From: Cellulosimicrobium sp. ES-005
Lineage (GTDB): Bacteria > Actinomycetota > Actinomycetes > Actinomycetales > Cellulomonadaceae
Direction of reading: 5' to 3'
Assembly: GCF_040448685.1 (NCBI RefSeq)
Contig: NZ_CP159290.1
Coordinates: 1,674,001-1,738,000 of the forward strand
Length of the DNA: 64,000 nt
The notes beneath the pieces were generated by a model that saw only the letters and a list, made by a program, of their open reading frames with translations, was not told the origin of the DNA and ran no database searches. The position numbers and the translations under genes are program-made. This document shows positions 1 to 64,000 of the stretch, in pieces (position 1 is the stretch's first letter; the number at the start of each line of letters is the position of its first letter).

Positions 1-636
1 GCGGGCCAGGGCGGGATGCCGTGGGACGTCCTGCACCAGGGCGTCGTGCTGCGCACCGGGCTGCCGTTCGGCGTCGTCGTCGGGTCGCTCAGCGTGCTCG
101 CGCTGCTCGCGTGGATCCCGCTGCGGCAGCGCCCGGGGATCGGGACGATCGCGAACGTCGTCGTCATCACCCTGACCATCGACCCGGCGATCGCGCTCGT
201 GACCCGCCTCGTGCCCGACCCCGGCGTCGCCGCGAGCGTCGCGCTCGCCGTCGGCGGGATCGTGCTCAACGGGCTCGCGACCTCGGCGTACCTCGGGGTG
301 CGCCTCGGGCCCGGCCCGCGCGACGGGCTCATGACCGGCCTCGTCGCGCGCACCGGGTGGTCGGTGCGCCTCGTGCGCACGCTCATCGAGGTCGTCGTCG
401 TGTCGCTGGGCTGGGTGCTCGGCGGCACGCTGGGCTGGGCGACGGTCGCCTACGCGCTGGGCGTGGGGCCGATCGTCCAGCTCACGGCGCGCTGGTTCGC
501 CCCGCGGGGGCTCGCGGACCCGCGCCCCGCCCGGGTGCGTCGTCGGGCGCACGCCGAGTCGGAGCCGCGGGAGCCCGTCGCCGCGACCACAGGCCCCCGG
601 CCGGGCGAGGGAGGCATGCCCGAGCCCGGCCGGTGA
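1..636 (+). CDS. YczE/YitT-type integral membrane protein, 5' partial
   Basis: The reading frame is open to the left window edge, so the true start lies outside; the visible part encodes about 211 residues. It contains the GxPWDVLHQG signature near the first transmembrane segment that I associate with the YczE/YyaS/YitT membrane family, then alternating hydrophobic stretches giving about four further membrane spans (around residues 20-35, 45-65, 75-95 and 130-160). The C-terminal 45 residues are Arg/Pro-rich and probably a disordered cytoplasmic tail. Function in this family is not established. A strong hairpin follows the stop codon and separates it from the convergent aldo/keto reductase gene. 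Confidence 0.75.
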   Translation, partial: AGQGGMPWDVLHQGVVLRTGLPFGVVVGSLSVLALLAWIPLRQRPGIGTIANVVVITLTIDPAIALVTRLVPDPGVAASVALAVGGIVLNGLATSAYLGVRLGPGPRDGLMTGLVARTGWSVRLVRTLIEVVVVSLGWVLGGTLGWATVAYALGVGPIVQLTARWFAPRGLADPRPARVRRRAHAESEPREPVAATTGPRPGEGGMPEPGR

Positions 637-642
637 GGAGAC

Positions 643-680
643 GACGACGGCCCCGGCGGATCGCCGCCGGGGCCGTCGTC
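643..680. terminator. Bidirectional hairpin terminator between convergent genes
   Basis: A perfect 17-bp stem (643-659 pairing with 664-680) with loop ATCG lies 6 bp after the stop of the membrane protein and 18 bp before the stop of the convergent aldo/keto reductase. It has no U-tract, as is usual for high-GC actinobacterial terminators. Confidence 0.75.
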
Positions 681-698
681 GCGCACGACGTGCCGGAG

Positions 699-1712
699 TC
701 AGGCGACGCGCGTCTGCGGTGCGTTCTCCGCGGTCTTGCGCGGGTCGCGCTCGACGACGTCCCCGAGGACGTCGTCGATGCGCGCCAGGAGCTCGGCCGG
801 GATCGTCACCCCCGACGCCTTGACGTTCTCGGCGACCTGCTCGGGCCGCGACGCACCCACGAGGGCCGCAGCGACGTTGTCGTTCTGCAGGACCCACGCG
901 ATGGCGAGCTGCGGCATGGTGAGCCCCAGCTCGTCCGCGACCGGCTTGAGGCCCTGCAAGCGCGTGAGGACGTCGTCGGTCATGAACTGCGAGATCCCAC
1001 CGCGGCCCGCCTTCTCGTCGGCCGCGCGCGACCCGGCCGGTGCCGCCTGGCCGGGCAGGTACTTGCCGGACAGCACGCCCTGGGCCATCGGGGACCAGAC
1101 GATCTGCGACAGGCCCAGCTCGCGCGAGGTCGGCACGACCTCGTCCTCGATGACGCGCCACAGCATCGAGTACTGGGGCTGGGAGGAGATGAGCTGGAAG
1201 CCGAGCTCCTTCGCGAGCGCGGCGCCGGCGCGGATCTGGTCGGCGGTCCACTCGGAGACGCCGATGTACAGGGCCTTGCCCTGCCGGACGATGTCGGCGA
1301 ACGCCTGCATCGTCTCCTCGAGCGGCGTCTCGGTGTCGTACCGGTGCGCCTGGTAGAGGTCCACGTAGTCGGTGCCGAGCCGCTTGAGGGAGCCGTTGAT
1401 CGACTCCATGACGTGCTTGCGGGACAGGCCCGTGTCGTTGGGGCCGCCGGGGCCGGTCGGCCAGTAGACCTTCGTGAAGATCTCGAGCGACTCGCGCCGC
1501 TGTCCCTTGAGCGCGTCGCCGAGCACCTGCTCGGCCTTCGTGTTCGCGTAGACGTCCGCGGTGTCGAACGTCGAGATGCCGGCGTCGAGCGCCGCGTGGA
1601 CGCACGCCTTCGCGACGTCGTTCTCGACCTGGGAGCCGTGGGTGAGCCAGTTGCCGTAGGTGATCTCGGAGATCTTGAGACCCGAGTTGCCGAGGTAGCG
1701 GTAGGTGGGCAT
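699..1712 (-). CDS. Aldo/keto reductase, Kv-beta-like subfamily
   Basis: The 337-residue protein is a full-length aldo/keto reductase: an NADPH-dependent (beta/alpha)8 oxidoreductase acting on carbonyls in the cytoplasm. It starts MPTYRYLGNSGLKIS, has the catalytic Asp/Tyr region FDTADVYANT (about residue 50), a later KVYWPTG lysine, the QAHRYD histidine and the C-terminal NADP-phosphate site ALVGASRPEQ. These features resemble the voltage-gated potassium channel beta-subunit/YghZ branch. The ATG at 1712 is preceded by TAGGTT with a 6-nt gap and no ribosome binding site, so the mRNA is probably leaderless. The physiological substrate cannot be read from sequence. Confidence 0.9.
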   Translation of the reverse strand: MPTYRYLGNSGLKISEITYGNWLTHGSQVENDVAKACVHAALDAGISTFDTADVYANTKAEQVLGDALKGQRRESLEIFTKVYWPTGPGGPNDTGLSRKHVMESINGSLKRLGTDYVDLYQAHRYDTETPLEETMQAFADIVRQGKALYIGVSEWTADQIRAGAALAKELGFQLISSQPQYSMLWRVIEDEVVPTSRELGLSQIVWSPMAQGVLSGKYLPGQAAPAGSRAADEKAGRGGISQFMTDDVLTRLQGLKPVADELGLTMPQLAIAWVLQNDNVAAALVGASRPEQVAENVKASGVTIPAELLARIDDVLGDVVERDPRKTAENAPQTRVA

Positions 1713-1758
1713 GGGCTCAACCTAACCGCCGGACGGTTGCCTCAGGAACCGCTCCGGC

Positions 1759-2352
1759 TCACTCCGGGAAGACGCCGTGCTTCTTGTGCGTCGGCTTGGG
1801 CAGGCGTGCTCGGCGCAGCTGGAAGGCCCGCATGACGGCGTACATCGTCGTGCCCTTGGGGATCTCGCCGAACTTCGCGAGCAGGCGCTTGCGCAGGCGG
1901 CGCCACATGATGAAGCCGTCCACGACGGTCAGCAGCACGATGACGTAGAGCGTCATCACCGTGAGGAACGCCAGGTCCTGGTTTTGCGCGGTGAGGAACG
2001 AGAAGACGATGAACACCAGCGCGACGGGCAGGAAGAACTCGCCGAGGTTCCAGCGCGCGTCGACGTACTCGCGCACGTAGCGCTTGACCGGGCCCTTGTC
2101 GCGCGGCGGCAGGTAGCGCTCGTCGCCCGTCTGCATCGCCTGGTACTGGCGGTCGCGCATCTCGCGCTGCTTCTCCCGCGCGGACTTCGCGGCGGCGCGA
2201 CGGTCGTTCGGCACCAGGGGGCGCTTGTTCGCGGCCTCGGAGACCTTGCGCTTGGGCGTCGGGCGGCCCTTGCCGGCCCGCTCGATCTCGGCCGCCTGCT
2301 CGACAGGGTCGGGGGCGGCGGGGGTCGCGGCGGACTTGTTGCGGGAGAACAC
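1759..2352 (-). CDS. DUF3043 membrane protein
   Basis: About 197 residues starting with GTG (VFSRNKS). The N-terminal half is charged, rich in Lys/Arg/Ala (around residues 25-90, with KRKVSEAANKRPLVPNDRRA), followed by two hydrophobic segments around residues 100-120 and 125-145 and a basic C-terminal tail. This matches the actinobacterial DUF3043 family, whose function is unknown. The start is chosen because the family begins with xFSRNK and because TACGCT ends 6 nt upstream of the GTG. A GGAGGG touches the start codon but is too close to act as a normal ribosome binding site, so a leaderless transcript fits better. The divergent MFS gene begins 127 bp upstream. Confidence 0.8.
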   Translation of the reverse strand: MFSRNKSAATPAAPDPVEQAAEIERAGKGRPTPKRKVSEAANKRPLVPNDRRAAAKSAREKQREMRDRQYQAMQTGDERYLPPRDKGPVKRYVREYVDARWNLGEFFLPVALVFIVFSFLTAQNQDLAFLTVMTLYVIVLLTVVDGFIMWRRLRKRLLAKFGEIPKGTTMYAVMRAFQLRRARLPKPTHKKHGVFPE

Positions 2353-2441
2353 CCCTCCAGCGTAGTCGAGCCGGACGAGTGCTCGGCGTCGTCGATCCCT
2401 CCTCCGGTAGGGGTGGTCAGGAGCAGCATCCGCCAGTAGCG

Positions 2442-2459
2442 TTACAAGACGATACGTAA
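2442..2459. promoter_or_regulatory. Possible TetR operator / promoter ahead of the MFS gene
   Basis: An AT-richer 18-bp imperfect inverted repeat (TTAC ... GTAA ends) lies 20-38 bp upstream of the MFS start and overlaps likely promoter sequence. A TetR-family gene follows the transporter, so this is the natural place for its operator. Only about 5 of 9 half-site positions are symmetric, so the call is tentative. Confidence 0.3.
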
Positions 2460-2479
2460 TGTTGCCGGAGGAGAGAGCC

Positions 2480-3937
2480 ATGAGCCGCACGACCGAAGCC
2501 ACCGTGACGACGACCGTCCGGGCAGGACCCCAGGAGTGGGCGGGGCTGGTCCTGCTCGTGCTCCCGATGCTCATGGTCGCGACCGACCTCACCGTGCTGT
2601 TCTTCGCGCTGCCCTCGATCATCGTGGACCTGGACGCCTCGGCCACGCAGGCGCTGTGGATCTCCCACGTCTACGGCTTCCTCATCGGCGGGACGCTCGT
2701 CACCGCCGGGCGGCTCGCGGACCGCGTCGGCGCACGTCGGCTTCTGCTCGTCGGGGCGACCGCGTTCGCCGCCCTGTCCGTGCTCGCCGCGACCGCGTCG
2801 AGCGCGGAGACGCTGATCCTCGCCCGGGCACTGCTCGGCGTCGCGGGCTCGACCCTCATGCCCGCGCTCTTCTCCCTCCTGCGCCAGATGTTCCGTGCCG
2901 ATGCGCAGCGGCGCCTCGCGATCGCGATCCTCTTCAGCGCCTTCTCGGTCGGCGCCGCGATCGGGCCGGTCCTGGGCGGTGCACTCCTCGAGCGGTTCTG
3001 GTGGGGTTCCGTCTTCCTCGTCAACGTGCCGCCCATGCTCGCGCTCGTGCTCCTCGGACCGTGGCTCCTACCGAGGCCACGCGGGACGAACGACGCGGGG
3101 CGGCTCGACCTGACGAGCGTCGCACTGTCCGTCGTGGGGATGCTCGCCGTCGTCTTCGGTCTCCAGGAGCTCGCGGCCGGTCCCTCCGGAGGCACGACGG
3201 CGGTGCGTGACGCCGCCGTGATGGTCGCCGGAGTGCTGCTGCTCGGGCTCTTCGCCCGACGCCAGCGACGGCTCCCCGACCCGTTGCTCGACCTGCGCCT
3301 CGTCACGGCGCGGCGGCCGGCCGCCGCCCTCGGCACGCTGCTGCTGACCGGGATCGGCGTCGTCGGGGTGTACTACCTGTTCACCCAGCACCTGCAGCGC
3401 GCGGCCGGTCTGGACCCGCTCGAGGCGGGCCTGTGGACGTTGCCGTACGTCGCGGTGAACATCCTCGGCGCGCTGCTCGCTCCTGGTCTCGCCTCCCGGT
3501 TCCGCCCCGAGGTGGTCGTCGCCGTCAGCCTGGTCGTGATCGTCGCGGGGGCCGTGCTGACCGTGGTCGTCGGGTGGGCGGGGGCACCCGTGCCGGCGCT
3601 CGCGGGGTCGGTCGCCGTGCTCGGCCTCGGGCACGGTGCCGCGGCGGCGCTCGTGAGTGACCTCGTCATCTCGTCGGCGCCACCCGAGCAGACGGGTTCC
3701 GCCGCCGCGACGCAGGAGGTGTCCGCCGAGCTCGGTACGGCGCTCGGCATCGCGGCGGCCGGGGTCCTGTCCGTCGTCGTGCACCGCTCGGCACTCCGTG
3801 ACGGCGCGGCTCTCGCGGAGGACGGCGGCGCGCCCGCCCAGGGGCTCCCGGCCTACGCGGTCGTCGCGGCGCTGCTCGTGGGTCTCGCGGCGACGCTCGT
3901 GCTCCGGGTCCTCGTGCGCCCGGACCGTCGCGGCTGA
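2480..3937 (+). CDS. MFS multidrug efflux transporter, DHA2 (14-TM) type
   Basis: A 485-residue integral membrane protein with about 14 predicted hydrophobic spans, a proton antiporter exporting drugs or biocides. It shows the DHA-type signatures: VATDLTVLFFALPSI in TM1, the loop-2/3 motif GRLADRVGARR, and the motif-C-like GPVLGGALLERFWW that is diagnostic of antiporters. The closest named relatives by pattern are LfrA/SmvA/QacA-like pumps. ATG 2480 is chosen because GGAGGAGAG lies 5-13 nt upstream; an in-frame ATG at 2459 lacks a site. The TetR gene begins 24 bp after the stop, giving the usual pump-repressor pair. Confidence 0.9.
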   Translation: MSRTTEATVTTTVRAGPQEWAGLVLLVLPMLMVATDLTVLFFALPSIIVDLDASATQALWISHVYGFLIGGTLVTAGRLADRVGARRLLLVGATAFAALSVLAATASSAETLILARALLGVAGSTLMPALFSLLRQMFRADAQRRLAIAILFSAFSVGAAIGPVLGGALLERFWWGSVFLVNVPPMLALVLLGPWLLPRPRGTNDAGRLDLTSVALSVVGMLAVVFGLQELAAGPSGGTTAVRDAAVMVAGVLLLGLFARRQRRLPDPLLDLRLVTARRPAAALGTLLLTGIGVVGVYYLFTQHLQRAAGLDPLEAGLWTLPYVAVNILGALLAPGLASRFRPEVVVAVSLVVIVAGAVLTVVVGWAGAPVPALAGSVAVLGLGHGAAAALVSDLVISSAPPEQTGSAAATQEVSAELGTALGIAAAGVLSVVVHRSALRDGAALAEDGGAPAQGLPAYAVVAALLVGLAATLVLRVLVRPDRRG

Positions 3938-3961
3938 CGGTCCGCGGATACGATCACGACC

Positions 3962-4645
3962 ATGTCCAGCGCTTCCGGCATCCCGACCCCGGGCGGTGGT
4001 GGCCGGCCGCGTGACCGCCAGATCGACCGCGCGGTGCTCGACGCGGCGTCCGCGCTCCTGGACTCCGGGGGCTACGCGCAGCTGACGCTCGAGAAGGTGG
4101 CACGCCGTGCCGGGACCACGCGGCCCGCGATCTACCGCCGCTGGGCGGGGCGCGCGCCGTTGGCCCTCGCCGCGATCGCGGCCCGGATGAGCGTCCCCGA
4201 GGCGCCGGACACCGGGTGCACCCTGTGCGACCTCGGCGAGAGCCTCGGAGTGTTCCTGGGCGCGTACCGCGCGACCAGGCCGGACGTCCTCGCTGCGCTG
4301 TACGCGGAATGCGCGCCCGACCCGGCGCTGCGCGAGCGCTACCTCGCCGTGGTGGTCGAGCCGTCGCGGCGGGCCGTCGCCGCGACCCTCGCCCACGCGG
4401 CGGCGCGTGGCGACCTGCGCGAGGACGTCGACCAGGACCAGGTCGTGGACCTGTTCGCGTCGCTCGTCCAGTACCGCACGCTGTTCGGCGACACGCACCT
4501 GAGCGACACGGAGGCCGAGAGCGCGATCGAGCTCGTCCTCCGTGGCCTCGCCGTCGACTACGACGCGCTCCTCGCGCGCAGCGCGGCGCTCGAGCTCGAG
4601 CACCGGGGCGGGCCGGACGCGCCGCACGTCCACCTCCCGGGCTGA
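3962..4645 (+). CDS. TetR/AcrR family transcriptional regulator
   Basis: The 227-residue protein has an N-terminal TetR helix-turn-helix at about residues 20-65 (LTLEKVARRAGTTRPAIYRRW is cut here to its core: VARRAGTTRPAIYRRW), followed by an all-helical ligand-binding domain. It probably represses the adjacent MFS pump and dissociates on binding the exported compound. It lies 24 bp downstream of the pump, but TACGAT ends 7 nt before its ATG, so it may also be transcribed from its own leaderless promoter. Three cysteines in the ligand domain (CTLCDL and a later AECAPD) could be redox- or ligand-sensitive, although this is only an inference. Confidence 0.9.
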   Translation: MSSASGIPTPGGGGRPRDRQIDRAVLDAASALLDSGGYAQLTLEKVARRAGTTRPAIYRRWAGRAPLALAAIAARMSVPEAPDTGCTLCDLGESLGVFLGAYRATRPDVLAALYAECAPDPALRERYLAVVVEPSRRAVAATLAHAAARGDLREDVDQDQVVDLFASLVQYRTLFGDTHLSDTEAESAIELVLRGLAVDYDALLARSAALELEHRGGPDAPHVHLPG

Positions 4646-4719
4646 CTCGACCAGCGAGGGAAGAGTCTCGGGGATGCGGCAGAGCCCACCGCACGTCCGG
4701 TTGTCGTACCGTGCTCGTC

Positions 4720-6141
4720 GTGACGAACTCACCTGAACCCACCGTCCCCGCGCCCGGCACCGCGACCGACCCCGAGCTCGCGACCACGCTCCGCGAGACC
4801 GTCGCGCGCCTGTTCCCCGCGCTGCGTGCGGACCTCGAGTCCCTCGTGCGCGTGCCGAGCGTGTCGAACGCCGCGTTCGACCAGGCGCACGTCGCGGCGA
4901 GCGCCGATGCCGTGGCGGCGCTGCTGCGCGACGCCGGTCTGCCCGAGGTGCAGGTGCTGCGCGCTCGGGCCGCCGACGGCACGGAGGGCGCGCCGGCCGT
5001 CGTCGCGCGCCGTCCTGCGCCCGACGGCGCCCCGACCGTCCTCCTGTACGCGCACCACGACGTGCAGCCCCCGGGCGACGCCGCGACCTGGGAGTCCGAC
5101 CCGTTCGAGCCGACCGAGCGCGACGGGCGCCTGTACGGGCGCGGTGCGGCGGACGACAAGGCGGGAGTCGTGGCGCACCTGGGTGCGCTGCGCGCGCTCA
5201 CGGAGGTCGGTGACCTGCCCGTCGGGGTGACGGTCTTCGTCGAGGGCGAGGAGGAGATCGGCTCGCCGACGTTCCTGCCGTTCCTCACGCAGTACCGCGA
5301 CCTGCTCGCGGCGGACGTCATCGTCGTCGCGGACTCGTCGAACTGGAAGGTCGGCGTCCCCGCGCTCACGACGTCGCTGCGCGGCCTCGTCGACTGCGAG
5401 GTCGAGGTCGCCGTGCTCGACCACGCGGTGCACTCGGGCATGTTCGGCGGTCCCGTGCTCGACGCGGTGACGCTGCTCGCGCGGCTGATCACCACCCTGC
5501 ACGACGACGCGGGCAACGTGGCCGTGCCCGGGCTCGTCACGGCGGACGAGCCGACCGTGGACTACGCCGAGGCCGACTTCCGCGCCGACTCCTCGCTGCT
5601 CGACGGGACCGTCCTCGCAGGCGAGGGCAGCATCGCGGGCCGGCTGTGGACCAAGCCGGCGATCGCCGTGATCGGGCTCGACGCGCCGAGCGTCGCGCAC
5701 GCGTCGAACACCCTCACGCCCCGCGCGACCGCGAAGCTCTCGGTGCGGCTCGCGCCGGGTCAGGACCCGGCGGCCGCGATGGCGGCGCTGCGTACGCACC
5801 TGGAGGGGAACGCTCCGCTCGGCGCGCGCGTCACGGTCCGCGACGGCGAGCAGGGCAAGCCGTTCCTCGCCCCGGGCGACTCCGAGGCGATGCGGGCCGC
5901 GCGGTGGGCGTTCGCGACGTCGTGGGGCACCGACCCGGTCGACATCGGCGTGGGCGGGTCGATCCCCTTCATCGCCGACCTGCTCGAGGTGTTCCCCGAC
6001 GCGGCGATCCTCGTGACGGGCGTCGAGGACCCGGACTCGCGCGCGCACGGCGCGAACGAGTCGGTGCACCTCGGCGAGCTGGAGAAGGTGGTGCTCGCCG
6101 AGGCGCTCCTGCTCGCCCGGCTCGGCGGCGCGGTCGCCTGA
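4720..6141 (+). CDS. M20 family dipeptidase / metallopeptidase
   Basis: About 473 residues with the M20 peptidase organisation: a catalytic zinc domain interrupted by a dimerisation domain. Visible metal and catalytic motifs are YAHHDVQPP (first His and the Asp two residues on), GRGAADDKAG (bridging Asp), VEGEEEIGSP (general-base Glu pair) and the C-terminal HGANESVHL histidine. It probably hydrolyses dipeptides or N-acyl amino acids in the cytoplasm. GTG 4720 is preferred over the in-frame GTG 4711 because TACCGT (4707-4712) ends 7 nt before it, as for other leaderless genes here, and no ribosome binding site is present. It stands alone, convergent with a VOC-domain gene. Confidence 0.88.
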   Translation: MTNSPEPTVPAPGTATDPELATTLRETVARLFPALRADLESLVRVPSVSNAAFDQAHVAASADAVAALLRDAGLPEVQVLRARAADGTEGAPAVVARRPAPDGAPTVLLYAHHDVQPPGDAATWESDPFEPTERDGRLYGRGAADDKAGVVAHLGALRALTEVGDLPVGVTVFVEGEEEIGSPTFLPFLTQYRDLLAADVIVVADSSNWKVGVPALTTSLRGLVDCEVEVAVLDHAVHSGMFGGPVLDAVTLLARLITTLHDDAGNVAVPGLVTADEPTVDYAEADFRADSSLLDGTVLAGEGSIAGRLWTKPAIAVIGLDAPSVAHASNTLTPRATAKLSVRLAPGQDPAAAMAALRTHLEGNAPLGARVTVRDGEQGKPFLAPGDSEAMRAARWAFATSWGTDPVDIGVGGSIPFIADLLEVFPDAAILVTGVEDPDSRAHGANESVHLGELEKVVLAEALLLARLGGAVA

Positions 6142-6178
6142 CCCGACCGTCCGTCCGTGCGCGGCGGCGCTCGACCGG

Positions 6179-7003
6179 TCAGCCGGGGAGCGCCGCCCGC
6201 AGGTCGGCGGCCTCGGCGAGGGCGTGCTCGACGACGGTGCGCACGTCAGGGGAGAGGGCGGCCGCCAGCGCGTCGAGGTCGTCGAGGTGCGTGCGGGCAG
6301 CGTCGGGATCGTCCGCGAGGACGGCGAGCTCGGCGAGGTAGGCGAGGGCGCGCACGCGGTCGGCGACGTCGGCGTCGTCCCCGGCACGCCGCAGCGCGCC
6401 CGCGAGGATCTTGCGCGCCTGGACGGGGTCGCCGTGCGAGTCCGCCTGCACGACGGCGTCGTCCAGGGCCCGGGCGAGCCGTCCCTCGGGCCGCGCGGCG
6501 TACGCGTCGACGGCGGACGCCCCAGCCGCGTCCGTGGTCGGCGCCGCCGCGGCGGGAGGGCGGCGCATCACGCGGACCCAGTTGCCGGCGGGGTCCACGA
6601 GGCTGAATCCCGTCGTGCCGCCCGCGTTCGCGCGCCGTCGGGGTCGGGTGATCCGCGGGAACCCGGTGAGCGGCAGGCGCCCGTAGCGGGCGCGCAGCCC
6701 CGCGGCGAACGCCTCGAAGACGGGCGCCGTGTCCTCCACGACGACGATGCACGTGCTGTAGCTGTCCTGCGGCTCGATCCCGTCGAGCCCGAAGTAGTGG
6801 ATGTCCACGCCGCCGCGCCGCACCGCGAGGTACGGGTTCGGCCGGAGCTGGCGGTACGTCACGTCGAAGCCGAGCGCGGTCCAGAAGTCGCGCAGCTCGT
6901 CGATGTCCCGGCAGGGCAGGGCCGGGACCATGGTCGCGTCGAACGGGTCGGTGGCGGGGTGGTCCGGGTGCGGGTCAGAGTCAGGGGCTCGGTCGGCGGT
7001 CAC
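6179..7003 (-). CDS. VOC (glyoxalase/bleomycin-resistance-like) protein with helical C-terminal extension
   Basis: The 274-residue protein has one VOC fold at about residues 20-150 (VPALPCRDIDELRDFWTALG through SLVDPAGNWVRVMRRP), resembling bleomycin-resistance/glyoxalase proteins. After a low-complexity linker comes an alpha-helical region of about 110 residues that looks like TPR-type helical hairpins (repeated Ala/Leu/Asp helices such as ARKILAGALRRAGDDADV). VOC proteins bind or convert small molecules as dimers; the substrate is unknown. The start is GTG; a TTCGAT hexamer 6 nt upstream is only a weak match to the promoter pattern. The helical extension suggests a protein-interaction role, which is inference. 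Confidence 0.8.
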   Translation of the reverse strand: MTADRAPDSDPHPDHPATDPFDATMVPALPCRDIDELRDFWTALGFDVTYRQLRPNPYLAVRRGGVDIHYFGLDGIEPQDSYSTCIVVVEDTAPVFEAFAAGLRARYGRLPLTGFPRITRPRRRANAGGTTGFSLVDPAGNWVRVMRRPPAAAAPTTDAAGASAVDAYAARPEGRLARALDDAVVQADSHGDPVQARKILAGALRRAGDDADVADRVRALAYLAELAVLADDPDAARTHLDDLDALAAALSPDVRTVVEHALAEAADLRAALPG

Positions 7004-7051
7004 CGTGCCATCGAAGCACCCGCCCCCCGCGCGCGACCAGGGCGCCGGTCG

Positions 7052-7582
7052 TCAGCCGCGGTGCGCGACGTCGACCGCCCGGGACCACCGGTCGACGTCG
7101 TCCGGGAGCTCGGGAGAGGTGACGTCGCCGCCGAGGAGCCCGACGACGTCGGGGGCGGCGATCCGGTCGCCCGACCCGCGCGCCAGGAACCGGCCCGCGA
7201 CGAGGCCGCGCGCGCACAGGTCGGCGCCGCGCGTGAACACCTGCTCGAGGTAGACGACGCGCTCGTCCCACCCGAGGACGCGCGTCGTGATCTCGAAGCG
7301 GTCCCACAGCTGGAGGGAGCGGCGGTACTTCATGGTCGACGCCGCGACGACGGGGTACCAGCCCTTGTCCTTGAGCAGGGGGAACCCGCCGAGATCGGCG
7401 ATGAAGTTGCTGCGCGCGATGTCCATCATCTGGAGGTACGTCCCGTTGTTGACGTGCAGGTAGAAGTCGAGGTCGCCGGGGTGCACGCGCATGCGGGTGA
7501 CGGACGGCTCGAGGACGCCCCGGCCCGGCACGGCCTTGCGCGGCAGCGTGCTGGCGACGAGGAGCTGGATCTGGCGGGTCAC
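7052..7582 (-). CDS. Acyl-CoA thioesterase-like protein, hot-dog fold
   Basis: A 176-residue single hot-dog domain protein resembling 4HBT_2/THEM6-type thioesterases. The characteristic stretch is DLDFYLHVNNGTYLQMMDIA (about residues 38-57), where the HVNN segment forms the active-site turn, followed by YRRSLQLWDRFEITTRVLGW typical of the central strands. It probably hydrolyses an acyl-CoA or related thioester. The start is GTG 7582, preceded by TAGCCT with a 6-nt gap and no ribosome binding site, consistent with a leaderless mRNA. No neighbour suggests a pathway. Confidence 0.82.
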   Translation of the reverse strand: MTRQIQLLVASTLPRKAVPGRGVLEPSVTRMRVHPGDLDFYLHVNNGTYLQMMDIARSNFIADLGGFPLLKDKGWYPVVAASTMKYRRSLQLWDRFEITTRVLGWDERVVYLEQVFTRGADLCARGLVAGRFLARGSGDRIAAPDVVGLLGGDVTSPELPDDVDRWSRAVDVAHRG

Positions 7583-7744
7583 CCGGGCAGGCTACTACCT
7601 CGCACGGGCGGTATCAGGTACCTTCGCCGGCGGGCGGGGCGTGGAGGTCTCGGCCCGCCACGGCGCCTCCTGCCCGTCCGCGCGGCGAGCCGGACGGTCG
7701 CCGCCAGAGCAAGATGCCGTCGGCGTCAGGGTGACGCGGCCGCC

Positions 7745-8344
7745 TCAGACCGGCGGGTCGGGGTCGTACTGGATCCCGCGGCGCACGGCGCGCGCGACGT
7801 CGTCGCTCTCCAGGCGCGCGACGAGGTGCAGGGCCATGTCGATCCCCGCGGACACGCCCGCGGACGTGACGACGTCGCCGTCGTCCACGAAGCGCGCCTC
7901 GGTGTCCAGCACGACGCTCGGGTCGATCTCCGCGAGCTCGTCGTAGTGCGCCCAGTGCGTCGTCGCGGGCCGCCCCGCGAGCAGCCCCGCCGCGGCGAGC
8001 ACGAGCGACCCCGTGCACACGCTCGCGATGACGGGGGTCTGGGCGCGCATCGCGCGCAGCCACTCGAGGTGCACGCGGTCCGCGAGCAGCGAGCGCGTCC
8101 CCCAACCGCCCGGGTAGACGAGCAGGTGGAGCGGGCCGACGTCGTCCGCCGAGCGGTCGGGGAGCAGCCGCAGGCCCTTCGCGAGCCGCACGCCGCCGCC
8201 GTCCCACGAGAACGTGGACACGTGCGGCTTGAGCGCCGAGTGCTCGGCCCACGCGGACAGCACCTCGAACGGCCCGGCGACGTCGAGCTCCTCCGCCTCG
8301 TCGAACACGAAGATGCCGACGTTCATGCCGTTCCCGGTGCTCAT
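7745..8344 (-). CDS. DJ-1/PfpI family protein (isonitrile hydratase-like)
   Basis: A 199-residue class I glutamine amidotransferase-like fold. The nucleophile elbow ASVCTGSLVLAAAGLL (about residue 109) provides the conserved Cys, and an acidic residue in FDEAEELDVAGPFEVL corresponds to the conserved Glu/Asp near the active site. GRPATTHW and the VTSAGVSAGIDMALHLV helix are typical of the isonitrile hydratase/AraC-associated subgroup rather than of the stress chaperone DJ-1. An AGG-containing site (GGAGG, 6 nt spacing) precedes the ATG. It lies 52 bp downstream of nadA on the same strand and may be co-transcribed with it. The substrate is unknown. Confidence 0.85.
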   Translation of the reverse strand: MSTGNGMNVGIFVFDEAEELDVAGPFEVLSAWAEHSALKPHVSTFSWDGGGVRLAKGLRLLPDRSADDVGPLHLLVYPGGWGTRSLLADRVHLEWLRAMRAQTPVIASVCTGSLVLAAAGLLAGRPATTHWAHYDELAEIDPSVVLDTEARFVDDGDVVTSAGVSAGIDMALHLVARLESDDVARAVRRGIQYDPDPPV

Positions 8345-8396
8345 GCCATACCTCCGCGTGCCCCCGGCTGCTCGAGGGACCTCGGCTCCCGTCGGG

Positions 8397-9635
8397 CTAG
8401 ATGCCCGGCAGGGCGAGCATCTGGTCGAGCGCGACGCGCGCCCAGTGCGCGTCGTCCGCGTCCACGACGATCCGGTTCACGACGCGGCCCGCGACGAGCG
8501 ACTCCATCGCCCACACGAGGTGGGGCAGGTCGATCCGGTTCATCGTCGAGCAGAAGCACACCGTCGAGTCGAGGTAGTGCACCTGCTTGTCCGGGTGGGC
8601 GCGCGCGACGCGACGCACCAGGTTGAGCTCGGTCCCGATCGCCCACGACGAGCCCGGCTCGGCGGCGTCGAGCATCGTGATGATGTACTCCGTCGACCCG
8701 ACGAAGTCCGCCGCCGTGACGACCTCGTGCTTGCACTCGGGGTGCACCAGGACGTTGACGTCCGGCACCGCGGCGCGCACGTCGCTCACGTTCTTCGCCG
8801 AGAACCGGCCGTGGACCGAGCAGTGCCCGCGCCAGAGGATCATGCGCGCGTCGCGCAGCTCGGCGTCCGTGAGGCCGCCGTTCGGCTTGCGCGGGTCGAA
8901 CACGACGCAGTCGTCGAGCGACATGGCGAGCTTCAGCACCGCCGTGTTGCGACCGAGGTGCTGGTCCGGCAGGAACAGCACCTTGCCCGTGCCGTCCACG
9001 CCACCCACCTGGTCGAACGCCCAGCGCAGCGCGACCTCCGCGTTCGACGAGGTGCACACGGTGCCGCCGTGGCGACCCGTGAACGCCTTGATCGCGGCCG
9101 AGGAGTTCATGTACGTCACGGGGATCGTGGAGTCGGCGATGCCGACCTCCTCGAGCACGTCCCACGCGTCCTCGACCTGGTCGATCGCCGCCATGTCCGC
9201 CATCGAGCAGCCGGCCGCGAGGTCCGGCAGCACGACCTGCTGCGCGTCGGACGTGAGGATGTCCGCGCTCTCCGCCATGAAGTGCACGCCGCAGAAGAGG
9301 ATGAACTCCGCCTCGGGCCGCGCCGCGGCCTCGCGCGCGAGCTTGAACGAGTCGCCCGTCACGTCGGCGAAGTCGATGACCTCGTCGCGCTGGTAGTGGT
9401 GACCGAGCACGAACGCCCGCTCGCCCAGCGCGGCGCGGGCGGCCCGGGCGCGCTCCACGAGGTCCGGGTCGCTCGGCGCGGGCAGCTCGCCCACGCACTC
9501 GACCCCGCGCTCGGACGCGAGGTCGCGGCCCTGGCCCAGCAGGAGCAGGGCGGAAGGACTGGGTTCGGCGAACCCGCCCTGGCGCGAGGTGTTCGGCCCG
9601 TCCACGGACGACAGCAAGGTGCTACCAGTGCTCAC
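8397..9635 (-). CDS. nadA: Quinolinate synthase A
   Basis: The 412-residue enzyme condenses iminoaspartate with dihydroxyacetone phosphate to quinolinate in NAD biosynthesis, using a [4Fe-4S] cluster. The three cluster cysteines appear in the motifs LFCGVHFMAE, LVHPECKHEV and TVCFCSTMNR, and the substrate-site sequence LGHHYQRDEVIDFAD is present. The GTG start at 9635 is chosen because the frame before it has no homology; an ATG 7 bases upstream runs into an immediate stop. No nadB or nadC is adjacent, so the source of iminoaspartate is encoded elsewhere. The divergent glycerate kinase starts 84 bp away. Confidence 0.96.
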   Translation of the reverse strand: MSTGSTLLSSVDGPNTSRQGGFAEPSPSALLLLGQGRDLASERGVECVGELPAPSDPDLVERARAARAALGERAFVLGHHYQRDEVIDFADVTGDSFKLAREAAARPEAEFILFCGVHFMAESADILTSDAQQVVLPDLAAGCSMADMAAIDQVEDAWDVLEEVGIADSTIPVTYMNSSAAIKAFTGRHGGTVCTSSNAEVALRWAFDQVGGVDGTGKVLFLPDQHLGRNTAVLKLAMSLDDCVVFDPRKPNGGLTDAELRDARMILWRGHCSVHGRFSAKNVSDVRAAVPDVNVLVHPECKHEVVTAADFVGSTEYIITMLDAAEPGSSWAIGTELNLVRRVARAHPDKQVHYLDSTVCFCSTMNRIDLPHLVWAMESLVAGRVVNRIVVDADDAHWARVALDQMLALPGI

Positions 9636-9719
9636 GGCACCATCGTCGCACAGCGCCGCCGCGGCCGAGCGGGCGTCCCGCGGGGACCGGACGGGCGTGC
9701 GCCCTGGCACAATCCGGGC

Positions 9720-10922
9720 ATGCGCGTGCTGCTCACCGGGTCCGCCGTCCCACCCGTGCCCGACGGCGCGTGGCCGGCCGCGGCGGCCGCGTCGCCACCC
9801 GTCCCGGCAGGGCCCTCGCTCGACGACGTCGCGGGCTGGTGGGCGCCGCACGCCCAGGTCGAGACCGTGCCGCTCGCAGCGTCGGGGCCCGCGTTCCTCG
9901 ACGCGGTCGCGCCCGTCGCGCCCGAGGTGCTCGCCGGAGCGGTCCCGGGGCCGGACGGGGACGACGTCCCGGTCGCGGTCCGCCGTCGGACGCCGGGCGG
10001 CGAGGGCACGGGCACGCGCCGGACCGTCTACGTCGACGCCTCCCAGGTGCCCGCCACCGGCGCCGGCGACGCGGGAGCGGTGACCGTGCCCGCGCGGTCC
10101 TCGACCGCCGTCGGCCACCTCCTGGCGCTCGCGGCCGACGCCGCACGCGGACCCGACGGGGCGCCCGGGCGGGTCGTCCTCGCCACCGGCGGGAGCACGA
10201 GCCACGACGCCGGGCGCGGGGCGCTCCTGGCGCTCGCGGGGGCGGCGTCGCTCGCCGGCGACCCGGGGACCGCCGTCCCGACCGACGTCGTGCGCGCCGC
10301 GCGGGCGGCGCTCAGGGGCGCCGACCTCGTGGCGGCCGTCGCGTCCGACGTCCCGCTGCTCGGCCTGCACGGGGCGAGCGCGGTGCTCGACGCCCGCGGC
10401 GTGGACCCCGCGGTGGCCCAGCACCTCGAGCGCGCGCTCGGCGCGGTCGCGCACGGCGTGGCGTCCGCCGTCGACCACGCGGCGGAGACCGGGGGAGCGG
10501 GCCGCGCGCTCGCGGGCCGGGACCTCCTCGCCGCGGCGACGGCAGGCCGTCGCCTGGCCGGACTGCCCGGGGCCGGGAGCGGGGGCGGGCTCGCCTACGC
10601 GGTCGCGGCGCTGGGCGGTCGGCTCGTGCCCGGGCTGCGCGTCGTCGCCGACGACCTGGGCCTGGACGCGCGCCTGGCGGGTGCGGAGGCCGTCGTCGTG
10701 CTCGCGGACGAGCTCGGCGCCCACGAGCTGGGGGACGGGACGGTGCGCGAGGTCGCGGTCCGCGCCGCGCACCACGCGCTCCCCGTCGTCGTGGTGGCGC
10801 GCGCGGTCGTCGCGGGGCGGCGTGAGCAGGCCGCCGCGGGGCTCAGCGGCGCGTACGCGTGGGGCGACGGCGACCCGCGCGCGCTCGTGGAGCGCGTCGC
10901 GCGCACCTGGTCGCGCGGCTGA
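9720..10922 (+). CDS. Glycerate kinase, GlxK/GarK (type I) family
   Basis: A 400-residue protein of the bacterial glycerate kinase family, phosphorylating D-glycerate with ATP. The family pattern GRVVLATGGSTSHDAGRG (phosphate-binding loop region, about residue 155), DVPLLGLHGASAVLDARG and the late GAGSGGGLAYAVAALGGRL segment are present, matching the GxxxPxxGAxGGxxxA-like signature of the family. The 400-residue length is close to the usual 380. The ATG is preceded by CACAAT with a 6-nt gap and no ribosome binding site, suggesting leaderless transcription. It is not adjacent to glyoxylate-pathway genes, so the physiological role is inferred only from the family. Confidence 0.85.
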   Translation: MRVLLTGSAVPPVPDGAWPAAAAASPPVPAGPSLDDVAGWWAPHAQVETVPLAASGPAFLDAVAPVAPEVLAGAVPGPDGDDVPVAVRRRTPGGEGTGTRRTVYVDASQVPATGAGDAGAVTVPARSSTAVGHLLALAADAARGPDGAPGRVVLATGGSTSHDAGRGALLALAGAASLAGDPGTAVPTDVVRAARAALRGADLVAAVASDVPLLGLHGASAVLDARGVDPAVAQHLERALGAVAHGVASAVDHAAETGGAGRALAGRDLLAAATAGRRLAGLPGAGSGGGLAYAVAALGGRLVPGLRVVADDLGLDARLAGAEAVVVLADELGAHELGDGTVREVAVRAAHHALPVVVVARAVVAGRREQAAAGLSGAYAWGDGDPRALVERVARTWSRG

Positions 10923-10934
10923 CGGCGGGGCGCC

Positions 10935-11363
10935 TCAGCCGAGGTCGACGGTCCCGTCCGCGCGGACGGACCAGGCCGGGTTGTGCGCGACCTCCCACAC
11001 CAGCCCGTTGGGGTCCGCGACGTGAGCGTGGAAGACGCCGCCGAACTCGCCCTCCTGCGGCGCCTTGCGGACGGTCCCGCCCGCGTCGACCATCGCCTGC
11101 ACGAGCTCGACGACCGCGGCCCGGGACCCCACGTTGTGCGACAGCGTGAGGCCCGTCGTGGCGGGCGTCGCGTCGGGGGTGCCGGCGTCGCGCGCGAAGG
11201 CCGACTCCTCGAAGAAGCCGAGGAGCTGGCCCGCCGCCGAGCGGTAGAAGACGATCTCGCCCGGCACGTCGAGCTGCGCGGTCCAGCCGAGCGCGCCGTA
11301 GAAGGCCCGCGCGGCGTCCAGGTCGCGCGTCGCGACCGTCACGAAGTGCAACGACTGGTCCAT
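10935..11363 (-). CDS. VOC family protein (glyoxalase-like)
   Basis: A 142-residue single-domain VOC protein with paired beta-alpha-beta-beta-beta modules: FVTVATRDLDAARAFYGALG at the start and FHAHVADPNGLVWEVAHNP at the end, where metal-ligand positions of glyoxalase-type enzymes fall. It probably acts as a dimer on a small organic substrate or as a resistance-type binder. The ATG at 11363 has GGGAG about 5 nt upstream. The gene is convergent with the glycerate kinase, only 12 bp apart, and divergent from erpA. Confidence 0.85.
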   Translation of the reverse strand: MDQSLHFVTVATRDLDAARAFYGALGWTAQLDVPGEIVFYRSAAGQLLGFFEESAFARDAGTPDATPATTGLTLSHNVGSRAAVVELVQAMVDAGGTVRKAPQEGEFGGVFHAHVADPNGLVWEVAHNPAWSVRADGTVDLG

Positions 11364-11443
11364 GCGTCTCCCGTCGGGGGGCCGCGCCACCGGTGTGGCG
11401 CGGGCTCCGTTCGACCGTACGTCGTCGCGTGGTCGTAGACTCG

Positions 11444-11469
11444 GGAACACGACCGGCACGAGTGGTGTT
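11444..11469 (+). promoter_or_regulatory. Candidate SigR/SigH-type (thiol-stress ECF) promoter of erpA
   Basis: GGAAC (11444-11448) and GTT (11467-11469) are separated by exactly 18 bp, matching the consensus of actinobacterial SigR/SigH promoters (GGAAT/C, N17-19, GTT). A housekeeping-like TAGACT hexamer lies just upstream at 11436-11441, so there may be two promoters. Transcription from this site would start about 80 nt before erpA and include an 8-bp hairpin at 11482-11501. Confidence 0.5.
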
Positions 11470-11554
11470 GAGGACCTGACGGGATCTCTCTCGAGAGGTC
11501 CGTAGAAGCCGGCCACCACCGGGGCAGCACTGCCCCCGACAGCGCGGAGACGAG

Positions 11555-11905
11555 ATGAGCGAGACCACCGACATTGCCACGCACGGCGTCAACCTGACCG
11601 ACGGGGCCGCGGACAAGGTCCGCACCCTCCTCGAGCAGGAGGGTCGCGACGACCTGCGCCTGCGCGTCGCGGTGCAGCCCGGCGGCTGCTCCGGCCTGAT
11701 CTACCAGCTCTACTTCGACGAGCGCGTGCTCGACGGCGACGCGCTGCGCGACTACGACGGCGTCGAGGTCGTGGTCGACAAGATGAGCGTCCCGTACCTC
11801 GAGGGCGCGACGATCGACTTCGCGGACACGATCGAGAAGCAGGGCTTCACGATCGACAACCCCAACGCGGGCAGCGCCTGCGCCTGCGGCGGCTCCTTCA
11901 GCTGA
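11555..11905 (+). CDS. erpA: A-type iron-sulfur cluster carrier/insertion protein
   Basis: A 116-residue HesB/IscA-like protein that carries Fe-S clusters to apo-enzymes. The three conserved cysteines are visible: Cys45 in QPGGCSGLIY and Cys109/Cys111 in SACACGGSF. Length and motif spacing match ErpA. A purine-rich GGAGACGAG lies upstream of the ATG. It sits opposite the cysteine-desulfurase-like/TusA pair, with the heme and Fe-S-rich respiratory genes following, and the Rieske protein and NadA encoded nearby are plausible clients. The upstream region has a SigR/SigH-type promoter match, so induction by thiol-oxidative stress is a reasonable hypothesis. Confidence 0.93.
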   Translation: MSETTDIATHGVNLTDGAADKVRTLLEQEGRDDLRLRVAVQPGGCSGLIYQLYFDERVLDGDALRDYDGVEVVVDKMSVPYLEGATIDFADTIEKQGFTIDNPNAGSACACGGSFS

Positions 11906-11942
11906 CCCGCCCGGCGTGCCCCGCACGCCGCACCGGACCGCA

Positions 11943-11979
11943 CGAGCCCGGCCACCCGCACCGCGGGTGGCCGGGCTCG
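11943..11979. terminator. Bidirectional terminator between erpA and tusA-like gene
   Basis: A perfect 16-bp GC-rich stem (11943-11958 with 11964-11979) and a 5-nt loop lies between the convergent erpA and tusA-like genes, without a U-tract. Confidence 0.75.
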
Positions 11980-12009
11980 CGTCGTCCCGGCGGCGAGCCC
12001 GGCGAGACG

Positions 12010-12264
12010 TCAGGCGCCGAGCTCGACCGTGATCGCCCAGGCGCCCTCGTCGTGGTCGTCGCGCGCGAGCGGCTCGTCGCCGACGACCGTGTGCCCGCGC
12101 ATCCGTGCCCAGGCCGGGACGTCGAGGCGCGCGGCCGGATCGGTCGACCACACCGTCAGGCGCGTGCCCGGGTCCCGGTCGCGCGCCGCCGCGGCGAGCC
12201 GGATCACCGGCAGCGGGCAGCGCAGACCGCGTGCGTCGACCACGTCGGGAGCGTCGCCCGTCAC
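12010..12264 (-). CDS. TusA/SirA-family sulfur carrier
   Basis: An 84-residue TusA-like protein, a small sulfur-transfer carrier that accepts persulfide sulfur on a conserved cysteine. The signature DARGLRCPLPVIRLA (CPxP, Cys about residue 16) is intact. Its GTG start overlaps the stop of the upstream cysteine-desulfurase-like gene by 4 nt (GTGA), so the two are translationally coupled and probably functional partners. The sulfur acceptor further on (tRNA thiolation, cofactor synthesis or another pathway) cannot be determined here. Confidence 0.88.
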   Translation of the reverse strand: MTGDAPDVVDARGLRCPLPVIRLAAAARDRDPGTRLTVWSTDPAARLDVPAWARMRGHTVVGDEPLARDDHDEGAWAITVELGA

Positions 12265-13406
12265 AGGCCCTGCACCCCCAGCGTCGCTCGCACGCGCGCG
12301 ACCGCCCCGGGCAGCGCGTCGAGCAGCCGGTCGACGTCCGCCGCGCTCGTCGACCGGTCGAGCGCGATGCGCACGTTCCCGTGCGTGAGCACGCCCATCG
12401 CGGCCAGGACGTGCGACGGCTCGAGGGAGCTCGACGTGCACGCGGACCCCGACCCGACGGCGACACCCTCGCGGTCGAGGTCGGTGAGCAGGGCCTCGCC
12501 GTCCACGTAGAGGAACGAGAACGTCGCCACGTGCGGCAGGCGGTCGGCCGGGTCGCCGACCACCTCGACGTCGGGGATCTCGGCGACGCGCGCCCGGACC
12601 CGGTCGACGAGCGCACGGCGGCGCGCGTCCTCGGCCTCCCGGTCCGCCAGCACGGCCTGGAGCGCGACGGCGGCCGCGAACGCCGCGGGCACGGACACCC
12701 CTCCGGGTGCCCACGGGTCGGGGTCCTCCGGGAACGGGCTGCGCCGTCGGACACGGGAGCGGACCGCGAGCACCCCGACCCCGGGACCTCCGCCCCAGTC
12801 GGCGGGGTCGGCGGCGAGAGCGTCCCACGACGCGGGGACCACGTCGTGGCCGACGCTCGCCCCCGCGTCGACGAGGAGCGGGACCCCGGCCGCGCGCGCG
12901 GCGTCGTGCACCGCCACGACGGGCTGGCGCGTGCCCACCTCGCCGTTGGCGAGCTGGAGCGCGGCGAGCGCGACCCCCGGGCGCGCGACGGCGTCGGACA
13001 TCGCGGCCGCGTCGACCCGGCCTGTGCGGTCCACGTCGACGACCTCGCGCTCGAGCCCGCCGTGCTCGGCGGCGTGCAGCACGGCGGCACGCTCGACGGC
13101 GCCGACGACGACCCGTCGGCCGAGGCGTGCGCGTGCGCCGGACAGGGCGGCGACGCCGGTGTGCAACGACGCCGTGTGGGAGGGCGTGAAGTGCACCTCC
13201 TCCGTCCGCACGCCGAGCGCGGCACCGACGGCCTCGCGTGCGCCGTCGAGCAGCGCGGCGGCACGACGACCCTCCGCGTGCAGGCGGCGGGGGTCGGCCC
13301 AGCCGTCGTCGAGCGCACGGTCGAAGGCCTCGCGCGCGAGGGGGTGCCAGGGCGCGCGCCCGCCGTTGTCGAGCCGGGCCCGGCGGACGGGGGTGGTGTG
13401 TGTCAC
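12261..13406 (-). CDS. Cysteine desulfurase-like class V aminotransferase-fold protein lacking canonical PLP-site residues
   Basis: The 381-residue protein aligns over its length with IscS/NifS-type cysteine desulfurases and keeps the active-site loop GSGSACTSSSLEPSHVL, with Cys323 at the persulfide-forming position. However, the PLP lysine motif (normally SxHKxxGPxG) reads PADWGGGPGV, placing Asp203 where Lys should be. The PLP-stacking His is Arg106 (AVERAAVL), and the usual Asp-Ala-x-Gln reads DAGAS, keeping Asp180 but losing the Gln. It may be a persulfide carrier or scaffold rather than a classical desulfurase, which is inference. GTG 13406 has AGGAGG 4 nt upstream. It overlaps the TusA-like gene by 4 nt. 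Confidence 0.82.
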   Translation of the reverse strand: MTHTTPVRRARLDNGGRAPWHPLAREAFDRALDDGWADPRRLHAEGRRAAALLDGAREAVGAALGVRTEEVHFTPSHTASLHTGVAALSGARARLGRRVVVGAVERAAVLHAAEHGGLEREVVDVDRTGRVDAAAMSDAVARPGVALAALQLANGEVGTRQPVVAVHDAARAAGVPLLVDAGASVGHDVVPASWDALAADPADWGGGPGVGVLAVRSRVRRRSPFPEDPDPWAPGGVSVPAAFAAAVALQAVLADREAEDARRRALVDRVRARVAEIPDVEVVGDPADRLPHVATFSFLYVDGEALLTDLDREGVAVGSGSACTSSSLEPSHVLAAMGVLTHGNVRIALDRSTSAADVDRLLDALPGAVARVRATLGVQGL

Positions 13407-13806
13407 ATGGCCTCCTGGGCGCTGGCGGTCGGGCCGCGTGGGCGCGGCGCGGGCGGGCGAGCCGGTCGACCGCGCCGGGGTGGCGCGTCGCGGGTCTCCC
13501 GCGGGGCGCCGGATCGTTGCGCTCGCGCGGACCGCGACGGGGCGTCGGTGCGAGCCCGGACGCTCCACCGGCACGGTACCGCCCTGCCGGGCGGAGCGTC
13601 GGTGTGGCAAGGATCTGACAGACCTGGCGCGGGTGTGGTGAACCCGCCCTGACCGGCGGCGACGTGTGCCGCATCTCGCCCGTCCAGCGCGCGTTCCGGG
13701 GCACGAAGGGCGGAATCCCGCGCTAGGCTTCGTGTGTCGAGGACGAAGGTCCTGTGCTGGGCTCGTAAAGACGGGTTCGGGCAGGACGTGACGTGAAAGG
13801 CCCCCC
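13407..13806. other. 400-bp divergent intergenic region between the desulfurase-like gene and ctaC
   Basis: No protein-coding gene is supported here. On the + strand TAGGCT at 13724-13729 is a good -10 candidate for ctaC, giving a leader of about 70 nt ending in GAAAGG before the TTG start. On the - strand TACCGT, about 170 nt upstream of the desulfurase-like gene, could be its -10. The leftward leader is GC-rich and could fold, but I recognise no known riboswitch class. Confidence 0.5.
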
Positions 13807-14727
13807 TTGCACTCGCAACCCCCTAGCCGCACACGGCGCACCATCCTGCGGGCGACGGCCCTCGCCGTCGCCGTCGCTGCGGTGGCGTCCGGCTGCGCCA
13901 GCGACACGGTCCAGCGCGGGTTCCTGCCCGGTTACGAGGACGGGGAGGTGACCAACCAGACCGCCCGGATCACGTCGCTGTGGACCGGCTCGTGGATCGC
14001 CGCCCTCATCGTCGGCGTCATCACGTGGGGCCTCATGCTGTGGTGCGTCGCGGCGTACCGCAAGCGCAAGGACGACCACCGGCTCCCGGTCCAGACGCGG
14101 TACCACCTGCCGCTCGAGATCATGTACACGGCCGTGCCGATCATCATGGTCCTCGTCCTGTTCTTCTACACGGACCGCGACATGTCCGCGATCGTGGACA
14201 AGGACGTCGAGTCGGACATGACCGTCCAGGTCATCGGCAAGCAGTGGAGCTGGGACTTCAACTACGTGGACGAGGACGTCTACGAGACCGGCCAGCACCT
14301 CGCCGACGTCGGCGGCACCATGACCGTGGACGCGGAGATCGACGGCGCGCCCGGCACGTCGGAGGCGCTGCCCACGCTGTACCTGCCGGCGGGGGAGAGC
14401 ATCCGCTTCGTCCTGGACTCGCGCGACGTGATCCACTCGTTCTGGATCCCGGCGTTCCTCTACAAGCTCGACATGATCCCCCACCGCACCAACGAGTTCG
14501 TGGTCACCCCGCAGCGCGAGGGCGTCTACGCCGGCAAGTGCGCCGAGCTCTGCGGCGAGCACCACTCCGGGATGCTGTTCAACGTCGAGATCGTCGACCG
14601 CGCCGAGTTCGACGCGCAGATGGAGGCGCTCCGCGAGAAGGGGCAGGAGGGCCAGATCCCGGTCGAGGGATTCAGCCGCCTCCAGGACCCGAACCCCGTC
14701 CCCGCTAGCACGGAGGGTGAGCACTGA
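13807..14727 (+). CDS. ctaC: Cytochrome c oxidase subunit II
   Basis: A 306-residue CuA-bearing subunit of the aa3-type oxidase, accepting electrons from the cytochrome bc1-cc complex. It has a lipoprotein-type signal peptide ([10 protein letters not shown], Cys30), two membrane helices around residues 60-80 and 105-125, and the extracytoplasmic cupredoxin domain with [10 protein letters not shown] and the CuA ligand cluster [12 protein letters not shown]. The start is TTG 13807, with GAAAGG about 8 nt upstream. The stop overlaps the ctaD ATG by one base. The ctaC-ctaD-ctaF order is the standard actinobacterial operon. Confidence 0.96.
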
Positions 14728-16550
14728 TGGTCGCGCAGGCCGAAGTCATCCCCGGTCTCGCCCCTCGGCGTCAGACCCTCGGTCGGACCGTGATCAAGTG
14801 GGTCACGTCCACCGACCACAAGACGATCGGGTACATGTACCTGATCACGTCGTTCATCTTCTTCTGCATCGGCGGCCTCATGGCCCTCGTGATCCGCGCG
14901 GAGCTCTTCGAGCCCGGGATCCAGATCGTGCAGAGCAAGGAGCAGTACAACCAGCTCTTCACGATGCACGGCACGATCATGCTGCTGCTGTTCGCGACCC
15001 CGCTGTTCGCCGGGTTCGCCAACGTCATCATGCCGCTGCAGATCGGTGCGCCGGACGTCGCGTTCCCGCGACTGAACATGTTCGCGTACTGGCTCTACCT
15101 CTTCGGCGGTCTCATCGCCTCGGCCGGCTTCTTCACGCCGCAGGGCGCGGCCTCGTTCGGGTGGTTCGCCTACGCGCCGCTGTCGAACACGACGTTCAGT
15201 CCAGGTCTCGGGGGAGACCTGTGGGTGTTCGGCCTCGCGCTCGCCGGCTTCGGCACGATCCTCGGTGCCGTCAACTTCATCACCACGATCATCACCATGC
15301 GCGCGCCCGGCATGACGATGTTCCGCATGCCGATCTTCACGTGGAACACGCTCATCACGAGCCTCCTCGTGCTCATGGCGTTCCCGCCGCTGGCCGCCGC
15401 GCTCTTCGCGCTCGGCGCCGACCGGCGCTTCGGTGCCCAGATCTTCAACCCCGAGAACGGGGGAGCGATCCTCTGGCAGCACCTGTTCTGGTTCTTCGGG
15501 CACCCTGAGGTGTACATCATCGCGCTGCCGTTCTTCGGCATCGTGTCCGAGATCTTCCCGGTCTTCGCCCGCAAGCCGATCTTCGGCTACAAGGGCCTCG
15601 TCTACGCGACGATCGCCATCGCGGCGCTGTCCGTCACGGTGTGGGCGCACCACATGTACGTGACCGGCGCGGTCCTGCTGCCGTTCTTCGCGTTCATGAC
15701 GATGCTCATCGCGGTCCCGACCGGCGTGAAGTTCTTCAACTGGATCGGCACGCTGTGGCGAGGCAAGCTCACGTTCGAGACACCGATGCTGTGGTCGATC
15801 GGCTTCCTCGTGACCTTCCTCTTCGGCGGCCTGACGGGCGTCATCCTGTCGAGCCCGGCCATGGACTTCCACATCTCCGACTCGTACTTCGTGGTGGCGC
15901 ACTTCCACTACGTCGTGTTCGGCACCGTGGTGTTCGCGATGTTCGCGGGCTTCTACTTCTGGTGGCCCAAGTTCACCGGCCGGATGCTCAACGAGCGCCT
16001 CGGCAAGCTGCACTTCTGGCTGCTGTTCATCGGCTTCCACATGACGTTCCTCATCCAGCACTGGCTGGGCGTCGAGGGCATGCCGCGCCGCTACGCGGAC
16101 TACGCGCCGTCGGACGGCTTCACGTGGGAGAACCAGGTCTCGACGGTCGGGGCGTTCATCCTCGCCGCGTCGACGCTGCCCTTCCTCTGGAACGTCTACA
16201 CGACCTGGCGCAACGCGCCCAAGGTCGAGGTCGACGACCCGTGGGGCTACGGCCGTTCGCTCGAGTGGGCGACGTCCAGCCCGCCCCCGCGCCACAACTT
16301 CACGTCGCTGCCGCGCATCCGCTCCGAGTCGCCCGCGTTCGACCTGCACCACCCCGAGGTCGCGGCGATGGATCACGCCGAGCCGAACCCGAACGTCCTC
16401 GAGCAGGTCTACGGCGAGGCGGACCGTCGCGGTGAGAAGAGCGTCGCGCTCGACCGCCTGAGCGGCTCGGAGGCCGCGAGCGACTCCACGACGACCACGA
16501 TCGTCGACGAACCCCGCACGGGCACGACGGACGAGGAGGCCGGGAAGTGA
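14727..16550 (+). CDS. ctaD: Cytochrome c oxidase subunit I
   Basis: The 607-residue catalytic subunit of the aa3 oxidase, with twelve expected membrane helices carrying heme a and the heme a3-CuB centre where O2 is reduced to water. Ligand motifs are visible: [10 protein letters not shown] (heme a His), [15 protein letters not shown] (CuB His cross-linked to Tyr), [10 protein letters not shown] (CuB His pair) and [11 protein letters not shown] (heme a3 and a His). The last about 70 residues form a hydrophilic tail typical of actinobacterial CtaD. It overlaps ctaC by 1 nt and ctaF by 4 nt, so the three are translationally coupled. Confidence 0.98.
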
Positions 16551-16945
16551 AGGTCGAGTACAAGCTGTTCCTCTACGGGACGCCGTTCTTCATCGCCGCA
16601 GGGCTCGTCTACGGCTTCTGGAGCCACTGGGAGCCCGTCGGGTCGGTCGCCATCCTCCTGACCGGCGCGCTGGTCGCGATGATCGGTGCCTACCTCATGC
16701 TCACGGCGAAGCGCATCGACGCCCGCCCTGAGGACGACCCCGAGGGTCTCATCGAGCAGGGCGCCGGCGACCAGGGCGTGTACGCCCCGTGGAGCTGGTG
16801 GCCGCTCGCCATCGCCGGCTCGGCCGCGATCGTCTTCCTCGGCCTCGCCGTCGGCTGGTGGCTCGTCTACGTAGGGATCGCCCTCGCCGCGGTCGCCCTC
16901 GTCGGCTGGGTCTTCGAGTTCTCCCGCGGCCAGCACGCCCACTGA
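16547..16945 (+). CDS. ctaF: Cytochrome c oxidase subunit IV (actinobacterial)
   Basis: A 132-residue membrane protein with four hydrophobic segments (about residues 8-25, 32-52, 82-98 and 100-120), matching the small actinobacterial subunit 4 of the aa3 oxidase. It begins with a GTG that overlaps the ctaD stop by 4 nt. The sequence [20 protein letters not shown] at the N-terminus is typical of the family. It is the last gene of ctaCDF and is followed by a hairpin terminator. Confidence 0.93.
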
Positions 16946-16969
16946 TCGACCCGACGTCGTCGCGACGTC

Positions 16970-17007
16970 CGAACGGCCCGATCCCCGTCCGGGGACCGGG
17001 CCGTTCG
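16970..17007 (+). terminator. Terminator of the ctaCDF operon
   Basis: A 17-bp stem with one mismatch (16970-16986 with 16991-17007) and the loop GTCC begins 24 bp after the ctaF stop. Confidence 0.7.
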
Positions 17008-17090
17008 TCTTTCGTCGACCGGCTCGACGACATCGCGCGCCACCTCTTCGTGACGACTGACTGAGCCCGACGCCGCCCCCGTCAGGCTGT

Positions 17091-17145
17091 CGAACACGAC
17101 ATGAGGGTCGTTATCCGATGGATAACGACCCTCATGTCGTGTTCG
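17091..17145. repeat. Perfect 26-bp inverted repeat, 3-nt loop, downstream of sodA and ctaF
   Basis: Bases 17091-17116 and 17120-17145 are exact reverse complements separated by GAT. The arms are far less GC-rich (about half) than the surroundings and contain the core GAGGGTCGTTATCC. It lies 48 bp beyond the sodA stop (leftward gene) and about 145 bp beyond ctaF, which already has its own hairpin. It may be the sodA terminator, but the length and perfection also suggest a palindromic repeat element present at other intergenic sites. Confidence 0.8.
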
Positions 17146-17193
17146 CCGGCGGGCGGTGTCGTGCTCGCCGGGCGGGTGTCGTCTGGCGGGGCG

Positions 17194-17820
17194 TCAGGCG
17201 GGGACGATGAGCCCGGCGGTCTGGGTCTTGGCGCGCTGGAGGCGGGCCTCGGCGTCGGACCAGTTGACGAGGTTCCACCAGGCGGTGACGTAGTCGGCGC
17301 GCACGTTCTGGTAGTCGAGGTAGTAGGCGTGCTCCCAGACGTCGAGCAGGACGATCGGGGTGAGGCCGAGGGTGAGGTTGCCCTGCTGGTCGTAGAGCTG
17401 GACGGTGACGAGCTTGGAGCCGATGGAGTCCCAGGCGAGGATGGCCCAGCCCGAGCCCTGGACTCCGGCGGCGACGGCGGCGAACTGCTTCTTGAAGGCG
17501 TCGAAGGAGCCGAAGTGCTCGTCGATCGCGGCGCCGATCTCGCCGGTGGGCTCGCCGCCGCCCTCGGGGGAGAGGTTGGTCCAGAAGGCGGAGTGGTTGA
17601 CGTGGCCGCCGAGGTTGAACGCGAGGTTCTTCTCGTGCAGGTTGATCGCGGCGAAGTCGCCGGTCTCGCGGGCCTCGGCGAGCTTCTCCAGGGCGGTGTT
17701 CGCGCCGGTGACGTAGGCCTGGTGGTGCTTGGAGTGGTGCAGCTCCATGATCCGCCCGGAGATGTGCGGCTCGAGCGCACCGTAGTCGTAGGACAGCTCG
17801 GGCAGGGTGTAGACGGGCAT
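17194..17820 (-). CDS. sodA: Superoxide dismutase, Fe/Mn family
   Basis: A 208-residue Fe/Mn superoxide dismutase converting superoxide to hydrogen peroxide and oxygen. Metal ligands fall in [10 protein letters not shown] (His28), HVNHSAFW (His76) and [10 protein letters not shown] (Asp160, His164). The WAILAWD segment and full-family length are present. There is no signal peptide. AGGAGG lies 9 nt before the ATG. The gene sits between the two halves of the respiratory cluster (ctaCDF and ctaE-qcrCAB), a sensible place for defence against respiratory superoxide, and each side of it carries a long palindrome. Confidence 0.97.
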
Positions 17821-17939
17821 CCGGAGTACCTCCTGGTACCGGGCCGCAGGAAGGGGTCCAGCGGCCGCTGTGTGCGGTGAACTGGCGGTGCCTCGACAGC
17901 CTCAGGCGGGCGCGGCCGCCCGCGCCCGGGTGCCGAGAC

Positions 17940-17995
17940 GACGATGACCCGCGACCTGTCCGCCTCGATGAGGGGACTGGTCGCGGGTCATCGTC
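17940..17995 (-). terminator. Terminator of the ctaE-qcrCAB operon
   Basis: A perfect 17-bp stem (17940-17956 with 17979-17995) closes a 22-nt loop, beginning 16 bp beyond the qcrB stop on the leftward strand. It also lies upstream of sodA, about 120 bp before its start, and so insulates sodA from qcrB read-through. Confidence 0.65.
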
Positions 17996-18011
17996 CTACT
18001 GTGCAGGAACC

Positions 18012-19775
18012 TCAGCGTCGACGCTCGTCGGCGCCCTTCTCCGGCTCGACGAGGTCGCGCCCACCACCGACGGTCGCGGCACCGGCCTCGATCTGCTCGT
18101 GGCTCTCGCCCTCGAGTGCGTCGTGCTCGCCGTGCGAGTGCGCGGCCGCGAGCTCGGCGGGCGTCACGGGCTCGATCCGGTCCTCGTAGAAGAACCGCGA
18201 CAGGCGCTGGAGACGCTTGTCCTTCTTGTAGCCCTTGCGGCGCACGCCGCGCGAGTCCGTCGCCGGCTCGATCTCGAGCGGCTCGTGGGCCTGGTAGTTG
18301 ACCCGGAGCCAGCGCTCCTGCTCGTCGAGCGGGCGGTGGACCTCGATGTACTCGCCATGCGCGAACCGCACGATCCGGCCCGTCTCGTGGCCGTGGAGCA
18401 CGAGCTCGCGGTCCTTGCGCTGCAGGCCGAGGCAGATGCGCTTGGTGATCCAGAACGCGAACCACGGGCCGACGAAGAACAGGATCCGGAACGCCCACGT
18501 GATCGTGTTGATCGACATGTGGAAGTGCGTCGCGATGAGGTCGTTCGACCCGGCGAGCGCCAGGATGATGAACGCCGTGAGGAACGCGACGCCCAGACCT
18601 GTGCGGACCGGGACGTTGCGCGGGCGGTCGAGGACGTGGTGCTCACGCTTGTCCTTCGTCACCGCGGCCTCGAGGAACGGGTAGACGAACAGGAACGTGA
18701 ACAGCAGGCCCGGGACGACCACGGCCGGGATCAGGACGTTGAGGGGCACGGTGTAGTCGCCCCACGTCACGAACTCCGCCTGGCCGGGCATCAGTCGTAG
18801 CGAGCCCTCGAGGAAGAGCATGTACCAGTCGGGCTGGGCTCCTGCGGACACCGGTGACGGGTCGAACGGGCCGTAGTTCCAGACGTTGTTGATCGCCATC
18901 GTGCCGCCCATGAGGGCGAGGATGCCGAACACGACGAAGAAGAAGCCGCCGGCCTTGGCCACGTACACCGGGAACAGCGGGTAGCCGACCACGTTCGTGT
19001 CCGTGCGGCCGCCACCGGGGTACTGCGTGTGCTTGTGCAGCACGACGAAGAACAGGTGGAGCGCGACGAGCGCGAGGATCAGGCCCGGCACCAGCAGGAT
19101 GTGCACCGTGAAGAGCCGGGGGATGATGTGCTCGCCCGGGAACTCGCCGCCGAAGATGAAGTACGAGAGGTACGACCCGATGAGGGGGATCGACTTCACG
19201 ACGCCGTCGGTGATGCGCAGGCCGTTGCCGGACAGGACGTCGTCCGGGAGGGAGTAGCCCGAGAAGCCGGCGGCGAGGCCCATGATCATGAGCAGCATGC
19301 CCACGAGCCAGTTGACCTCGCGCGGCTTGCGGAAGGCGCCGGTGAAGAACACGCGCATCATGTGCGTGACGATCGCGGCGAGGAAGATGAGCGCGGCCCA
19401 GTGGTGGATCTGCCGCATGAGCAGACCGCCGCGCACCTCGAAGGACATGTGCAGCGTCGACGCGAACGCGTCCGACATGAGCACGCCGTTCATCGACGCC
19501 GGCTCGCCGTGGTACGTGACGAGCGACATGCTCGGCACGAAGAACATGGTCAGGAAGATGCCCGTGAGGATCAGGACGACGAACGAGTACAGGGCGATCT
19601 CGCCCAGGAGGAACGACCAGTGGTCGGGGAAGACCTTGCGCGCGAACTCCTTGACGGCGACGCCGATGCTCGTGCGCTGGTCCAGGTAGTCGGCGGCCTT
19701 GCCGGCGGGGGTCGTCGGCGCGGCTGCCTTCGGTGCGGCCGCCTTGGGTGCGGCGGTTCCGGTGCTGGTGGTCAC
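18012..19775 (-). CDS. qcrB: Cytochrome bc1 complex cytochrome b subunit
   Basis: The 587-residue membrane subunit oxidises menaquinol and passes electrons to the Rieske and di-heme cytochrome c subunits. Heme b ligand histidines fall in MRQIHHWAALIF and FTVHILLVPG/LVALHLFFVVLHKH; the quinol-oxidation site PEWY of mitochondrial enzymes appears as PDWYML, as in actinobacteria. A long hydrophilic C-terminal extension (about residues 440-587) is the usual actinobacterial addition. The GTG start overlaps the qcrA stop by 4 nt. Confidence 0.97.
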   Translation of the reverse strand: MTTSTGTAAPKAAAPKAAAPTTPAGKAADYLDQRTSIGVAVKEFARKVFPDHWSFLLGEIALYSFVVLILTGIFLTMFFVPSMSLVTYHGEPASMNGVLMSDAFASTLHMSFEVRGGLLMRQIHHWAALIFLAAIVTHMMRVFFTGAFRKPREVNWLVGMLLMIMGLAAGFSGYSLPDDVLSGNGLRITDGVVKSIPLIGSYLSYFIFGGEFPGEHIIPRLFTVHILLVPGLILALVALHLFFVVLHKHTQYPGGGRTDTNVVGYPLFPVYVAKAGGFFFVVFGILALMGGTMAINNVWNYGPFDPSPVSAGAQPDWYMLFLEGSLRLMPGQAEFVTWGDYTVPLNVLIPAVVVPGLLFTFLFVYPFLEAAVTKDKREHHVLDRPRNVPVRTGLGVAFLTAFIILALAGSNDLIATHFHMSINTITWAFRILFFVGPWFAFWITKRICLGLQRKDRELVLHGHETGRIVRFAHGEYIEVHRPLDEQERWLRVNYQAHEPLEIEPATDSRGVRRKGYKKDKRLQRLSRFFYEDRIEPVTPAELAAAHSHGEHDALEGESHEQIEAGAATVGGGRDLVEPEKGADERRR

Positions 19776-20833
19776 TTCAGACGCTCCCAGAAGCTCGGGC
19801 CGATGGGCTCGTGGAAGTCGCTCTGGGCGACCAGGTAGCCCTCGTCATCAACGGTGATCGGCAGCTGCGGCAGGGGCCGCTTCGCGGGGCCGAAGACCAC
19901 CTTCGCGCTGTCGGCCACGTCGAACGTCGACTGGTGGCACGGGCACAGCAGGTGGTGCGTCTGCTGCTCGTAGAGCGCCACGGGGCAGCCGACGTGCGTG
20001 CAGATCTTGGAGAACGCGACGATGCCGTCGTACGACCAGCTCTCTCCCGGAGGGGACTGCTCGGACACGATGTCGCGCGGGTCGAGACGGACCAGCAGGA
20101 CGACGGCCTTGGCCTTCTCCGTGATCCACTCGTGGGACTGCATCTCCTCCTGGGAGGCCTCGGGGATGATGTGCACGACCGAGCCGATCGTCACGTCCGC
20201 CGCCTTGATGGGCCGACCCGAGGGGTCGATCGCGAGGCGCGTCCCGGGCTTCCAGAGCGTGTGCTTGAACTTCGAGACGTTCCAGTCGCCGCCGACGCTC
20301 CCGACGAGCGGGACGGCGATGGTGAGCGGGAACAGCGCGAGCGCGGAGATGACCGCGCCCTTGAGGACGCCGCGACGGGCGATGCCCGAGTCCTTGGCGC
20401 CGGCCTCGAGCTCGGCGATCGCGCCGGCGCGGGTCTCCGCGTCGCTCGCGATCGGGTGGCGCTCGTCGACCTTCTCGTGGTCGGACATGAGCACCTTCGC
20501 CCAGTGCACGGCACCGAGTCCGATGCCGAGCAGCGCGAAGGCGATGGCGACGCCGAGCGAGAGCGTCGACAGGCGCACGCCGGCCGTGGTCCCGTCCGGC
20601 GGGATGACGAAGTACACGACGAGCGCGGCGATCGTGCCGATCACCGAGATGCCGAAGAGCGTCGCGACCTGGCGCTCGGCGCGCTTCGACGCCTTCGGGT
20701 CGCGGTCCGCCATGCGGCTCTTGTGCTCGGGCAGCCCCGGGTCCGGGAAGGTGTCGAGGGTGCCGTGCTCCTCGCGGTGCCCGACCTCGCGGTGCGAGGA
20801 CTCGGGCGACCGGGGGTTCTGGTAGTCGCTCAC
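19772..20833 (-). CDS. qcrA: Cytochrome bc1 complex Rieske iron-sulfur subunit
   Basis: A 353-residue Rieske protein with three membrane helices (around residues 60-80, 100-120 and 160-185), the actinobacterial form, and a C-terminal [2Fe-2S] domain. The cluster ligands are seen in CTHVGCPVALYE and CPCHQSTFD. It starts with GTG (VSDYQNP), overlapping the qcrC stop by 4 nt, and ends overlapping the qcrB start by 4 nt. It transfers electrons from menaquinol to cytochrome cc within the bc1-aa3 supercomplex. Confidence 0.96.
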   Translation of the reverse strand: MSDYQNPRSPESSHREVGHREEHGTLDTFPDPGLPEHKSRMADRDPKASKRAERQVATLFGISVIGTIAALVVYFVIPPDGTTAGVRLSTLSLGVAIAFALLGIGLGAVHWAKVLMSDHEKVDERHPIASDAETRAGAIAELEAGAKDSGIARRGVLKGAVISALALFPLTIAVPLVGSVGGDWNVSKFKHTLWKPGTRLAIDPSGRPIKAADVTIGSVVHIIPEASQEEMQSHEWITEKAKAVVLLVRLDPRDIVSEQSPPGESWSYDGIVAFSKICTHVGCPVALYEQQTHHLLCPCHQSTFDVADSAKVVFGPAKRPLPQLPITVDDEGYLVAQSDFHEPIGPSFWERLK

Positions 20834-21609
20834 GAGGACTTCGCTCCGATCCACACTGCGGCCCCGATGAGGAGGCCCATTCCGACGATCCAGGCCCACA
20901 GGCCCTCGCTGACCGGGCCGAGCGAGCCGAGCGACAGGCCACCGGCCGAGCCCTCACGCTGGAACTCGAGGAACGCGATGACGTCGCGCTTCTCCTCGGG
21001 CGTGACGGTCGCGTCGTTGAAGACCGGCATCGACTGCGGGCCGGTGAGCATCGCCTGGTAGATGTTGCGCTCCGACGTCTCCCACAGCGGGGGCGCGAAC
21101 TTGCCCTCCGAGAGCGCGCCGCCCGCGCCGACGGCGTTGTGGCACATCGCGCAGTTGGTGCGGAAGATCGCGGCACCGTTCGCGACGTCGCCGAGCGAGG
21201 CGTCGACCTGCTCGTCCGTCGGGATCGCCGGGCCCGCGCCGAGCGAGGCGACGTAGGCGGCGAGCTGCGCCGTCTGCTCCTCGTCGAACTGGCGAGGCTT
21301 CTGGATGGCCTGCGGACCGTCCATCTGCATGGGCATGCGGCCGGTGGACACCTGGAAGTCGACCGACGCTGCGCCGACGCCGACGAGCGACGGAGCCGTG
21401 TCCGAGCCCTCGGCGTTCGGGCCGTGGCACGTGGCGCAGTTGGCCTGGAACAGCTTCTGGCCGGTCTCGATGTCCTCGGTGCTGGCGGTCTCGGCGTTGG
21501 CCGGAGTCGGTGCAAAGGCGGCGTAGACGCCACCGGTGACCAGCAGCGCCAGCAGCAGCAGCACGACCGGCGCGAGGCGGTGGTGTCTGCGGGCGGCGAG
21601 TGCCTTCAC
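20830..21609 (-). CDS. qcrC: Di-heme cytochrome c subunit of bc1 complex
   Basis: A 259-residue protein with an N-terminal membrane anchor/signal (about residues 12-35), two c-type heme sites (CATCH at 58-62 and CAMCH at 153-157) and a C-terminal transmembrane helix (about residues 235-255). This di-heme architecture replaces the soluble cytochrome c in actinobacteria and delivers electrons directly to CuA of CtaC. GTG 21609 is preceded by GAGGA. It follows ctaE by 73 bp in the same transcript direction. Confidence 0.96.
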   Translation of the reverse strand: MKALAARRHHRLAPVVLLLLALLVTGGVYAAFAPTPANAETASTEDIETGQKLFQANCATCHGPNAEGSDTAPSLVGVGAASVDFQVSTGRMPMQMDGPQAIQKPRQFDEEQTAQLAAYVASLGAGPAIPTDEQVDASLGDVANGAAIFRTNCAMCHNAVGAGGALSEGKFAPPLWETSERNIYQAMLTGPQSMPVFNDATVTPEEKRDVIAFLEFQREGSAGGLSLGSLGPVSEGLWAWIVGMGLLIGAAVWIGAKSS

Positions 21610-21682
21610 GAAATGATCCTCGTCTCGCAGGTGGGGGAGCAGGGGGCGGATGGGCGGGCCGGGGCGGACCCCGGGCGGGTCG

Positions 21683-22324
21683 TCAGCGCAAGATGTAGAT
21701 CACGAAGAACAGCGCGATCCACACGACGTCGACGAAGTGCCAGTAGTAGGACGTCACGATGGCCGTCGTGGCCTCGTGGTGCCCGAAGTTCTTGGCCGAG
21801 AACGAGCGGCCGAGAAGGAACAGGAAGGCGATCAGGCCACCGACGACGTGGAGGCCGTGGAAGCCGGTCGTGATGTAGAAGACGGAGCCGTAGGGCGTCG
21901 AGGAGATCGAGACGCCGTGCTCGACGAGCTCGGCGTACTCGAAGATCTGACCACCGATGAAGAACGCACCCATGAGGAACGTGAGCGTCATCCACTCGTT
22001 CATCCCCCAGCGGTTCACCTGGAAGATCGAGCCGGTGCGCACGGGCTGGAAGCGCTCGGCGGCCCACACGCCCATCTGGCACGTCACCGACGACAGCACC
22101 AGGACGGTCGTGTTGATCGCCGCGAAGGTCAGGTTGAGCTTGTCCGCTTGCAGGGCCCACTCGTCGGCGGGCATCACGGCGCGGACCGTGAAGTACATGG
22201 CGAAGAGGCCGGCGAAGAACATGAGCTCGCTGGCCAGCCACACGATCGTCCCGACCGAGACGGGGTTCGGTCGGTTGACGCTCACGTGCTGATGGGCGTG
22301 GGGGGCAGCCGTTGCGGTCGACAC
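21683..22324 (-). CDS. ctaE: Cytochrome c oxidase subunit III
   Basis: About 213 residues, with five to seven membrane helices, of the actinobacterial subunit III type; it stabilises proton pumping by the aa3 oxidase. The family stretch [20 protein letters not shown] is present near the N-terminus, and [12 protein letters not shown] contains the conserved His. GTG 22324 is chosen because CATAAT ends 7 nt before it and no ribosome binding site exists; ATG 22333, three codons upstream, overlaps that hexamer and is the alternative. It heads the ctaE-qcrC-qcrA-qcrB operon, which is separate from ctaCDF, as in mycobacteria. Confidence 0.93.
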
Positions 22325-22641
22325 AGGAGCCATTATGGCCGACGAACGGCCGGTCCGCGGCACGCAGACGGCCGCCCGGAGGCGGTGAATCTCACAATGT
22401 CTCCAGATCTTCCCACGGAGACCTGCACTTGGTGACGGATCGCTGCTAAGTGCCATGAAACTGGCATGCGCCCGAGGGCGGCCAGGGCCCTTGGTCCCGG
22501 GCCCCGCGCCGGTCGGCGTCGGTACCGCGCGAGGGGGTGCTGCGATCCGCTCCGACGTGCCAAGATGCCAGTCGGGACGTGCGCGCCGCGGTGCCGTGGC
22601 GCGCCCTCCCCGACCACCCTGAGGGAACCACGAAGGCGACG
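22325..22641. promoter_or_regulatory. Divergent promoter region between ctaE and the receiver-like gene
   Basis: No gene is supported. Leftward, CATAAT (just upstream of 22324) is the likely ctaE -10. There is a 6-bp inverted repeat, GTCTCC at 22399-22404 with GGAGAC at 22417-22422, and a TGCCA...TGGCA palindrome near 22452-22468; either could be a regulator site. Base composition is less GC-rich near 22390-22470 than around it, consistent with promoter DNA. Confidence 0.4.
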
Positions 22642-23088
22642 GTGACGACGATGACGACGACCGTGACGACGACGCACGGGGACACGAGCGTGACCCCGCG
22701 CGCGCCGCGCATCCTCCTCTACAGCGACGACGTGACGGTGCGCGAGCAGGTGCGCCTCGCCGTGGGGCGGCGGCTGGGTGCGGGTCAGCCGGACATCGAG
22801 TGGCTCGAGGTCGCGACGCCGGTGGCGGTCGTGACCGCGGCGGACGCGGGCGGCTGGGACCTGCTCGTCCTCGACGGGGAGGCCGACAAGGCCGGCGGCA
22901 TGGGCCTGTGCCGGCAGCTCAAGAACGAGGTCTACCGCTGCCCGCCGGTCCTGGTCCTCACCGGCAGGCCGCAGGACGGTTGGCTAGCATCGTGGTCGCT
23001 CGCCGACGACGCGGTGCCCCGGCCGTTCGACGCGGTCGCCCTCCAGCGCGCCGTCGCCGACCTGCTGCGTGCCGCCGGCACGCGGTAG
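22642..23088 (+). CDS. Atypical response-regulator receiver-domain protein
   Basis: About 148 residues forming a single receiver-like domain with no output domain. The acidic pair appears as LLYSDDVTV, the candidate phospho-acceptor Asp in [10 protein letters not shown], and the Thr in VLVLTGRP, but the invariant lysine position reads VPRPFD (Arg). It may therefore be a pseudo-receiver that senses or scaffolds without normal phosphorylation. GTG 22642 follows GAAGG at 5-6 nt; a Thr-rich run follows, so GTG 22690 (beginning VTPRAPRIL) with GGGGA upstream is a plausible alternative. It precedes trpD by 33 bp, opposite ctaE. Confidence 0.7.
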
Positions 23089-23121
23089 CCGACAGGAGAC
23101 CGACCAGCCGAAGGGCCGCCC

Positions 23122-24219
23122 GTGACCGCCACCCCGCACCCCGCCGCCTCGACCACGAGCGACTCGACGGGCACGGGGCTCACGTGGCCCGGCCTGCTGA
23201 CCGAGCTCGTCGCGGGGCACGACCTCGACGCCGACTCCACCGCGTGGGCGATGGACCAGGTGATGTCGGGCGAGGTGTCGCCCGTGCGTCTCGCGAGCTT
23301 CCTCGTGGCGCTGCGCGCGAAGGGCGAGACGGTCGCCGAGCTGACCGGGCTCGCCGACGCGATGCTGGCCCACGCCAGCCGGTTCGCCGTGGACGGTCCG
23401 GCGGTCGACATCGTCGGCACGGGCGGCGACCGCGCGCACACGGTCAACATCTCGACCATGGCGTCGCTCGTCATCGCGGGCGCGGGCGTGCGGGTCGTCA
23501 AGCACGGCAACCGCGCCGCGACCTCGTCGTCGGGCGCCGCGGACGTGCTCGAGGAGCTCGGCATCCGGCTCGACCACGGGCCGGAGCGGGTGGCCCGCAT
23601 CGTGCAGGAGGCGGGGATCACGTTCTGCTTCGCGATGGTCTTCCACCCGTCCATGCGACACGCGGGCGTCGCGCGCAAGGAGCTCGGCATCCCGACGGCG
23701 TTCAACGTCCTCGGCCCGCTGACGAATCCTGCGCAACCCCGTGCGGCCGCCATCGGTGTCGCGGACGCGCGCATGGCGCCGCTCATCGCCGGGGTGCTGG
23801 CGGGGCGGGGGACCTCGGCGCTCGTGTTCCGCGGCGACGACGGGCTCGACGAGCTCGCGGCGACGGGCGGGGCGACCGTCTGGGAGGTGCGCGACGGCGT
23901 CGTGACCGAGCAGCGGCTCGACCCGGTCGCCGACCTGGGCCTCGCGCCGGTGACGATCGCCGAGCTGCGCGGTGGCGAGGCGGCGCACAACGCCGAGGTC
24001 GCCCGGCGTTTCCTGGCAGGCGAGGCCGGCCCGGTGCGCGAGACCGTGCTGCTCAACGCGGCCGCCGGTCTCGTCGCGGACGGCACGCTGCCCGGGACCG
24101 CGCAGGGGACGCTCGCCGAGCGGCTCCGCGCCGCCTACGAGATCGCGGCGCGCAGCGTGGACACGGGTGCCGCCCGCGACGTCCTCGCGCGCTGGGCCGA
24201 GGCCGCGGCGCGGGACTGA
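23122..24219 (+). CDS. trpD: Anthranilate phosphoribosyltransferase
   Basis: The 365-residue enzyme transfers phosphoribosyl from PRPP to anthranilate in tryptophan synthesis. The PRPP-binding motif [19 protein letters not shown], the [20 protein letters not shown] anthranilate/PRPP segment and [14 protein letters not shown] are all intact. The start is GTG with GAAGGG upstream. It is a stand-alone copy, not in a trp operon. It lies divergent from ctaE-qcrCAB as in Mycobacterium tuberculosis (Rv2192c next to Rv2193), so this is conserved actinobacterial order. Confidence 0.95.
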
Positions 24220-24261
24220 GACCCCGCGGCGGCAGGCCGGCCGGCGGCGCCAGGCGGCCCG

Positions 24262-24543
24262 TCAGTCGTCGAGGCCGAGCGCGAACGCCTGCTCGAGGTC
24301 GACGTTCGAGTAGGCGCGGAACGCGATGAACGTCTCCGTGCGCACGACCCCGGAGACCTTGCTGATGCGGTCCGCGATGACGTCGGCGAGCTGGTCGTGC
24401 TCCTCGACGCGCACCATCGCGACCAGGTCCGCCTTGCCCGTGACCGAGTAGACCTCGCTGACGCCGCGAAGGTCCGCGACCTCCGACGCGACCTCGGGGA
24501 TACGGTCGGGCGCGGTGTCGATCAGGACGATGGCGGTCAGCAT
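24262..24543 (-). CDS. Stand-alone Lrp/AsnC ligand-binding (RAM) domain protein
   Basis: A 93-residue protein consisting only of the beta-alpha-beta-beta-alpha-beta effector domain of Lrp/AsnC regulators (LTAIVLIDTAPDRIPEVASE, TGKADLVAMVRVEEHDQLAD), without a helix-turn-helix. Such proteins oligomerise and bind amino acids; they may modulate full-length Lrp proteins. The ATG at 24543 is preceded by GGAGGA at 4-5 nt and overlaps the end of the upstream exonuclease gene by 7 nt, so the two are co-transcribed. The ligand is unknown. Confidence 0.88.
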   Translation of the reverse strand: MLTAIVLIDTAPDRIPEVASEVADLRGVSEVYSVTGKADLVAMVRVEEHDQLADVIADRISKVSGVVRTETFIAFRAYSNVDLEQAFALGLDD

Positions 24544-26381
24544 GGTTCCTCCGGGGTCGGGTCGTCGACTGGCGACCACTCTACGGTCACGCCGGGCGCC
24601 GCGTGCGTCAGGTCGGGGCGGTCGACCGGGTCGGCGTGGCGCGCGACGTCACGGGCCGTGGCGGCGAGGTCCACGTGGGACCCCGCGGATCGGACCGGGC
24701 ACGCCCACGGGCCGGTGACGTCGACGATCCGCACGCCCGGCTCCTGGAGCCACGACAGCAGGATCTCGGCCTCGTGGGGGTGGCTCGCCGGGGCGGGCGG
24801 CACGGGCGGTGCGACCGTCTCCGCCGTCGCGACGAGCGCGTGCACGAGGGGCCACGGGTCCGCGCCGGGCTCGCTCACCCCGGTCGCGGCGAGGCGCGCG
24901 TGGCGCACCACGACGATCTCCCACCCGCCCGCGTCCGTCGCGCGGGCGGCGACGAGCTCGGCGCACGCCGCGAGCGGGGCGAGCCGCTGGGCGCGCGCGG
25001 CGCCCGCGAGGTAGGCCCGCAGTCGGTGCGTGAGCTCTCCCGCCTGCTCGAACCGCTCGTCGCGCGAGAGCGCGACGATCCGGCGCCCGAGCTCCGCGAC
25101 GACGTGGGACGGGTCTGACTCGAACGCCTCCCGCACGCCTCCGGCGACGGCCGCGTAGCCGGTGTCGCGCTCGGCGGTCGTGCACGGGGCCGAGCAGCGT
25201 CCCATCTCGGCGAGGACGCACGCCGTGGCCCCGGGCGAGGCGACGACCGGGAGCCGGCGCGTGCACTGGCGCAGCGGGAACGCGTCGTGGAGGGCGTCGA
25301 CGGCGGCCTGGGCTTGGTGCTTGGACGCGAACGGCCCGATGTGGGCGGCCGGGGCCCGCACGTCGCGCACGACGGACAGGCGCGGGTACGTCTCGTCCGT
25401 GAGCCGGACCCAGGTCATGCGCTCGGGGTGGCGCGACCTCCGGTTGTAGCGCGGCGCGTGCTCCGCGATGAGGCGCAGCTCGCGCACCTGCGCCTCGAGC
25501 GGGGTCGCGCACACGACCGGGGTGACGGCGTGCGCGACACGCACCATCTCGGTGATGCGGCTGCGCTTCTCCGAGCGGGTGAAGTACGACCGGACGCGGC
25601 GCCGGATGGACGTCGACGTGCCGACGTAGAGGACCTCGTCCCCGGGCCCGCGGAAGAGGTAGACGCCCGGTGCGTCCGGGAGGCCGTCCGCGAGGTGCCG
25701 CTTGCGCCGGACGTCCTGCGGGACCGGGTCAGTCGCGCCCGCGAGGTCCTCGAGATGGGTGACGCCCAGGGGCCCGAGCCGCGCGAGGAGCGCGTGCAGC
25801 ACGTCCACAGTGGCGCGCGCGTCGGCGAGCGCGCGGTGGTCGGGCGTCACCGTGGCCCGGAACAGCGCGGCGAGGGTCGCGAGCTTGTGGTTCGGCGCCT
25901 CGTCGCGCGTCACGACGCGGCGCGCGAGCGGGACGGTGTCGAGCACCTGGTTCCCGGGCCACTCGTAGCCCGCGGCCCGGCACGCGGCCTTGAGGAACGA
26001 GATGTCGAACGGCGCGTTGTGCGCGACGAGCACGGCGCCGCGGGCGAACTCCAGGAAGCTCGGCAGCACGGCCTCGATGCGCGGCGCCGTCGCGACCATG
26101 GCCGACGTGATCCCCGTGAGCCGGGCGACGAAGGCGGGGACGGGCACGCCCGGGTCGACGAGCGTCTGGAACTCGCCGAGCACCTCGCCGCCGCGCACCT
26201 TCACGGCGCCGATCTCCGTGATGCCGGCGCCCGCGGGCGACCCGCCCGTCGTCTCCAGGTCGACGACGACGAACGTCACGTCGCGCAGCGGCGTCCCGAG
26301 GTCGTCCAGCGTGGGCTGGACGGGCGCGCCCCGCGGCACGGACCCCTCGCGGGAGGAGGCGAGGAGGGGACCGGACGACAT
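24537..26381 (-). CDS. DEDDh 3'-5' exonuclease fused to a UvrC-like GIY-YIG module
   Basis: A 614-residue fusion. Residues about 35-205 form a DEDDh exonuclease like the DNA polymerase III epsilon subunit, with VVVDLETTG (ExoI), LVAHNAPFD (ExoII) and HRALADARATVD (ExoIII). Residues about 225-310 are a GIY-YIG nuclease (GVYLFRGP, LYVGTSTSIRRRV). A UvrC-like Cys region (CVLAEMGRCSAPC) and UVR-like helix follow. It is not full UvrC, since the RNase H and HhH parts are missing. The arrangement resembles M. tuberculosis Rv2191. A role in DNA repair is inferred. ATG 26381 has TAGCCT ending 7 nt upstream (leaderless). Confidence 0.88.
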   Translation of the reverse strand: MSSGPLLASSREGSVPRGAPVQPTLDDLGTPLRDVTFVVVDLETTGGSPAGAGITEIGAVKVRGGEVLGEFQTLVDPGVPVPAFVARLTGITSAMVATAPRIEAVLPSFLEFARGAVLVAHNAPFDISFLKAACRAAGYEWPGNQVLDTVPLARRVVTRDEAPNHKLATLAALFRATVTPDHRALADARATVDVLHALLARLGPLGVTHLEDLAGATDPVPQDVRRKRHLADGLPDAPGVYLFRGPGDEVLYVGTSTSIRRRVRSYFTRSEKRSRITEMVRVAHAVTPVVCATPLEAQVRELRLIAEHAPRYNRRSRHPERMTWVRLTDETYPRLSVVRDVRAPAAHIGPFASKHQAQAAVDALHDAFPLRQCTRRLPVVASPGATACVLAEMGRCSAPCTTAERDTGYAAVAGGVREAFESDPSHVVAELGRRIVALSRDERFEQAGELTHRLRAYLAGAARAQRLAPLAACAELVAARATDAGGWEIVVVRHARLAATGVSEPGADPWPLVHALVATAETVAPPVPPAPASHPHEAEILLSWLQEPGVRIVDVTGPWACPVRSAGSHVDLAATARDVARHADPVDRPDLTHAAPGVTVEWSPVDDPTPEEPC

Positions 26382-26488
26382 GGCGGCGAGGCTAGCGACG
26401 GCCACCGACACGATCCGTCGTGTCCCGCGGCCACGCCCTCGGCACGGCATAGGGTGGGTGCACGGGAATCGGGACGATCGGGGACGAA

Positions 26489-27934
26489 ATGTCCGCGGAG
26501 CTCCCGACGGCGGAGACGCAGGAGGCGGGGATGGTGGCCGAGAGGTCGGACGAGGAGGGACCCGACGGCGACGTCCCGCCGGCGGTGCGCGCGCTGCTCG
26601 TCGAGGCCGCCGCGGACGTGCTCGGCACGCTCGACCCGGTCCTCGTCCCCGTGGCCCTGCAACGGGTCAAGGCCTTCGCCCCACGCCGGCGCGCGTCGGC
26701 CGGGGCGGTGCCGTTGTGGCGCGCCCTGGTCGACGACGCCGGGTTCCGGCACGCGGTCGCCGCCGCCTGGTCGCGCGAGCACGGGAGCGGGACGGGCGCA
26801 CCGCAGGAGGTCCCGGCCCCCGACGGCCCGGGGTCGCCCGAGGCCGGTGCGGCGGCAGCGGCCGACGACGTCGTCGCGGCACCGGGGGACGCGGAGGCCA
26901 CCGCGCCAGCCGTCGTCCGCGAGCGCGCCGCCGGCGCCTTCCTGCTGCGCCCGGACGGCTGGGAGGCGGCCGTGGAGCGCGCCCGCGCGCTCGACACGAC
27001 GCTGCGGACCGAGCGGTCGGAGCGCAGCGAGGTCGCCCGGTTGCGTCGCGACCGCGACCGGCTGGCCGCACAGGTCGAGGAGCTCCGCGCGCAGGTTCGT
27101 GACGCCGCGGCCCGCGCCGACGCGGCGACGGCCGAGCTCGCGGGCGCGCGTCGCGCCGAGCGACGGCTGCGGGCGGACGCCGACCGGGCGCGCGCCGAGG
27201 CCCGGGCAGCCCTCGAGGCGGCGTCGGCCGAGCGCGCGGAGGCGGAGGGGGCGCTGCGCGACGCGCGCGAGGAGCGCCGCGCAGCGGGCGTCGAGCTCGC
27301 CCGGGCGCGCGCGGAGCGGGACGAGGCGCGTCGGGCGCGGACGTCGGCGGCCGACGTCGCGACGGCACGCGCGCGGCTCCTGCTCGACACGGTGGTCGAG
27401 GCGGCGTCCGGGCTGCGGCGCGAGCTCGCGCTGGGGCCCGCCACGACGACCCCGGCCGACGACGTCGCCGCCGCCCTGCCGGGCGCGACCGCGCGGCCGA
27501 GGCCCGGGTCGCGCGGTCGGGCCGCCGACGACCCGGCGCTGCTCGGCGACCTCCTGTCGGTCCCGCGCACCCACCTCGTCGTCGACGGCTACAACGTGAC
27601 CAAGACCGGCTTCGGGGAGCTCACGCTCGCCGAGCAGCGCGACCGGCTCCTCAGCGGGCTCCTGCGCGTCGCGGCCGGGGGAACCGAGGTCACGGTCTGC
27701 TTCGACGGCGCGGACACCGCCGTGCGTCCCGTGCACGCCCCGCGCGGTGTGCGCGTGCTGTTCTCGTCGGGCGAGATCGCCGACGACCTCATCCGACGAC
27801 TGGTCGCCGCGGAGCCCGCGGGACGGCCCGTCGTCGTCGTGACGAGCGACCGTGCCGTGTCGGACGACGTGCAGGCGATGGGCGCCGTGTGCATCCCGGC
27901 GCAGGCGCTCCTGGCGCGGCTCGCGCGCCGCTGA
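26489..27934 (+). CDS. NYN-domain (YacP/PIN-like) RNA-binding nuclease with coiled coil
   Basis: A 481-residue protein with three parts: an acidic N-terminal region (1-160), a long Ala/Arg/Glu-rich coiled coil (about residues 160-310), and a C-terminal NYN/PIN-like nuclease domain starting THLVVDGYNVTKTGFGELTL (about residue 355). Conserved acidic residues of the nuclease lie in VVDGYN, VCFDGAD and FSSGEIADDLI, with VVTSDRAVSDD near the end. YacP/Rae1-type proteins cleave RNA, in some cases on ribosomes; the role here is inferred. TAGGGT about 35 nt upstream is a -10 candidate. It is divergent from the exonuclease fusion gene. Confidence 0.85.
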   Translation: MSAELPTAETQEAGMVAERSDEEGPDGDVPPAVRALLVEAAADVLGTLDPVLVPVALQRVKAFAPRRRASAGAVPLWRALVDDAGFRHAVAAAWSREHGSGTGAPQEVPAPDGPGSPEAGAAAAADDVVAAPGDAEATAPAVVRERAAGAFLLRPDGWEAAVERARALDTTLRTERSERSEVARLRRDRDRLAAQVEELRAQVRDAAARADAATAELAGARRAERRLRADADRARAEARAALEAASAERAEAEGALRDAREERRAAGVELARARAERDEARRARTSAADVATARARLLLDTVVEAASGLRRELALGPATTTPADDVAAALPGATARPRPGSRGRAADDPALLGDLLSVPRTHLVVDGYNVTKTGFGELTLAEQRDRLLSGLLRVAAGGTEVTVCFDGADTAVRPVHAPRGVRVLFSSGEIADDLIRRLVAAEPAGRPVVVVTSDRAVSDDVQAMGAVCIPAQALLARLARR

Positions 27935-27942
27935 CGCGGGCG

Positions 27943-27985
27943 CCGCACGGCCCTCCCGGCGGGTGTGCCGAGGAGGGCCGTGCGG
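27943..27985. terminator. Bidirectional terminator between NYN gene and fadD15-like gene
   Basis: A perfect 14-bp stem (27943-27956 with 27972-27985) around a 15-nt loop begins 8 bp after the NYN gene stop and ends 21 bp before the convergent acyl-CoA ligase stop. Confidence 0.65.
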
Positions 27986-28006
27986 GTGGTCCCGGAGTGC
28001 GCGACG

Positions 28007-29824
28007 TCAGCGGACCGGGGCCGGCCCGTCCACGTAGATCGCCTCGACGTCCGCCGCGAAGTCCTTGAGCACCTCGCTCCGCTTCACCTTGAGCGACGGC
28101 GTGAGGTAGCCGTTCTCGACCGTGAAGTCGGTGGTGAGCACGGTGAACTTGCGGATCGACTCGGCGCGCGACACCGCCTGGTTGGCGCGCGTGACGGCGG
28201 CGTCGAGCGCGGCGAGGACGTCGGGGTCCTTGGCCGCGTCCTCGATCGACATCGGCTCCTTGCCGTGCATGCTCGCCCAGCCCGGCAGGCCCTCGGGGTC
28301 GAGGGTGACGAGCGCGCCGATGAACGGCTTCTGGTCGCCGACGACGACGCACTGCGAGACGAGCGCGTGGGCGCGGATGCGGTCCTCGAGGACGGCGGGC
28401 GCGACGTTCTTGCCGCCCGCGGTCACGATGATCTCCTTCTTGCGCCCGGTGATGCGCAGGAAGCCGTCCTCGTCGAGCGAGCCGAGGTCGCCCGTGCGGA
28501 ACCACCCGTCGACGAACGCGTCGGCCGTGGCCTGCTCGTTGTTGTGGTAGCCGCGGAAGATGTGGTCGCCCTTCAGCAGGATCTCGCCGTCCTCGGCGAT
28601 GCGCGCCCCACAGCCCGGGAGCTGCTCGCCGACCGTGCCGATCTTCGTGGTCGCGGGGCGGTTGACGCACGTCGGCGCCGTCGACTCGGTGAGCCCGTAG
28701 CCCTCGAGGATGCGCACGCCGATGCCGCGATAGAAGTGCCCCAGCCGCTCGCCGAGCGGCGCGCCACCGGACACCGCGTACTTCGCGCGGCCCCCGAGCG
28801 CGTGGCGCAGCTTCTTGAACACGAGCGCGTCGGCGACCTTGTGCTGCAGGCGCAGCCCGACGCCGGGGCCCGACGGCTCGTCCAGGGCGCGCGAGTACGC
28901 GATCGCCGTGGCCGCCGCCCAGTGGAAGATCTTGAGCTTGCCGCCCGCGGCGGCCTTCTGCTCGGACGAGTTGTAGACCTTCTCGAACACGCGCGGCACC
29001 GAGAGGATGTACGTCGGCTTGAAGGTGCCGAGGTCGTCGAGCAGCGTCTTGGTGTCCGGCGTGTGGCCCAGGACCGTCCCGCCGGCCACGACCAGCACGC
29101 CGATGAACCGCGCGAACACGTGGGCGAGCGGCATGAACAGCAGCGTGCGACCGCCCGGCTCGCCGAACACCTCCGGCACCGCGGCCACCGCGTTCACGGT
29201 GAGCGAGTAGAAGTTCTGGTGCGTGAGCTCGGCGCCCTTGGGGCGCCCGGTCGTGCCCGACGTGTAGATGATCGTCGCGACGTCGGCGAGGTTCGCCAGG
29301 CCGCGGCGCCGCGCGATCTCGGCGTCCTCCACGTCGGCCCCGTCGGCCCTCAGGGTCGCGACGGCGCCCGAGTCGATGACGAGGACGTCACCGAGCGCGG
29401 GGACCTGGTCGCGCACCTCGCCGACGGTCGCCGCGTGCGCCTCCGTCTCGACGACGAGCAGCCGGACGTCGGCGTCCGACAGGATCCACTGGACCTGCTC
29501 CGCGCTCGACGTCTCGTACAGCGGCACCGGCACCGCGCCGGCCGCCCACGTGGCCCAGTCCAGGAGCGTCCACTCGTAGCGCGTGCGCGACATGATGCCC
29601 ACGTGGTCGCCCGGCTGGATCCCGCGCGCGACGAGCCCCTTCGCCACGGCGACGACCTCGGCGTCGAAGTCCCGTGCGCTGAGCGCCTGCCACGTGCCGT
29701 CGGCGCCGGCGCGGCGCTCGACCAGCGGCGCGGCCGGGTCGGCCGCGACCCGGCTCGCGAGCAGGTCGTTGAGGTTCTTCGAGGGATCGACTTCGACGAT
29801 CCGTGGGGCGCTGATCTCGTCCAT
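28007..29824 (-). CDS. Long-chain fatty-acid-CoA ligase, FadD15-like
   Basis: A 605-residue ANL-superfamily adenylating enzyme that activates fatty acids to acyl-CoA via acyl-AMP. Motifs visible are the P-loop IIYTSGTTGRPKGAEL (about residue 190), LEGYGLTESTAP (adenine-binding), GWFRTGDLG and GRKKEIIVTAGGKNVAP. Position between the exonuclease/trpD region and plsC matches M. tuberculosis fadD15 (Rv2187). GGAG lies upstream of the ATG, and TAGGGT at 29859-29864 is a likely -10 with a leader of about 30 nt. It probably feeds phospholipid synthesis together with the PlsC-like acyltransferase nearby. Confidence 0.92.
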   Translation of the reverse strand: MDEISAPRIVEVDPSKNLNDLLASRVAADPAAPLVERRAGADGTWQALSARDFDAEVVAVAKGLVARGIQPGDHVGIMSRTRYEWTLLDWATWAAGAVPVPLYETSSAEQVQWILSDADVRLLVVETEAHAATVGEVRDQVPALGDVLVIDSGAVATLRADGADVEDAEIARRRGLANLADVATIIYTSGTTGRPKGAELTHQNFYSLTVNAVAAVPEVFGEPGGRTLLFMPLAHVFARFIGVLVVAGGTVLGHTPDTKTLLDDLGTFKPTYILSVPRVFEKVYNSSEQKAAAGGKLKIFHWAAATAIAYSRALDEPSGPGVGLRLQHKVADALVFKKLRHALGGRAKYAVSGGAPLGERLGHFYRGIGVRILEGYGLTESTAPTCVNRPATTKIGTVGEQLPGCGARIAEDGEILLKGDHIFRGYHNNEQATADAFVDGWFRTGDLGSLDEDGFLRITGRKKEIIVTAGGKNVAPAVLEDRIRAHALVSQCVVVGDQKPFIGALVTLDPEGLPGWASMHGKEPMSIEDAAKDPDVLAALDAAVTRANQAVSRAESIRKFTVLTTDFTVENGYLTPSLKVKRSEVLKDFAADVEAIYVDGPAPVR

Positions 29825-30043
29825 GCTGGCTCCAGTGGCAGTAGTCGACGGTGGGAGAACCCTACCCAGTGGTGGTGTGTGCCCGGGACCTGCCGATGTC
29901 GGTAGGCTTCAGGTGCTGTGCGCTGCTTGCGCAACGTTTCGCGCGGGCGCGGAGTTCCGGCGGGACGACCCGGGCGCGGGGTCGCGAGCCGTGGTCGTGC
30001 GTCGCCCGTCGACGGGCAGCACCTGCAGCGTGAGGCTTCCAGC

Positions 30044-30063
30044 CAGCGGTTAGTCAGCGGTTA
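30044..30063 (+). promoter_or_regulatory. Tandem 9-bp direct repeats upstream of glucokinase
   Basis: CAGCGGTTA occurs at 30044-30052 and again at 30055-30063, 11 bp apart (one helical turn), ending 21 bp before the glucokinase ATG. TAGGCT at 29903-29908 is a -10 candidate, giving a leader of about 170 nt. Direct repeats in phase could be a regulator site or, being in the leader, an RNA element. Confidence 0.35.
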
Positions 30064-30084
30064 CCGAGCGAGTGAGGACGGGAC

Positions 30085-31032
30085 ATGCACGCCATCGGTG
30101 TGGACATCGGCGGGACGAAGATCGCGGCCGGGGTCGTCGACGAGAAGGGCGAGATCCTCGTCCAGACGCGCCGCGACACCGAGCCCGACGACGTCGCGAG
30201 CATCGACCGCGCCATCGCCGACGTGTATGCCGAGCTGACCGCCGAGCACGAGGTCGGCGCGATGGGCCTCGCCGCGGCGGGCTTCGTCAGCCCCGACCGG
30301 ACGTCGGTGCTCTTCGCCCCGAACATCGCGTGGCGCGAGTACCCGCTCGCGCGCAACGTGCGCGAGCTCATCGGCGGCACCGACGTGCCGATCGTCGTCG
30401 AGAACGACGCCAACGCGGCGGGCTGGGCGGAGTTCCAGTTCGGCGTCGCGCGCGACGCGACCGACATGCTCATGCTCACGGTCGGCACCGGGCTCGGGGG
30501 CGCGATCGTCGTCGACCGCGAGCTCGTGCGCGGCAAGTGGGGCGTCGCGGCCGAGGTCGGGCACATGCGCGTCGTGCCGGGCGGCCACTACTGCGGCTGC
30601 GGCCACGAGGGCTGCTGGGAGCAGTACGCGTCGGGCCGCGCCCTGGTGCGCGACGGGCAGAACGCGCTCATCGCCCAGCCCGACCGCGCGACCCGGCTCC
30701 TGGAGATCTGCGGCGGCGACCCCGAGAAGCTCAACGGCCCTCAGATCACGCAGGCCGCCCAGGAGGGCGACGACCTGGCGGTCGAGCTGCTCGCGAACCT
30801 CGGGCGCTGGATCGGCGAGGGCGCGGCCTCGGTGACGGCGCTGCTCGACCCGGAGCTCATCGTCATCGGCGGCGGTGTCGGCGCGGCCGGCGACCTGCTG
30901 CTCCAGCCCGTGCGTCGCGCGTTCGCGGACCAGCTCTCCGCGCGCGGGCACCGTCCCGAGGCGCGCATCGAGCTCGCCGAGCACGGCAACGAGGCCGGCA
31001 TCGTCGGCGCGGCGGACCTCGCCCGTCGCTGA
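30085..31032 (+). CDS. ROK-family glucokinase
   Basis: A 315-residue sugar kinase phosphorylating glucose to glucose-6-phosphate with ATP. It has the N-terminal phosphate-binding loop GVDIGGTKIAAGV, the sugar-site VENDANAAGWAEF, the ROK zinc motif CGCGHEGCWEQYASG (about residue 172) and the adenosine-site IGGGVGAAGDL. There is no helix-turn-helix, so it is an enzyme and not a ROK repressor. GAGGA precedes the ATG. With PPi-phosphofructokinase nearby it points to non-PTS glucose catabolism, usual in cellulose-degrading actinobacteria. Confidence 0.94.
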   Translation: MHAIGVDIGGTKIAAGVVDEKGEILVQTRRDTEPDDVASIDRAIADVYAELTAEHEVGAMGLAAAGFVSPDRTSVLFAPNIAWREYPLARNVRELIGGTDVPIVVENDANAAGWAEFQFGVARDATDMLMLTVGTGLGGAIVVDRELVRGKWGVAAEVGHMRVVPGGHYCGCGHEGCWEQYASGRALVRDGQNALIAQPDRATRLLEICGGDPEKLNGPQITQAAQEGDDLAVELLANLGRWIGEGAASVTALLDPELIVIGGGVGAAGDLLLQPVRRAFADQLSARGHRPEARIELAEHGNEAGIVGAADLARR

Positions 31033-31081
31033 CCGGTCTCGACGGGCCGGCCGGGACGGGCAGCGCGACCAGGTGCGGGCG

Positions 31082-31114
31082 GGGCCCGGGCGTCAGACGA
31101 CGGCGCCCGGGCCC
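31082..31114. terminator. Hairpin overlapping the 3' end of the DUF/two-TM gene
   Basis: A perfect 11-bp GC stem (31082-31092 with 31104-31114) lies between the glucokinase stop and the convergent membrane-protein gene, and includes that gene's stop codon in the loop. It would serve transcripts in both directions. Confidence 0.5.
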
Positions 31115-31719
31115 TCGTCGTCGTCCTCGCGGCGGTGCGGCATGCGCCAGAGGAGGATCGCGAGCCCGGCGAGGAACGCCCCGCCGCCCACCTGCGCGAC
31201 GATCACCGGGTACGGGCGCACGACGACGAGCACGACCAGGAGCAGGATCGGCACGCCGACGACCAGGGCCCACGCCATGGTGAGGAGGGGGTCGCGGCCG
31301 AGGACGAGAGGCGGGTCCGGCGGCACGAAGTGGCTCTCGGCCTCCTCGAGGTCCTCGACCTCCGGCGTCGTCGGCCAGTCGCGGGGGCCGCTGGTGCGGA
31401 CCCAGGGCGCGACCGGCACGGAGCCGAGCACGTCGCGGCCCTCGCGGGGCGCGGGCGACGGGCCGTCGGCGGGGCCGGCGCCGTCGTCGGGTCCGCGCGC
31501 CGCGTCGTGGTCGAGGTCGGACAGGTCGGAGAGCTCGGCCACGATGCCGGCCCACTGCGCATCGACGTCGAGCGCCGCCTCGCCCTGTGCGTCGTCCTGC
31601 CGGGCAGCCTCGTCGTCCGGCTCGGCGGGGTGCTCAGGACCCCGCGACGCGTCGTCGGGCGTGGGGTCGGGTCCGTCGTCGGGCTGCGGGGAGTCCGGCT
31701 GGGCGTTCGGTGCGGCCAT
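31093..31719 (-). CDS. Hypothetical two-TM membrane protein with acidic N-terminal domain
   Basis: A 208-residue protein that I cannot assign to a function. The first 140 residues are Asp/Glu/Pro-rich and look disordered. They are followed by a short conserved-looking stretch, TPEVEDLEEAESHFVPPDPP, and then two membrane helices (about residues 148-168 and 174-192) with a charged tail. The pattern occurs in actinobacterial hypothetical proteins next to this locus. ATG 31719 is chosen because TAGAGT ends 7 nt upstream; the longer open frame upstream has no support. It is divergent from the PlsC-like gene and shares its -10 palindrome. Confidence 0.75.
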   Translation of the reverse strand: MAAPNAQPDSPQPDDGPDPTPDDASRGPEHPAEPDDEAARQDDAQGEAALDVDAQWAGIVAELSDLSDLDHDAARGPDDGAGPADGPSPAPREGRDVLGSVPVAPWVRTSGPRDWPTTPEVEDLEEAESHFVPPDPPLVLGRDPLLTMAWALVVGVPILLLVVLVVVRPYPVIVAQVGGGAFLAGLAILLWRMPHRREDDDEGPGAVV

Positions 31720-31726
31720 AGGAATC

Positions 31727-31736
31727 ACTCTAGAGT
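31727..31736. promoter_or_regulatory. Palindromic -10 shared by two divergent genes
   Basis: ACTCTAGAGT is a perfect 10-bp palindrome and gives TAGAGT on both strands. Leftward it ends 7 nt before ATG 31719 (leaderless type). Rightward TAGAGT at 31731-31736 would start transcription about 35 nt before the PlsC-like TTG 31777. The two promoters cannot be open at the same time. Confidence 0.55.
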
Positions 31737-31776
31737 CGGATGCACGTCCCGCGCCGGGACCCCGCGAGGAGGAACG

Positions 31777-32562
31777 TTGTTCTACTGGTTCATGAAGCAG
31801 GTGATGGTCGGCCCGATCCTGCGGGTCCTGTACCGTCCCTGGACGCGGGGCGTCGAGCACGTGCCGGACGAGGGCGGTGCGATCCTCGCGAGCAACCACC
31901 TCGCGGTGATCGACTCGTTCATCCTGCCGCTCGTCCTCGACCGCAAGGTCCAGTTCCTCGGCAAGTCCGACTACTTCACCGGGACGGGGATCAAGGGCCG
32001 CCTGACGGCCGGGTTCATGCGCGGGGTCGGGACGATCCCGGTCGACCGGTCGGGCGGCAAGGCGAGCGAGGCCGCGCTCGAGACCGGCCTGCGCGTCCTG
32101 CGCGAGGGCGACCTGTTCGGCATCTACCCCGAGGGGACGCGCAGCCCCGACGGACGGTTGTACCGCGGCAAGACCGGCGTCGCGCGCCTCGCGCTCGAGT
32201 CGGGGGCCCCCGTGGTCCCGGTCGCGATGGTGGGCACGAACATCGCCCAGCCGATCGGCAAGGTCATCCCCAAGCCCATGCGCATCGGGGTCGTCGTCGG
32301 TGAGCCGCTCGACTTCTCGCGCTACCGCGGCATGGAGAACGACCGCTTCATCCTGCGCGCCGTCGCCGACGAGATCCAGTACGCGATCATGCGGCTGTCC
32401 GGCCAGGAGTACGTGGACATCTACGCCGCGACGGCCAAGGCGCGCCTCGCCGCGGGGCACACCGAGTCCGAGGAGGCGGGCGGGGCGCCCGGCGGGCGTC
32501 CGGCTCCCGACGTCCAGGTCCCGGAACCGCCGCCGGAGCCCGGCGCGGCGTCAGTAGACTGA
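31777..32562 (+). CDS. 1-acyl-sn-glycerol-3-phosphate acyltransferase (PlsC-like)
   Basis: A 261-residue membrane-associated acyltransferase making phosphatidic acid from lysophosphatidate and acyl donors. The catalytic HX4D motif is ASNHLAVIDSF (about residue 35) and the acceptor-binding motifs FGIYPEGTRSPDG and APVVPVAMVGT follow. The start is TTG (FYWFMKQV), with GAGGAGG 4-5 nt before it. A Pro/Ala-rich tail of about 35 residues ends the protein. The position corresponds to Rv2182c in the mycobacterial order. Confidence 0.92.
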   Translation: MFYWFMKQVMVGPILRVLYRPWTRGVEHVPDEGGAILASNHLAVIDSFILPLVLDRKVQFLGKSDYFTGTGIKGRLTAGFMRGVGTIPVDRSGGKASEAALETGLRVLREGDLFGIYPEGTRSPDGRLYRGKTGVARLALESGAPVVPVAMVGTNIAQPIGKVIPKPMRIGVVVGEPLDFSRYRGMENDRFILRAVADEIQYAIMRLSGQEYVDIYAATAKARLAAGHTESEEAGGAPGGRPAPDVQVPEPPPEPGAASVD

Positions 32563-32687
32563 GCGACGGCCGGTCGCGCTTCGCTCACGGTGCCCCTCGT
32601 GGGGTACGTGCCCGCCGCCGTCGCCGCCACCCCGCCGGACCGCGTCCGTCCGGCCAGGATCCGTCCTACGAGAGGTTCTGAGTTCAC

Positions 32688-33914
32688 ATGTCGGTTCGTC
32701 GCGTCGCCCTCCTCACCGCGGGCGGTTTCGCCCCGTGCCTGTCCTCCGCCGTCGGGGGCCTCATCGAGCGGTACACGGAGCTCGACCCGGAGATCGAGAT
32801 CATCGCCTACCAGTACGGCTACCACGGCCTGCTGACGGGCACGAAGATCGTCGTGGACGAGGAGGGTCGCAAGCAGGCGGGCATCCTGCACCGCTTCGGC
32901 GGCTCGCCGATCGGCAACTCGCGCGTCAAGCTGACGAACGCGGCCGACTGCGTCAAGCGCGGCCTCGTCCAGGAAGGCCAGGACCCGCTGCAGGTCGCGG
33001 CGGAGCAGCTCAAGGCGGACGGCGTCGACGTCCTGCACACCATCGGTGGCGACGACACGAACACGACCGCGGCCGACCTCGCCGCCTACCTGCACGACAA
33101 CGGCTACGAGCTCACCGTCGTGGGCCTGCCCAAGACGATCGACAACGACGTGATCCCGATCCGTCAGTCGCTCGGCGCCTGGACCGCGGCCGAGGAGGCG
33201 GCGGGCTTCGCGGCGAACGTCATCGGCGAGCACCGCTCCGGCCCGCGCATGCTCATCGTGCACGAGGTCATGGGCCGCCACTGCGGGTGGCTCACCGCCG
33301 CGTCGGCGGCCGAGTACCGCAAGTGGCTCGACGCGCAGGAGTGGGCCCCGGCCCTCGGCCTGACGCGCGAGCGCTGGGACGTGCACGCGGTCTTCCTGCC
33401 GGAGCTCGCGCTCGACATCGACGCCGAGGCCGAGCGTCTCAAGGCGATCATGGACGAGCAGGGCAACGTCAACATCTTCCTGTCCGAGGGCGCCGGCATG
33501 CACGAGATCGTCGCGCAGCTCGAGGCGGCCGGCGAGGAGGTCCAGCGCGACCCGTTCGGCCACGTCAAGCTCGACACGGTCAACCCCGGCCAGTGGTTCG
33601 CCAAGCAGTTCGCCGAGAAGCTGGGCGCCGAGAAGGTCATGGTGCAGAAGTCCGGCTACTTCTCGCGCGCCGCGGCCGCGAACGCCGAGGACCTGCGCCT
33701 CATCAAGTCGATGACCGACCTCGCGGTCGAGTGCGCGCTGCGCGGCGAGTCGGGCGTCATCGGGCACGACGAGGAGAACGGCGACCGCCTGCGCGCGATC
33801 GAGTTCCCGCGCATCGCGGGCGGCAAGGCCTTCGACGTCACGCAGCAGTGGTTCGGCGAGCTGCTCGAGGGCATCGGCCAGCCGCTCGTCGCCGCGGCTC
33901 CCGCCGCGCACTGA
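32688..33914 (+). CDS. pfp: Pyrophosphate-dependent 6-phosphofructokinase
   Basis: The 408-residue enzyme phosphorylates fructose 6-phosphate reversibly with PPi, judged from the GGDDT motif (residues 120-124; ATP enzymes usually have GGDGS) and PKTIDND (148-154; ATP enzymes have GTIDND). MGRHCGWLTAASA is the fructose-6-phosphate site. No ATP-type PFK is in the window. GAGAGG lies about 12 nt upstream of the ATG. The DAHP synthase follows after only 13 bp, so the two are likely co-transcribed, linking glycolytic flux to aromatic synthesis. Confidence 0.93.
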   Translation: MSVRRVALLTAGGFAPCLSSAVGGLIERYTELDPEIEIIAYQYGYHGLLTGTKIVVDEEGRKQAGILHRFGGSPIGNSRVKLTNAADCVKRGLVQEGQDPLQVAAEQLKADGVDVLHTIGGDDTNTTAADLAAYLHDNGYELTVVGLPKTIDNDVIPIRQSLGAWTAAEEAAGFAANVIGEHRSGPRMLIVHEVMGRHCGWLTAASAAEYRKWLDAQEWAPALGLTRERWDVHAVFLPELALDIDAEAERLKAIMDEQGNVNIFLSEGAGMHEIVAQLEAAGEEVQRDPFGHVKLDTVNPGQWFAKQFAEKLGAEKVMVQKSGYFSRAAAANAEDLRLIKSMTDLAVECALRGESGVIGHDEENGDRLRAIEFPRIAGGKAFDVTQQWFGELLEGIGQPLVAAAPAAH

Positions 33915-33927
33915 TCCGAGGAGCGGG

Positions 33928-35277
33928 ATGACCACCACGAGCGAGCCGGGGACCGACGCCGGGCTCGACCACTTCCGCACGCTCGTCGCGCTCCAGCAGC
34001 CGACGTGGCCGGACGAGGCGGCGCTCGACGCCGTCCGGGACCGGCTGGCGGCCTCCGCGCCGCTCGTGGTGCCCGCCGCGGCCGACACGCTGCGCTCCCG
34101 CCTGGCCGCGGCCGGGCGGGGCGAGGCGTTCCTCCTGCAGGGGGGCGACTGCGCCGAGACGTTCGCCGAGGCGAACGCGGACCGCATCCGCAACAAGATC
34201 CGCACCATCCTCCAGATGGCGGTCATCCTCACGCACGGCGCGAGCATGCCCGTCGTGAAGATGGGTCGGATGGCCGGGCAGTACGCGAAGCCGCGCAGCT
34301 CCGACACGGAGACGCGCGACGGCGTGACGCTGCCCGCCTACCGCGGCGACATGATCAACGGCCACGCCTTCACGCCCGAGGCGCGCGTGCCCGACCCGGA
34401 GCGCCTCGTCCAGGCGTACCAGATCTCGTCGGCGACGTGGAACGTCGTGCGGGCCTTCACGACCGGTGGGTTCGCCGACCTGCGCCAGGTCCACGAGTGG
34501 AACCGCGGCTTCATGCGCAACCCCGCCTATGCGCGCTACGAGCGGACGGCGTCCGAGATCGACCGCGCGATCCGCTTCATGGACGCGTGCGGCGCCGACT
34601 TCGACGCCCTGCGCACGGTCGAGTTCTTCGTCAGCCACGAGGCTCTCGTCCTCGACTACGAGCGCGCGCTCACCCGCCGCGACACGCGCACGGGCGACGC
34701 GTACGACACGTCGGCCCACTTCCTGTGGATCGGCGAGCGCACGCGCCAGCTCGACGGCGCGCACGTCGACTTCCTGTCGCGCGTCGCCAACCCGATCGGC
34801 GTGAAGCTCGGCCCGACGACGACGCCCGACGTCGCGCTCGAGCTCGCCCGGCGTCTCAACCCCGACGACGTCGAGGGTCGCCTGACCTTCGTCACGCGCA
34901 TGGGCGCGGGGAACGTCCGAGACGCGCTGCCGCCGCTCGTCGAGGCCGTCGCGCGCGCGGGCGTGCCCGTCACGTGGGTCACGGACCCCATGCACGGCAA
35001 CACCATCACGTCCGCGAGCGGCTACAAGACGCGCCGGTTCGACGACGTGCTCGACGAGGTCCGCGGGTTCTTCGAGGTGCACCGCGCCGCGGGGACCGTG
35101 CCGGGCGGGCTGCACGTCGAGCTCACGGGCGACGACGTGACCGAGGTGCTGGGCGGCAGCGAGGAGATCGACGACGCGGGGCTCGCCCTGCGCTACGAGA
35201 CCCTGGTGGACCCGCGCCTCAACCACCAGCAGTCGCTGGAGATGGCGTTCCAGGTCGCGGAGATGCTCCGCCGCTGA
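33928..35277 (+). CDS. aroG: 3-deoxy-7-phosphoheptulonate (DAHP) synthase, class II
   Basis: A 449-residue plant-like/class II DAHP synthase condensing PEP and erythrose 4-phosphate, the first step of the shikimate pathway. Motifs are LLQGGDCAETF, KMGRMAGQYAKPRSSDTE, YRGDMINGHAFT, and the C-terminal TWVTDPMHGNTITSASG followed by HVELTGDDVTEVLGG. AGGAG precedes the ATG. It follows pfp by 13 bp and is convergent with the PASTA kinase, as aroG (Rv2178c) is close to pknL (Rv2176) in mycobacteria. Confidence 0.95.
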   Translation: MTTTSEPGTDAGLDHFRTLVALQQPTWPDEAALDAVRDRLAASAPLVVPAAADTLRSRLAAAGRGEAFLLQGGDCAETFAEANADRIRNKIRTILQMAVILTHGASMPVVKMGRMAGQYAKPRSSDTETRDGVTLPAYRGDMINGHAFTPEARVPDPERLVQAYQISSATWNVVRAFTTGGFADLRQVHEWNRGFMRNPAYARYERTASEIDRAIRFMDACGADFDALRTVEFFVSHEALVLDYERALTRRDTRTGDAYDTSAHFLWIGERTRQLDGAHVDFLSRVANPIGVKLGPTTTPDVALELARRLNPDDVEGRLTFVTRMGAGNVRDALPPLVEAVARAGVPVTWVTDPMHGNTITSASGYKTRRFDDVLDEVRGFFEVHRAAGTVPGGLHVELTGDDVTEVLGGSEEIDDAGLALRYETLVDPRLNHQQSLEMAFQVAEMLRR

Positions 35278-35300
35278 GCGGCACGACTCGCGCCGAGCAC

Positions 35301-35342
35301 GTGGCTGTGGCCCGTCCCGACGTCGGGACGGGCCACAGCCAC
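35301..35342. terminator. Perfect palindromic terminator between aroG and pknL-like gene
   Basis: A 42-bp perfect palindrome (21 + 21) lies 23 bp after aroG and 17 bp before the convergent kinase stop. The pairing extends four more bases on each side after one mismatch. It is one of the strongest hairpins in the window. Confidence 0.75.
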
Positions 35343-35359
35343 ATGCTGGGGAGTCGACG

Positions 35360-37390
35360 TCAGAAGACGTTGATGACGATCGTCGAGCCCTTCGGGGCGG
35401 TGCGGCCGTCGCCGCCCGGAGGGTCCTGGGCGTAGACGATGTTGAGAGGGCTGATGCCCTGCGGGTGCCGGACCTCGACCGTGAACCCCGCGTCGGTGAG
35501 CGCCTTCTCGGCGGCCTTGACGTTCATCGAGTAGGTGTTGGGCACCTCGACGAGCGGCGGCCCGAGCGACACGACGACGTTCACCGTGTCCGTCCGGTGC
35601 GCGTCGGTGCCCTGCTCGGGGTCCTGGCGGATCACGAGGCCCGCGGCGACGGACTCCGAGTACTCCTCGGTGACCGCGGGCACGAGGCCCTGGTCCTCCA
35701 GGGCCTGGACCGCGGCGTCCTTCGGGGAGCCCGTGACCTGCGGCACGACGACGGGCGCGGGCCCGGACGAGACGGTGAGCACCACCGGCACGTCGTGCCG
35801 GATCGTGGCGCCCTCCTCGATGACGTTGCCGTCGGGGTCCTTCACGGCCATGACCTGGCCCGACGGCACCTCGTCGTGCGGCGTGAGGACGGGGTCGCCG
35901 AGCGTCAGGTCGGCGCCCTCGATCGCGGCGGTCGCCTCCTCCTGCGTCGCGCCCACGAGGCCGGTCGGCACCGTGAGCATCCGCACGCCCTTCGACACGA
36001 CGAGCTGCACGCTGCCGTCCTTGCGCACGTCCTCGCCGGACGCCGGGTCGGTCGCCACGACGGCGCCCTCCGGCACGGCGTCGTCGTAGCGCTCCTCGAC
36101 CGTGTGGTCGAGGCCCGCCCCGTCGAGGATCGCGGCGGCCTCGGTCCGGGACGCCTCGACGAGCCCGCCGGGGACCTGCGTGTACGCGCCGGGCCCGGAG
36201 GAGAACCACCAGGCCGCGCCGCCGCCGGCCCCCGCGAGGACGAGCAGGACGACGAGCGACCAGACGACCGCCCGGCCTCGCCCGCGGCGTCGCGCCGTGA
36301 CCGGGGGAGCGGGAGGTGGCGGCGGGCCCGGCCGCGTCGTCGGGGCGACGACGTGCCCGACGGCGAGCGGCTCGGTGAGGCCGGCGGCCTCGCGGTCCTG
36401 CAGGCTGAGCGCGGCGAGGGGCGCGGTCGCCGCGGACCGGTGCTCCGTCGTCGGGCCGGACCCGGGGGCCTCGGCCGGGGGGCCGTCGACGGCCGCGCCC
36501 GCGGGCGGGTCGACGCGCCGCTCGAGGTCGGCCGGGTCGAGCGCCGCGCGGGTCGAGCGCACGAGCGCGAGCGCGGCGCCGGCGTCGGCCGGGCGGTCGG
36601 CGGGGTCGCGCGCGGCGAGGGCGCACAGCAGGTCGTCGACCTCGGGCGGGATCCACGGGGCGACGTCCGAGGGCGGCGGCACGTCGTTGTTGACGTGCTG
36701 GAACGCGACCTGGATGGGAGTCGTGCCGGTGTGCGGGACCGTGCCCAGCAGCATCTCGTACGCGAGGATGCCCACGGCGTAGACGTCGGTCCGTGCGTCG
36801 CACGCGCCCGTCGCGATGAGCTCGGGGGAGAGGTAGGCGACGGTCCCGAGGATGGTGCCGGTCGTCGTCGCCGTGACCTCGTTGACCGCGCGCGCGAGCC
36901 CGAAGTCCGTGACCTTGAGCCGGCCCTCGGCGTCGACGAGCACGTTCTCCGGCTTGATGTCGCGGTGCACGAGACCGGCGCGGTGGGCGGCGGCGAGCGC
37001 GTCGAGGACGTCCTCGAGCACGTCGAGCGTGCGGCCCAGCGGCAGCGTGCGCTCCGCGAGCATCGCGCGGCGCAGGTTCGAGCCCGCCACGTACTCCATC
37101 GTGAGGTAGCTCGTGTCGCCGTCGAGCCCCTGGTCGTACACGGCGACGAGCCCCGGGTGCGTGAGGCGGGCCGCCGCGCGCGCCTCGCGGCGGAAGCGCG
37201 AGACGAAGTCGGCGCCGGACGCGCCCTCGGCGAGGTGGGCGTGCATGACCTTGAGCGCGACCTCGCGCTCGAGCCGGCGGTCGACGGCCAGGTACACCGT
37301 CGCCATGCCGCCTCGCGCGATGCGCGAGACGACCTCGTACCGCCCGTCGACCAGGCGGCCGACGAGGGGATCGGTCGTCACGGTGGCCAC
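35360..37390 (-). CDS. pknL: PASTA-domain serine/threonine protein kinase, PknL-like
   Basis: A 676-residue membrane Ser/Thr kinase. Kinase domain, residues about 18-275: IARGGMATVYLA, VALKVM (catalytic Lys), VHRDIKPENVLV, KVTDFGLARA and GTVAYLSPEL. A Pro-rich linker leads to a transmembrane helix (about residues 370-390) and four extracellular PASTA repeats, which bind peptidoglycan fragments in related kinases. M. tuberculosis PknL lacks these repeats, as I recall. It is divergent from the HTH gene corresponding to Rv2175c, a known PknL substrate. GTG 37390 has TAGACT 7 nt upstream. Confidence 0.92.
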   Translation of the reverse strand: MATVTTDPLVGRLVDGRYEVVSRIARGGMATVYLAVDRRLEREVALKVMHAHLAEGASGADFVSRFRREARAAARLTHPGLVAVYDQGLDGDTSYLTMEYVAGSNLRRAMLAERTLPLGRTLDVLEDVLDALAAAHRAGLVHRDIKPENVLVDAEGRLKVTDFGLARAVNEVTATTTGTILGTVAYLSPELIATGACDARTDVYAVGILAYEMLLGTVPHTGTTPIQVAFQHVNNDVPPPSDVAPWIPPEVDDLLCALAARDPADRPADAGAALALVRSTRAALDPADLERRVDPPAGAAVDGPPAEAPGSGPTTEHRSAATAPLAALSLQDREAAGLTEPLAVGHVVAPTTRPGPPPPPAPPVTARRRGRGRAVVWSLVVLLVLAGAGGGAAWWFSSGPGAYTQVPGGLVEASRTEAAAILDGAGLDHTVEERYDDAVPEGAVVATDPASGEDVRKDGSVQLVVSKGVRMLTVPTGLVGATQEEATAAIEGADLTLGDPVLTPHDEVPSGQVMAVKDPDGNVIEEGATIRHDVPVVLTVSSGPAPVVVPQVTGSPKDAAVQALEDQGLVPAVTEEYSESVAAGLVIRQDPEQGTDAHRTDTVNVVVSLGPPLVEVPNTYSMNVKAAEKALTDAGFTVEVRHPQGISPLNIVYAQDPPGGDGRTAPKGSTIVINVF

Positions 37391-37483
37391 GGGAGAGAGT
37401 CTAGGTGGCCCGACGTCGCGATCCGGTGAGCGCGGGCGCGCACGGCGTGGGTGTCGTGTGGAGGCACGCCGTAGGCTTGCCCG

Positions 37484-37909
37484 GTGACCGACCGTGACCC
37501 CAGCCCCCGCCCGACCCTCGACGACCTGGTCGGCGAGTGGCTGACCCTGCCCGACGTCGCCGAGGCGCTCGGCACCGACGTCGGCAAGGTGCGCCGCATC
37601 GTGCAGGAGCGCCGCGTCGTCGGCGTGAAGCGCGGCGAGCGCACGACGTTCCAGATCCCGGCCCGCTTCCTCGTGCCGCTGCACCTCGTCGACCCGGCGA
37701 ACGCGGGCCGTCCGGACGAGAGCGGGCGGGTGGGCGTCCTGTCGAGCCTGCAGGGCACGATCGTCGTGCTCACCGACGCCGGGTTCGACGACGCCGAGAT
37801 CCTCGAGTGGCTGTTCAGCCCGAACGACGAGCTGGGTGAGCCCCCGTTCGACACGCTCCTGAGCGGGCACAAGGCGCGGGTGCGCCGCGTCGCGCAGTCC
37901 GAGCTCTGA
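37484..37909 (+). CDS. Rv2175c-like DNA-binding protein, likely PknL substrate
   Basis: A 141-residue protein with a winged helix-turn-helix at about residues 20-60 (LTLPDVAEALGTDVGKVRRI), followed by a C-terminal domain with SLQGTIVVLTDAGFDDAEIL typical of the Rv2175c C-terminal domain. In M. tuberculosis the homologue binds DNA and is phosphorylated by PknL near its N-terminus, reducing binding. Here Ser7 and Thr11 (PSPRPTLDD) are possible phospho-sites, which is inference. GTG 37484 is preceded by TAGGCT with a 6-nt gap, so the mRNA is leaderless and lacks a Shine-Dalgarno. The gap to the divergent kinase is 93 bp. Confidence 0.9.
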   Translation: MTDRDPSPRPTLDDLVGEWLTLPDVAEALGTDVGKVRRIVQERRVVGVKRGERTTFQIPARFLVPLHLVDPANAGRPDESGRVGVLSSLQGTIVVLTDAGFDDAEILEWLFSPNDELGEPPFDTLLSGHKARVRRVAQSEL

Positions 37910-37951
37910 CCCGCTCGCCCGACCGGCCCGTCGGAGCCGCTCGGCCTCGCG

Positions 37952-39130
37952 TCAGGCGGTCCGCTCGACGGCGGCCCGCGCGAGCAGCCCGAGCATCGTG
38001 GCCCCGGGCTCGGCGAGCCCGGCGTCGGCGAGGGCCGACGACGCACGGTCGGTGAGCTCGGCGATGAGCGACTCCACGGCGTCGCGCGCGCCGGTCTCGA
38101 CGAGCACGGCGCGCAGGTCCTCGACCGTGCTCGCGTCGAGGTCAGGGTCGCCCAGGTGCGTGAGCAGGAGGTCGCGCTGCGCGGGCGTCGCGGCGGCGAG
38201 CGCGCGCACGACGAGCACCGTGCGCTTGCCCTCGCGCAGGTCGTCGCCCGCGGGCTTGCCCGTGACGCGCGCGTCCCCGAACACGCCGAGCACGTCGTCG
38301 CGGAGCTGGAACGCCTCGCCCACGGGCAGCCCGAACGCGCTCGTCGCGGCGACGGCGTCCTCGTCGGCCCCGGCGAGCGCCGCGCCGAGCGCGATGGGGT
38401 GCTCCACGCTGTAGCGCGCCGACTTCGACCGGATCACGGCCCGCGCGCGCTCCTCGTCGGCCGCGGGGTCGTCGCCCCAGGGCAGCACCTGCGCCTGCAC
38501 GTCGAGGTACTGCCCGACGATCACCTCGGTCTGCATGCGACCGAAGACGACGCGCGAGCGGGTCGCGACGTCGGCGGGGAGGGCGTCGAGCGCGTCGCCC
38601 AGCTCGCGGTGGCTCGCGATGAGCGCGAGGTCGCCGAGCAGGATCGCCGTGTTCTCGCCGTAGCGGTCGGCGTCGCCGGACCAGCCGAGCCCGCGGTGCC
38701 GCGCCCCGAACGCACGGTGCGCGGTCGGCCGCCCGCGCCGGGTGTCGGAGGCGTCCATGACGTCGTCGTGGAAGAGCGCAGCGGCCTGGAACAGCTCGAG
38801 CGCCGCGCCCGCGCGGAGCGCGACCTCGCGGTGCGGGCCGTCCGGGTCGCCGCCATGTGCGCGCCAGGACCAGTAGCAGAAGGCCGCCCGGAGGCGCTTG
38901 CCACCGGCGAGCAGCTCGTCCGTCGCGTCGGCGAGGGGGTCGGCGTCGGGGTGCGTGGAGGAGAGCTCCTCGCGCAGCGCCGCGGTCGAGACGTGCAGGG
39001 CCTCGTCGACCCCGGCGCGGACGCCCTCCCGGTCGACGAGCGCGCTCGGGCTCGGGTCGGTGACGCTCCGAGGGGCCCCCGGGTCGAGGGGCTCGGGCGA
39101 GGACGAGGTCGGCAGCGACGGGTTCGGCAC
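37952..39130 (-). CDS. Polyprenyl diphosphate synthase, IdsA2-like
   Basis: A 392-residue trans-prenyltransferase that extends allylic diphosphates with isopentenyl diphosphate; product length cannot be read reliably. The first Asp-rich motif is HDDVMDASDTRRGRPT and the second is LRDDVLGVFGD (with DDVLG where DDxxD is typical), as in IdsA-type synthases. KPAGDDLREGKRT follows. The position next to the Rv2175c-like gene matches idsA2 (Rv2173c). GTG 39130 has TAGGCT ending 6 nt upstream and no ribosome binding site. It probably supplies menaquinone or carotenoid precursors. Confidence 0.9.
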   Translation of the reverse strand: MPNPSLPTSSSPEPLDPGAPRSVTDPSPSALVDREGVRAGVDEALHVSTAALREELSSTHPDADPLADATDELLAGGKRLRAAFCYWSWRAHGGDPDGPHREVALRAGAALELFQAAALFHDDVMDASDTRRGRPTAHRAFGARHRGLGWSGDADRYGENTAILLGDLALIASHRELGDALDALPADVATRSRVVFGRMQTEVIVGQYLDVQAQVLPWGDDPAADEERARAVIRSKSARYSVEHPIALGAALAGADEDAVAATSAFGLPVGEAFQLRDDVLGVFGDARVTGKPAGDDLREGKRTVLVVRALAAATPAQRDLLLTHLGDPDLDASTVEDLRAVLVETGARDAVESLIAELTDRASSALADAGLAEPGATMLGLLARAAVERTA

Positions 39131-39185
39131 GGGGGCAGCCTATGCGGTGCGGCACCTCGGCGGCGTCGTCCCACGGTCGGACCCG

Positions 39186-39758
39186 TCAGCCGGCCGCGAC
39201 CTGCCCGCTGATCGTCACCAGCCGCTCGGTCTCGTCGTCGAACACGCCGACGGCCAGCGACTCGGTGGGGGACTCGGGGGCCGGCGTCCGGACGAACGTC
39301 GTGAGCGAGGTGAGCGCGCTCGGGACGCTCGAGGGCGACACCGCGAACCCGGCGGCGCCGAGCGCCTCGGTGTAGTAGGCGGTGAGCACGTCGACGGGCT
39401 CGTCCGAGCGCAGGTTGAGAGTGACGTCGACCAGCGTGCCGTCCTCTGACGGCCGGGCCGAGCTCGCGAGCACCTGGGCGCCCGCGGGGACCGTGACGAG
39501 CTCGGCCGGGAAACCCTCCACGAGGTCCCCGACGGCGGAGTCCGCGTCGTAGCGGGGCAGCGGCGTGCCTGCGTCCCCCGCAGCCTCCTCGGCGGGGGAC
39601 GCAGGCGTGCCACGGGGCCCGGCGGCCCCCTGGACGTCGTCCGGGCCCGCCTGGCAGCCGGCGAGCGCCGTGCCGAGCAGCGCCACGGCGAGGACGACGG
39701 CGGCCGCGTGGACGGACGGGGCCGCTCGCCGCGCGCGGGCTCGGGTTCGTGGTGGCAC
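39186..39758 (-). CDS. Predicted lipoprotein of unknown function
   Basis: A 190-residue secreted lipoprotein: an Arg-rich N-terminus, a hydrophobic core and the lipobox GTALAGC (Cys35). After an acidic/Pro-rich linker, the mature part (about residues 75-190) contains VTLNLRSDEPVDVLTAYYTE, which suggests a small alpha/beta fold. No family is recognised. The GTG at 39758 is chosen because TACGGT ends 6 nt upstream; the longer open frame is probably an artefact of high GC. It is 55 bp downstream of the IdsA2-like start, on the same strand, and is divergent from the DUF4192 gene. Confidence 0.78.
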   Translation of the reverse strand: MPPRTRARARRAAPSVHAAAVVLAVALLGTALAGCQAGPDDVQGAAGPRGTPASPAEEAAGDAGTPLPRYDADSAVGDLVEGFPAELVTVPAGAQVLASSARPSEDGTLVDVTLNLRSDEPVDVLTAYYTEALGAAGFAVSPSSVPSALTSLTTFVRTPAPESPTESLAVGVFDDETERLVTISGQVAAG

Positions 39759-39910
39759 GCGCACACCGTAGTCACCCGGGCGTCTGCGAGCCACCACCGG
39801 CCTCGGGGGTGGACCACAGGCGGAGCGCGGGGTCGGGTCCGGGCCCCGCGCGTCCACAGCCGTCCGCCCGCCCGCCCCGCGCGCCGTCGGGACGGGCTGG
39901 GATGGGCGTC

Positions 39911-41086
39911 ATGACCACCCTGATCCGGGCCCAGGGCCCGCGCGAGCTCCTCGCCTACGTCCCCTACCGGCTCGGCTACCGACCCCAGGACAGCGTCGTC
40001 CTCGTCGGGCTGCGACCGCCGCGCGGTCGGGTCGGCCTCGTCGTCCGGGTCGACGTCGCCGACCTCGCCGACCTGGAGCACGGCCCGCAGCTCGCGCGCT
40101 CCGTCGTCGGCCACCTCGCCGCCGACGGCGCGCAGCGGGTCGTCCTCGTCGTGTACACGGGAGCGCCGCTGCGGTCCGGCGGCGTCGGGACCGCCGTCGT
40201 GAGGGCCGCCGTCGAGCGCTGCCGGGAGGCCGTCGAGCCGGAGCACGGTCCGGTGGACGTCTGGGTCGTGTCGCCGAGCGGCTGGTACGCGCTCGACTGC
40301 GCCGAGGACGAGTGCTGCCCGCCGGGCGGGCGCCCGCTGCGCGAGCTCGAGTCCAGCGAGGTGGGCGCGCACATGGTGCTCGCCGGGGCCGTGCTCGCGG
40401 ACTCGCGCGAGGAGGCGCTGCGGATCCCGCGCGCGGGCGCCGACGCGCGGCGGCGTGCGGCGCGCGCGGCCCGCCGGGTTCGGGACCGCGCCCGCGAGGG
40501 CGGTCCTCCCGGCGCCGGGGCCGACCCCGACGCCGTCGCCCGCCGCGTCGAGAGCCTGGCCGAGTGGCGTGCGGCGGTCGCCCGCGCGACCGCGCACGAG
40601 CAGGGGCGTGCCGAGAGCGGGGCCCGGGGCGCGGGGACCGGTGCAGGGCTGCCTCCGGCCACGGTCCTCGGCCGGCTCGCGGCCGGGCTCGAGGCGGTCC
40701 CGGTGCGTGACGCCGTGCTCGTCTCGCTCGTGCCCGGGACGGGCGACCTCGCGGACCGCACGGTCCGCGGCGGCGACGTCGACGCCGGGACGGCGCGCGC
40801 GATCGCGTCGATCGTCGACCCGGCGGCGGGGCTGGCGCCGGACCCGGACGTGACCGGTCCCGCCCGCGCCGTGCTCGAGGCGGTCGTGGCCCACGCGCCG
40901 CGCGGGAGCACGGCCCCGGCGCTCACGCTCCTCGCGCTCGTCGCCTGGTGGCACGGGGACGGCGGCAGGGCGGGACGCCGGCTCGACGAGGCGCTCGCGG
41001 AGGACCCGACGTACCGGCTCGCCCTCCTGCTGTCGAGCGCGCTCGACGCCGGGGTCGCGCCGGGCTGGATCCGCGCCGACGTGTGA
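39911..41086 (+). CDS. DUF4192 family protein
   Basis: A 391-residue actinobacterial DUF4192 protein of unknown function. The family start TLIRAQGPRELLAYVPYRLG is evident, followed by QDSVVLVGL, an alpha/beta domain (about residues 1-150) with WVVSPSGWYALDC, and a C-terminal helical half ending in LLALVAWWHGDGGRAGRRLD, which looks like TPR-type repeats. Two adjacent Cys pairs (LDCAEDECCPP) might bind metal. ATG 39911 is preferred over ATG 39902; a TGGGAT hexamer lies 7 nt upstream. It is cytoplasmic, with no signal or membrane segments. Confidence 0.85.
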   Translation: MTTLIRAQGPRELLAYVPYRLGYRPQDSVVLVGLRPPRGRVGLVVRVDVADLADLEHGPQLARSVVGHLAADGAQRVVLVVYTGAPLRSGGVGTAVVRAAVERCREAVEPEHGPVDVWVVSPSGWYALDCAEDECCPPGGRPLRELESSEVGAHMVLAGAVLADSREEALRIPRAGADARRRAARAARRVRDRAREGGPPGAGADPDAVARRVESLAEWRAAVARATAHEQGRAESGARGAGTGAGLPPATVLGRLAAGLEAVPVRDAVLVSLVPGTGDLADRTVRGGDVDAGTARAIASIVDPAAGLAPDPDVTGPARAVLEAVVAHAPRGSTAPALTLLALVAWWHGDGGRAGRRLDEALAEDPTYRLALLLSSALDAGVAPGWIRADV

Positions 41087-41181
41087 GCCGCGGCGCGCGG
41101 GTTCGGGTAGGTTCGACCGCAACACGACCTGCGGTCGCCGCCCGCGGCCGACCGCGCCCACGAGCCGTTCCCGGAGGACAC

Positions 41182-41580
41182 ATGAGCGTCGTCGTCGCGC
41201 ACCTGAGCACGCCCGAGGGTCGTGAGGCTCTCGACAGCGCGGCCACCGAGGCGGTCCGGCGCGGCACCGATCTCGTGGTCGTCGTCACGGAGGCGTCGAC
41301 CTCGACGCCCGAGCTCGTCGCGGCGCACGAGGACGACCTGCGTCGGGTCGAGGAGCGGCTCGCGGGGACGGGGACGACGCTGCGGCGCGAGCAGGGGACG
41401 TCCGACCTCGCCGAGGACCTCGTGAGCGCCGCCGAGCGGGCCTCCGCGGACCTCATCGTCATCGGCCTGCGCCGCCGCAGCCCGGTCGGCAAGCTCATCC
41501 TCGGGTCGAACGCGCAGCGCATCCTGCTCGACGCGCCCTGCCCGGTGCTGGCCGTCAAGCCCGAGCGCGCGGGGGCCTGA
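41182..41580 (+). CDS. Universal stress protein (UspA) family
   Basis: A 132-residue single Usp domain. The ATP-binding signature G-2x-G-9x-G(S/T) appears in the region VIGLRRRSPVGKLILGSNAQ followed by CPVLAVKP, so nucleotide binding is likely. GGAGGA lies 5 nt before the ATG at 41182. TAGGTT near 41108 is a -10 candidate. Universal stress proteins support survival under starvation or hypoxia, but their mechanism is generally not resolved. Confidence 0.9.
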   Translation: MSVVVAHLSTPEGREALDSAATEAVRRGTDLVVVVTEASTSTPELVAAHEDDLRRVEERLAGTGTTLRREQGTSDLAEDLVSAAERASADLIVIGLRRRSPVGKLILGSNAQRILLDAPCPVLAVKPERAGA

Positions 41581-41584
41581 GCAG

Positions 41585-41610
41585 GGAATCTTCGGGGGTA
41601 CCGGGCCGTT
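41585..41610 (+). promoter_or_regulatory. Candidate SigR/SigH-type promoter of the primary sigma gene
   Basis: GGAAT (41585-41589) and GTT (41608-41610) are separated by exactly 18 bp, the consensus of the thiol-stress ECF sigma factor SigR. In Streptomyces coelicolor the primary sigma gene hrdB is known to have a SigR-dependent promoter, so the position fits. The leader from here would be about 235 nt. Confidence 0.6.
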
Positions 41611-41724
41611 GTACAGGCCAGGACCCGGGTGTCGAACGTCGCCGAGACGTGGTGTGCGGGCCGCCGCGAGGCGGTCAGGTCCGACCTCACCTCGTGTCGC
41701 GGCGTCCGGTGCACGGATCGCCGG

Positions 41725-41730
41725 TACAAT
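41725..41730 (+). promoter_or_regulatory. Candidate housekeeping -10 of the sigma gene
   Basis: TACAAT sits in an unusually AT-rich stretch (TACAATATAGGTAT) for this genome, about 120 nt before the start codon. No clear -35 hexamer is visible at 17 bp. Together with the upstream GGAAT-N18-GTT element this suggests two promoters, one vegetative and one stress-responsive. Confidence 0.5.
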
Positions 41731-41850
41731 ATAGGTATCCGCCAGAGCCCGACGACTCGCCGTGAGAGTCCACGAGAAGCCCGCACTTCACGGTTCACGT
41801 CCCCGCTCCGGCGGCCCTACCGCCCCCCATGATTGCCGAAAGGTCGGTTT

Positions 41851-43431
41851 GTGGCGCCCTCAACCCCGATTTCCGCACTCCCGCGAGAGTTCGAGCACCC
41901 CGCCCTGCAGGAGCTCCTGCGGCGCGGCAGCGCGAACGGTCGCGTCGACGCCGAGAGCTTCCGCACCGCGTGCGAGCAGGCCGCCGTCAACGACGCCAAG
42001 CGGCTGAAGGCGGTCTTCCGCGCGCTCGCGGGCGCCGGCGTCGAGGTCGACATCCCGACCACGACCAAGGTCGCCGCGGCGGCGTCCCCGCGCAGCACGA
42101 CGACGGCGCGCACCAAGCCCGCGGCGGCGAAGTCCGCGTCGACGACCAAGCGCACGACGACCACCACCAAGGCCGCCCCGGCCGCCGAGGGCGACGCGGC
42201 CGAGGCCGCCCCGTCCACCGGCCCGGCGAAGCCCGCGGCGCGCAAGACCGCGGCGCGCAAGACCGCGGCGAAGGCTCCGGCCAAGGCGAAGGCGACCCCC
42301 GCGCGCGCCAAGAAGAAGGACGACGACGAGGACGACGTCGACGTCGAGGTCGAGGACCTCGAGATCGACGTGATCGAGGACGACGAGGACGCGGCCGCGG
42401 ACACGGGTGCGAAGAAGCCCGCCGCCGGTGCCGCGACCGAGGAGCCCGAGGAGACGGGCTTCGTCGTGTCGGACGCCGACGAGGACGACGCGCCGGTCCA
42501 GCAGGTCGTGACCGCGGGTGCGACGGCCGACCCGGTCAAGGACTACCTCAAGCAGATCGGCAAGGTCGCGCTGCTGAACGCGGAGCAGGAGGTCGAGCTC
42601 GCGAAGCGGATCGAGGCCGGCCTGTTCGCCGAGGAGAAGCTCGCGGCCGAGGGCGACGACCTGGACCGCAAGCTCAAGCGTGAGCTGCAGTGGATCGCGC
42701 ACGACGGCAAGCGGGCGAAGAACCACCTGCTGGAGGCGAACCTGCGTCTGGTGGTGTCGCTGGCCAAGCGGTACACGGGCCGCGGGATGCTGTTCCTGGA
42801 CCTGATCCAGGAGGGCAACCTCGGTCTGATCCGTGCGGTCGAGAAGTTCGACTACACCAAGGGCTACAAGTTCTCGACGTACGCGACGTGGTGGATCCGG
42901 CAGGCGATCACGCGCGCGATGGCGGACCAGGCGCGCACGATCCGCATCCCGGTGCACATGGTCGAGGTCATCAACAAGCTCGCGCGCGTGCAGCGTCAGA
43001 TGCTGCAGGACCTGGGTCGTGAGCCCACGCCCGAGGAGCTCGCCAAGGAGCTCGACATGACCCCGGAGAAGGTCGTCGAGGTCCAGAAGTACGGCCGCGA
43101 GCCGATCTCGCTGCACACTCCGCTCGGCGAGGACGGCGACAGCGAGTTCGGTGACCTCATCGAGGACTCCGAGGCCATCGTCCCGGCCGACGCCGTGAGC
43201 TTCACGCTCCTGCAGGAGCAGCTCCACCAGGTGCTCGACACGCTCAGCGAGCGCGAGGCGGGCGTCGTCTCGATGCGGTTCGGCCTCTCGGACGGCCAGC
43301 CCAAGACGCTCGACGAGATCGGCAAGGTCTACGGCGTGACGCGCGAGCGCATCCGTCAGATCGAGTCGAAGACCATGTCGAAGCTGCGCCACCCGAGCCG
43401 CTCGCAGGTGCTGCGCGACTACCTCGACTGA
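41851..43431 (+). CDS. sigA: RNA polymerase primary sigma factor
   Basis: A 526-residue group 1 sigma-70 factor. The N-terminal 220 residues are a Lys/Ala then Asp/Glu-rich extension typical of actinobacterial SigA/HrdB. Regions 1.2-4 follow: [28 protein letters not shown] and [20 protein letters not shown] (2.1-2.2), [20 protein letters not shown] (2.3-2.4), [12 protein letters not shown] (3.0) and the 4.2 helix-turn-helix [23 protein letters not shown] 41851 has GAAAGG at 7 nt. Two hairpins end the transcript. Next to parE, as hrdB is in Streptomyces. Confidence 0.97.
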
Positions 43432-43440
43432 CGCGTCGCG

Positions 43441-43473
43441 GCGGGCGGCCGGTGCACGCCACCGGCCGCCCGC
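43441..43473 (+). terminator. First sigA terminator hairpin
   Basis: A perfect 14-bp stem (43441-43454 with 43460-43473) and 5-nt loop begins 9 bp after the sigA stop. Confidence 0.65.
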
Positions 43474-43481
43474 CGTCGTCG

Positions 43482-43525
43482 CACGACGAAGGCCCCGAGG
43501 AGATCTCCTCGGGGCCTTCGTCGTG
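43482..43525. terminator. Second, 20-bp palindromic terminator after sigA
   Basis: A perfect 20-bp stem (43482-43501 with 43506-43525) around the loop GATC, so the whole 44 bp is a palindrome. With the preceding hairpin it forms a tandem terminator between sigA and the convergent DUF7455 gene. Confidence 0.75.
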
Positions 43526-43614
43526 TCTGAGGTCGTGCCGCCGGGACCGGGCGGTGGAGCCGGTCCCCGCGGTGGTGCGCTCCTGGCGCGGGACGGTGCT
43601 CGGCGGAGGGCGCG

Positions 43615-43827
43615 TCAGCGCGCGCCGTGCTCCGCGAGCAGCTTGTCGGTCTCGTCCTGGATGGACGTCGCGAGGTCGGTGTAGGCATCCGCGTGCGCCC
43701 GCGCGTGGTGGCCGCAGAACAGCAGCTCGCCGCTCGGCAGGACCACACGGACGTACGCCTGGGCCCCGCAGCGGTCGCAGCGGTCGGCCGCGGTCAGCGG
43801 TTCGGTGGTGGTCGTCGTAGCAGTCAC
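43615..43827 (-). CDS. Small zinc-ribbon protein, DUF7455 type
   Basis: A 70-residue protein with the metal-ligand pattern CDRCG (around residue 20) and CGHHARAH (around residue 40), predicted to bind one zinc. This small family is found beside the primary sigma factor and topoisomerase genes in many actinobacteria; its function is unknown. GTG 43827 is chosen because an ATG 9 bases upstream runs into a stop, and TTTGAT lies 6 nt before the GTG, a weaker version of the leaderless promoter pattern. The parE gene is divergent, 144 bp away. Confidence 0.82.
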   Translation of the reverse strand: MTATTTTTEPLTAADRCDRCGAQAYVRVVLPSGELLFCGHHARAHADAYTDLATSIQDETDKLLAEHGAR

Positions 43828-43971
43828 GTGAACATCAAACCATCTGCTCCCGAGGATTCGTCCCGCCGGGGCCCGGGGTTCGCTACCCGCGAAGCGGAGC
43901 CGCGTGGTCGCGCAGCGGCCTCGCGGCGGGGGAGCGCAACGGTGTGGGCGCGCTCGTCTAGGCTTGCCGCC

Positions 43972-46101
<2,130 letters not shown>

Positions 46102-46103
46102 CG

Positions 46104-46748
46104 ATGACCGACGGGCAGGACGCGCGTCGGGCGGGCGACCCCGACCTCGTCCGCCTGCTACGGCGCACCGTCCTGCTGGTCGCGGGGCTCAACCTCGCGT
46201 ACTTCGTCGTCGAGCTCACGGTCGCGCTCGCGGCGGGTTCGGTCTCGCTGCTCGCCGACAGCGTGGACTTCCTCGAGGACACGGCGATCAACCTGCTCAT
46301 CGCCGTCGCGCTCGGCTTCCCGCTCGCGCGGCGCGCGGTCCTGGGCAAGGTCATGGCGCTGCTCATCCTCGGTCCTGCCCTCTTCGCGGCCTGGGAGGCG
46401 GTGCAGCGCTTCGGCGACCCGACGGCGCCCCACGTCGTGCCGCTCGTCCTCGCCTCGCTCGGGGCGATCGTCGTCAACGGCGTGTGCGCGTGGCTCCTGG
46501 TGCGGGTCCGACACCACGGTGGGTCGCTGAGCCGGGCAGCGTTCCTGTCGGCGCGCAACGACGTGCTCGTCAACGTCGCCGTCATCGCGATGGGGCTCGT
46601 GACCGCGTGGACCGGCTCCGGCTGGCCGGACCTCGTGCTCGGGTGCGGGATCATCTTCCTCGCGTTCCACTCCGCCTACGAGGTCTGGGAGGTCAGCGAG
46701 GAGGAGCGGCTGGCCGCCAAGGCCGTCGCGGGCGAGGAGATCGGGTGA
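46104..46748 (+). CDS. Short cation diffusion facilitator (CDF)-like transporter
   Basis: A 214-residue membrane protein with about six hydrophobic helices, resembling the transmembrane half of cation diffusion facilitators, which exchange Zn2+ or other divalent metals for protons. The metal-site residues appear in LLADSVDFLEDTAIN (TM2) and SARNDVLVNVAVI (TM5). The usual C-terminal cytoplasmic domain is absent, so the protein is shorter than the typical 300 residues, like a minority of TMD-only CDFs. It begins 2 bp after parE and is likely co-transcribed with it. The transported metal is unknown. Confidence 0.8.
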   Translation: MTDGQDARRAGDPDLVRLLRRTVLLVAGLNLAYFVVELTVALAAGSVSLLADSVDFLEDTAINLLIAVALGFPLARRAVLGKVMALLILGPALFAAWEAVQRFGDPTAPHVVPLVLASLGAIVVNGVCAWLLVRVRHHGGSLSRAAFLSARNDVLVNVAVIAMGLVTAWTGSGWPDLVLGCGIIFLAFHSAYEVWEVSEEERLAAKAVAGEEIG

Positions 46749-46812
46749 CGGTGCGTCGTCCGACTGGCGGGCGTCCGGGCGCGGGTCGGCGCAGGCTCCG
46801 TACGCTGACGTC

Positions 46813-47274
46813 GTGACCCTCCGAACCCTCCGCGACGCCGCCGCGCGCCCGCTCACCGCCCTGACCGCCGTCCTGCTCGCCGCGGGCCTGCTGGCCGGGT
46901 GCTCCTCCACCGACGAGCCGGCCGCCGACGCCGCGTCGCCGTCCACGTCGACCGCGAGCGAGGAGACGAGCGCCCCGGCCGACGACGCGACGGACGAGGC
47001 GTCCGACGACGCCGAGGACGCGCCCGAGCTCTCGTACGAGGGGCGCGCGGGCACGACCGCGCTCGACCTGCTGCTCGAGGCGGACCCGTCCGCCCAGGTG
47101 ACCGGCGAGGGCGAGAACGCGTTCGTCACGGCGATCGACGGCGTCGCGGCCGACCCGGACAGCGAGTTCTGGGCGCTGTACGTGAACGGCGAGATGGCTA
47201 CCGTGGGAGCAGGATCCCTCGAGACCGAGGACGGGGACGAGATCACGTGGAAGCTCGAGACGTTCACCTCGTGA
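46813..47274 (+). CDS. DUF4430-domain lipoprotein
   Basis: A 153-residue lipoprotein: signal peptide with lipobox AAGLLAGC (Cys30), a low-complexity Ala/Ser/Thr/Asp linker, then a DUF4430 domain (about residues 75-153) with GTTALDLLLEAD and FWALYVNGEMATVGAGS. DUF4430 is related to the C-terminal domain of transcobalamin, so a small ligand-binding role is possible. GTG 46813 follows TACGCT with a 6-nt gap. The next gene overlaps its stop by 4 nt (GTGA), which indicates a functional pair with a membrane protein. Confidence 0.85.
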   Translation: MTLRTLRDAAARPLTALTAVLLAAGLLAGCSSTDEPAADAASPSTSTASEETSAPADDATDEASDDAEDAPELSYEGRAGTTALDLLLEADPSAQVTGEGENAFVTAIDGVAADPDSEFWALYVNGEMATVGAGSLETEDGDEITWKLETFTS

Positions 47275-47861
47275 CGGGTTCGCAGGCCTTGACGGTGACT
47301 CGCTGGTGGCGCCCGGCGCTCGTCGTGGCGCTCGCGGCGCTGGCCGTGGTCTGGCGCCTCGTGCGTGCCGACCTGGGCGCGCCCGCCAACCTCGAGCTCG
47401 TCACGGCCGCGACGTTCGCGGCGACGCTCCTGCTGCGCTCGCGCTGGGCGTTCGTCGTGCCGCTCGCCGTGACGGTCGTGTCCGACGTCGTGCTCGGCAA
47501 CACCGCGATCGCGCTCTTCACGTGGAGCGCCTGGCTCGTGGTCGGGCTGGGCTCGCTGCTCGCGCGGAACACGACCGGCTGGCGCCGCGTCGGCGCGGGC
47601 GCCGCGTTCGGCGTCGCGGGCTCGCTGTGGTTCTTCGCGTGGACCAACTTCGGCGTCTGGTTCCAGGGGCGTGGCATCTGGTACCCGGCCTCCGTGGACG
47701 GACTCGTCGCGAGCTACGTCGCGGGTCTGCCGTTCCTGCGCACGATGCTGCTGGGCAACCTCGTGCTCCTGCCGCTGGTCGCGGCGGGCACGCTGCTCGT
47801 GGACCGGATCGAGGCCTCGCACGCGATGGTCGCGGTCCGTCCGGCGGGAGCCGCGGGGTAG
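47271..47861 (+). CDS. Six-TM membrane protein (DUF6580-like, ECF S-component-like)
   Basis: A 196-residue membrane protein with about six hydrophobic segments and short loops. The pattern resembles DUF6580/ECF-type substrate-capture (S) components: a helix with TAATFAATLLLRSRWAFVVP, a VTVVSDVVLGNTAI segment, and a WFFAWTNFGVWF aromatic helix with the linking loop. The GTG start overlaps the DUF4430 lipoprotein stop by 4 nt, so the two are coupled. An uptake role for a vitamin-like molecule is suggested, but no ATPase or T-component is nearby. Confidence 0.72.
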   Translation: MTGSQALTVTRWWRPALVVALAALAVVWRLVRADLGAPANLELVTAATFAATLLLRSRWAFVVPLAVTVVSDVVLGNTAIALFTWSAWLVVGLGSLLARNTTGWRRVGAGAAFGVAGSLWFFAWTNFGVWFQGRGIWYPASVDGLVASYVAGLPFLRTMLLGNLVLLPLVAAGTLLVDRIEASHAMVAVRPAGAAG

Positions 47862-47929
47862 CGTGAACCGTGCCGGACGGCCGCCCGGGCCGGGCGGCGA
47901 CGGACCCTGGCGGGCATGAGGAGGCAGCC

Positions 47930-48298
47930 ATGGCGCGACACCGCATCTTCGGGATCAGCTTCGCGAGCGTCTACCCGCTCTACGTGACCAAGGTGGAGCG
48001 CAAGGGGCGCACGACGGACGAGCTCGACCAGGTCATCGGCTGGCTCACCGGCTACGACGACGCCGGGCTCGCGGCGGCGATCTCGGACGAGATCACGCTC
48101 GAGGAGTTCTTCGACCGGGCACCGTCGATGAACCCGAACGCCTCGCTCATCACCGGGGTGATCTGCGGCGTCCGCGTCGAGGAGATCGACGACCCGCTCA
48201 TGCAGAAGATCCGCTACCTCGACAAGCTCGTCGACGAGGTCGCGCGAGGGAAGAAGATGACCTCGATCCTCCGCGGGGAGACCGCGGCCGCCTCGTAG
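47930..48298 (+). CDS. DUF2200 family protein
   Basis: A 122-residue cytoplasmic protein of the DUF2200 family, recognised by HRIFGISFASVYPLYVTKVE, the WLTGYDD segment, and VICGVRVEEIDDPLMQKIRY near the end. The family has no known function, but is widespread in bacteria as a single-domain protein. A GAGGAGG site is 4-5 nt before the ATG. It stands alone between the membrane-protein pair and the VOC gene. Confidence 0.9.
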   Translation: MARHRIFGISFASVYPLYVTKVERKGRTTDELDQVIGWLTGYDDAGLAAAISDEITLEEFFDRAPSMNPNASLITGVICGVRVEEIDDPLMQKIRYLDKLVDEVARGKKMTSILRGETAAAS

Positions 48299-48312
48299 CG
48301 GCCGGCGGGTTC

Positions 48313-48753
48313 TCAGTCGAGCTGCTCCGCGATCCCCACGATGACGCCGCCCGGTCCGCGCAGGTAGCAGAGCCGGTAGACGCCCTCGTACTCGACGATC
48401 TCTCCCATCACCGCGCCGCCGTGGGGCCCGAGGCGCCGCACCGTCTCGTCGATGTCGTCGACGGCGAACATCACGCGGTGCAGGCCCAGCACGTTCGGCG
48501 GGGCCGTGCCCAGGCCGAGGTCGAGCGGCGCGGGTGCGTGGTACCGGGTGAGCTCGAGGCGCCCGTGCCCGTCGGGGACGCGCATCATCGCGATCTCCGA
48601 CCGCAGGCCGTCGAGCCCGACGACGCGCTCGGCCCACCGCCCCTCGATCGTCATCCGGTTCTCGAGCTCCATCCCGAGCTCGGCGAAGAACGCGACGGCC
48701 GCGTCGAGGTCGTCGACGACGACCGCCACGTTGTCGAGTCGCTGGATCGTCAT
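48313..48753 (-). CDS. VOC family protein (glyoxalase/dioxygenase-like)
   Basis: A 146-residue VOC-fold protein made of two modules: RLDNVAVVVDDLDAAVAFFA and LHRVMFAVDDIDETVRRLG, ending in CYLRGPGGVIVGIAEQLD. The terminal Glu and the first His-like positions match metal-binding VOC members, so it may be a glyoxalase-like enzyme or a methylmalonyl-CoA epimerase relative; the substrate is not determinable. AGGAG is 8 nt upstream of ATG 48753; GTG 48759 is less well spaced. Confidence 0.85.
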   Translation of the reverse strand: MTIQRLDNVAVVVDDLDAAVAFFAELGMELENRMTIEGRWAERVVGLDGLRSEIAMMRVPDGHGRLELTRYHAPAPLDLGLGTAPPNVLGLHRVMFAVDDIDETVRRLGPHGGAVMGEIVEYEGVYRLCYLRGPGGVIVGIAEQLD

Positions 48754-48865
48754 GGGCACGTCTCCTGAGGTCGGGTTCCTGGGTGCGGACTCGTAGGTCC
48801 GGGGTGCATGGGCTGCGAGCCGCCGGGCGCCGACGGGCTTTCGTGCCCGACGACGCTCTCCTGGA

Positions 48866-49513
48866 TCAGGAGTCCTGCCCGACGCCGCGTCCCGGCTCGC
48901 TCATGTCGCCCGTCCCGGGTGTGCCGGCGGCGAGGCCGTAGCGCAGCAGGACGGTCCCGTTGGGGCTGGGTGCGGGCGGCTCGAGGAGGGTGAGGTTGGT
49001 GGGGACGGCGCCGCCGTCGAACACGGTCTTGCCCGTGCCGAGCACGATGGGGTGCACCCACAGGTCGAGGCGGTCGAACAGCCTCTCCCGCAGCAGCGTC
49101 TGCACCAGGTCGAGGCTGCCGACGACCTTGACGTGCTCGTGGCGGTCGCGCACCTCGCGCACCGCGGCGGGCAGGTCCGGTCCGAGCAGCGTCGACCCGG
49201 CCCACGGAAGGTCCGGCGTGCCGCGCGACGCGACGTACTTGGGGATGCGGTTGAACAGGGCGGCGAAGTCGTCGTCCTGGCCGCCCTCCTGGAACGGCCA
49301 GTACGACGCGAAGATGTCGTACGTCCGCCGCCCGAGCAGCAGCGCGTCCGCGCCCTCGTACGCCGCGGCGATCTGCGCGCCCGCGACGTCGTCGATCAGC
49401 GGTGCCTGCCAGCCGCCGAACGCAAACCCTCCCTCCGGGTCCTCCTCCGGCCCGCCGGGCGCCTGCCCGACGAGGTCGAGGGTCGTGAACAGCTCGATCT
49501 CGATCGATCCCAT
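48866..49513 (-). CDS. Dihydrofolate reductase/RibD C-terminal-like reductase
   Basis: A 215-residue protein of the RibD C-terminal/DHFR-like family, NADPH-dependent reductases often of unknown substrate. Characteristic segments are ADALLLGRRTYDIFASYWP (about residue 55), the nucleotide-binding VVGSLDLVQTLLRERLFDRL (about residue 130) and the strand WVHPIVLGTGKTVFDGG. It is a single-domain protein, without the deaminase part of RibD, so it does not by itself indicate riboflavin synthesis. The ATG start is used. It lies downstream of ino1, 134 bp away, in the same direction. Confidence 0.88.
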   Translation of the reverse strand: MGSIEIELFTTLDLVGQAPGGPEEDPEGGFAFGGWQAPLIDDVAGAQIAAAYEGADALLLGRRTYDIFASYWPFQEGGQDDDFAALFNRIPKYVASRGTPDLPWAGSTLLGPDLPAAVREVRDRHEHVKVVGSLDLVQTLLRERLFDRLDLWVHPIVLGTGKTVFDGGAVPTNLTLLEPPAPSPNGTVLLRYGLAAGTPGTGDMSEPGRGVGQDS

Positions 49514-49647
49514 GGCCCGCTCCGTCGTGATCGCGTGGTTCGTGTCGAGGGGTAGACCTCGTGCTCAGCGAGAAGTCATCGCGGAGGCGACGCTCCGTGC
49601 CGCAGCCCGGCGCGACTGGTCGGACGGCACCCGAGGCCGTCGCCGTG

Positions 49648-50925
49648 TCACACGCCGGTCCGCGACGCGACGAGCGCGCCGAGCCGGCCGGCCCACGCGT
49701 GCAGGTCGCGAGCCTGCGCGGCAGCGTCGTGCGTGTCGGAGGCCCACGGCTCCTTGAAGAAGAACCCGAGCTCGGGCACCGGCCCCGCGATCCTTGCGGC
49801 GTGCGCGAGGGCGAGGAGGCGGGTGAGGTCGAGCACGTACGGCGCCGCGAGCATCGAGTCGAACGCGCTCCAGGTCGTCTGCAGGGTCAAGCGGGTGCCG
49901 AGGAAGCCCTCGACGTGCACGTGGTCCCACGCGACCTTAATGTCGCCGAGGTCGGGCACGTTGTCGATGTGCAGCGGGGTGACGTCGGAGCCGGTGAGGT
50001 CCCGGAGGCCGCGCGACTTCGTCGCGAGCTTGCTGCGGACGTTCTGCGGGTCGGCCAGGGTGGCGCCGTCGCCGCCACCGAGCAGGTTGGTCCCGGCCCA
50101 GGAGAGCACCCGGAGGCCGCGGGCCGTGAACGCGGGCGCCAGGACGGTCCGCAGCCAGGTCTGACCCGTCTTGCCGTCCTGGCCGGCGACGGGCAGGCCG
50201 GCCTGCGTAGCCAGCCGGGTCAGCGCGGGGATCGCCATGCCCGCCGACGGCGTGAAGGCGGCGTACGGCGCGCCCGCGAGCACGGCGGCGTACGCGGTCA
50301 CCGACGACGGGGGCAGGACCGTGCGAGCGGGCTCGGCGAGCGCCGCGAGCAGCGCGTCGACGTCGTCGTGCTCGGGCCGTGGCTCGATCGGCGGCTCGGT
50401 CGAGGCCAGGTCGACGACCACGACCCGGGCCAGGGCGTGCCGGTCGCGGAACGCGAGGACGTCCGCCGCGAGCCGTTCGGCCACCTCGAGCTGGGAGCCG
50501 TCGTGCCCCTGCGGGTCGTAGCCGGGCCGCACCTCGGCGTCGGCGGCCTCCAGGGCGCTTCGTGCCGTCGACAGCAGAGACGGGGCGATCATCCCGGCGC
50601 CGACCAAGGCCTCGGCTCGCTCGACCATCGGGCAAGGAGAGAGGTCGTGCCCGCCGACGACGAGGTCGCCGAACCCGGGCAGCGGCACGTCGTCGAACTC
50701 CGGCTGCGCGGTCACGCACCCGGTCGGTGCCGCGTGGCCCTGGGCGAGCACGGCGAGCCCGAGCGTCGCCGTCGTCGCCACCGAACCGCGCGCTCCCACG
50801 AGCCACAGTCCTGTCCGCTCGGTCGGCGCGGCGTGGCCGGGGCTCCCGGTGGACGGCGTGAGGTCGCGAGCGGCGCGATCGCGCATCGGCGCGCCCGGTG
50901 GGGTGAACGGCTGGGCAGTGGTCAC
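49648..50925 (-). CDS. ino1: Inositol-3-phosphate synthase
   Basis: A 425-residue myo-inositol-3-phosphate synthase that converts glucose 6-phosphate to inositol phosphate with NAD. The NAD-binding motif is WLVGARGSVATTATLG (about residue 42), and the catalytic-region signature is GQDGKTGQTWLRTVL with SWAGTNLLGGGDGATLADP. Inositol phosphate is the precursor of mycothiol and phosphatidylinositol in actinobacteria. GTG 50925 is taken as start; ATG 50886, thirteen codons later, is an alternative. Neither has a clear ribosome binding site. An array of TTGCC boxes lies directly upstream, shared with the secreted sugar isomerase-like gene. Confidence 0.9.
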   Translation of the reverse strand: MTTAQPFTPPGAPMRDRAARDLTPSTGSPGHAAPTERTGLWLVGARGSVATTATLGLAVLAQGHAAPTGCVTAQPEFDDVPLPGFGDLVVGGHDLSPCPMVERAEALVGAGMIAPSLLSTARSALEAADAEVRPGYDPQGHDGSQLEVAERLAADVLAFRDRHALARVVVVDLASTEPPIEPRPEHDDVDALLAALAEPARTVLPPSSVTAYAAVLAGAPYAAFTPSAGMAIPALTRLATQAGLPVAGQDGKTGQTWLRTVLAPAFTARGLRVLSWAGTNLLGGGDGATLADPQNVRSKLATKSRGLRDLTGSDVTPLHIDNVPDLGDIKVAWDHVHVEGFLGTRLTLQTTWSAFDSMLAAPYVLDLTRLLALAHAARIAGPVPELGFFFKEPWASDTHDAAAQARDLHAWAGRLGALVASRTGV

Positions 50926-50965
50926 GTCGAGAGTCGACCTCGGCGCTCGGTGCGCGGGCAAGGAG

Positions 50966-51063
50966 TTGCCGTCGGTTGCCGAGTTGCCGTCAGTTGCCGC
51001 GCAGGTCGCGGCAACAGTGCGGTTCCGGGGCCCAGGGGCAACAAGTGGCAACTCGTTGTTGCC
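50966..51063. promoter_or_regulatory. Array of eight TTGCC/GGCAA boxes between ino1 and secreted isomerase gene
   Basis: TTGCC occurs at 50966, 50976, 50984, 50994 and 51059, and its reverse complement GGCAA at 51010, 51037 and 51047; spacings are mostly 8-10 bp. The last part forms a palindrome with 8-bp arms, GGCAACAA (51037-51044) and TTGTTGCC (51056-51063). No coding region overlaps. This is a multi-copy binding site for a transcription factor that probably controls both divergent genes; the regulator is unknown. Confidence 0.7.
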
Positions 51064-51156
51064 GTCCCGGGGGCGACCTAGCGTCGGGGTCACGCGCACT
51101 GCACAGCCACGGGACGCACGTCCTGAGCAGGCATTCCTCAACGGAGAGGCAGACTG

Positions 51157-52326
51157 ATGGCACTCGCAACATCCCCTCGCGCCGGTAGACGCCGGAGCCG
51201 GCGAGCTCGGCTCGTTGCCGCCGCGACCGGAGCGTTCGTGCTCCCGCTCGTCGCGTCGGGCGCGTATGCGGCGACGGAGTCGGACGCGTGCACGTACGGC
51301 TACTCGGCGGACTCGAGCGTGTTCTTCGGAGACGGCGCTGCAGCATCCGGGGTCGCGAACGTCGATCGTGGCGACGGGTGCACGCTGATGGACGTCTTCA
51401 TGGCCGAGGCGCCGTTCGCCAACCACGGCCAGTTCGTCAGCACGATCGGACGCATCGCCACCGAGCAGGTACGCAACGGCGTCATCTCCGACGCCGAGCG
51501 TGCCGCGATCGTCTCGGCAGCGGCCGCGTCCGAGGTCGGGCGACCGCATCCCGTGACCGGGACACGCTCCGTCGACCTGAGCCGGATCGGCCTCGTCGGC
51601 TACACCGTCCGTGCCACGATGCCGTCGGACGCCGAGGGCACCCTGGCGGCCCTGGCCGAGTGCGGCTTCCAGAACATGGAACCGTCGGGCGCCGTCGGCG
51701 GCTTCTACGGCTACACGGCCGCCCAGCTCGCGCCGCTCACCGAGTCTGCGGGCATCGCGGTGCCGTCGCTCGGTGTCAGTCAGGCGAACCTCGAGAACGA
51801 CATCGACGGCGTGATCGCCGAGGCGCAGGCCATCGGTGCCGAGTACGTGCGCATCTCCGGCTCGGGTCGGTGGACCCTCGCGGACTACTCCCGGACCGCG
51901 GCCGTGCTGAACGAGGCCGGCGCGCAGCTCAAGGAGGCCGGCATCACGGTCGCGTACCACAACCACGGCTTCGAGTTCCAGACCGAGGAGAACGGGGTGA
52001 CCGGCTACGACGTCCTGGTCCGCGAGACCGACCCCGAGCTCGTGACCATGGAGCTCGACGTCTACTGGGCGGCCAGCGTCGGGGTCGACACGGTCGGTCT
52101 CTTCGAGACCTACCCCGGCCGGTTCGGGCTGCTCCACCTCAAGGACATCGCTCCTGACGGCTCCTTCGCCGACGTCGGGTCGGGCACCATCGACTTCGCC
52201 GAGATCTTCGCGAACGCGTCCCTGGCGGGCGTCGAGTACGCGTTCACCGAGAACGACCAGCCACGCCCCGACGGCGTGACGTCGGCGTGCACGAGCCTTG
52301 CGTACCTGACCGAGCTCCAGTACTGA
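51157..52326 (+). CDS. Secreted sugar phosphate isomerase/epimerase-like (TIM barrel) protein
   Basis: A 389-residue exported protein. Residues 1-38 form a Sec/Tat-like signal peptide (Arg-rich start, hydrophobic core, ASGAYA cleavage region). Residues about 40-145 are a helical domain with a paired-Cys region (CTYGYS, GDGCTLMD) of unknown function. Residues about 150-389 form a xylose-isomerase-like TIM barrel with metal-site residues in YHNHGFEF, TMELDVYW, LLHLKDI and FTENDQP. Extracellular sugar metabolism is implied, but such folds usually act intracellularly. GGAGAGG precedes the ATG. It lies directly upstream of the sugar dehydrogenase. Confidence 0.85.
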   Translation: MALATSPRAGRRRSRRARLVAAATGAFVLPLVASGAYAATESDACTYGYSADSSVFFGDGAAASGVANVDRGDGCTLMDVFMAEAPFANHGQFVSTIGRIATEQVRNGVISDAERAAIVSAAAASEVGRPHPVTGTRSVDLSRIGLVGYTVRATMPSDAEGTLAALAECGFQNMEPSGAVGGFYGYTAAQLAPLTESAGIAVPSLGVSQANLENDIDGVIAEAQAIGAEYVRISGSGRWTLADYSRTAAVLNEAGAQLKEAGITVAYHNHGFEFQTEENGVTGYDVLVRETDPELVTMELDVYWAASVGVDTVGLFETYPGRFGLLHLKDIAPDGSFADVGSGTIDFAEIFANASLAGVEYAFTENDQPRPDGVTSACTSLAYLTELQY

Positions 52327-52332
52327 CCGACC

Positions 52333-52362
52333 GCTGCCGGCCCGCTCCCGCGGGCCGGCAGC
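52333..52362 (+). terminator. Terminator after the secreted isomerase-like gene
   Basis: A perfect 13-bp stem (52333-52345 with 52350-52362) and the loop TCCC begin 6 bp after the stop codon. Confidence 0.7.
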
Positions 52363-52386
52363 CCACGGCACGGTCGCCATGCTGCG

Positions 52387-52460
52387 CCGAGTCTCGACCC
52401 CGCCACCAGACCCCACGAGCGGCCGAGTCTCGACCCACCACCAGACCCAGACCCCACGAG
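52387..52460. repeat. Direct repeat upstream of sugar dehydrogenase gene
   Basis: CCGAGTCTCGACCC occurs at 52387-52400 and 52423-52436 (36 bp apart), each followed by an imperfect copy of CCACCAGACCC...CACGAG, so roughly two 36-38 bp units run in tandem. They lie between the terminator of the isomerase-like gene and the dehydrogenase start, about 100 bp upstream of it. They may be regulator sites or simple expansion. Confidence 0.6.
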
Positions 52461-52564
52461 GGAACGAAGGAGCGGCCCGTCCGGACCGCCCCTGTGACGA
52501 AGGTGTGCCGTGCGCGGCCACAGCCGGTCGCGCCGAGGCACTCGACCACACGAGGGAGAGCTTG

Positions 52565-55311
52565 ATGATGTCTGCGCAACACAGCAGAGCGTTGAGGGCG
52601 ACGATCGGGATGATCGCCGCGATCGGCACCGTCGCTTCTGTCCCAGCCGCTCACGCGCACGAGGACGCACCCCCTCCTGCCGAGGTCGCGGACGACGTCT
52701 TCGACAAGGTGCCGCTGGTCACCGAAGGCCTCGCCGACCCGTTCGAGCTCGACGTCGCCGAGGACGGGCGCGTGGTCTACATCCAGCGGACGGGACAGGT
52801 GAAGGTGCTCGAGCAGGACACGCTCCGCCAGTTCACCGCGCTCGACCTCGACTACGGCCTCGACCTGCTGACGCAGTCCGACGGTCTGCTCGGCCTGACG
52901 CTCGACAACGACTTCGTCGAGAACGGCTGGGTCTACCTCCTCTGGAGCGACCCCGACGTGGCCACGATGAATCTGTCGCGGTTCACCATGGGGCCCGACA
53001 ACGTGATCGACCGAGGCTCCGAGAAGCGTCTGCTCGACTTCACGATCTGGCGCGGGGAGGGTCGCGCCAACTCGCACATGGCCGGCTCGCTCGCCATGGG
53101 CCCCGACGGGAACCTCTACGTCGCCACCGGTGACAACACCGACCCGTTCAACCAACAGGGGTACACCCCGATCGACGAACGACCGGGCCGCCGCGCGTAC
53201 GACGCCCAGGCGACGTCGGCGAACACCGACGACCTGCGCGGCAAGATCCTCCGGATCACGCCCCAGGACGACGGGACGTACACCGTCCCCGAGGGAAACC
53301 TCTTCCCGCCGGGACGGAGAACACGAGGCCCGAGATCTACGGCATGGGCTTCCGCAACCCGTTCCGCATCACCGTCGATCCTGCGACCGGTGCCGTCCTG
53401 GTCGGTGACTACGGGCCCGACGCCCGGGTGGCGAACCCGCTGCGGGGTCCGGAAGGGCTGGTCGAGCTCGTCCGGATGACCGGACCGGGGAACCACGGGT
53501 GGCCGTACTGCCACGGGAACGACCAGCCGTACGTCGACTACGACTACGCGACCGGGGTGTCCGGCGAGCCGTTCGACTGCGCCCGCCCGGTCAACGACTC
53601 GCCCAACAACACCGGCCTCCGCGAGCTGCCCCCGACCCAGGAACCCCTGGTCTGGTACGGCTACGGGGTCTCGGAGCAGTTTCCCGAGCTCGGCTCGGGA
53701 GGCGCCGCGCCGATGGCCGGCCCGGTCTACCGCTACGACCCCGAGCTCGACGTGAAGACGAAGTTCCCGGAGTCCTACGACGGGCGGTGGTTCGTCTCGG
53801 AGTACGCGCGGCACTACTACAAGATGCTGTCGCTGGACGAGACGACGGGCGAGCTGCTCTCGATCGACCCGTTCCTGCCCGACGAGACGTTCGTCGCACC
53901 GTTCGAGGCGGAGTTCGGGCCCGACGGATCGCTGTACGTCATCGACTTCGGGCGAGGCAGCGGGGCGGGCCGGGGCAGCACCAACACGGACGCCGGCATC
54001 TACCGCATCGACTACGCAGCCGACGGTCGTCGCCCGGTGTCCCAGTTCACCTCCGACGTCGACTCGGGCACGGCGCCGCTGGCCGTCGCCTTCGACGGCA
54101 GCGCGAGCCAGAGCCCGGACGGGCTCGACATCACCTACGAGTGGGACTTCGAGAACGACGGCACCGTCGACTCGACGGAACGTGACCCCGTCCACACCTA
54201 CACGGAGAACGGGCAGCACACCGCACGCCTGACCGTCACCGACACCGACGGGCTCAGCGGCGTCTCCGTCCAGAAGATCACGGTCGGCAACACCCGTCCC
54301 GAGGTGTCCTTCGCCCGGCCGCTCGCCGGCGGCTTCGCGGAGCTCGGCGACACGGTGCCGTACGCGGTCGACGTCGTGGACGCCGAGGACGGCTCGACGG
54401 CCGACGGGACGATCGACTGCAGCCTCGTCACGGTCGCGACCCAGCTCGGGCACGACGACCACGCGCATCCTCTCGACAACTACGAGGGATGCTCCGGCGA
54501 GGTCTTCCTCGACCCGGCCGACCACGGCGTGGGCCAGAACGTGTACGCGGTGCTCGGTGCCGGGTACCAGGACCTCGGTGCTCCGGGCGTCCCGGAGCTC
54601 GCCGCGCAGGAGATCATCCGCCTGCAGGTCCGCGACAAGGAGGCCGAGTTCTTCAGCAGGGGATCCGGGGTCCAGATCGTCGACGACGACGCCGCCCGGG
54701 GTGGACGGTGGGTCGATGGTTTCGACGACGGCGACTGGATCGCCTTCGATCGCGTGGACCTGACGGGCATCTCGGGCCTGACCGTCGGAGCCGTGCGTGG
54801 CGCCGCCGAGACCACGCTCGAGGTGCGCACAGGCAGCCCGACCGGGCCCAAGCTGGGGCAGGTCAAGATCGCCCCGGCGACCGCACCGGGCCAGGTGGTG
54901 TCGCCCACCATCGAGATCGACGCCAAGGGCGGGGAGACGTCCCTGTACGTGGTCGCCTCCAGCAAGGGCAGGGCCGACGCCGAGGCGGGCGTCGTGGCGC
55001 TCGACTGGCTGGTCTTCCACGGGCGCGGCGTCGCCGACGCGACGGCCCCGGTCGTCGAGGCGCAGGCGAGCCGCGGAGGCGGCCCCGCCGGCATCGCGGT
55101 CACGCTCAGCGGCTCCGCGGTCGCTCCGGAGGGTCGCACCATCGGGTCCTACGTCTGGGACTTCGGGGACGGGACGACGGCGGAGGGCGCCGAGGCGACC
55201 CACGTCTACACCCAGCCGGGCAGGTACACCGCCCGTCTGATCGCGACCGACAGTGCCGGCACCCGCGACTGGACGACGGTGGGGATCAACGTCGCGGCCA
55301 CGTCGAAGTGA
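52565..55311 (+). pseudogene. Secreted glucose/sorbosone-type sugar dehydrogenase with PKD and CBM6-like domains, frameshifted
   Basis: Two overlapping frames together encode one protein of about 915 residues. The first (from 52565) has a signal peptide (AIGTVASVPAAHAHE) and the start of a glucose/sorbosone dehydrogenase beta-propeller, with NLYVATGDNTDPF and GKILRITP. Near 53311-53313 one base is missing in a GGG run; the frame shifts and the match continues from MGFRNPFRITVDP to 55311. The distal part has a PKD domain (TYEWDFENDG), a CBM6-like module (GRWVDGFDDGDWIAFDRVDL) and a second PKD domain (SYVWDFGDGTT). Either a sequencing error or a real inactivation. Confidence 0.8.
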
Positions 55312-55328
55312 CGCGGTAGCACCCACGG

Positions 55329-55359
55329 CCGGCCCGCTGGCACATCGCCGGCGGGCCGG
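55329..55359. terminator. Terminator between sugar dehydrogenase and metH
   Basis: A 13-bp stem with one G-U-type pair (55329-55341 with 55347-55359) around a 5-nt loop, between the convergent dehydrogenase gene and metH. Confidence 0.6.
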
Positions 55360-55389
55360 TCGGCGGGCGCCCGAGACCTCGTGGCGCGG

Positions 55390-58300
55390 TCAGACGCTGA
55401 AGTACTTTGCCTCGGGGTGGTGGAACACGAACGCATCGGTCGACTGCTCCGGGTGGAGCTGGAGCTCCGCGGAGAGCTCGACGCCCACGCGCTCGGGGCG
55501 CAGGAGCTCGACGATCTTGGTGCGGTCCTCCATGTCGGGACACGCGGGATAGCCGAGCGAGAAGCGCGCGCCCCGGTACTCGAGCTTGAACATGCCCTCG
55601 ACCTCGGTCGGGTCCTCGTCGGCGAAGCCGAGCTCGGCGCGCACGCGCGAGTGCCACATCTCCGCCAGCGCCTCGGTGAGCTGCACCGACAGCCCGTGCA
55701 GCTCCATGTACTCGCGGTAGTGGTTCCCCGCGAAGAGCTTCGCGGTGTGCTGGTCGACGCTCGCGCCCATGGTGACGAGCTGGACGGGCAGCACGTCGTA
55801 CCGGCCGGTCTCCTCGACCCACGACCGCGGCTTGACGAAGTCGGCGAGGCACAGGTGTCGGTCGCGGCGCTGGCGCGGGAACGTGAAGCGCAACCGCTCG
55901 GTCCCGGGCTCTCCGCCCGACCCGCCGTCGGGCGCGCCGATCCCCGTGAGCCCGGCGCCGTGGTGCGCGACGACGACGTCGTCGCCCTCCGACCACACCG
56001 GGAAGTACCCGTACACGACCGACGGGTCGACGACGCCGTCGGTGCGGATCCGCTCGTACCAGGCGTTGAGCCGCGGGCGGCCCTCGGTCTCGACGAGCTC
56101 CTCGTAGGACGCCCCGTCGTCTCCCCGGCCCGGCTTGAGGCCCCACTGGCCCATGAACGTCGCGCGCTCGTCGAGGAACGCCGCGTACTCGGCGAGCTGG
56201 ACGCCCTTGACGAGGCGCGTGCCCCAGAACGGGGGAGCGGGCACCGGGTTGTCGGCCGCGACGTCGGACCGCGCGGGCAGGTCCTCGACGGGCGTCTCGG
56301 TCACGGTGACCACGGCGTGCCGGCGCTTCTTCAGCGCGGGCAGCCCGACGGCGTCGGGCGACTCGCCGCGCGCGACGCGCACGAGCGGCTCCATGAGGCG
56401 CAGGCCCTCGAACGCGTCGCGCGCGTACCGGACGACGCCCGGGAACTGGCCCGCGAGGTCGTCCTCGACGTACGTGCGCGTGAGCGCCGCGCCACCGAGC
56501 AGGACCGGCCAGCGGCCGGCGAGCCCGCGCGACGTGAGCTCCGCGAGGTTCTCCTTCATCACGACGGTGGACTTCACGAGCAGGCCGGACATGCCGATGA
56601 CGTCGGCGTCGTGCTCCTCGGCGGCCTCGATCATCGCGGAGATCGGCTGCTTGATGCCGATGTTCACGACCGTGTAGCCGTTGTTGGTGAGGATGATGTC
56701 GACGAGGTTCTTGCCGATGTCGTGCACGTCGCCGCGCACGGTCGCGAGCACGATCGTGCCCTTGGACCCGGTCGAGCCCTCGATCTTCTCCATGTGCGGC
56801 TCGAGGTAGGCGACCGCCGTCTTCATGACCTCGGCGGACTGCAGCACGAACGGGAGCTGCATCTCACCGCGCCCGAACAGGTCGCCCACGACCTTCATGC
56901 CCTCGAGCAGGTGGTCGTTGACGATGTCGAGCGCCTTGAGCCCGGACGCCATCGCGGCGTCGAGGTCCTCCTCGAGGCCCTTGCGCGCGCCGTCGACGAT
57001 CCGCCGCTCGAGCCGCTCGCCGACCGGCAGCGCGGCGAGCTCCGCCGCGCGCTGGTCCTTGAGCGCCGCGGAGTCCACGCCCTCGAACAGCTCGAGCAGC
57101 CGGGCGAGCGGGTCGTGCACGAGGTTCCCCTCGTCGTCGTACCCCCGCCGGTCCCACACGAGGTCGAGCGCGGCCTCGCGCTGCTCGGCGGGGATCTGCG
57201 CGAGGGGGAGGATCTTCGCGGCGTGCACGATCGCGGAGTCCAGTCCGGCTTCGACGGCCTCGTGGAGGAACACCGAGTTGAGCACCGTGCGCGCCGCGGG
57301 GTTGAGGCCGAACGACACGTTCGACACCCCGAGCGTCGTGTGGATGCCGGGGTAGCGGCGCGTGATCTCGCGGATCGCCTCGATCGTCTCGATGGCGTCG
57401 CGGCGGGTCTCCTCCTGGCCCGTGGCGATGGGGAACGTCAGCGCGTCGACGATGATGTCGTCCACGCGCATGCCCCAGTCGCGCGTGAGCGTCTCGACGA
57501 GCCGGGTCGCGATCTCCACCTTGCCCGACGCGGTGCGCGCCTGGCCCTCCTCGTCGATCGTCAGCGCGACGACGGCCGCCCCGTGCTCGACGACGTGCGG
57601 CATGATCCGCGCGAACCGCGACGTCGGGCCGTCGCCGTCCTCGAAGTTCACCGAGTTCACGACGGCGCGCCCGCCCACGAGCTCGAGTCCCGCGGCGATG
57701 ACCTCCGGCTCGGTCGAGTCGATGACGAGGGGCAGCGTGGACGCGCTGGCGAGGCGCGACACGACCTCGCGCACGTCCGCGACGCCGTCGCGCCCCACGT
57801 AGTCGATGCACACGTCGAGCAGGTGCGCGCCGTCGCGCGTCTGCGCCCGCGCGATCTCGACGCACTCGTCCCAGTTCTCCGCGAGCATCGCCTCGCGGAA
57901 CGCCTTGGAGCCGTTCGCGTTCGTGCGCTCGCCGATCGCGAGGAACGACGCGTCCTGGTGCAGGTCCGTGTGCGAGTACAGGCTCGCGACGCCGTTCTCC
58001 CGCTCCGGGTGCCGCTCGACGACCGGCCGCGCGCGCACCGCCTCGACGACGCGGCGCAGGTGCTCGGGCGTCGTGCCGCAGCAGCCGCCCACGAGGCCCA
58101 GGCCGAACTCGCTGACGAACTGGGTGTGCGCGGCCGCGAGCTCGTCCGGCGTCAGCGGGTACGTCGCGCCGTTCGGGCCGAGCACCGGCAGCCCCGCGTT
58201 GGGCATGCACGTCACCGGGATCTCCGCGTGCCGCGACAGGTGCCGCAGGTGCTCGCTCATCTCGGCCGGGCCGGTCGCGCAGTTGAGGCCGATCGCGTCG

Positions 58301-58983
58301 ACGCCGAGCGCCTGGAGCGTCGTGAGCGCGGCCCCGATCTCGGAGCCCATGAGCATCGTGCCCGTCGTCTCGACCGTCACCTGGACGATGATGGGGACCT
58401 CGCGCCCGACGTCGCGCATGGCGTTCCGCGATCCCGTCACCGCGGCCTTGGCCTGGAGCAGGTCCTGGCTCGTCTCGACGAGGATCGCGTCGACCCCGCC
58501 CTCCAGGAGGCCCGCGGCCTGCTCGGCGAACGTGTCGCGCAGGTGCGCGTACGTCGTGTGCCCGAGGCTCGGCAGCTTGGTCCCCGGCCCCATCGAGCCG
58601 AGCACCCAGCGCGGCTGCTCGTCGGTCGCGAACGCGTCGGCCCGTTCGCGCGCGATCCGCGCCCCGGCGGCGGCGAGCTCGCGGATGCGGTCGTCGATGT
58701 CGTAGTCCGACAGGTTGGACCAGTTGGCGCCGAACGTGTTCGTCTCGATCGCGTCGACCCCGACCTCGAGGTACGCGTCGTGCACCGCCGCGATGATGTC
58801 CGGGCGCGAGACGTTGAGGATCTCGTTGCAGCCCTCGAGGCCCTGGTAGTCCTCGAGCGTCGGGTCCTGCTCCTGGATCATCGTGCCCATCGCGCCGTCG
58901 GCCACGACGACGCGCGTGCGCAGCGCGTCGGCAAGGGCCCGGGAACGGGCGTCGGCGAGGTCCTGGGGTACGACGATCGGCAT
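55390..58983 (-). CDS. metH: Cobalamin-dependent methionine synthase
   Basis: A 1197-residue, four-module enzyme transferring the methyl of methyltetrahydrofolate to homocysteine via cobalamin. In order: homocysteine domain (zinc Cys residues in LNCATGP and GGCCGTTPEH), pterin-binding domain (AIGERTNANGSKAF onward), cobalamin domain with the base-off motif VRGDVHDIGKN (the His ligand), and the C-terminal AdoMet reactivation domain (YFPVWSEGDDVVV onward). ATG 58983 is preceded by TACGCT with a 7-nt gap, in a short palindrome, suggesting leaderless mRNA. No cobalamin riboswitch is evident upstream. Confidence 0.96.
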   Translation of the reverse strand: MPIVVPQDLADARSRALADALRTRVVVADGAMGTMIQEQDPTLEDYQGLEGCNEILNVSRPDIIAAVHDAYLEVGVDAIETNTFGANWSNLSDYDIDDRIRELAAAGARIARERADAFATDEQPRWVLGSMGPGTKLPSLGHTTYAHLRDTFAEQAAGLLEGGVDAILVETSQDLLQAKAAVTGSRNAMRDVGREVPIIVQVTVETTGTMLMGSEIGAALTTLQALGVDAIGLNCATGPAEMSEHLRHLSRHAEIPVTCMPNAGLPVLGPNGATYPLTPDELAAAHTQFVSEFGLGLVGGCCGTTPEHLRRVVEAVRARPVVERHPERENGVASLYSHTDLHQDASFLAIGERTNANGSKAFREAMLAENWDECVEIARAQTRDGAHLLDVCIDYVGRDGVADVREVVSRLASASTLPLVIDSTEPEVIAAGLELVGGRAVVNSVNFEDGDGPTSRFARIMPHVVEHGAAVVALTIDEEGQARTASGKVEIATRLVETLTRDWGMRVDDIIVDALTFPIATGQEETRRDAIETIEAIREITRRYPGIHTTLGVSNVSFGLNPAARTVLNSVFLHEAVEAGLDSAIVHAAKILPLAQIPAEQREAALDLVWDRRGYDDEGNLVHDPLARLLELFEGVDSAALKDQRAAELAALPVGERLERRIVDGARKGLEEDLDAAMASGLKALDIVNDHLLEGMKVVGDLFGRGEMQLPFVLQSAEVMKTAVAYLEPHMEKIEGSTGSKGTIVLATVRGDVHDIGKNLVDIILTNNGYTVVNIGIKQPISAMIEAAEEHDADVIGMSGLLVKSTVVMKENLAELTSRGLAGRWPVLLGGAALTRTYVEDDLAGQFPGVVRYARDAFEGLRLMEPLVRVARGESPDAVGLPALKKRRHAVVTVTETPVEDLPARSDVAADNPVPAPPFWGTRLVKGVQLAEYAAFLDERATFMGQWGLKPGRGDDGASYEELVETEGRPRLNAWYERIRTDGVVDPSVVYGYFPVWSEGDDVVVAHHGAGLTGIGAPDGGSGGEPGTERLRFTFPRQRRDRHLCLADFVKPRSWVEETGRYDVLPVQLVTMGASVDQHTAKLFAGNHYREYMELHGLSVQLTEALAEMWHSRVRAELGFADEDPTEVEGMFKLEYRGARFSLGYPACPDMEDRTKIVELLRPERVGVELSAELQLHPEQSTDAFVFHHPEAKYFSV

Positions 58984-59181
58984 GCTACGCAGCGTAGATC
59001 GCGCCTGCTCGGTCGTGGGGACCCGTCTCAGCGGACCGCCGTGCTCGGCGAGGGACGCCATCCCGACCGAGAGACGCACCTCGTCGTGCATCCCCCGCAC
59101 CGCGGTGCATCACTGACGGGGTGACCGGGGACCGGGGAAAAGCGCGTGCCCGACGGCGCGGGCGCACCTACCGTGGTCGGC

Positions 59182-60315
59182 ATGTCCTCTCCCGCGACCG
59201 ACCAGGTCGAGAACCCGGCCCCCGCGACGCTCGCCCCGATCGTCGAGCGCGCCGCCGCGCCGTCGACCCTCCCGGCCGTGACCGCCGGCGACCTGACCTG
59301 GCGCCCCGCCGTGCCGGCCGACGCGCCCGCGCTGCTGGCCCTGCGCAACGGCATCGCCGAGGCGGACCAGGAGCCGTACCGCGAGACGATCGGCGAGGTC
59401 GAGGAGCTGTTCACCGCGCCGTGGCGCGACCTCGCGGCCGACTCGCTCGTCGGCGTCGAGACCGACGGGACGCTGCGCGCGTACGCGCTGGTCGACACCA
59501 ACCCGGGCGACGCGAACACCGTGCGCGCGTTCCTCTGGGGCGGCGTCCACCCCACCCACCGCGGGCGCGGCGTCGGGCGCGAGCTGTTCGCCTGGGAGAT
59601 CGCGCGCGGACGCCAGCTCCTCGCGGCGAGCGGCAAGGAGCTGCCCGCGCGCCTGCTCACCTACGGCGAGGACACCGACCCACCCGAGAAGGCGCGGCTC
59701 TACGCGCGCTTCGGGCTCGAGACCCGCCGCTTCTACGCCGACCTGCGTCGCGACCTGGCCACGCCCATCCCCGAGGTGCCGCTCGACGGGTCGCTGCGAC
59801 TCGTCCCGTGGTCGACGGAGCTCGACGAGGCGACCCGCCTCGCGCACAACGACGCGTTCCGCGACCACTGGGGGAGCGAGCCCCGCACCGCCGAGGCGTG
59901 GACGCACGGGCGCAGCGAGTTCGCGCCCCAGTGGTCCTTCCTCGTGGTCGACGACGCGCCCGATGTCGACGCGCTCCTCGCCGACCCGACGACGGACGCC
60001 GAGACCGCCGCGGCCCTGCGCGCCGGCCAGCCGCTCGTCGTCGGCTACGAGATGGCCGGCCGCTACGACGAGGACTTCCCCGTGCGCGGCTACACGTTCG
60101 GCTACACCGAGATCCTCGGCGTGCGCAGCGCGTACCGGGGGCGTCGCGTCGCCGTCGCGGCGCTCGCGGCCGGGATGCGCGCGTTCGCCGCGGACGGCAT
60201 GCAGTACGCCGCGCTCGACGTCGACACCGAGAACCCGTCCGGCGCGCACGGCCTCTACGCGAGCCTGGGCTACGAGAAGGTGACAGGCTCGCGCATGTAC
60301 TCGATCGAGCTGTGA
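59182..60315 (+). CDS. Tandem GNAT-domain N-acetyltransferase
   Basis: A 377-residue protein with two GNAT folds in series. N-terminal domain, about residues 40-190, with the acetyl-CoA loop HPTHRGRGVGRELFAWEI; C-terminal domain, about residues 210-377, with EILGVRSAYRGRRVAVAALA and a final LYASLGYEKV. Two-domain GNATs include mycothiol synthase MshD; this protein is longer and not a close match, so I do not assign a substrate. ATG 59182 is preceded by TACCGT with a 7-nt gap. It is divergent from metH. Confidence 0.85.
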   Translation: MSSPATDQVENPAPATLAPIVERAAAPSTLPAVTAGDLTWRPAVPADAPALLALRNGIAEADQEPYRETIGEVEELFTAPWRDLAADSLVGVETDGTLRAYALVDTNPGDANTVRAFLWGGVHPTHRGRGVGRELFAWEIARGRQLLAASGKELPARLLTYGEDTDPPEKARLYARFGLETRRFYADLRRDLATPIPEVPLDGSLRLVPWSTELDEATRLAHNDAFRDHWGSEPRTAEAWTHGRSEFAPQWSFLVVDDAPDVDALLADPTTDAETAAALRAGQPLVVGYEMAGRYDEDFPVRGYTFGYTEILGVRSAYRGRRVAVAALAAGMRAFAADGMQYAALDVDTENPSGAHGLYASLGYEKVTGSRMYSIEL

Positions 60316-60343
60316 CGACGGCCTGCGAGGTCGACCTGCCCGT

Positions 60344-60394
60344 CCGAGATCGACCCCGTGAGGGCCGATCTCGGGGCGGCCGGGTCGATCTCGG
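60344..60394. terminator. Terminator between GNAT and ypfJ-like genes
   Basis: A 13-bp stem (60344-60356 with 60382-60394) around a 25-nt loop that itself contains a further partial copy, GCCGATCTCGG. It ends 10 bp before the stop of the convergent metallopeptidase gene. Confidence 0.55.
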
Positions 60395-60403
60395 CTGGAG
60401 CGG

Positions 60404-61306
60404 TCAGAGGGTCGACGCGGAGAGGGCGTTGCAGTCCTGGAGGGTGCCACCGTTGTAGCCGATGGTGAACCAGCGCTGGCGCTGCTCGCTCGACCCGTGG
60501 GTCCAGCCCTCGGGGTTCACCTGGCCGGTCGCGGCCTCCTGGATGCGGTCGTCGCCGACGGCGGACGCGGCGGACAGCGCGTCGTTCAGCTCCTGGTCGG
60601 TGATCGGCGCGAGGAACGTCACGCCGGTGTCCGGGTCGACGGTGCTCGCCGCGTGGCCCGCCCACATGCCGGCGAGGCAGTCGGCCATGAGCTCGATGCG
60701 CACGGAGTCGGACTCGGGACCGGTGCCCTGCCGGTTCGCCGCGTCCATCGCGCCGACGAGCTGCTCGATGTGGTGGCCGAACTCGTGCGCGACGACGTAC
60801 ATCTCCGCGAGGCCGCCGTCGTTGGCGCCGAACCGGCTCGTGAGGTCGTCGTAGAAGCCGAGGTCGATGTAGACGGTCTGGTCGGGCGGGCAGTAGAACG
60901 GCCCGACGGCGCTCGTCGCCGCGCCGCAGCCCGTCGAGACCTGTCCGGTGAAGCTCACGACCTGGGGCAGGTCGTACGTGACGCCTGCCTGCTCGGGGAG
61001 CGCGTCGGTCCAGTAAGCGTCGAGCGACTGCACGGTGCCGTTGAGGCGGCACTCGCGCGTCGTGTTCGCCTCCTCGGCCGTGCACGCGTCGATGTACTCC
61101 TGCTGGCCCTCGCCGTACGCGCCCGAGTCGGACCCGTCGCCGCCCGTGAGCGCGCTGAGGTCGACGCCGGTCTGGTTGCCGACGAACGCGATGAGCAGCG
61201 CGACGAGCACCGCCCCGATCCCGCCGCCCGCGATCATCGTGCCGCGCCGACCGCCGCCCTTGCGGACCCGCCCGCCCTCGAACGAGCCACCCTCCTGGAA
61301 AGTCAC
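60404..61306 (-). CDS. YpfJ/KPN_02809-family neutral zinc metallopeptidase
   Basis: A 300-residue protein: a cytoplasmic Gly-rich N-terminus, one membrane helix (about residues 25-45), then an extracytoplasmic zinc-peptidase domain. The zinc motif HEFGHHIEQ (about residue 174) is intact, with the downstream IELMADCLAGMWAGH region supplying the third ligand and conserved Cys residues (TRECRLNG, GPFYCPPD, QDCNAL) suggesting disulfides. The family is widespread in bacteria; its physiological substrate is unknown. GTG 61306 has TAGCGT ending 6 nt upstream and no Shine-Dalgarno. Confidence 0.9.
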   Translation of the reverse strand: MTFQEGGSFEGGRVRKGGGRRGTMIAGGGIGAVLVALLIAFVGNQTGVDLSALTGGDGSDSGAYGEGQQEYIDACTAEEANTTRECRLNGTVQSLDAYWTDALPEQAGVTYDLPQVVSFTGQVSTGCGAATSAVGPFYCPPDQTVYIDLGFYDDLTSRFGANDGGLAEMYVVAHEFGHHIEQLVGAMDAANRQGTGPESDSVRIELMADCLAGMWAGHAASTVDPDTGVTFLAPITDQELNDALSAASAVGDDRIQEAATGQVNPEGWTHGSSEQRQRWFTIGYNGGTLQDCNALSASTL

Positions 61307-61444
61307 AGGTCAACGCTACCGCCGGGTCGTGCGCCAGGCGTCCTGGTGCGGGTGCCCGGACGGCGCAAGCACGATCTCGGCGCCGAGCAGCGCCCTCGCA
61401 CGGGCCCCCGGCGGAATGGGGTGGGACGCGACGCCGGGCCCCCG

Positions 61445-61532
61445 TAGAATCGACGAGGCCCGGACGCCGGGGCGCACGCGCCCCGGCCCCACGACGAGCC
61501 GCCGGCCGACCGGCCGGGAGAGGGCCGTCGTC
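61445..61532 (+). promoter_or_regulatory. Promoter and structured leader of the ABC-F gene
   Basis: TAGAAT at 61445-61450 is a -10 candidate. The leader of about 110 nt contains two hairpins: 61466-61474 with 61479-61487 (9 bp), and 61502-61507 with 61512-61517 (6 bp), the latter enclosed by ACGACG/CGTCGT at 61491-61496 and 61526-61531. Structured leaders precede several ABC-F resistance genes, but whether this one attenuates transcription or translation is unknown. Confidence 0.4.
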
Positions 61533-61563
61533 GGGCACCCGCACCACCCGAGAGGACCCTCCC

Positions 61564-63162
61564 GTGATCACCGCTCACGGCGTCGAGCTGCGCGTCGGCG
61601 CCCGCGTCCTGCTGCACGAGGCGACCTTCCAGATCGCCTCGGGCGACCGGATCGGACTCGTCGGGCGCAACGGCGCCGGCAAGACGACCCTGACCAAGAC
61701 GCTCGCGGGGGAGACCCAGCCGACGGCCGGGAAGATCACGCGCGGCAACGACATCGGCTACCTGCCGCAGGACCCGCGCACGGGCGACCTCGACGTCATC
61801 GCGATGGACCGGGTGCTCTCGGCCCGCAGCCTCGACAAGATCGTGCGCCAGATGCGCGAGACCGAGGGTGCGATGGCGAGCGCCGACGTCGAGACGCACG
61901 AGGCCGCCATGGAGCGCTACCCGAAGCTCGAGGCGCGCTTCCTCGCCGCGGGCGGCTACGCGGCCGAGAGCGAGGCGCACCGCATCACGAGCAACCTCGG
62001 CCTCGACGACCGGGTGCTCGGGCAGCCGCTGAGCACGCTGTCCGGCGGTCAGCGCCGCCGCATCGAGCTCGCGCGCATCCTGTTCTCCGGGGTCGAGACG
62101 CTGCTCCTCGACGAGCCGACGAACCACCTCGACGCGGACTCGATCATCTGGCTGCGCGACTACCTCAAGTCGTACGGCGGCGGGTTCGTCGTGATCTCCC
62201 ACGACGTCGAGCTGCTGCGCGCGACCGTGAACAAGGTCTTCCACCTCGACGCGAACCGCGGCGAGCTCGACCAGTACAACCTCGGGTGGGACGCCTACCT
62301 CGCGCAGCGCGAGTCCGACGAGCGCCGCCGCCGTCGCGAGCGGCAGAACGCCGAGAAGAAGGCGGGCGCGCTGCTCGCCCAGGGCGAGAAGATGCGCGCC
62401 AAGGCCACGAAGGCCGTCGCCGCGCAGCAGATGATGCGCCGCGCCGAGAAGATGCTCGCGGGCATCGAGGGCGAGCGGCAGACCGACAAGGTCGCCAAGC
62501 TGCGGTTCCCCAAGCCGGCGCCGTGCGGCCGCACGCCGCTCACCGCGAGCGGGCTGTCCAAGGCGTACGGGTCGCAGGAGGTCTTCGCGGGCGTCGACCT
62601 CGCGATCGACCGCGGCAGCCGCGTCGTCGTGCTCGGCCTCAACGGCGCCGGCAAGACGACGCTCCTGCGCATCCTCGGCGGCGTCGAGCAGCCGGACACG
62701 GGCGAGGTGCACCCGGGCCACGGCCTGAAGATCGGCTACTACGCCCAGGAGCATGACACGCTCGACATGGACGCGACCGTCGTCGAGAACCTGCGCCACG
62801 CCGCGCCCGACCTCACCGACACGCAGGTGCGGTCCGTGCTCGGGTCGTTCCTGTTCTCCGGCGACGACGCGGACAAGCCGACCAAGGTGCTGTCCGGCGG
62901 GGAGAAGACGCGCCTCGCGCTCGCGACGCTCGTCGTCTCGGCCGCGAACGTGCTGCTCCTCGACGAGCCGACGAACAACCTCGACCCGGCGTCGCGCGCC
63001 GAGATCCTCGGGGCGCTCAAGACGTACGAGGGCGCGGTCGTCATGGTCACGCACGACGACGGCGCGGTCGAGGCGCTCGAGCCCGAGCGCGTCCTGCTGC
63101 TGCCGGACGGCGACGAGGACCTGTGGAGCGACGACTACGCGGAGCTCGTCTCGCTGGCCTGA
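61564..63162 (+). CDS. ABC-F family ATPase (translation factor or antibiotic-resistance type)
   Basis: A 532-residue protein with two ABC ATPase domains joined by a charged linker and no membrane segments. Walker A GRNGAGKTT and GLNGAGKTT, signature LSGGQRRRIELAR and LSGGEKTRLALAT, Walker B TLLLDEPTNHLD and VLLLDEPTNNLD. The linker (about residues 245-320) is Arg/Lys/Glu-rich, like the P-site tRNA-interaction motif of EttA/Uup-type proteins that act on the ribosome. The start is GTG with GAGAGG upstream. The C-terminus overlaps the convergent SURF1 gene by 28 nt. Confidence 0.92.
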   Translation: MITAHGVELRVGARVLLHEATFQIASGDRIGLVGRNGAGKTTLTKTLAGETQPTAGKITRGNDIGYLPQDPRTGDLDVIAMDRVLSARSLDKIVRQMRETEGAMASADVETHEAAMERYPKLEARFLAAGGYAAESEAHRITSNLGLDDRVLGQPLSTLSGGQRRRIELARILFSGVETLLLDEPTNHLDADSIIWLRDYLKSYGGGFVVISHDVELLRATVNKVFHLDANRGELDQYNLGWDAYLAQRESDERRRRRERQNAEKKAGALLAQGEKMRAKATKAVAAQQMMRRAEKMLAGIEGERQTDKVAKLRFPKPAPCGRTPLTASGLSKAYGSQEVFAGVDLAIDRGSRVVVLGLNGAGKTTLLRILGGVEQPDTGEVHPGHGLKIGYYAQEHDTLDMDATVVENLRHAAPDLTDTQVRSVLGSFLFSGDDADKPTKVLSGGEKTRLALATLVVSAANVLLLDEPTNNLDPASRAEILGALKTYEGAVVMVTHDDGAVEALEPERVLLLPDGDEDLWSDDYAELVSLA

Positions 63163-64000
63163 GCGGGCCGTCGGTCCGGCGCGGTCTCACGGCCTGCGCC
63201 GAGCTGGGCGTCGACGAGGGCGTCCTCCTCGTCCTCGGCGCTCGGCCGGCGGCTGCGCGGCTCACGCCGTGCGCGCGTGCCGGCGGGATCCCGGGCGGCG
63301 AGCAGGTCGCCCGCGGTGAGCGTCGTCTCCTCGCCGCGCGCGTCCCGGCGGGCGCGGCGGACCAGGAGCCAGAAGCCGGCGACCGCGCCGATCGCGAACA
63401 CGCCCCACTGGAACGCGTACGACAGGTGCGACCCCGGGTCGGTGTCGGGCTTGGGCAGCGCCTCCAGCGTCTCGGCCGCGGGCGGCACCTCCGTGCGGAG
63501 CTGGCCGTACGCGCCGACGGTCCGGCCCTCGGCCCACGCGGCGCCGTCGGGCCCGGCGGCGAGCACCTGGTCGGTGGCGACCGCCTGGACCTGCCCGTCG
63601 GGAGCGTCCCGGCCCGACGGCGGCTCGTCGCCGCGCAGCGTCACGGTCGCCTCGACCTCGCCCTCCGGGGGCACGGGGACGTCGCCCGGCGTGACGGCGT
63701 CGCTGCCGAGCGGCACGAACCCGCGGTCGACGACCACGACGAGCCCGTCGGGCGCGGACGGCGTGGGGTTCGTCACGAACGGGACGAGCACGTGAAAACC
63801 GGGGCTGCCGCCGACGGGGCGGTTGCGCAGGAGGACGGTCGCGTCGGTCTCGTAGCGGCCCACGAGCGTCACGGGACGCCAGAGGTCGGCCTCGTCGAGC
63901 GTGGCGCCCGGACCGTCGAGGACCTCGTCGACCGGGACGGGCTCGGACGTGTAGTTCGTCTCGATGCGCTCGATCTCCGCCTCGCGCGAGACGTACCGGT
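63135..64000 (-). CDS. SURF1-family cytochrome oxidase assembly protein, 5' partial
   Basis: The frame is open to the right window edge, so the N-terminus, including the first membrane helix, lies outside. Visible residues include RYVSREAEIERIETNY, LWRPVTLVGRYETDAT and VVVVDRGFVPLGS, typical of SURF1, with a second membrane helix (QWGVFAIGAVAGFWLLVRRA) and an acidic/Arg-rich tail of about 65 residues. SURF1 helps heme a insertion into cytochrome aa3 oxidase, which fits the ctaCDF genes here. It overlaps the ABC-F gene by 28 nt, tail to tail. Confidence 0.88.
   Translation of the reverse strand, partial: RYVSREAEIERIETNYTSEPVPVDEVLDGPGATLDEADLWRPVTLVGRYETDATVLLRNRPVGGSPGFHVLVPFVTNPTPSAPDGLVVVVDRGFVPLGSDAVTPGDVPVPPEGEVEATVTLRGDEPPSGRDAPDGQVQAVATDQVLAAGPDGAAWAEGRTVGAYGQLRTEVPPAAETLEALPKPDTDPGSHLSYAFQWGVFAIGAVAGFWLLVRRARRDARGEETTLTAGDLLAARDPAGTRARREPRSRRPSAEDEEDALVDAQLGAGRETAPDRRPAQASETSSA

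Follow-up and report, generated by a model that had tools for sequence, protein, structure and literature searches.

The locus and its protein

On the minus strand of the window, the 64,000-nucleotide stretch of Cellulosimicrobium sp. ES-005 DNA analyzed here, lies a gene for a Lys-less IscS/NifS-type protein that we refer to as a pseudo-cysteine desulfurase (12261..13406; GTG start, 381 aa and a TGA stop). It is followed on the same strand by a gene for an 84-aa TusA-like sulfur carrier (12010..12264) with a PF01206 match (3.8e-17, 62.3 bits vs a cut-off of 28.6) and a CPxP Cys in its CPLP motif (RCPLP). The likely GTG start of TusA (12264-12262) overlaps the TGA stop of the desulfurase-like gene as GTGA (12264-12261), and the translational coupling to a TusA-like carrier proposed in the initial annotation is thus real as a sequence feature. 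An intergenic region (13407..13806 in the ORF map) separates the pseudo-desulfurase from a divergent plus-strand gene (13807..14727, start codon provisional) for cytochrome c oxidase subunit II, which we take to be ctaC. A convergent plus-strand neighbor (11555..11905) encodes an ErpA/HesB-type Fe-S carrier (NF010147, 120.7 bits vs a cut-off of 117). The window genome (4.86 Mb, one contig) also encodes a 41% identical IscS with the motif SGHKLGGP, and a SufS-like protein (FSAHKMLGP) that adjoins the one NifU_N protein that was found. The ordinary Lys motif therefore does occur in other proteins of this genome. Like ctaC, the names SufS and SufU are our presumed assignments.

The 381-aa protein matched Aminotran_5 (1.5e-31 in a profile search) and missed the NCBIfam equivalog cut-offs for NifS (194.8 vs 530.75 bits) and IscS (115.6 vs 643.2 bits). 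Its predicted fold is that of an IscS-like type I desulfurase, with a single-chain AF2 model at pLDDT 90.6 and M. tuberculosis IscS as the nearest solved fold. Values of pLDDT below 50 were limited to residues 1-5 and the Cys loop at 322-330, which we take as a sign that the long loop with the catalytic Cys (SGSACTSSSLEPS) is mobile. All residues named in the initial annotation were present: Arg106, Ala183, Asp203 (ADWGGGPG) and Cys323 (SGSACTSSS). A sequencing or frame error was ruled out because 15 of the 16 other genomes of the genus that were searched had the same four residues; in the 16th (G014) only the canonical paralogue matched.

Active-site residues

We compared residues across 199 proteins covering both the Lys and the Cys sites, with identical proteins merged; 75 had the PLP Lys and 124 did not. 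All codons given here are on the minus strand. The PLP-Lys position is Asp203 in the window protein (GAC, 12798..12800). It was Lys in the 75 Lys-bearing proteins, and the Lys-less ones had 93 Asp, 17 Ser, 5 Ala, 5 Thr, 2 Gly, 1 Gln and 1 Glu. The His that stacks on the PLP ring is replaced by Arg106 (CGT, 13089..13091), a position with His in 75/75 Lys-bearing and Arg in 100/124 Lys-less proteins. Arg106 accompanied Asp203 in all 93 proteins with that Asp, and His106 was paired with Ser, Ala, Gly or Gln at 203. At position 200, presumably part of the PLP-phosphate site by analogy with the IscS structure, the window protein has Asp (12807..12809). With the window row excluded, the Lys-less set had Asp in 102/123 and Asn in 10/123, and Ser was found in all 75 Lys-bearing proteins. 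Gly77, His106, Ser200 and Lys203 were each present in 75/75 Lys-bearing relatives, and the stretch 76-78 was variable among Lys-less members. The initial annotation had also counted Ala183 (GCG, 12858..12860), at the Gln position of DAxQ, as a PLP-site loss. The substitution is there, but it is not diagnostic since 19/75 Lys-bearing relatives share the Ala.

Other parts of the site were retained. The catalytic-loop Cys323 (TGC, 12438..12440) was conserved in 124/124 Lys-less and 75/75 Lys-bearing proteins. Asp180, the Asp to the pyridine N1, and Asn154 were likewise invariant in the 124 Lys-less proteins, and 26 alignment columns were at least 99% conserved in this set. Arg346 (12369..12371) was present in 123/123 Lys-less proteins (window row excluded) and 75/75 Lys-bearing ones, and we take it to correspond to Arg354 of E. 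coli IscS. Arg354 is described as binding the substrate carboxylate (PMC9978102).

The normal desulfurase reaction requires PLP on a Lys. The window protein has a single Cys and lacks Lys altogether. It therefore cannot form the usual PLP internal aldimine, and a migrated PLP Lys was ruled out for the same reason. In the Lys-less set no alignment column had Lys in more than 6.5% of members, and the core was without any Lys in 89/124. As read from these residues, nothing remains of the covalent cofactor site and little of the phosphate site; the Cys loop and substrate-side Arg are retained. The earlier proposal of PLP-site losses with the catalytic Cys kept was therefore borne out, and that the window protein is not a normal PLP enzyme stands as a claim about sequence.

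Relation to characterized IscS proteins

The best PDB sequence match of the window protein was Archaeoglobus fulgidus IscS (4.2e-43; PDB 4eb5, 4eb7 and 4hvk, and 4r5f for the D199K mutant). Both have the IscS fold, the loop Cys and an Asp in place of the PLP Lys. This Lys-to-Asp protein is reported to be without desulfurase activity (PMC7585200) and its Cys321 to ligate the IscU cluster (PMC7585200, PMC9769115). By alignment, the archaeal protein keeps the stacking His and the Ser at 200, whereas the window protein has neither, and it has Leu at the position of the Arg346 that is invariant in the actinobacterial set. It also works with an IscU partner. No IscU-type gene lies alongside the pseudo-desulfurase, and the only NifU_N protein found is encoded elsewhere, beside the SufS-like gene. 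The actinobacterial Lys loss sits inside a family with Lys-keeping outer members and so looks independent of that in A. fulgidus; the two are apparently of separate origin, on a tree that excluded A. fulgidus itself. Methanosarcina acetivorans IscS1, an archaeal protein encoded with IscU1 and likened to ours by description only, is described as lacking the essential Lys (PMC7585200).

The window protein differs from the type I desulfurases of M. tuberculosis (4isy) and E. coli (1p3w) in having no Lys, no stacking His and an altered phosphate site, and we file it outside the cysteine desulfurases. It has in common with the E. coli IscS-TusA relay (3lvj) a type I desulfurase fold encoded beside a CPxP TusA. 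In that complex, TusA receives sulfur from the loop Cys of IscS, and the tip of the Cys loop lies ~4 A from TusA Cys19 (PMC2854127). By analogy with IscS, the window protein would form a dimer and present a docking face for TusA. E. coli IscS makes its persulfide itself, whereas the window protein would have lost the normal route to one.

Loss of the Lys alone is not proof that PLP is lost, since very low activity is said to remain in E. coli IscS K206A (PMC9978102) and, according to a figure legend in PMC9769115, PLP is present in the structure of the Lys-less A. fulgidus protein, which keeps the His and the Ser at 200. The Lys-less proteins could on this basis still be desulfurases that bind PLP without a Schiff base and use another group for the proton transfers, and their retained Asp180, Arg346 and Cys323 are in keeping with this. 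However, many or most members also carry substitutions at the stacking His, at the Ser of the phosphate site and at Gly/Thr 77-78, and the A. fulgidus protein was reported inactive. Non-covalent PLP in the Lys-less proteins seems unlikely, and we give continued desulfurase activity very little credence; from the residues lost, we infer that both PLP and desulfurase activity are absent.

Archaea are known to have Lys-less IscS proteins for which a role other than desulfurase has been proposed (PMC7585200). For actinobacteria, the open-licence literature yielded no paper on Lys-less desulfurases, an absence that carries little weight. A bacterial, order-wide and TusA-linked Lys-less set was not met there.

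Distribution and phylogeny

Orthologues were told from the IscS paralogue by a score gap, in a search that scored part of the candidates in each genome and may have missed small fragments. Within the host's GTDB order, 75 of 297 sampled genomes had a separable orthologue, at 76 loci (one genome had two). No orthologue could be separated from the paralogue in the other 222/297, and the gene is therefore dispensable there. The initial annotation had suggested aligning homologues from the same order to see whether the Lys is missing across a clade, and it was: the Lys was absent in 74/74 readable orthologue-bearing genomes. In the 75th the locus (L225) was cut by the contig end and was excluded from the residue counts, and the protein of another locus, L192, stops before the Cys. 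In a class-level sample, 195/394 genomes matched at 1e-55, order members included, and the Lys was kept in 45/47 genomes read outside the order. Among the 80 named loci, the best 80 of 380 relatives, 33 had the Lys and 47 did not. Isolated Lys losses outside the order were seen at L179 (Gln) and L238 (Ala), both with TusA kept.

We built a maximum-likelihood tree of 139 representatives, the query and four IscS rows after removing 13 PLP-site columns; it was of the 'quick' type and several inner branches are weak. Lys loss mapped to three changes, on the stem of 90 rows (SH-aLRT 90) and on two single rows, which indicates one ancestral loss in the host's order and two isolated ones. His106 was kept at L062-L064 and L066-L068 together with Ser or Ala at 203, and the change away from His106 was required twice on the tree. 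The Lys was likely lost first and the His after.

The covariation of residues 203 and 106 raises the possibility of a repurposed pocket, in which a putative Arg106-Asp203 pair replaces the PLP ring, Asp180, Asn154 and Arg346 bind a new ligand, and the protein, encoded beside ctaC, senses or regulates the sulfur or respiratory state. The strict pairing of Arg106 with Asp203, the invariance of the three putative ligand-binding residues and the near-universal divergence from ctaC (within 800 nt at 119/123 Lys-less loci) are in its favor. The Asp203-Arg106 covariation falls mostly on one branch of the tree, however, and so is little independent evidence. Divergence from ctaC was equally common in Lys-bearing relatives (74/75 loci); it therefore predates the Lys loss, and it supports the orthology of Lys-bearing and Lys-less loci. 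We consider a repurposed pocket of this kind improbable.

The neighboring TusA gene

Among loci with more than 300 nt downstream, TusA lay 3' of the gene in 75/75 Lys-bearing and 98/123 Lys-less cases, and the CPxP was present in 75/75 and 97/98 of these TusA proteins, respectively. In the window genome, the neighboring TusA was the only PF01206 match found. Desulfurase and TusA were joined in one frame at eight loci, seven Lys-bearing and one Lys-less (L066). The Lys-bearing fusions (L234, L166, L168, L171, L172, L174 and L178) come from one Streptomyces-like genus and account for every locus that we read from it. L171 is interrupted by an in-frame stop, one of two found in 200 family ORFs (the other is in L224), so its fused frame is less sure. 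Of our group handles, we take f37 and g112 to be Streptomyces-like and family f9 to be Brachybacterium-like, all by guess.

TusA was lost on about nine branches, all within the Lys-less clade (P = 0.02 for this placement by branch length alone, a naive figure). Such confinement fits a reduced sulfur flow through the pair. We scanned 36 chosen genomes for PF01206, covering 22 of the 25 TusA-less loci and 14 others, and found a match in 30. The six in which no TusA domain was found (G248, G105, G077, G290, G300 and G133, all of family f9) kept Cys323. The remaining scanned genomes with TusA-less loci had a PF01206 match elsewhere in the genome. In eight genomes (G203, G214, G147, G091, G237, G061, G025 and G258), TusA occurred only inside an open frame of 837-909 codons elsewhere. 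The tip of the Cys loop (S326, L328) was altered where TusA was lost, with Phe328 in 13/25 TusA-less proteins. Most TusA-less proteins come from f9, and relatedness may explain this change.

These patterns bear on the initial suggestion of a sulfur relay or scaffold acting with TusA. Adjacency, CPxP conservation, the fusions and the single TusA of the window genome agree with it and make sulfur relay to TusA plausible in the window species. Such a relay cannot be the full explanation. The repeated losses of TusA and the TusA-free genomes that keep the Cys show that the clade does not need TusA, and relay to TusA as the sole role was rejected. Because the Cys stays fixed in genomes without TusA, it should have some additional role.

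Selection

We estimated constraint as the median pairwise dN/dS (Nei-Gojobori, dS 0.05-1.2). Lys-less proteins had values of 0.18 in Cellulosimicrobium and 0.245 in Isoptericola/Promicromonospora, and family f9 had 0.23 with TusA and 0.24 without. Lys-bearing comparisons gave 0.12 in Kribbella and 0.20 in a Microbispora-like group, and canonical IscS of the host genus gave 0.11. The Lys-less protein is clearly constrained, at a level similar to that of the Microbispora-like group and somewhat below that of canonical IscS or the Kribbella protein. The slightly raised values relative to most Lys-bearing comparisons are as some relaxation would give.

The raised dN/dS, the 222/297 genomes of the order without a separable orthologue and the repeated TusA losses within the Lys-less clade could together mean that function has been lost and the protein is slowly disappearing. 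We regard such decay as highly improbable: dN/dS is still 0.18-0.25, and Cys323, Asp180 and Asn154 have stayed invariant, along with the 26 conserved columns, over a Lys-less part of the tree of ~38 substitutions per site.

Fe-S carrier neighbors

A convergent ErpA/HesB gene lay within 1.2 kb at 86/117 Lys-less vs 2/74 Lys-bearing loci. This association bears on the possibility that the Lys-less protein generates no sulfur and serves as a cluster ligand or scaffold like A. fulgidus IscS, with Cys323 ligating the Fe-S cluster or metal of a partner (SufU or ErpA/HesB). The same Lys-to-Asp change with the Cys kept and the cluster ligation by Cys321 in A. fulgidus are precedents, and a ligand role would account for retention of the Cys after TusA loss. 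However, the ErpA neighbor is convergent and not co-transcribed, and its nearness may merely follow lineage. The sole NifU_N protein of the window genome adjoins the SufS-like gene and not this locus, and the Leu of A. fulgidus IscS stands against an invariant Arg346 here. As a general account we judge cluster ligation unlikely, although less so than a repurposed pocket; for the role of the Cys in TusA-less genomes, the A. fulgidus model is the best candidate by analogy.

Proposed function

From the losses, retained residues, synteny, selection and TusA pattern, all read from sequence, we tentatively favor, at slightly under an even chance, a pseudo-cysteine-desulfurase that forms no PLP aldimine and is most likely a sulfur-handling adaptor with a Cys323 relay to TusA. 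The PLP Lys would have been lost in an ancestor within the host's order. Most of the phosphate site would have gone in its descendants, along with the stacking His in the majority of lines, and purifying selection would have maintained the IscS-like fold and mobile Cys loop. Another protein, such as the Lys-bearing IscS or SufS of the same genome, would generate a persulfide; Cys323 would accept it and hand it on, or present it, to the TusA encoded on the same transcript. In lineages without TusA, the Cys would need a different acceptor or would have to ligate a cluster or metal. For TusA-bearing species, a persulfide relay or docking platform with IscS or SufS as donor is the most likely reading; we infer the relay, its donor and its acceptor from the arrangement described above. 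The more specific version, a cofactor-free platform dedicated to persulfide, with sulfur moving through the sole Cys to TusA or another acceptor and an Arg-Asp pair filling the PLP pocket, is possible and rather doubtful.

The Lys-less protein is thus probably a sulfur-handling protein and not the enzyme implied by its name. Automatic naming probably labels such proteins cysteine desulfurases, even though no readable genome that we examined in the order has the defining residue. Lys-less desulfurase relatives and Lys-bearing orthologues at the same locus form a large natural set, in which one can ask directly what elements of a desulfurase persist for passing on sulfur after the chemistry has been lost.

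Outlying loci

Two genomes held diverged Lys-less copies. L224 (very diverged, with a branch length of 2.5, in a 2.5 Mb genome) kept the Cys, lay beside ctaC and contained the second of the in-frame stops noted above. L222 and L223 were two copies in one small genome (G175), neither with ctaC in the stretch examined; L222 had a Cys-rich loop (VGCGCTCGRH) and an adjoining TusA without CPxP. The proteins of L072 (Sphaerisporangium cinnabarinum) and L125 (Streptomyces sp. SID13031) grouped with those of Cellulosimicrobium and Kribbella, and the names of these two genomes may therefore be wrong.
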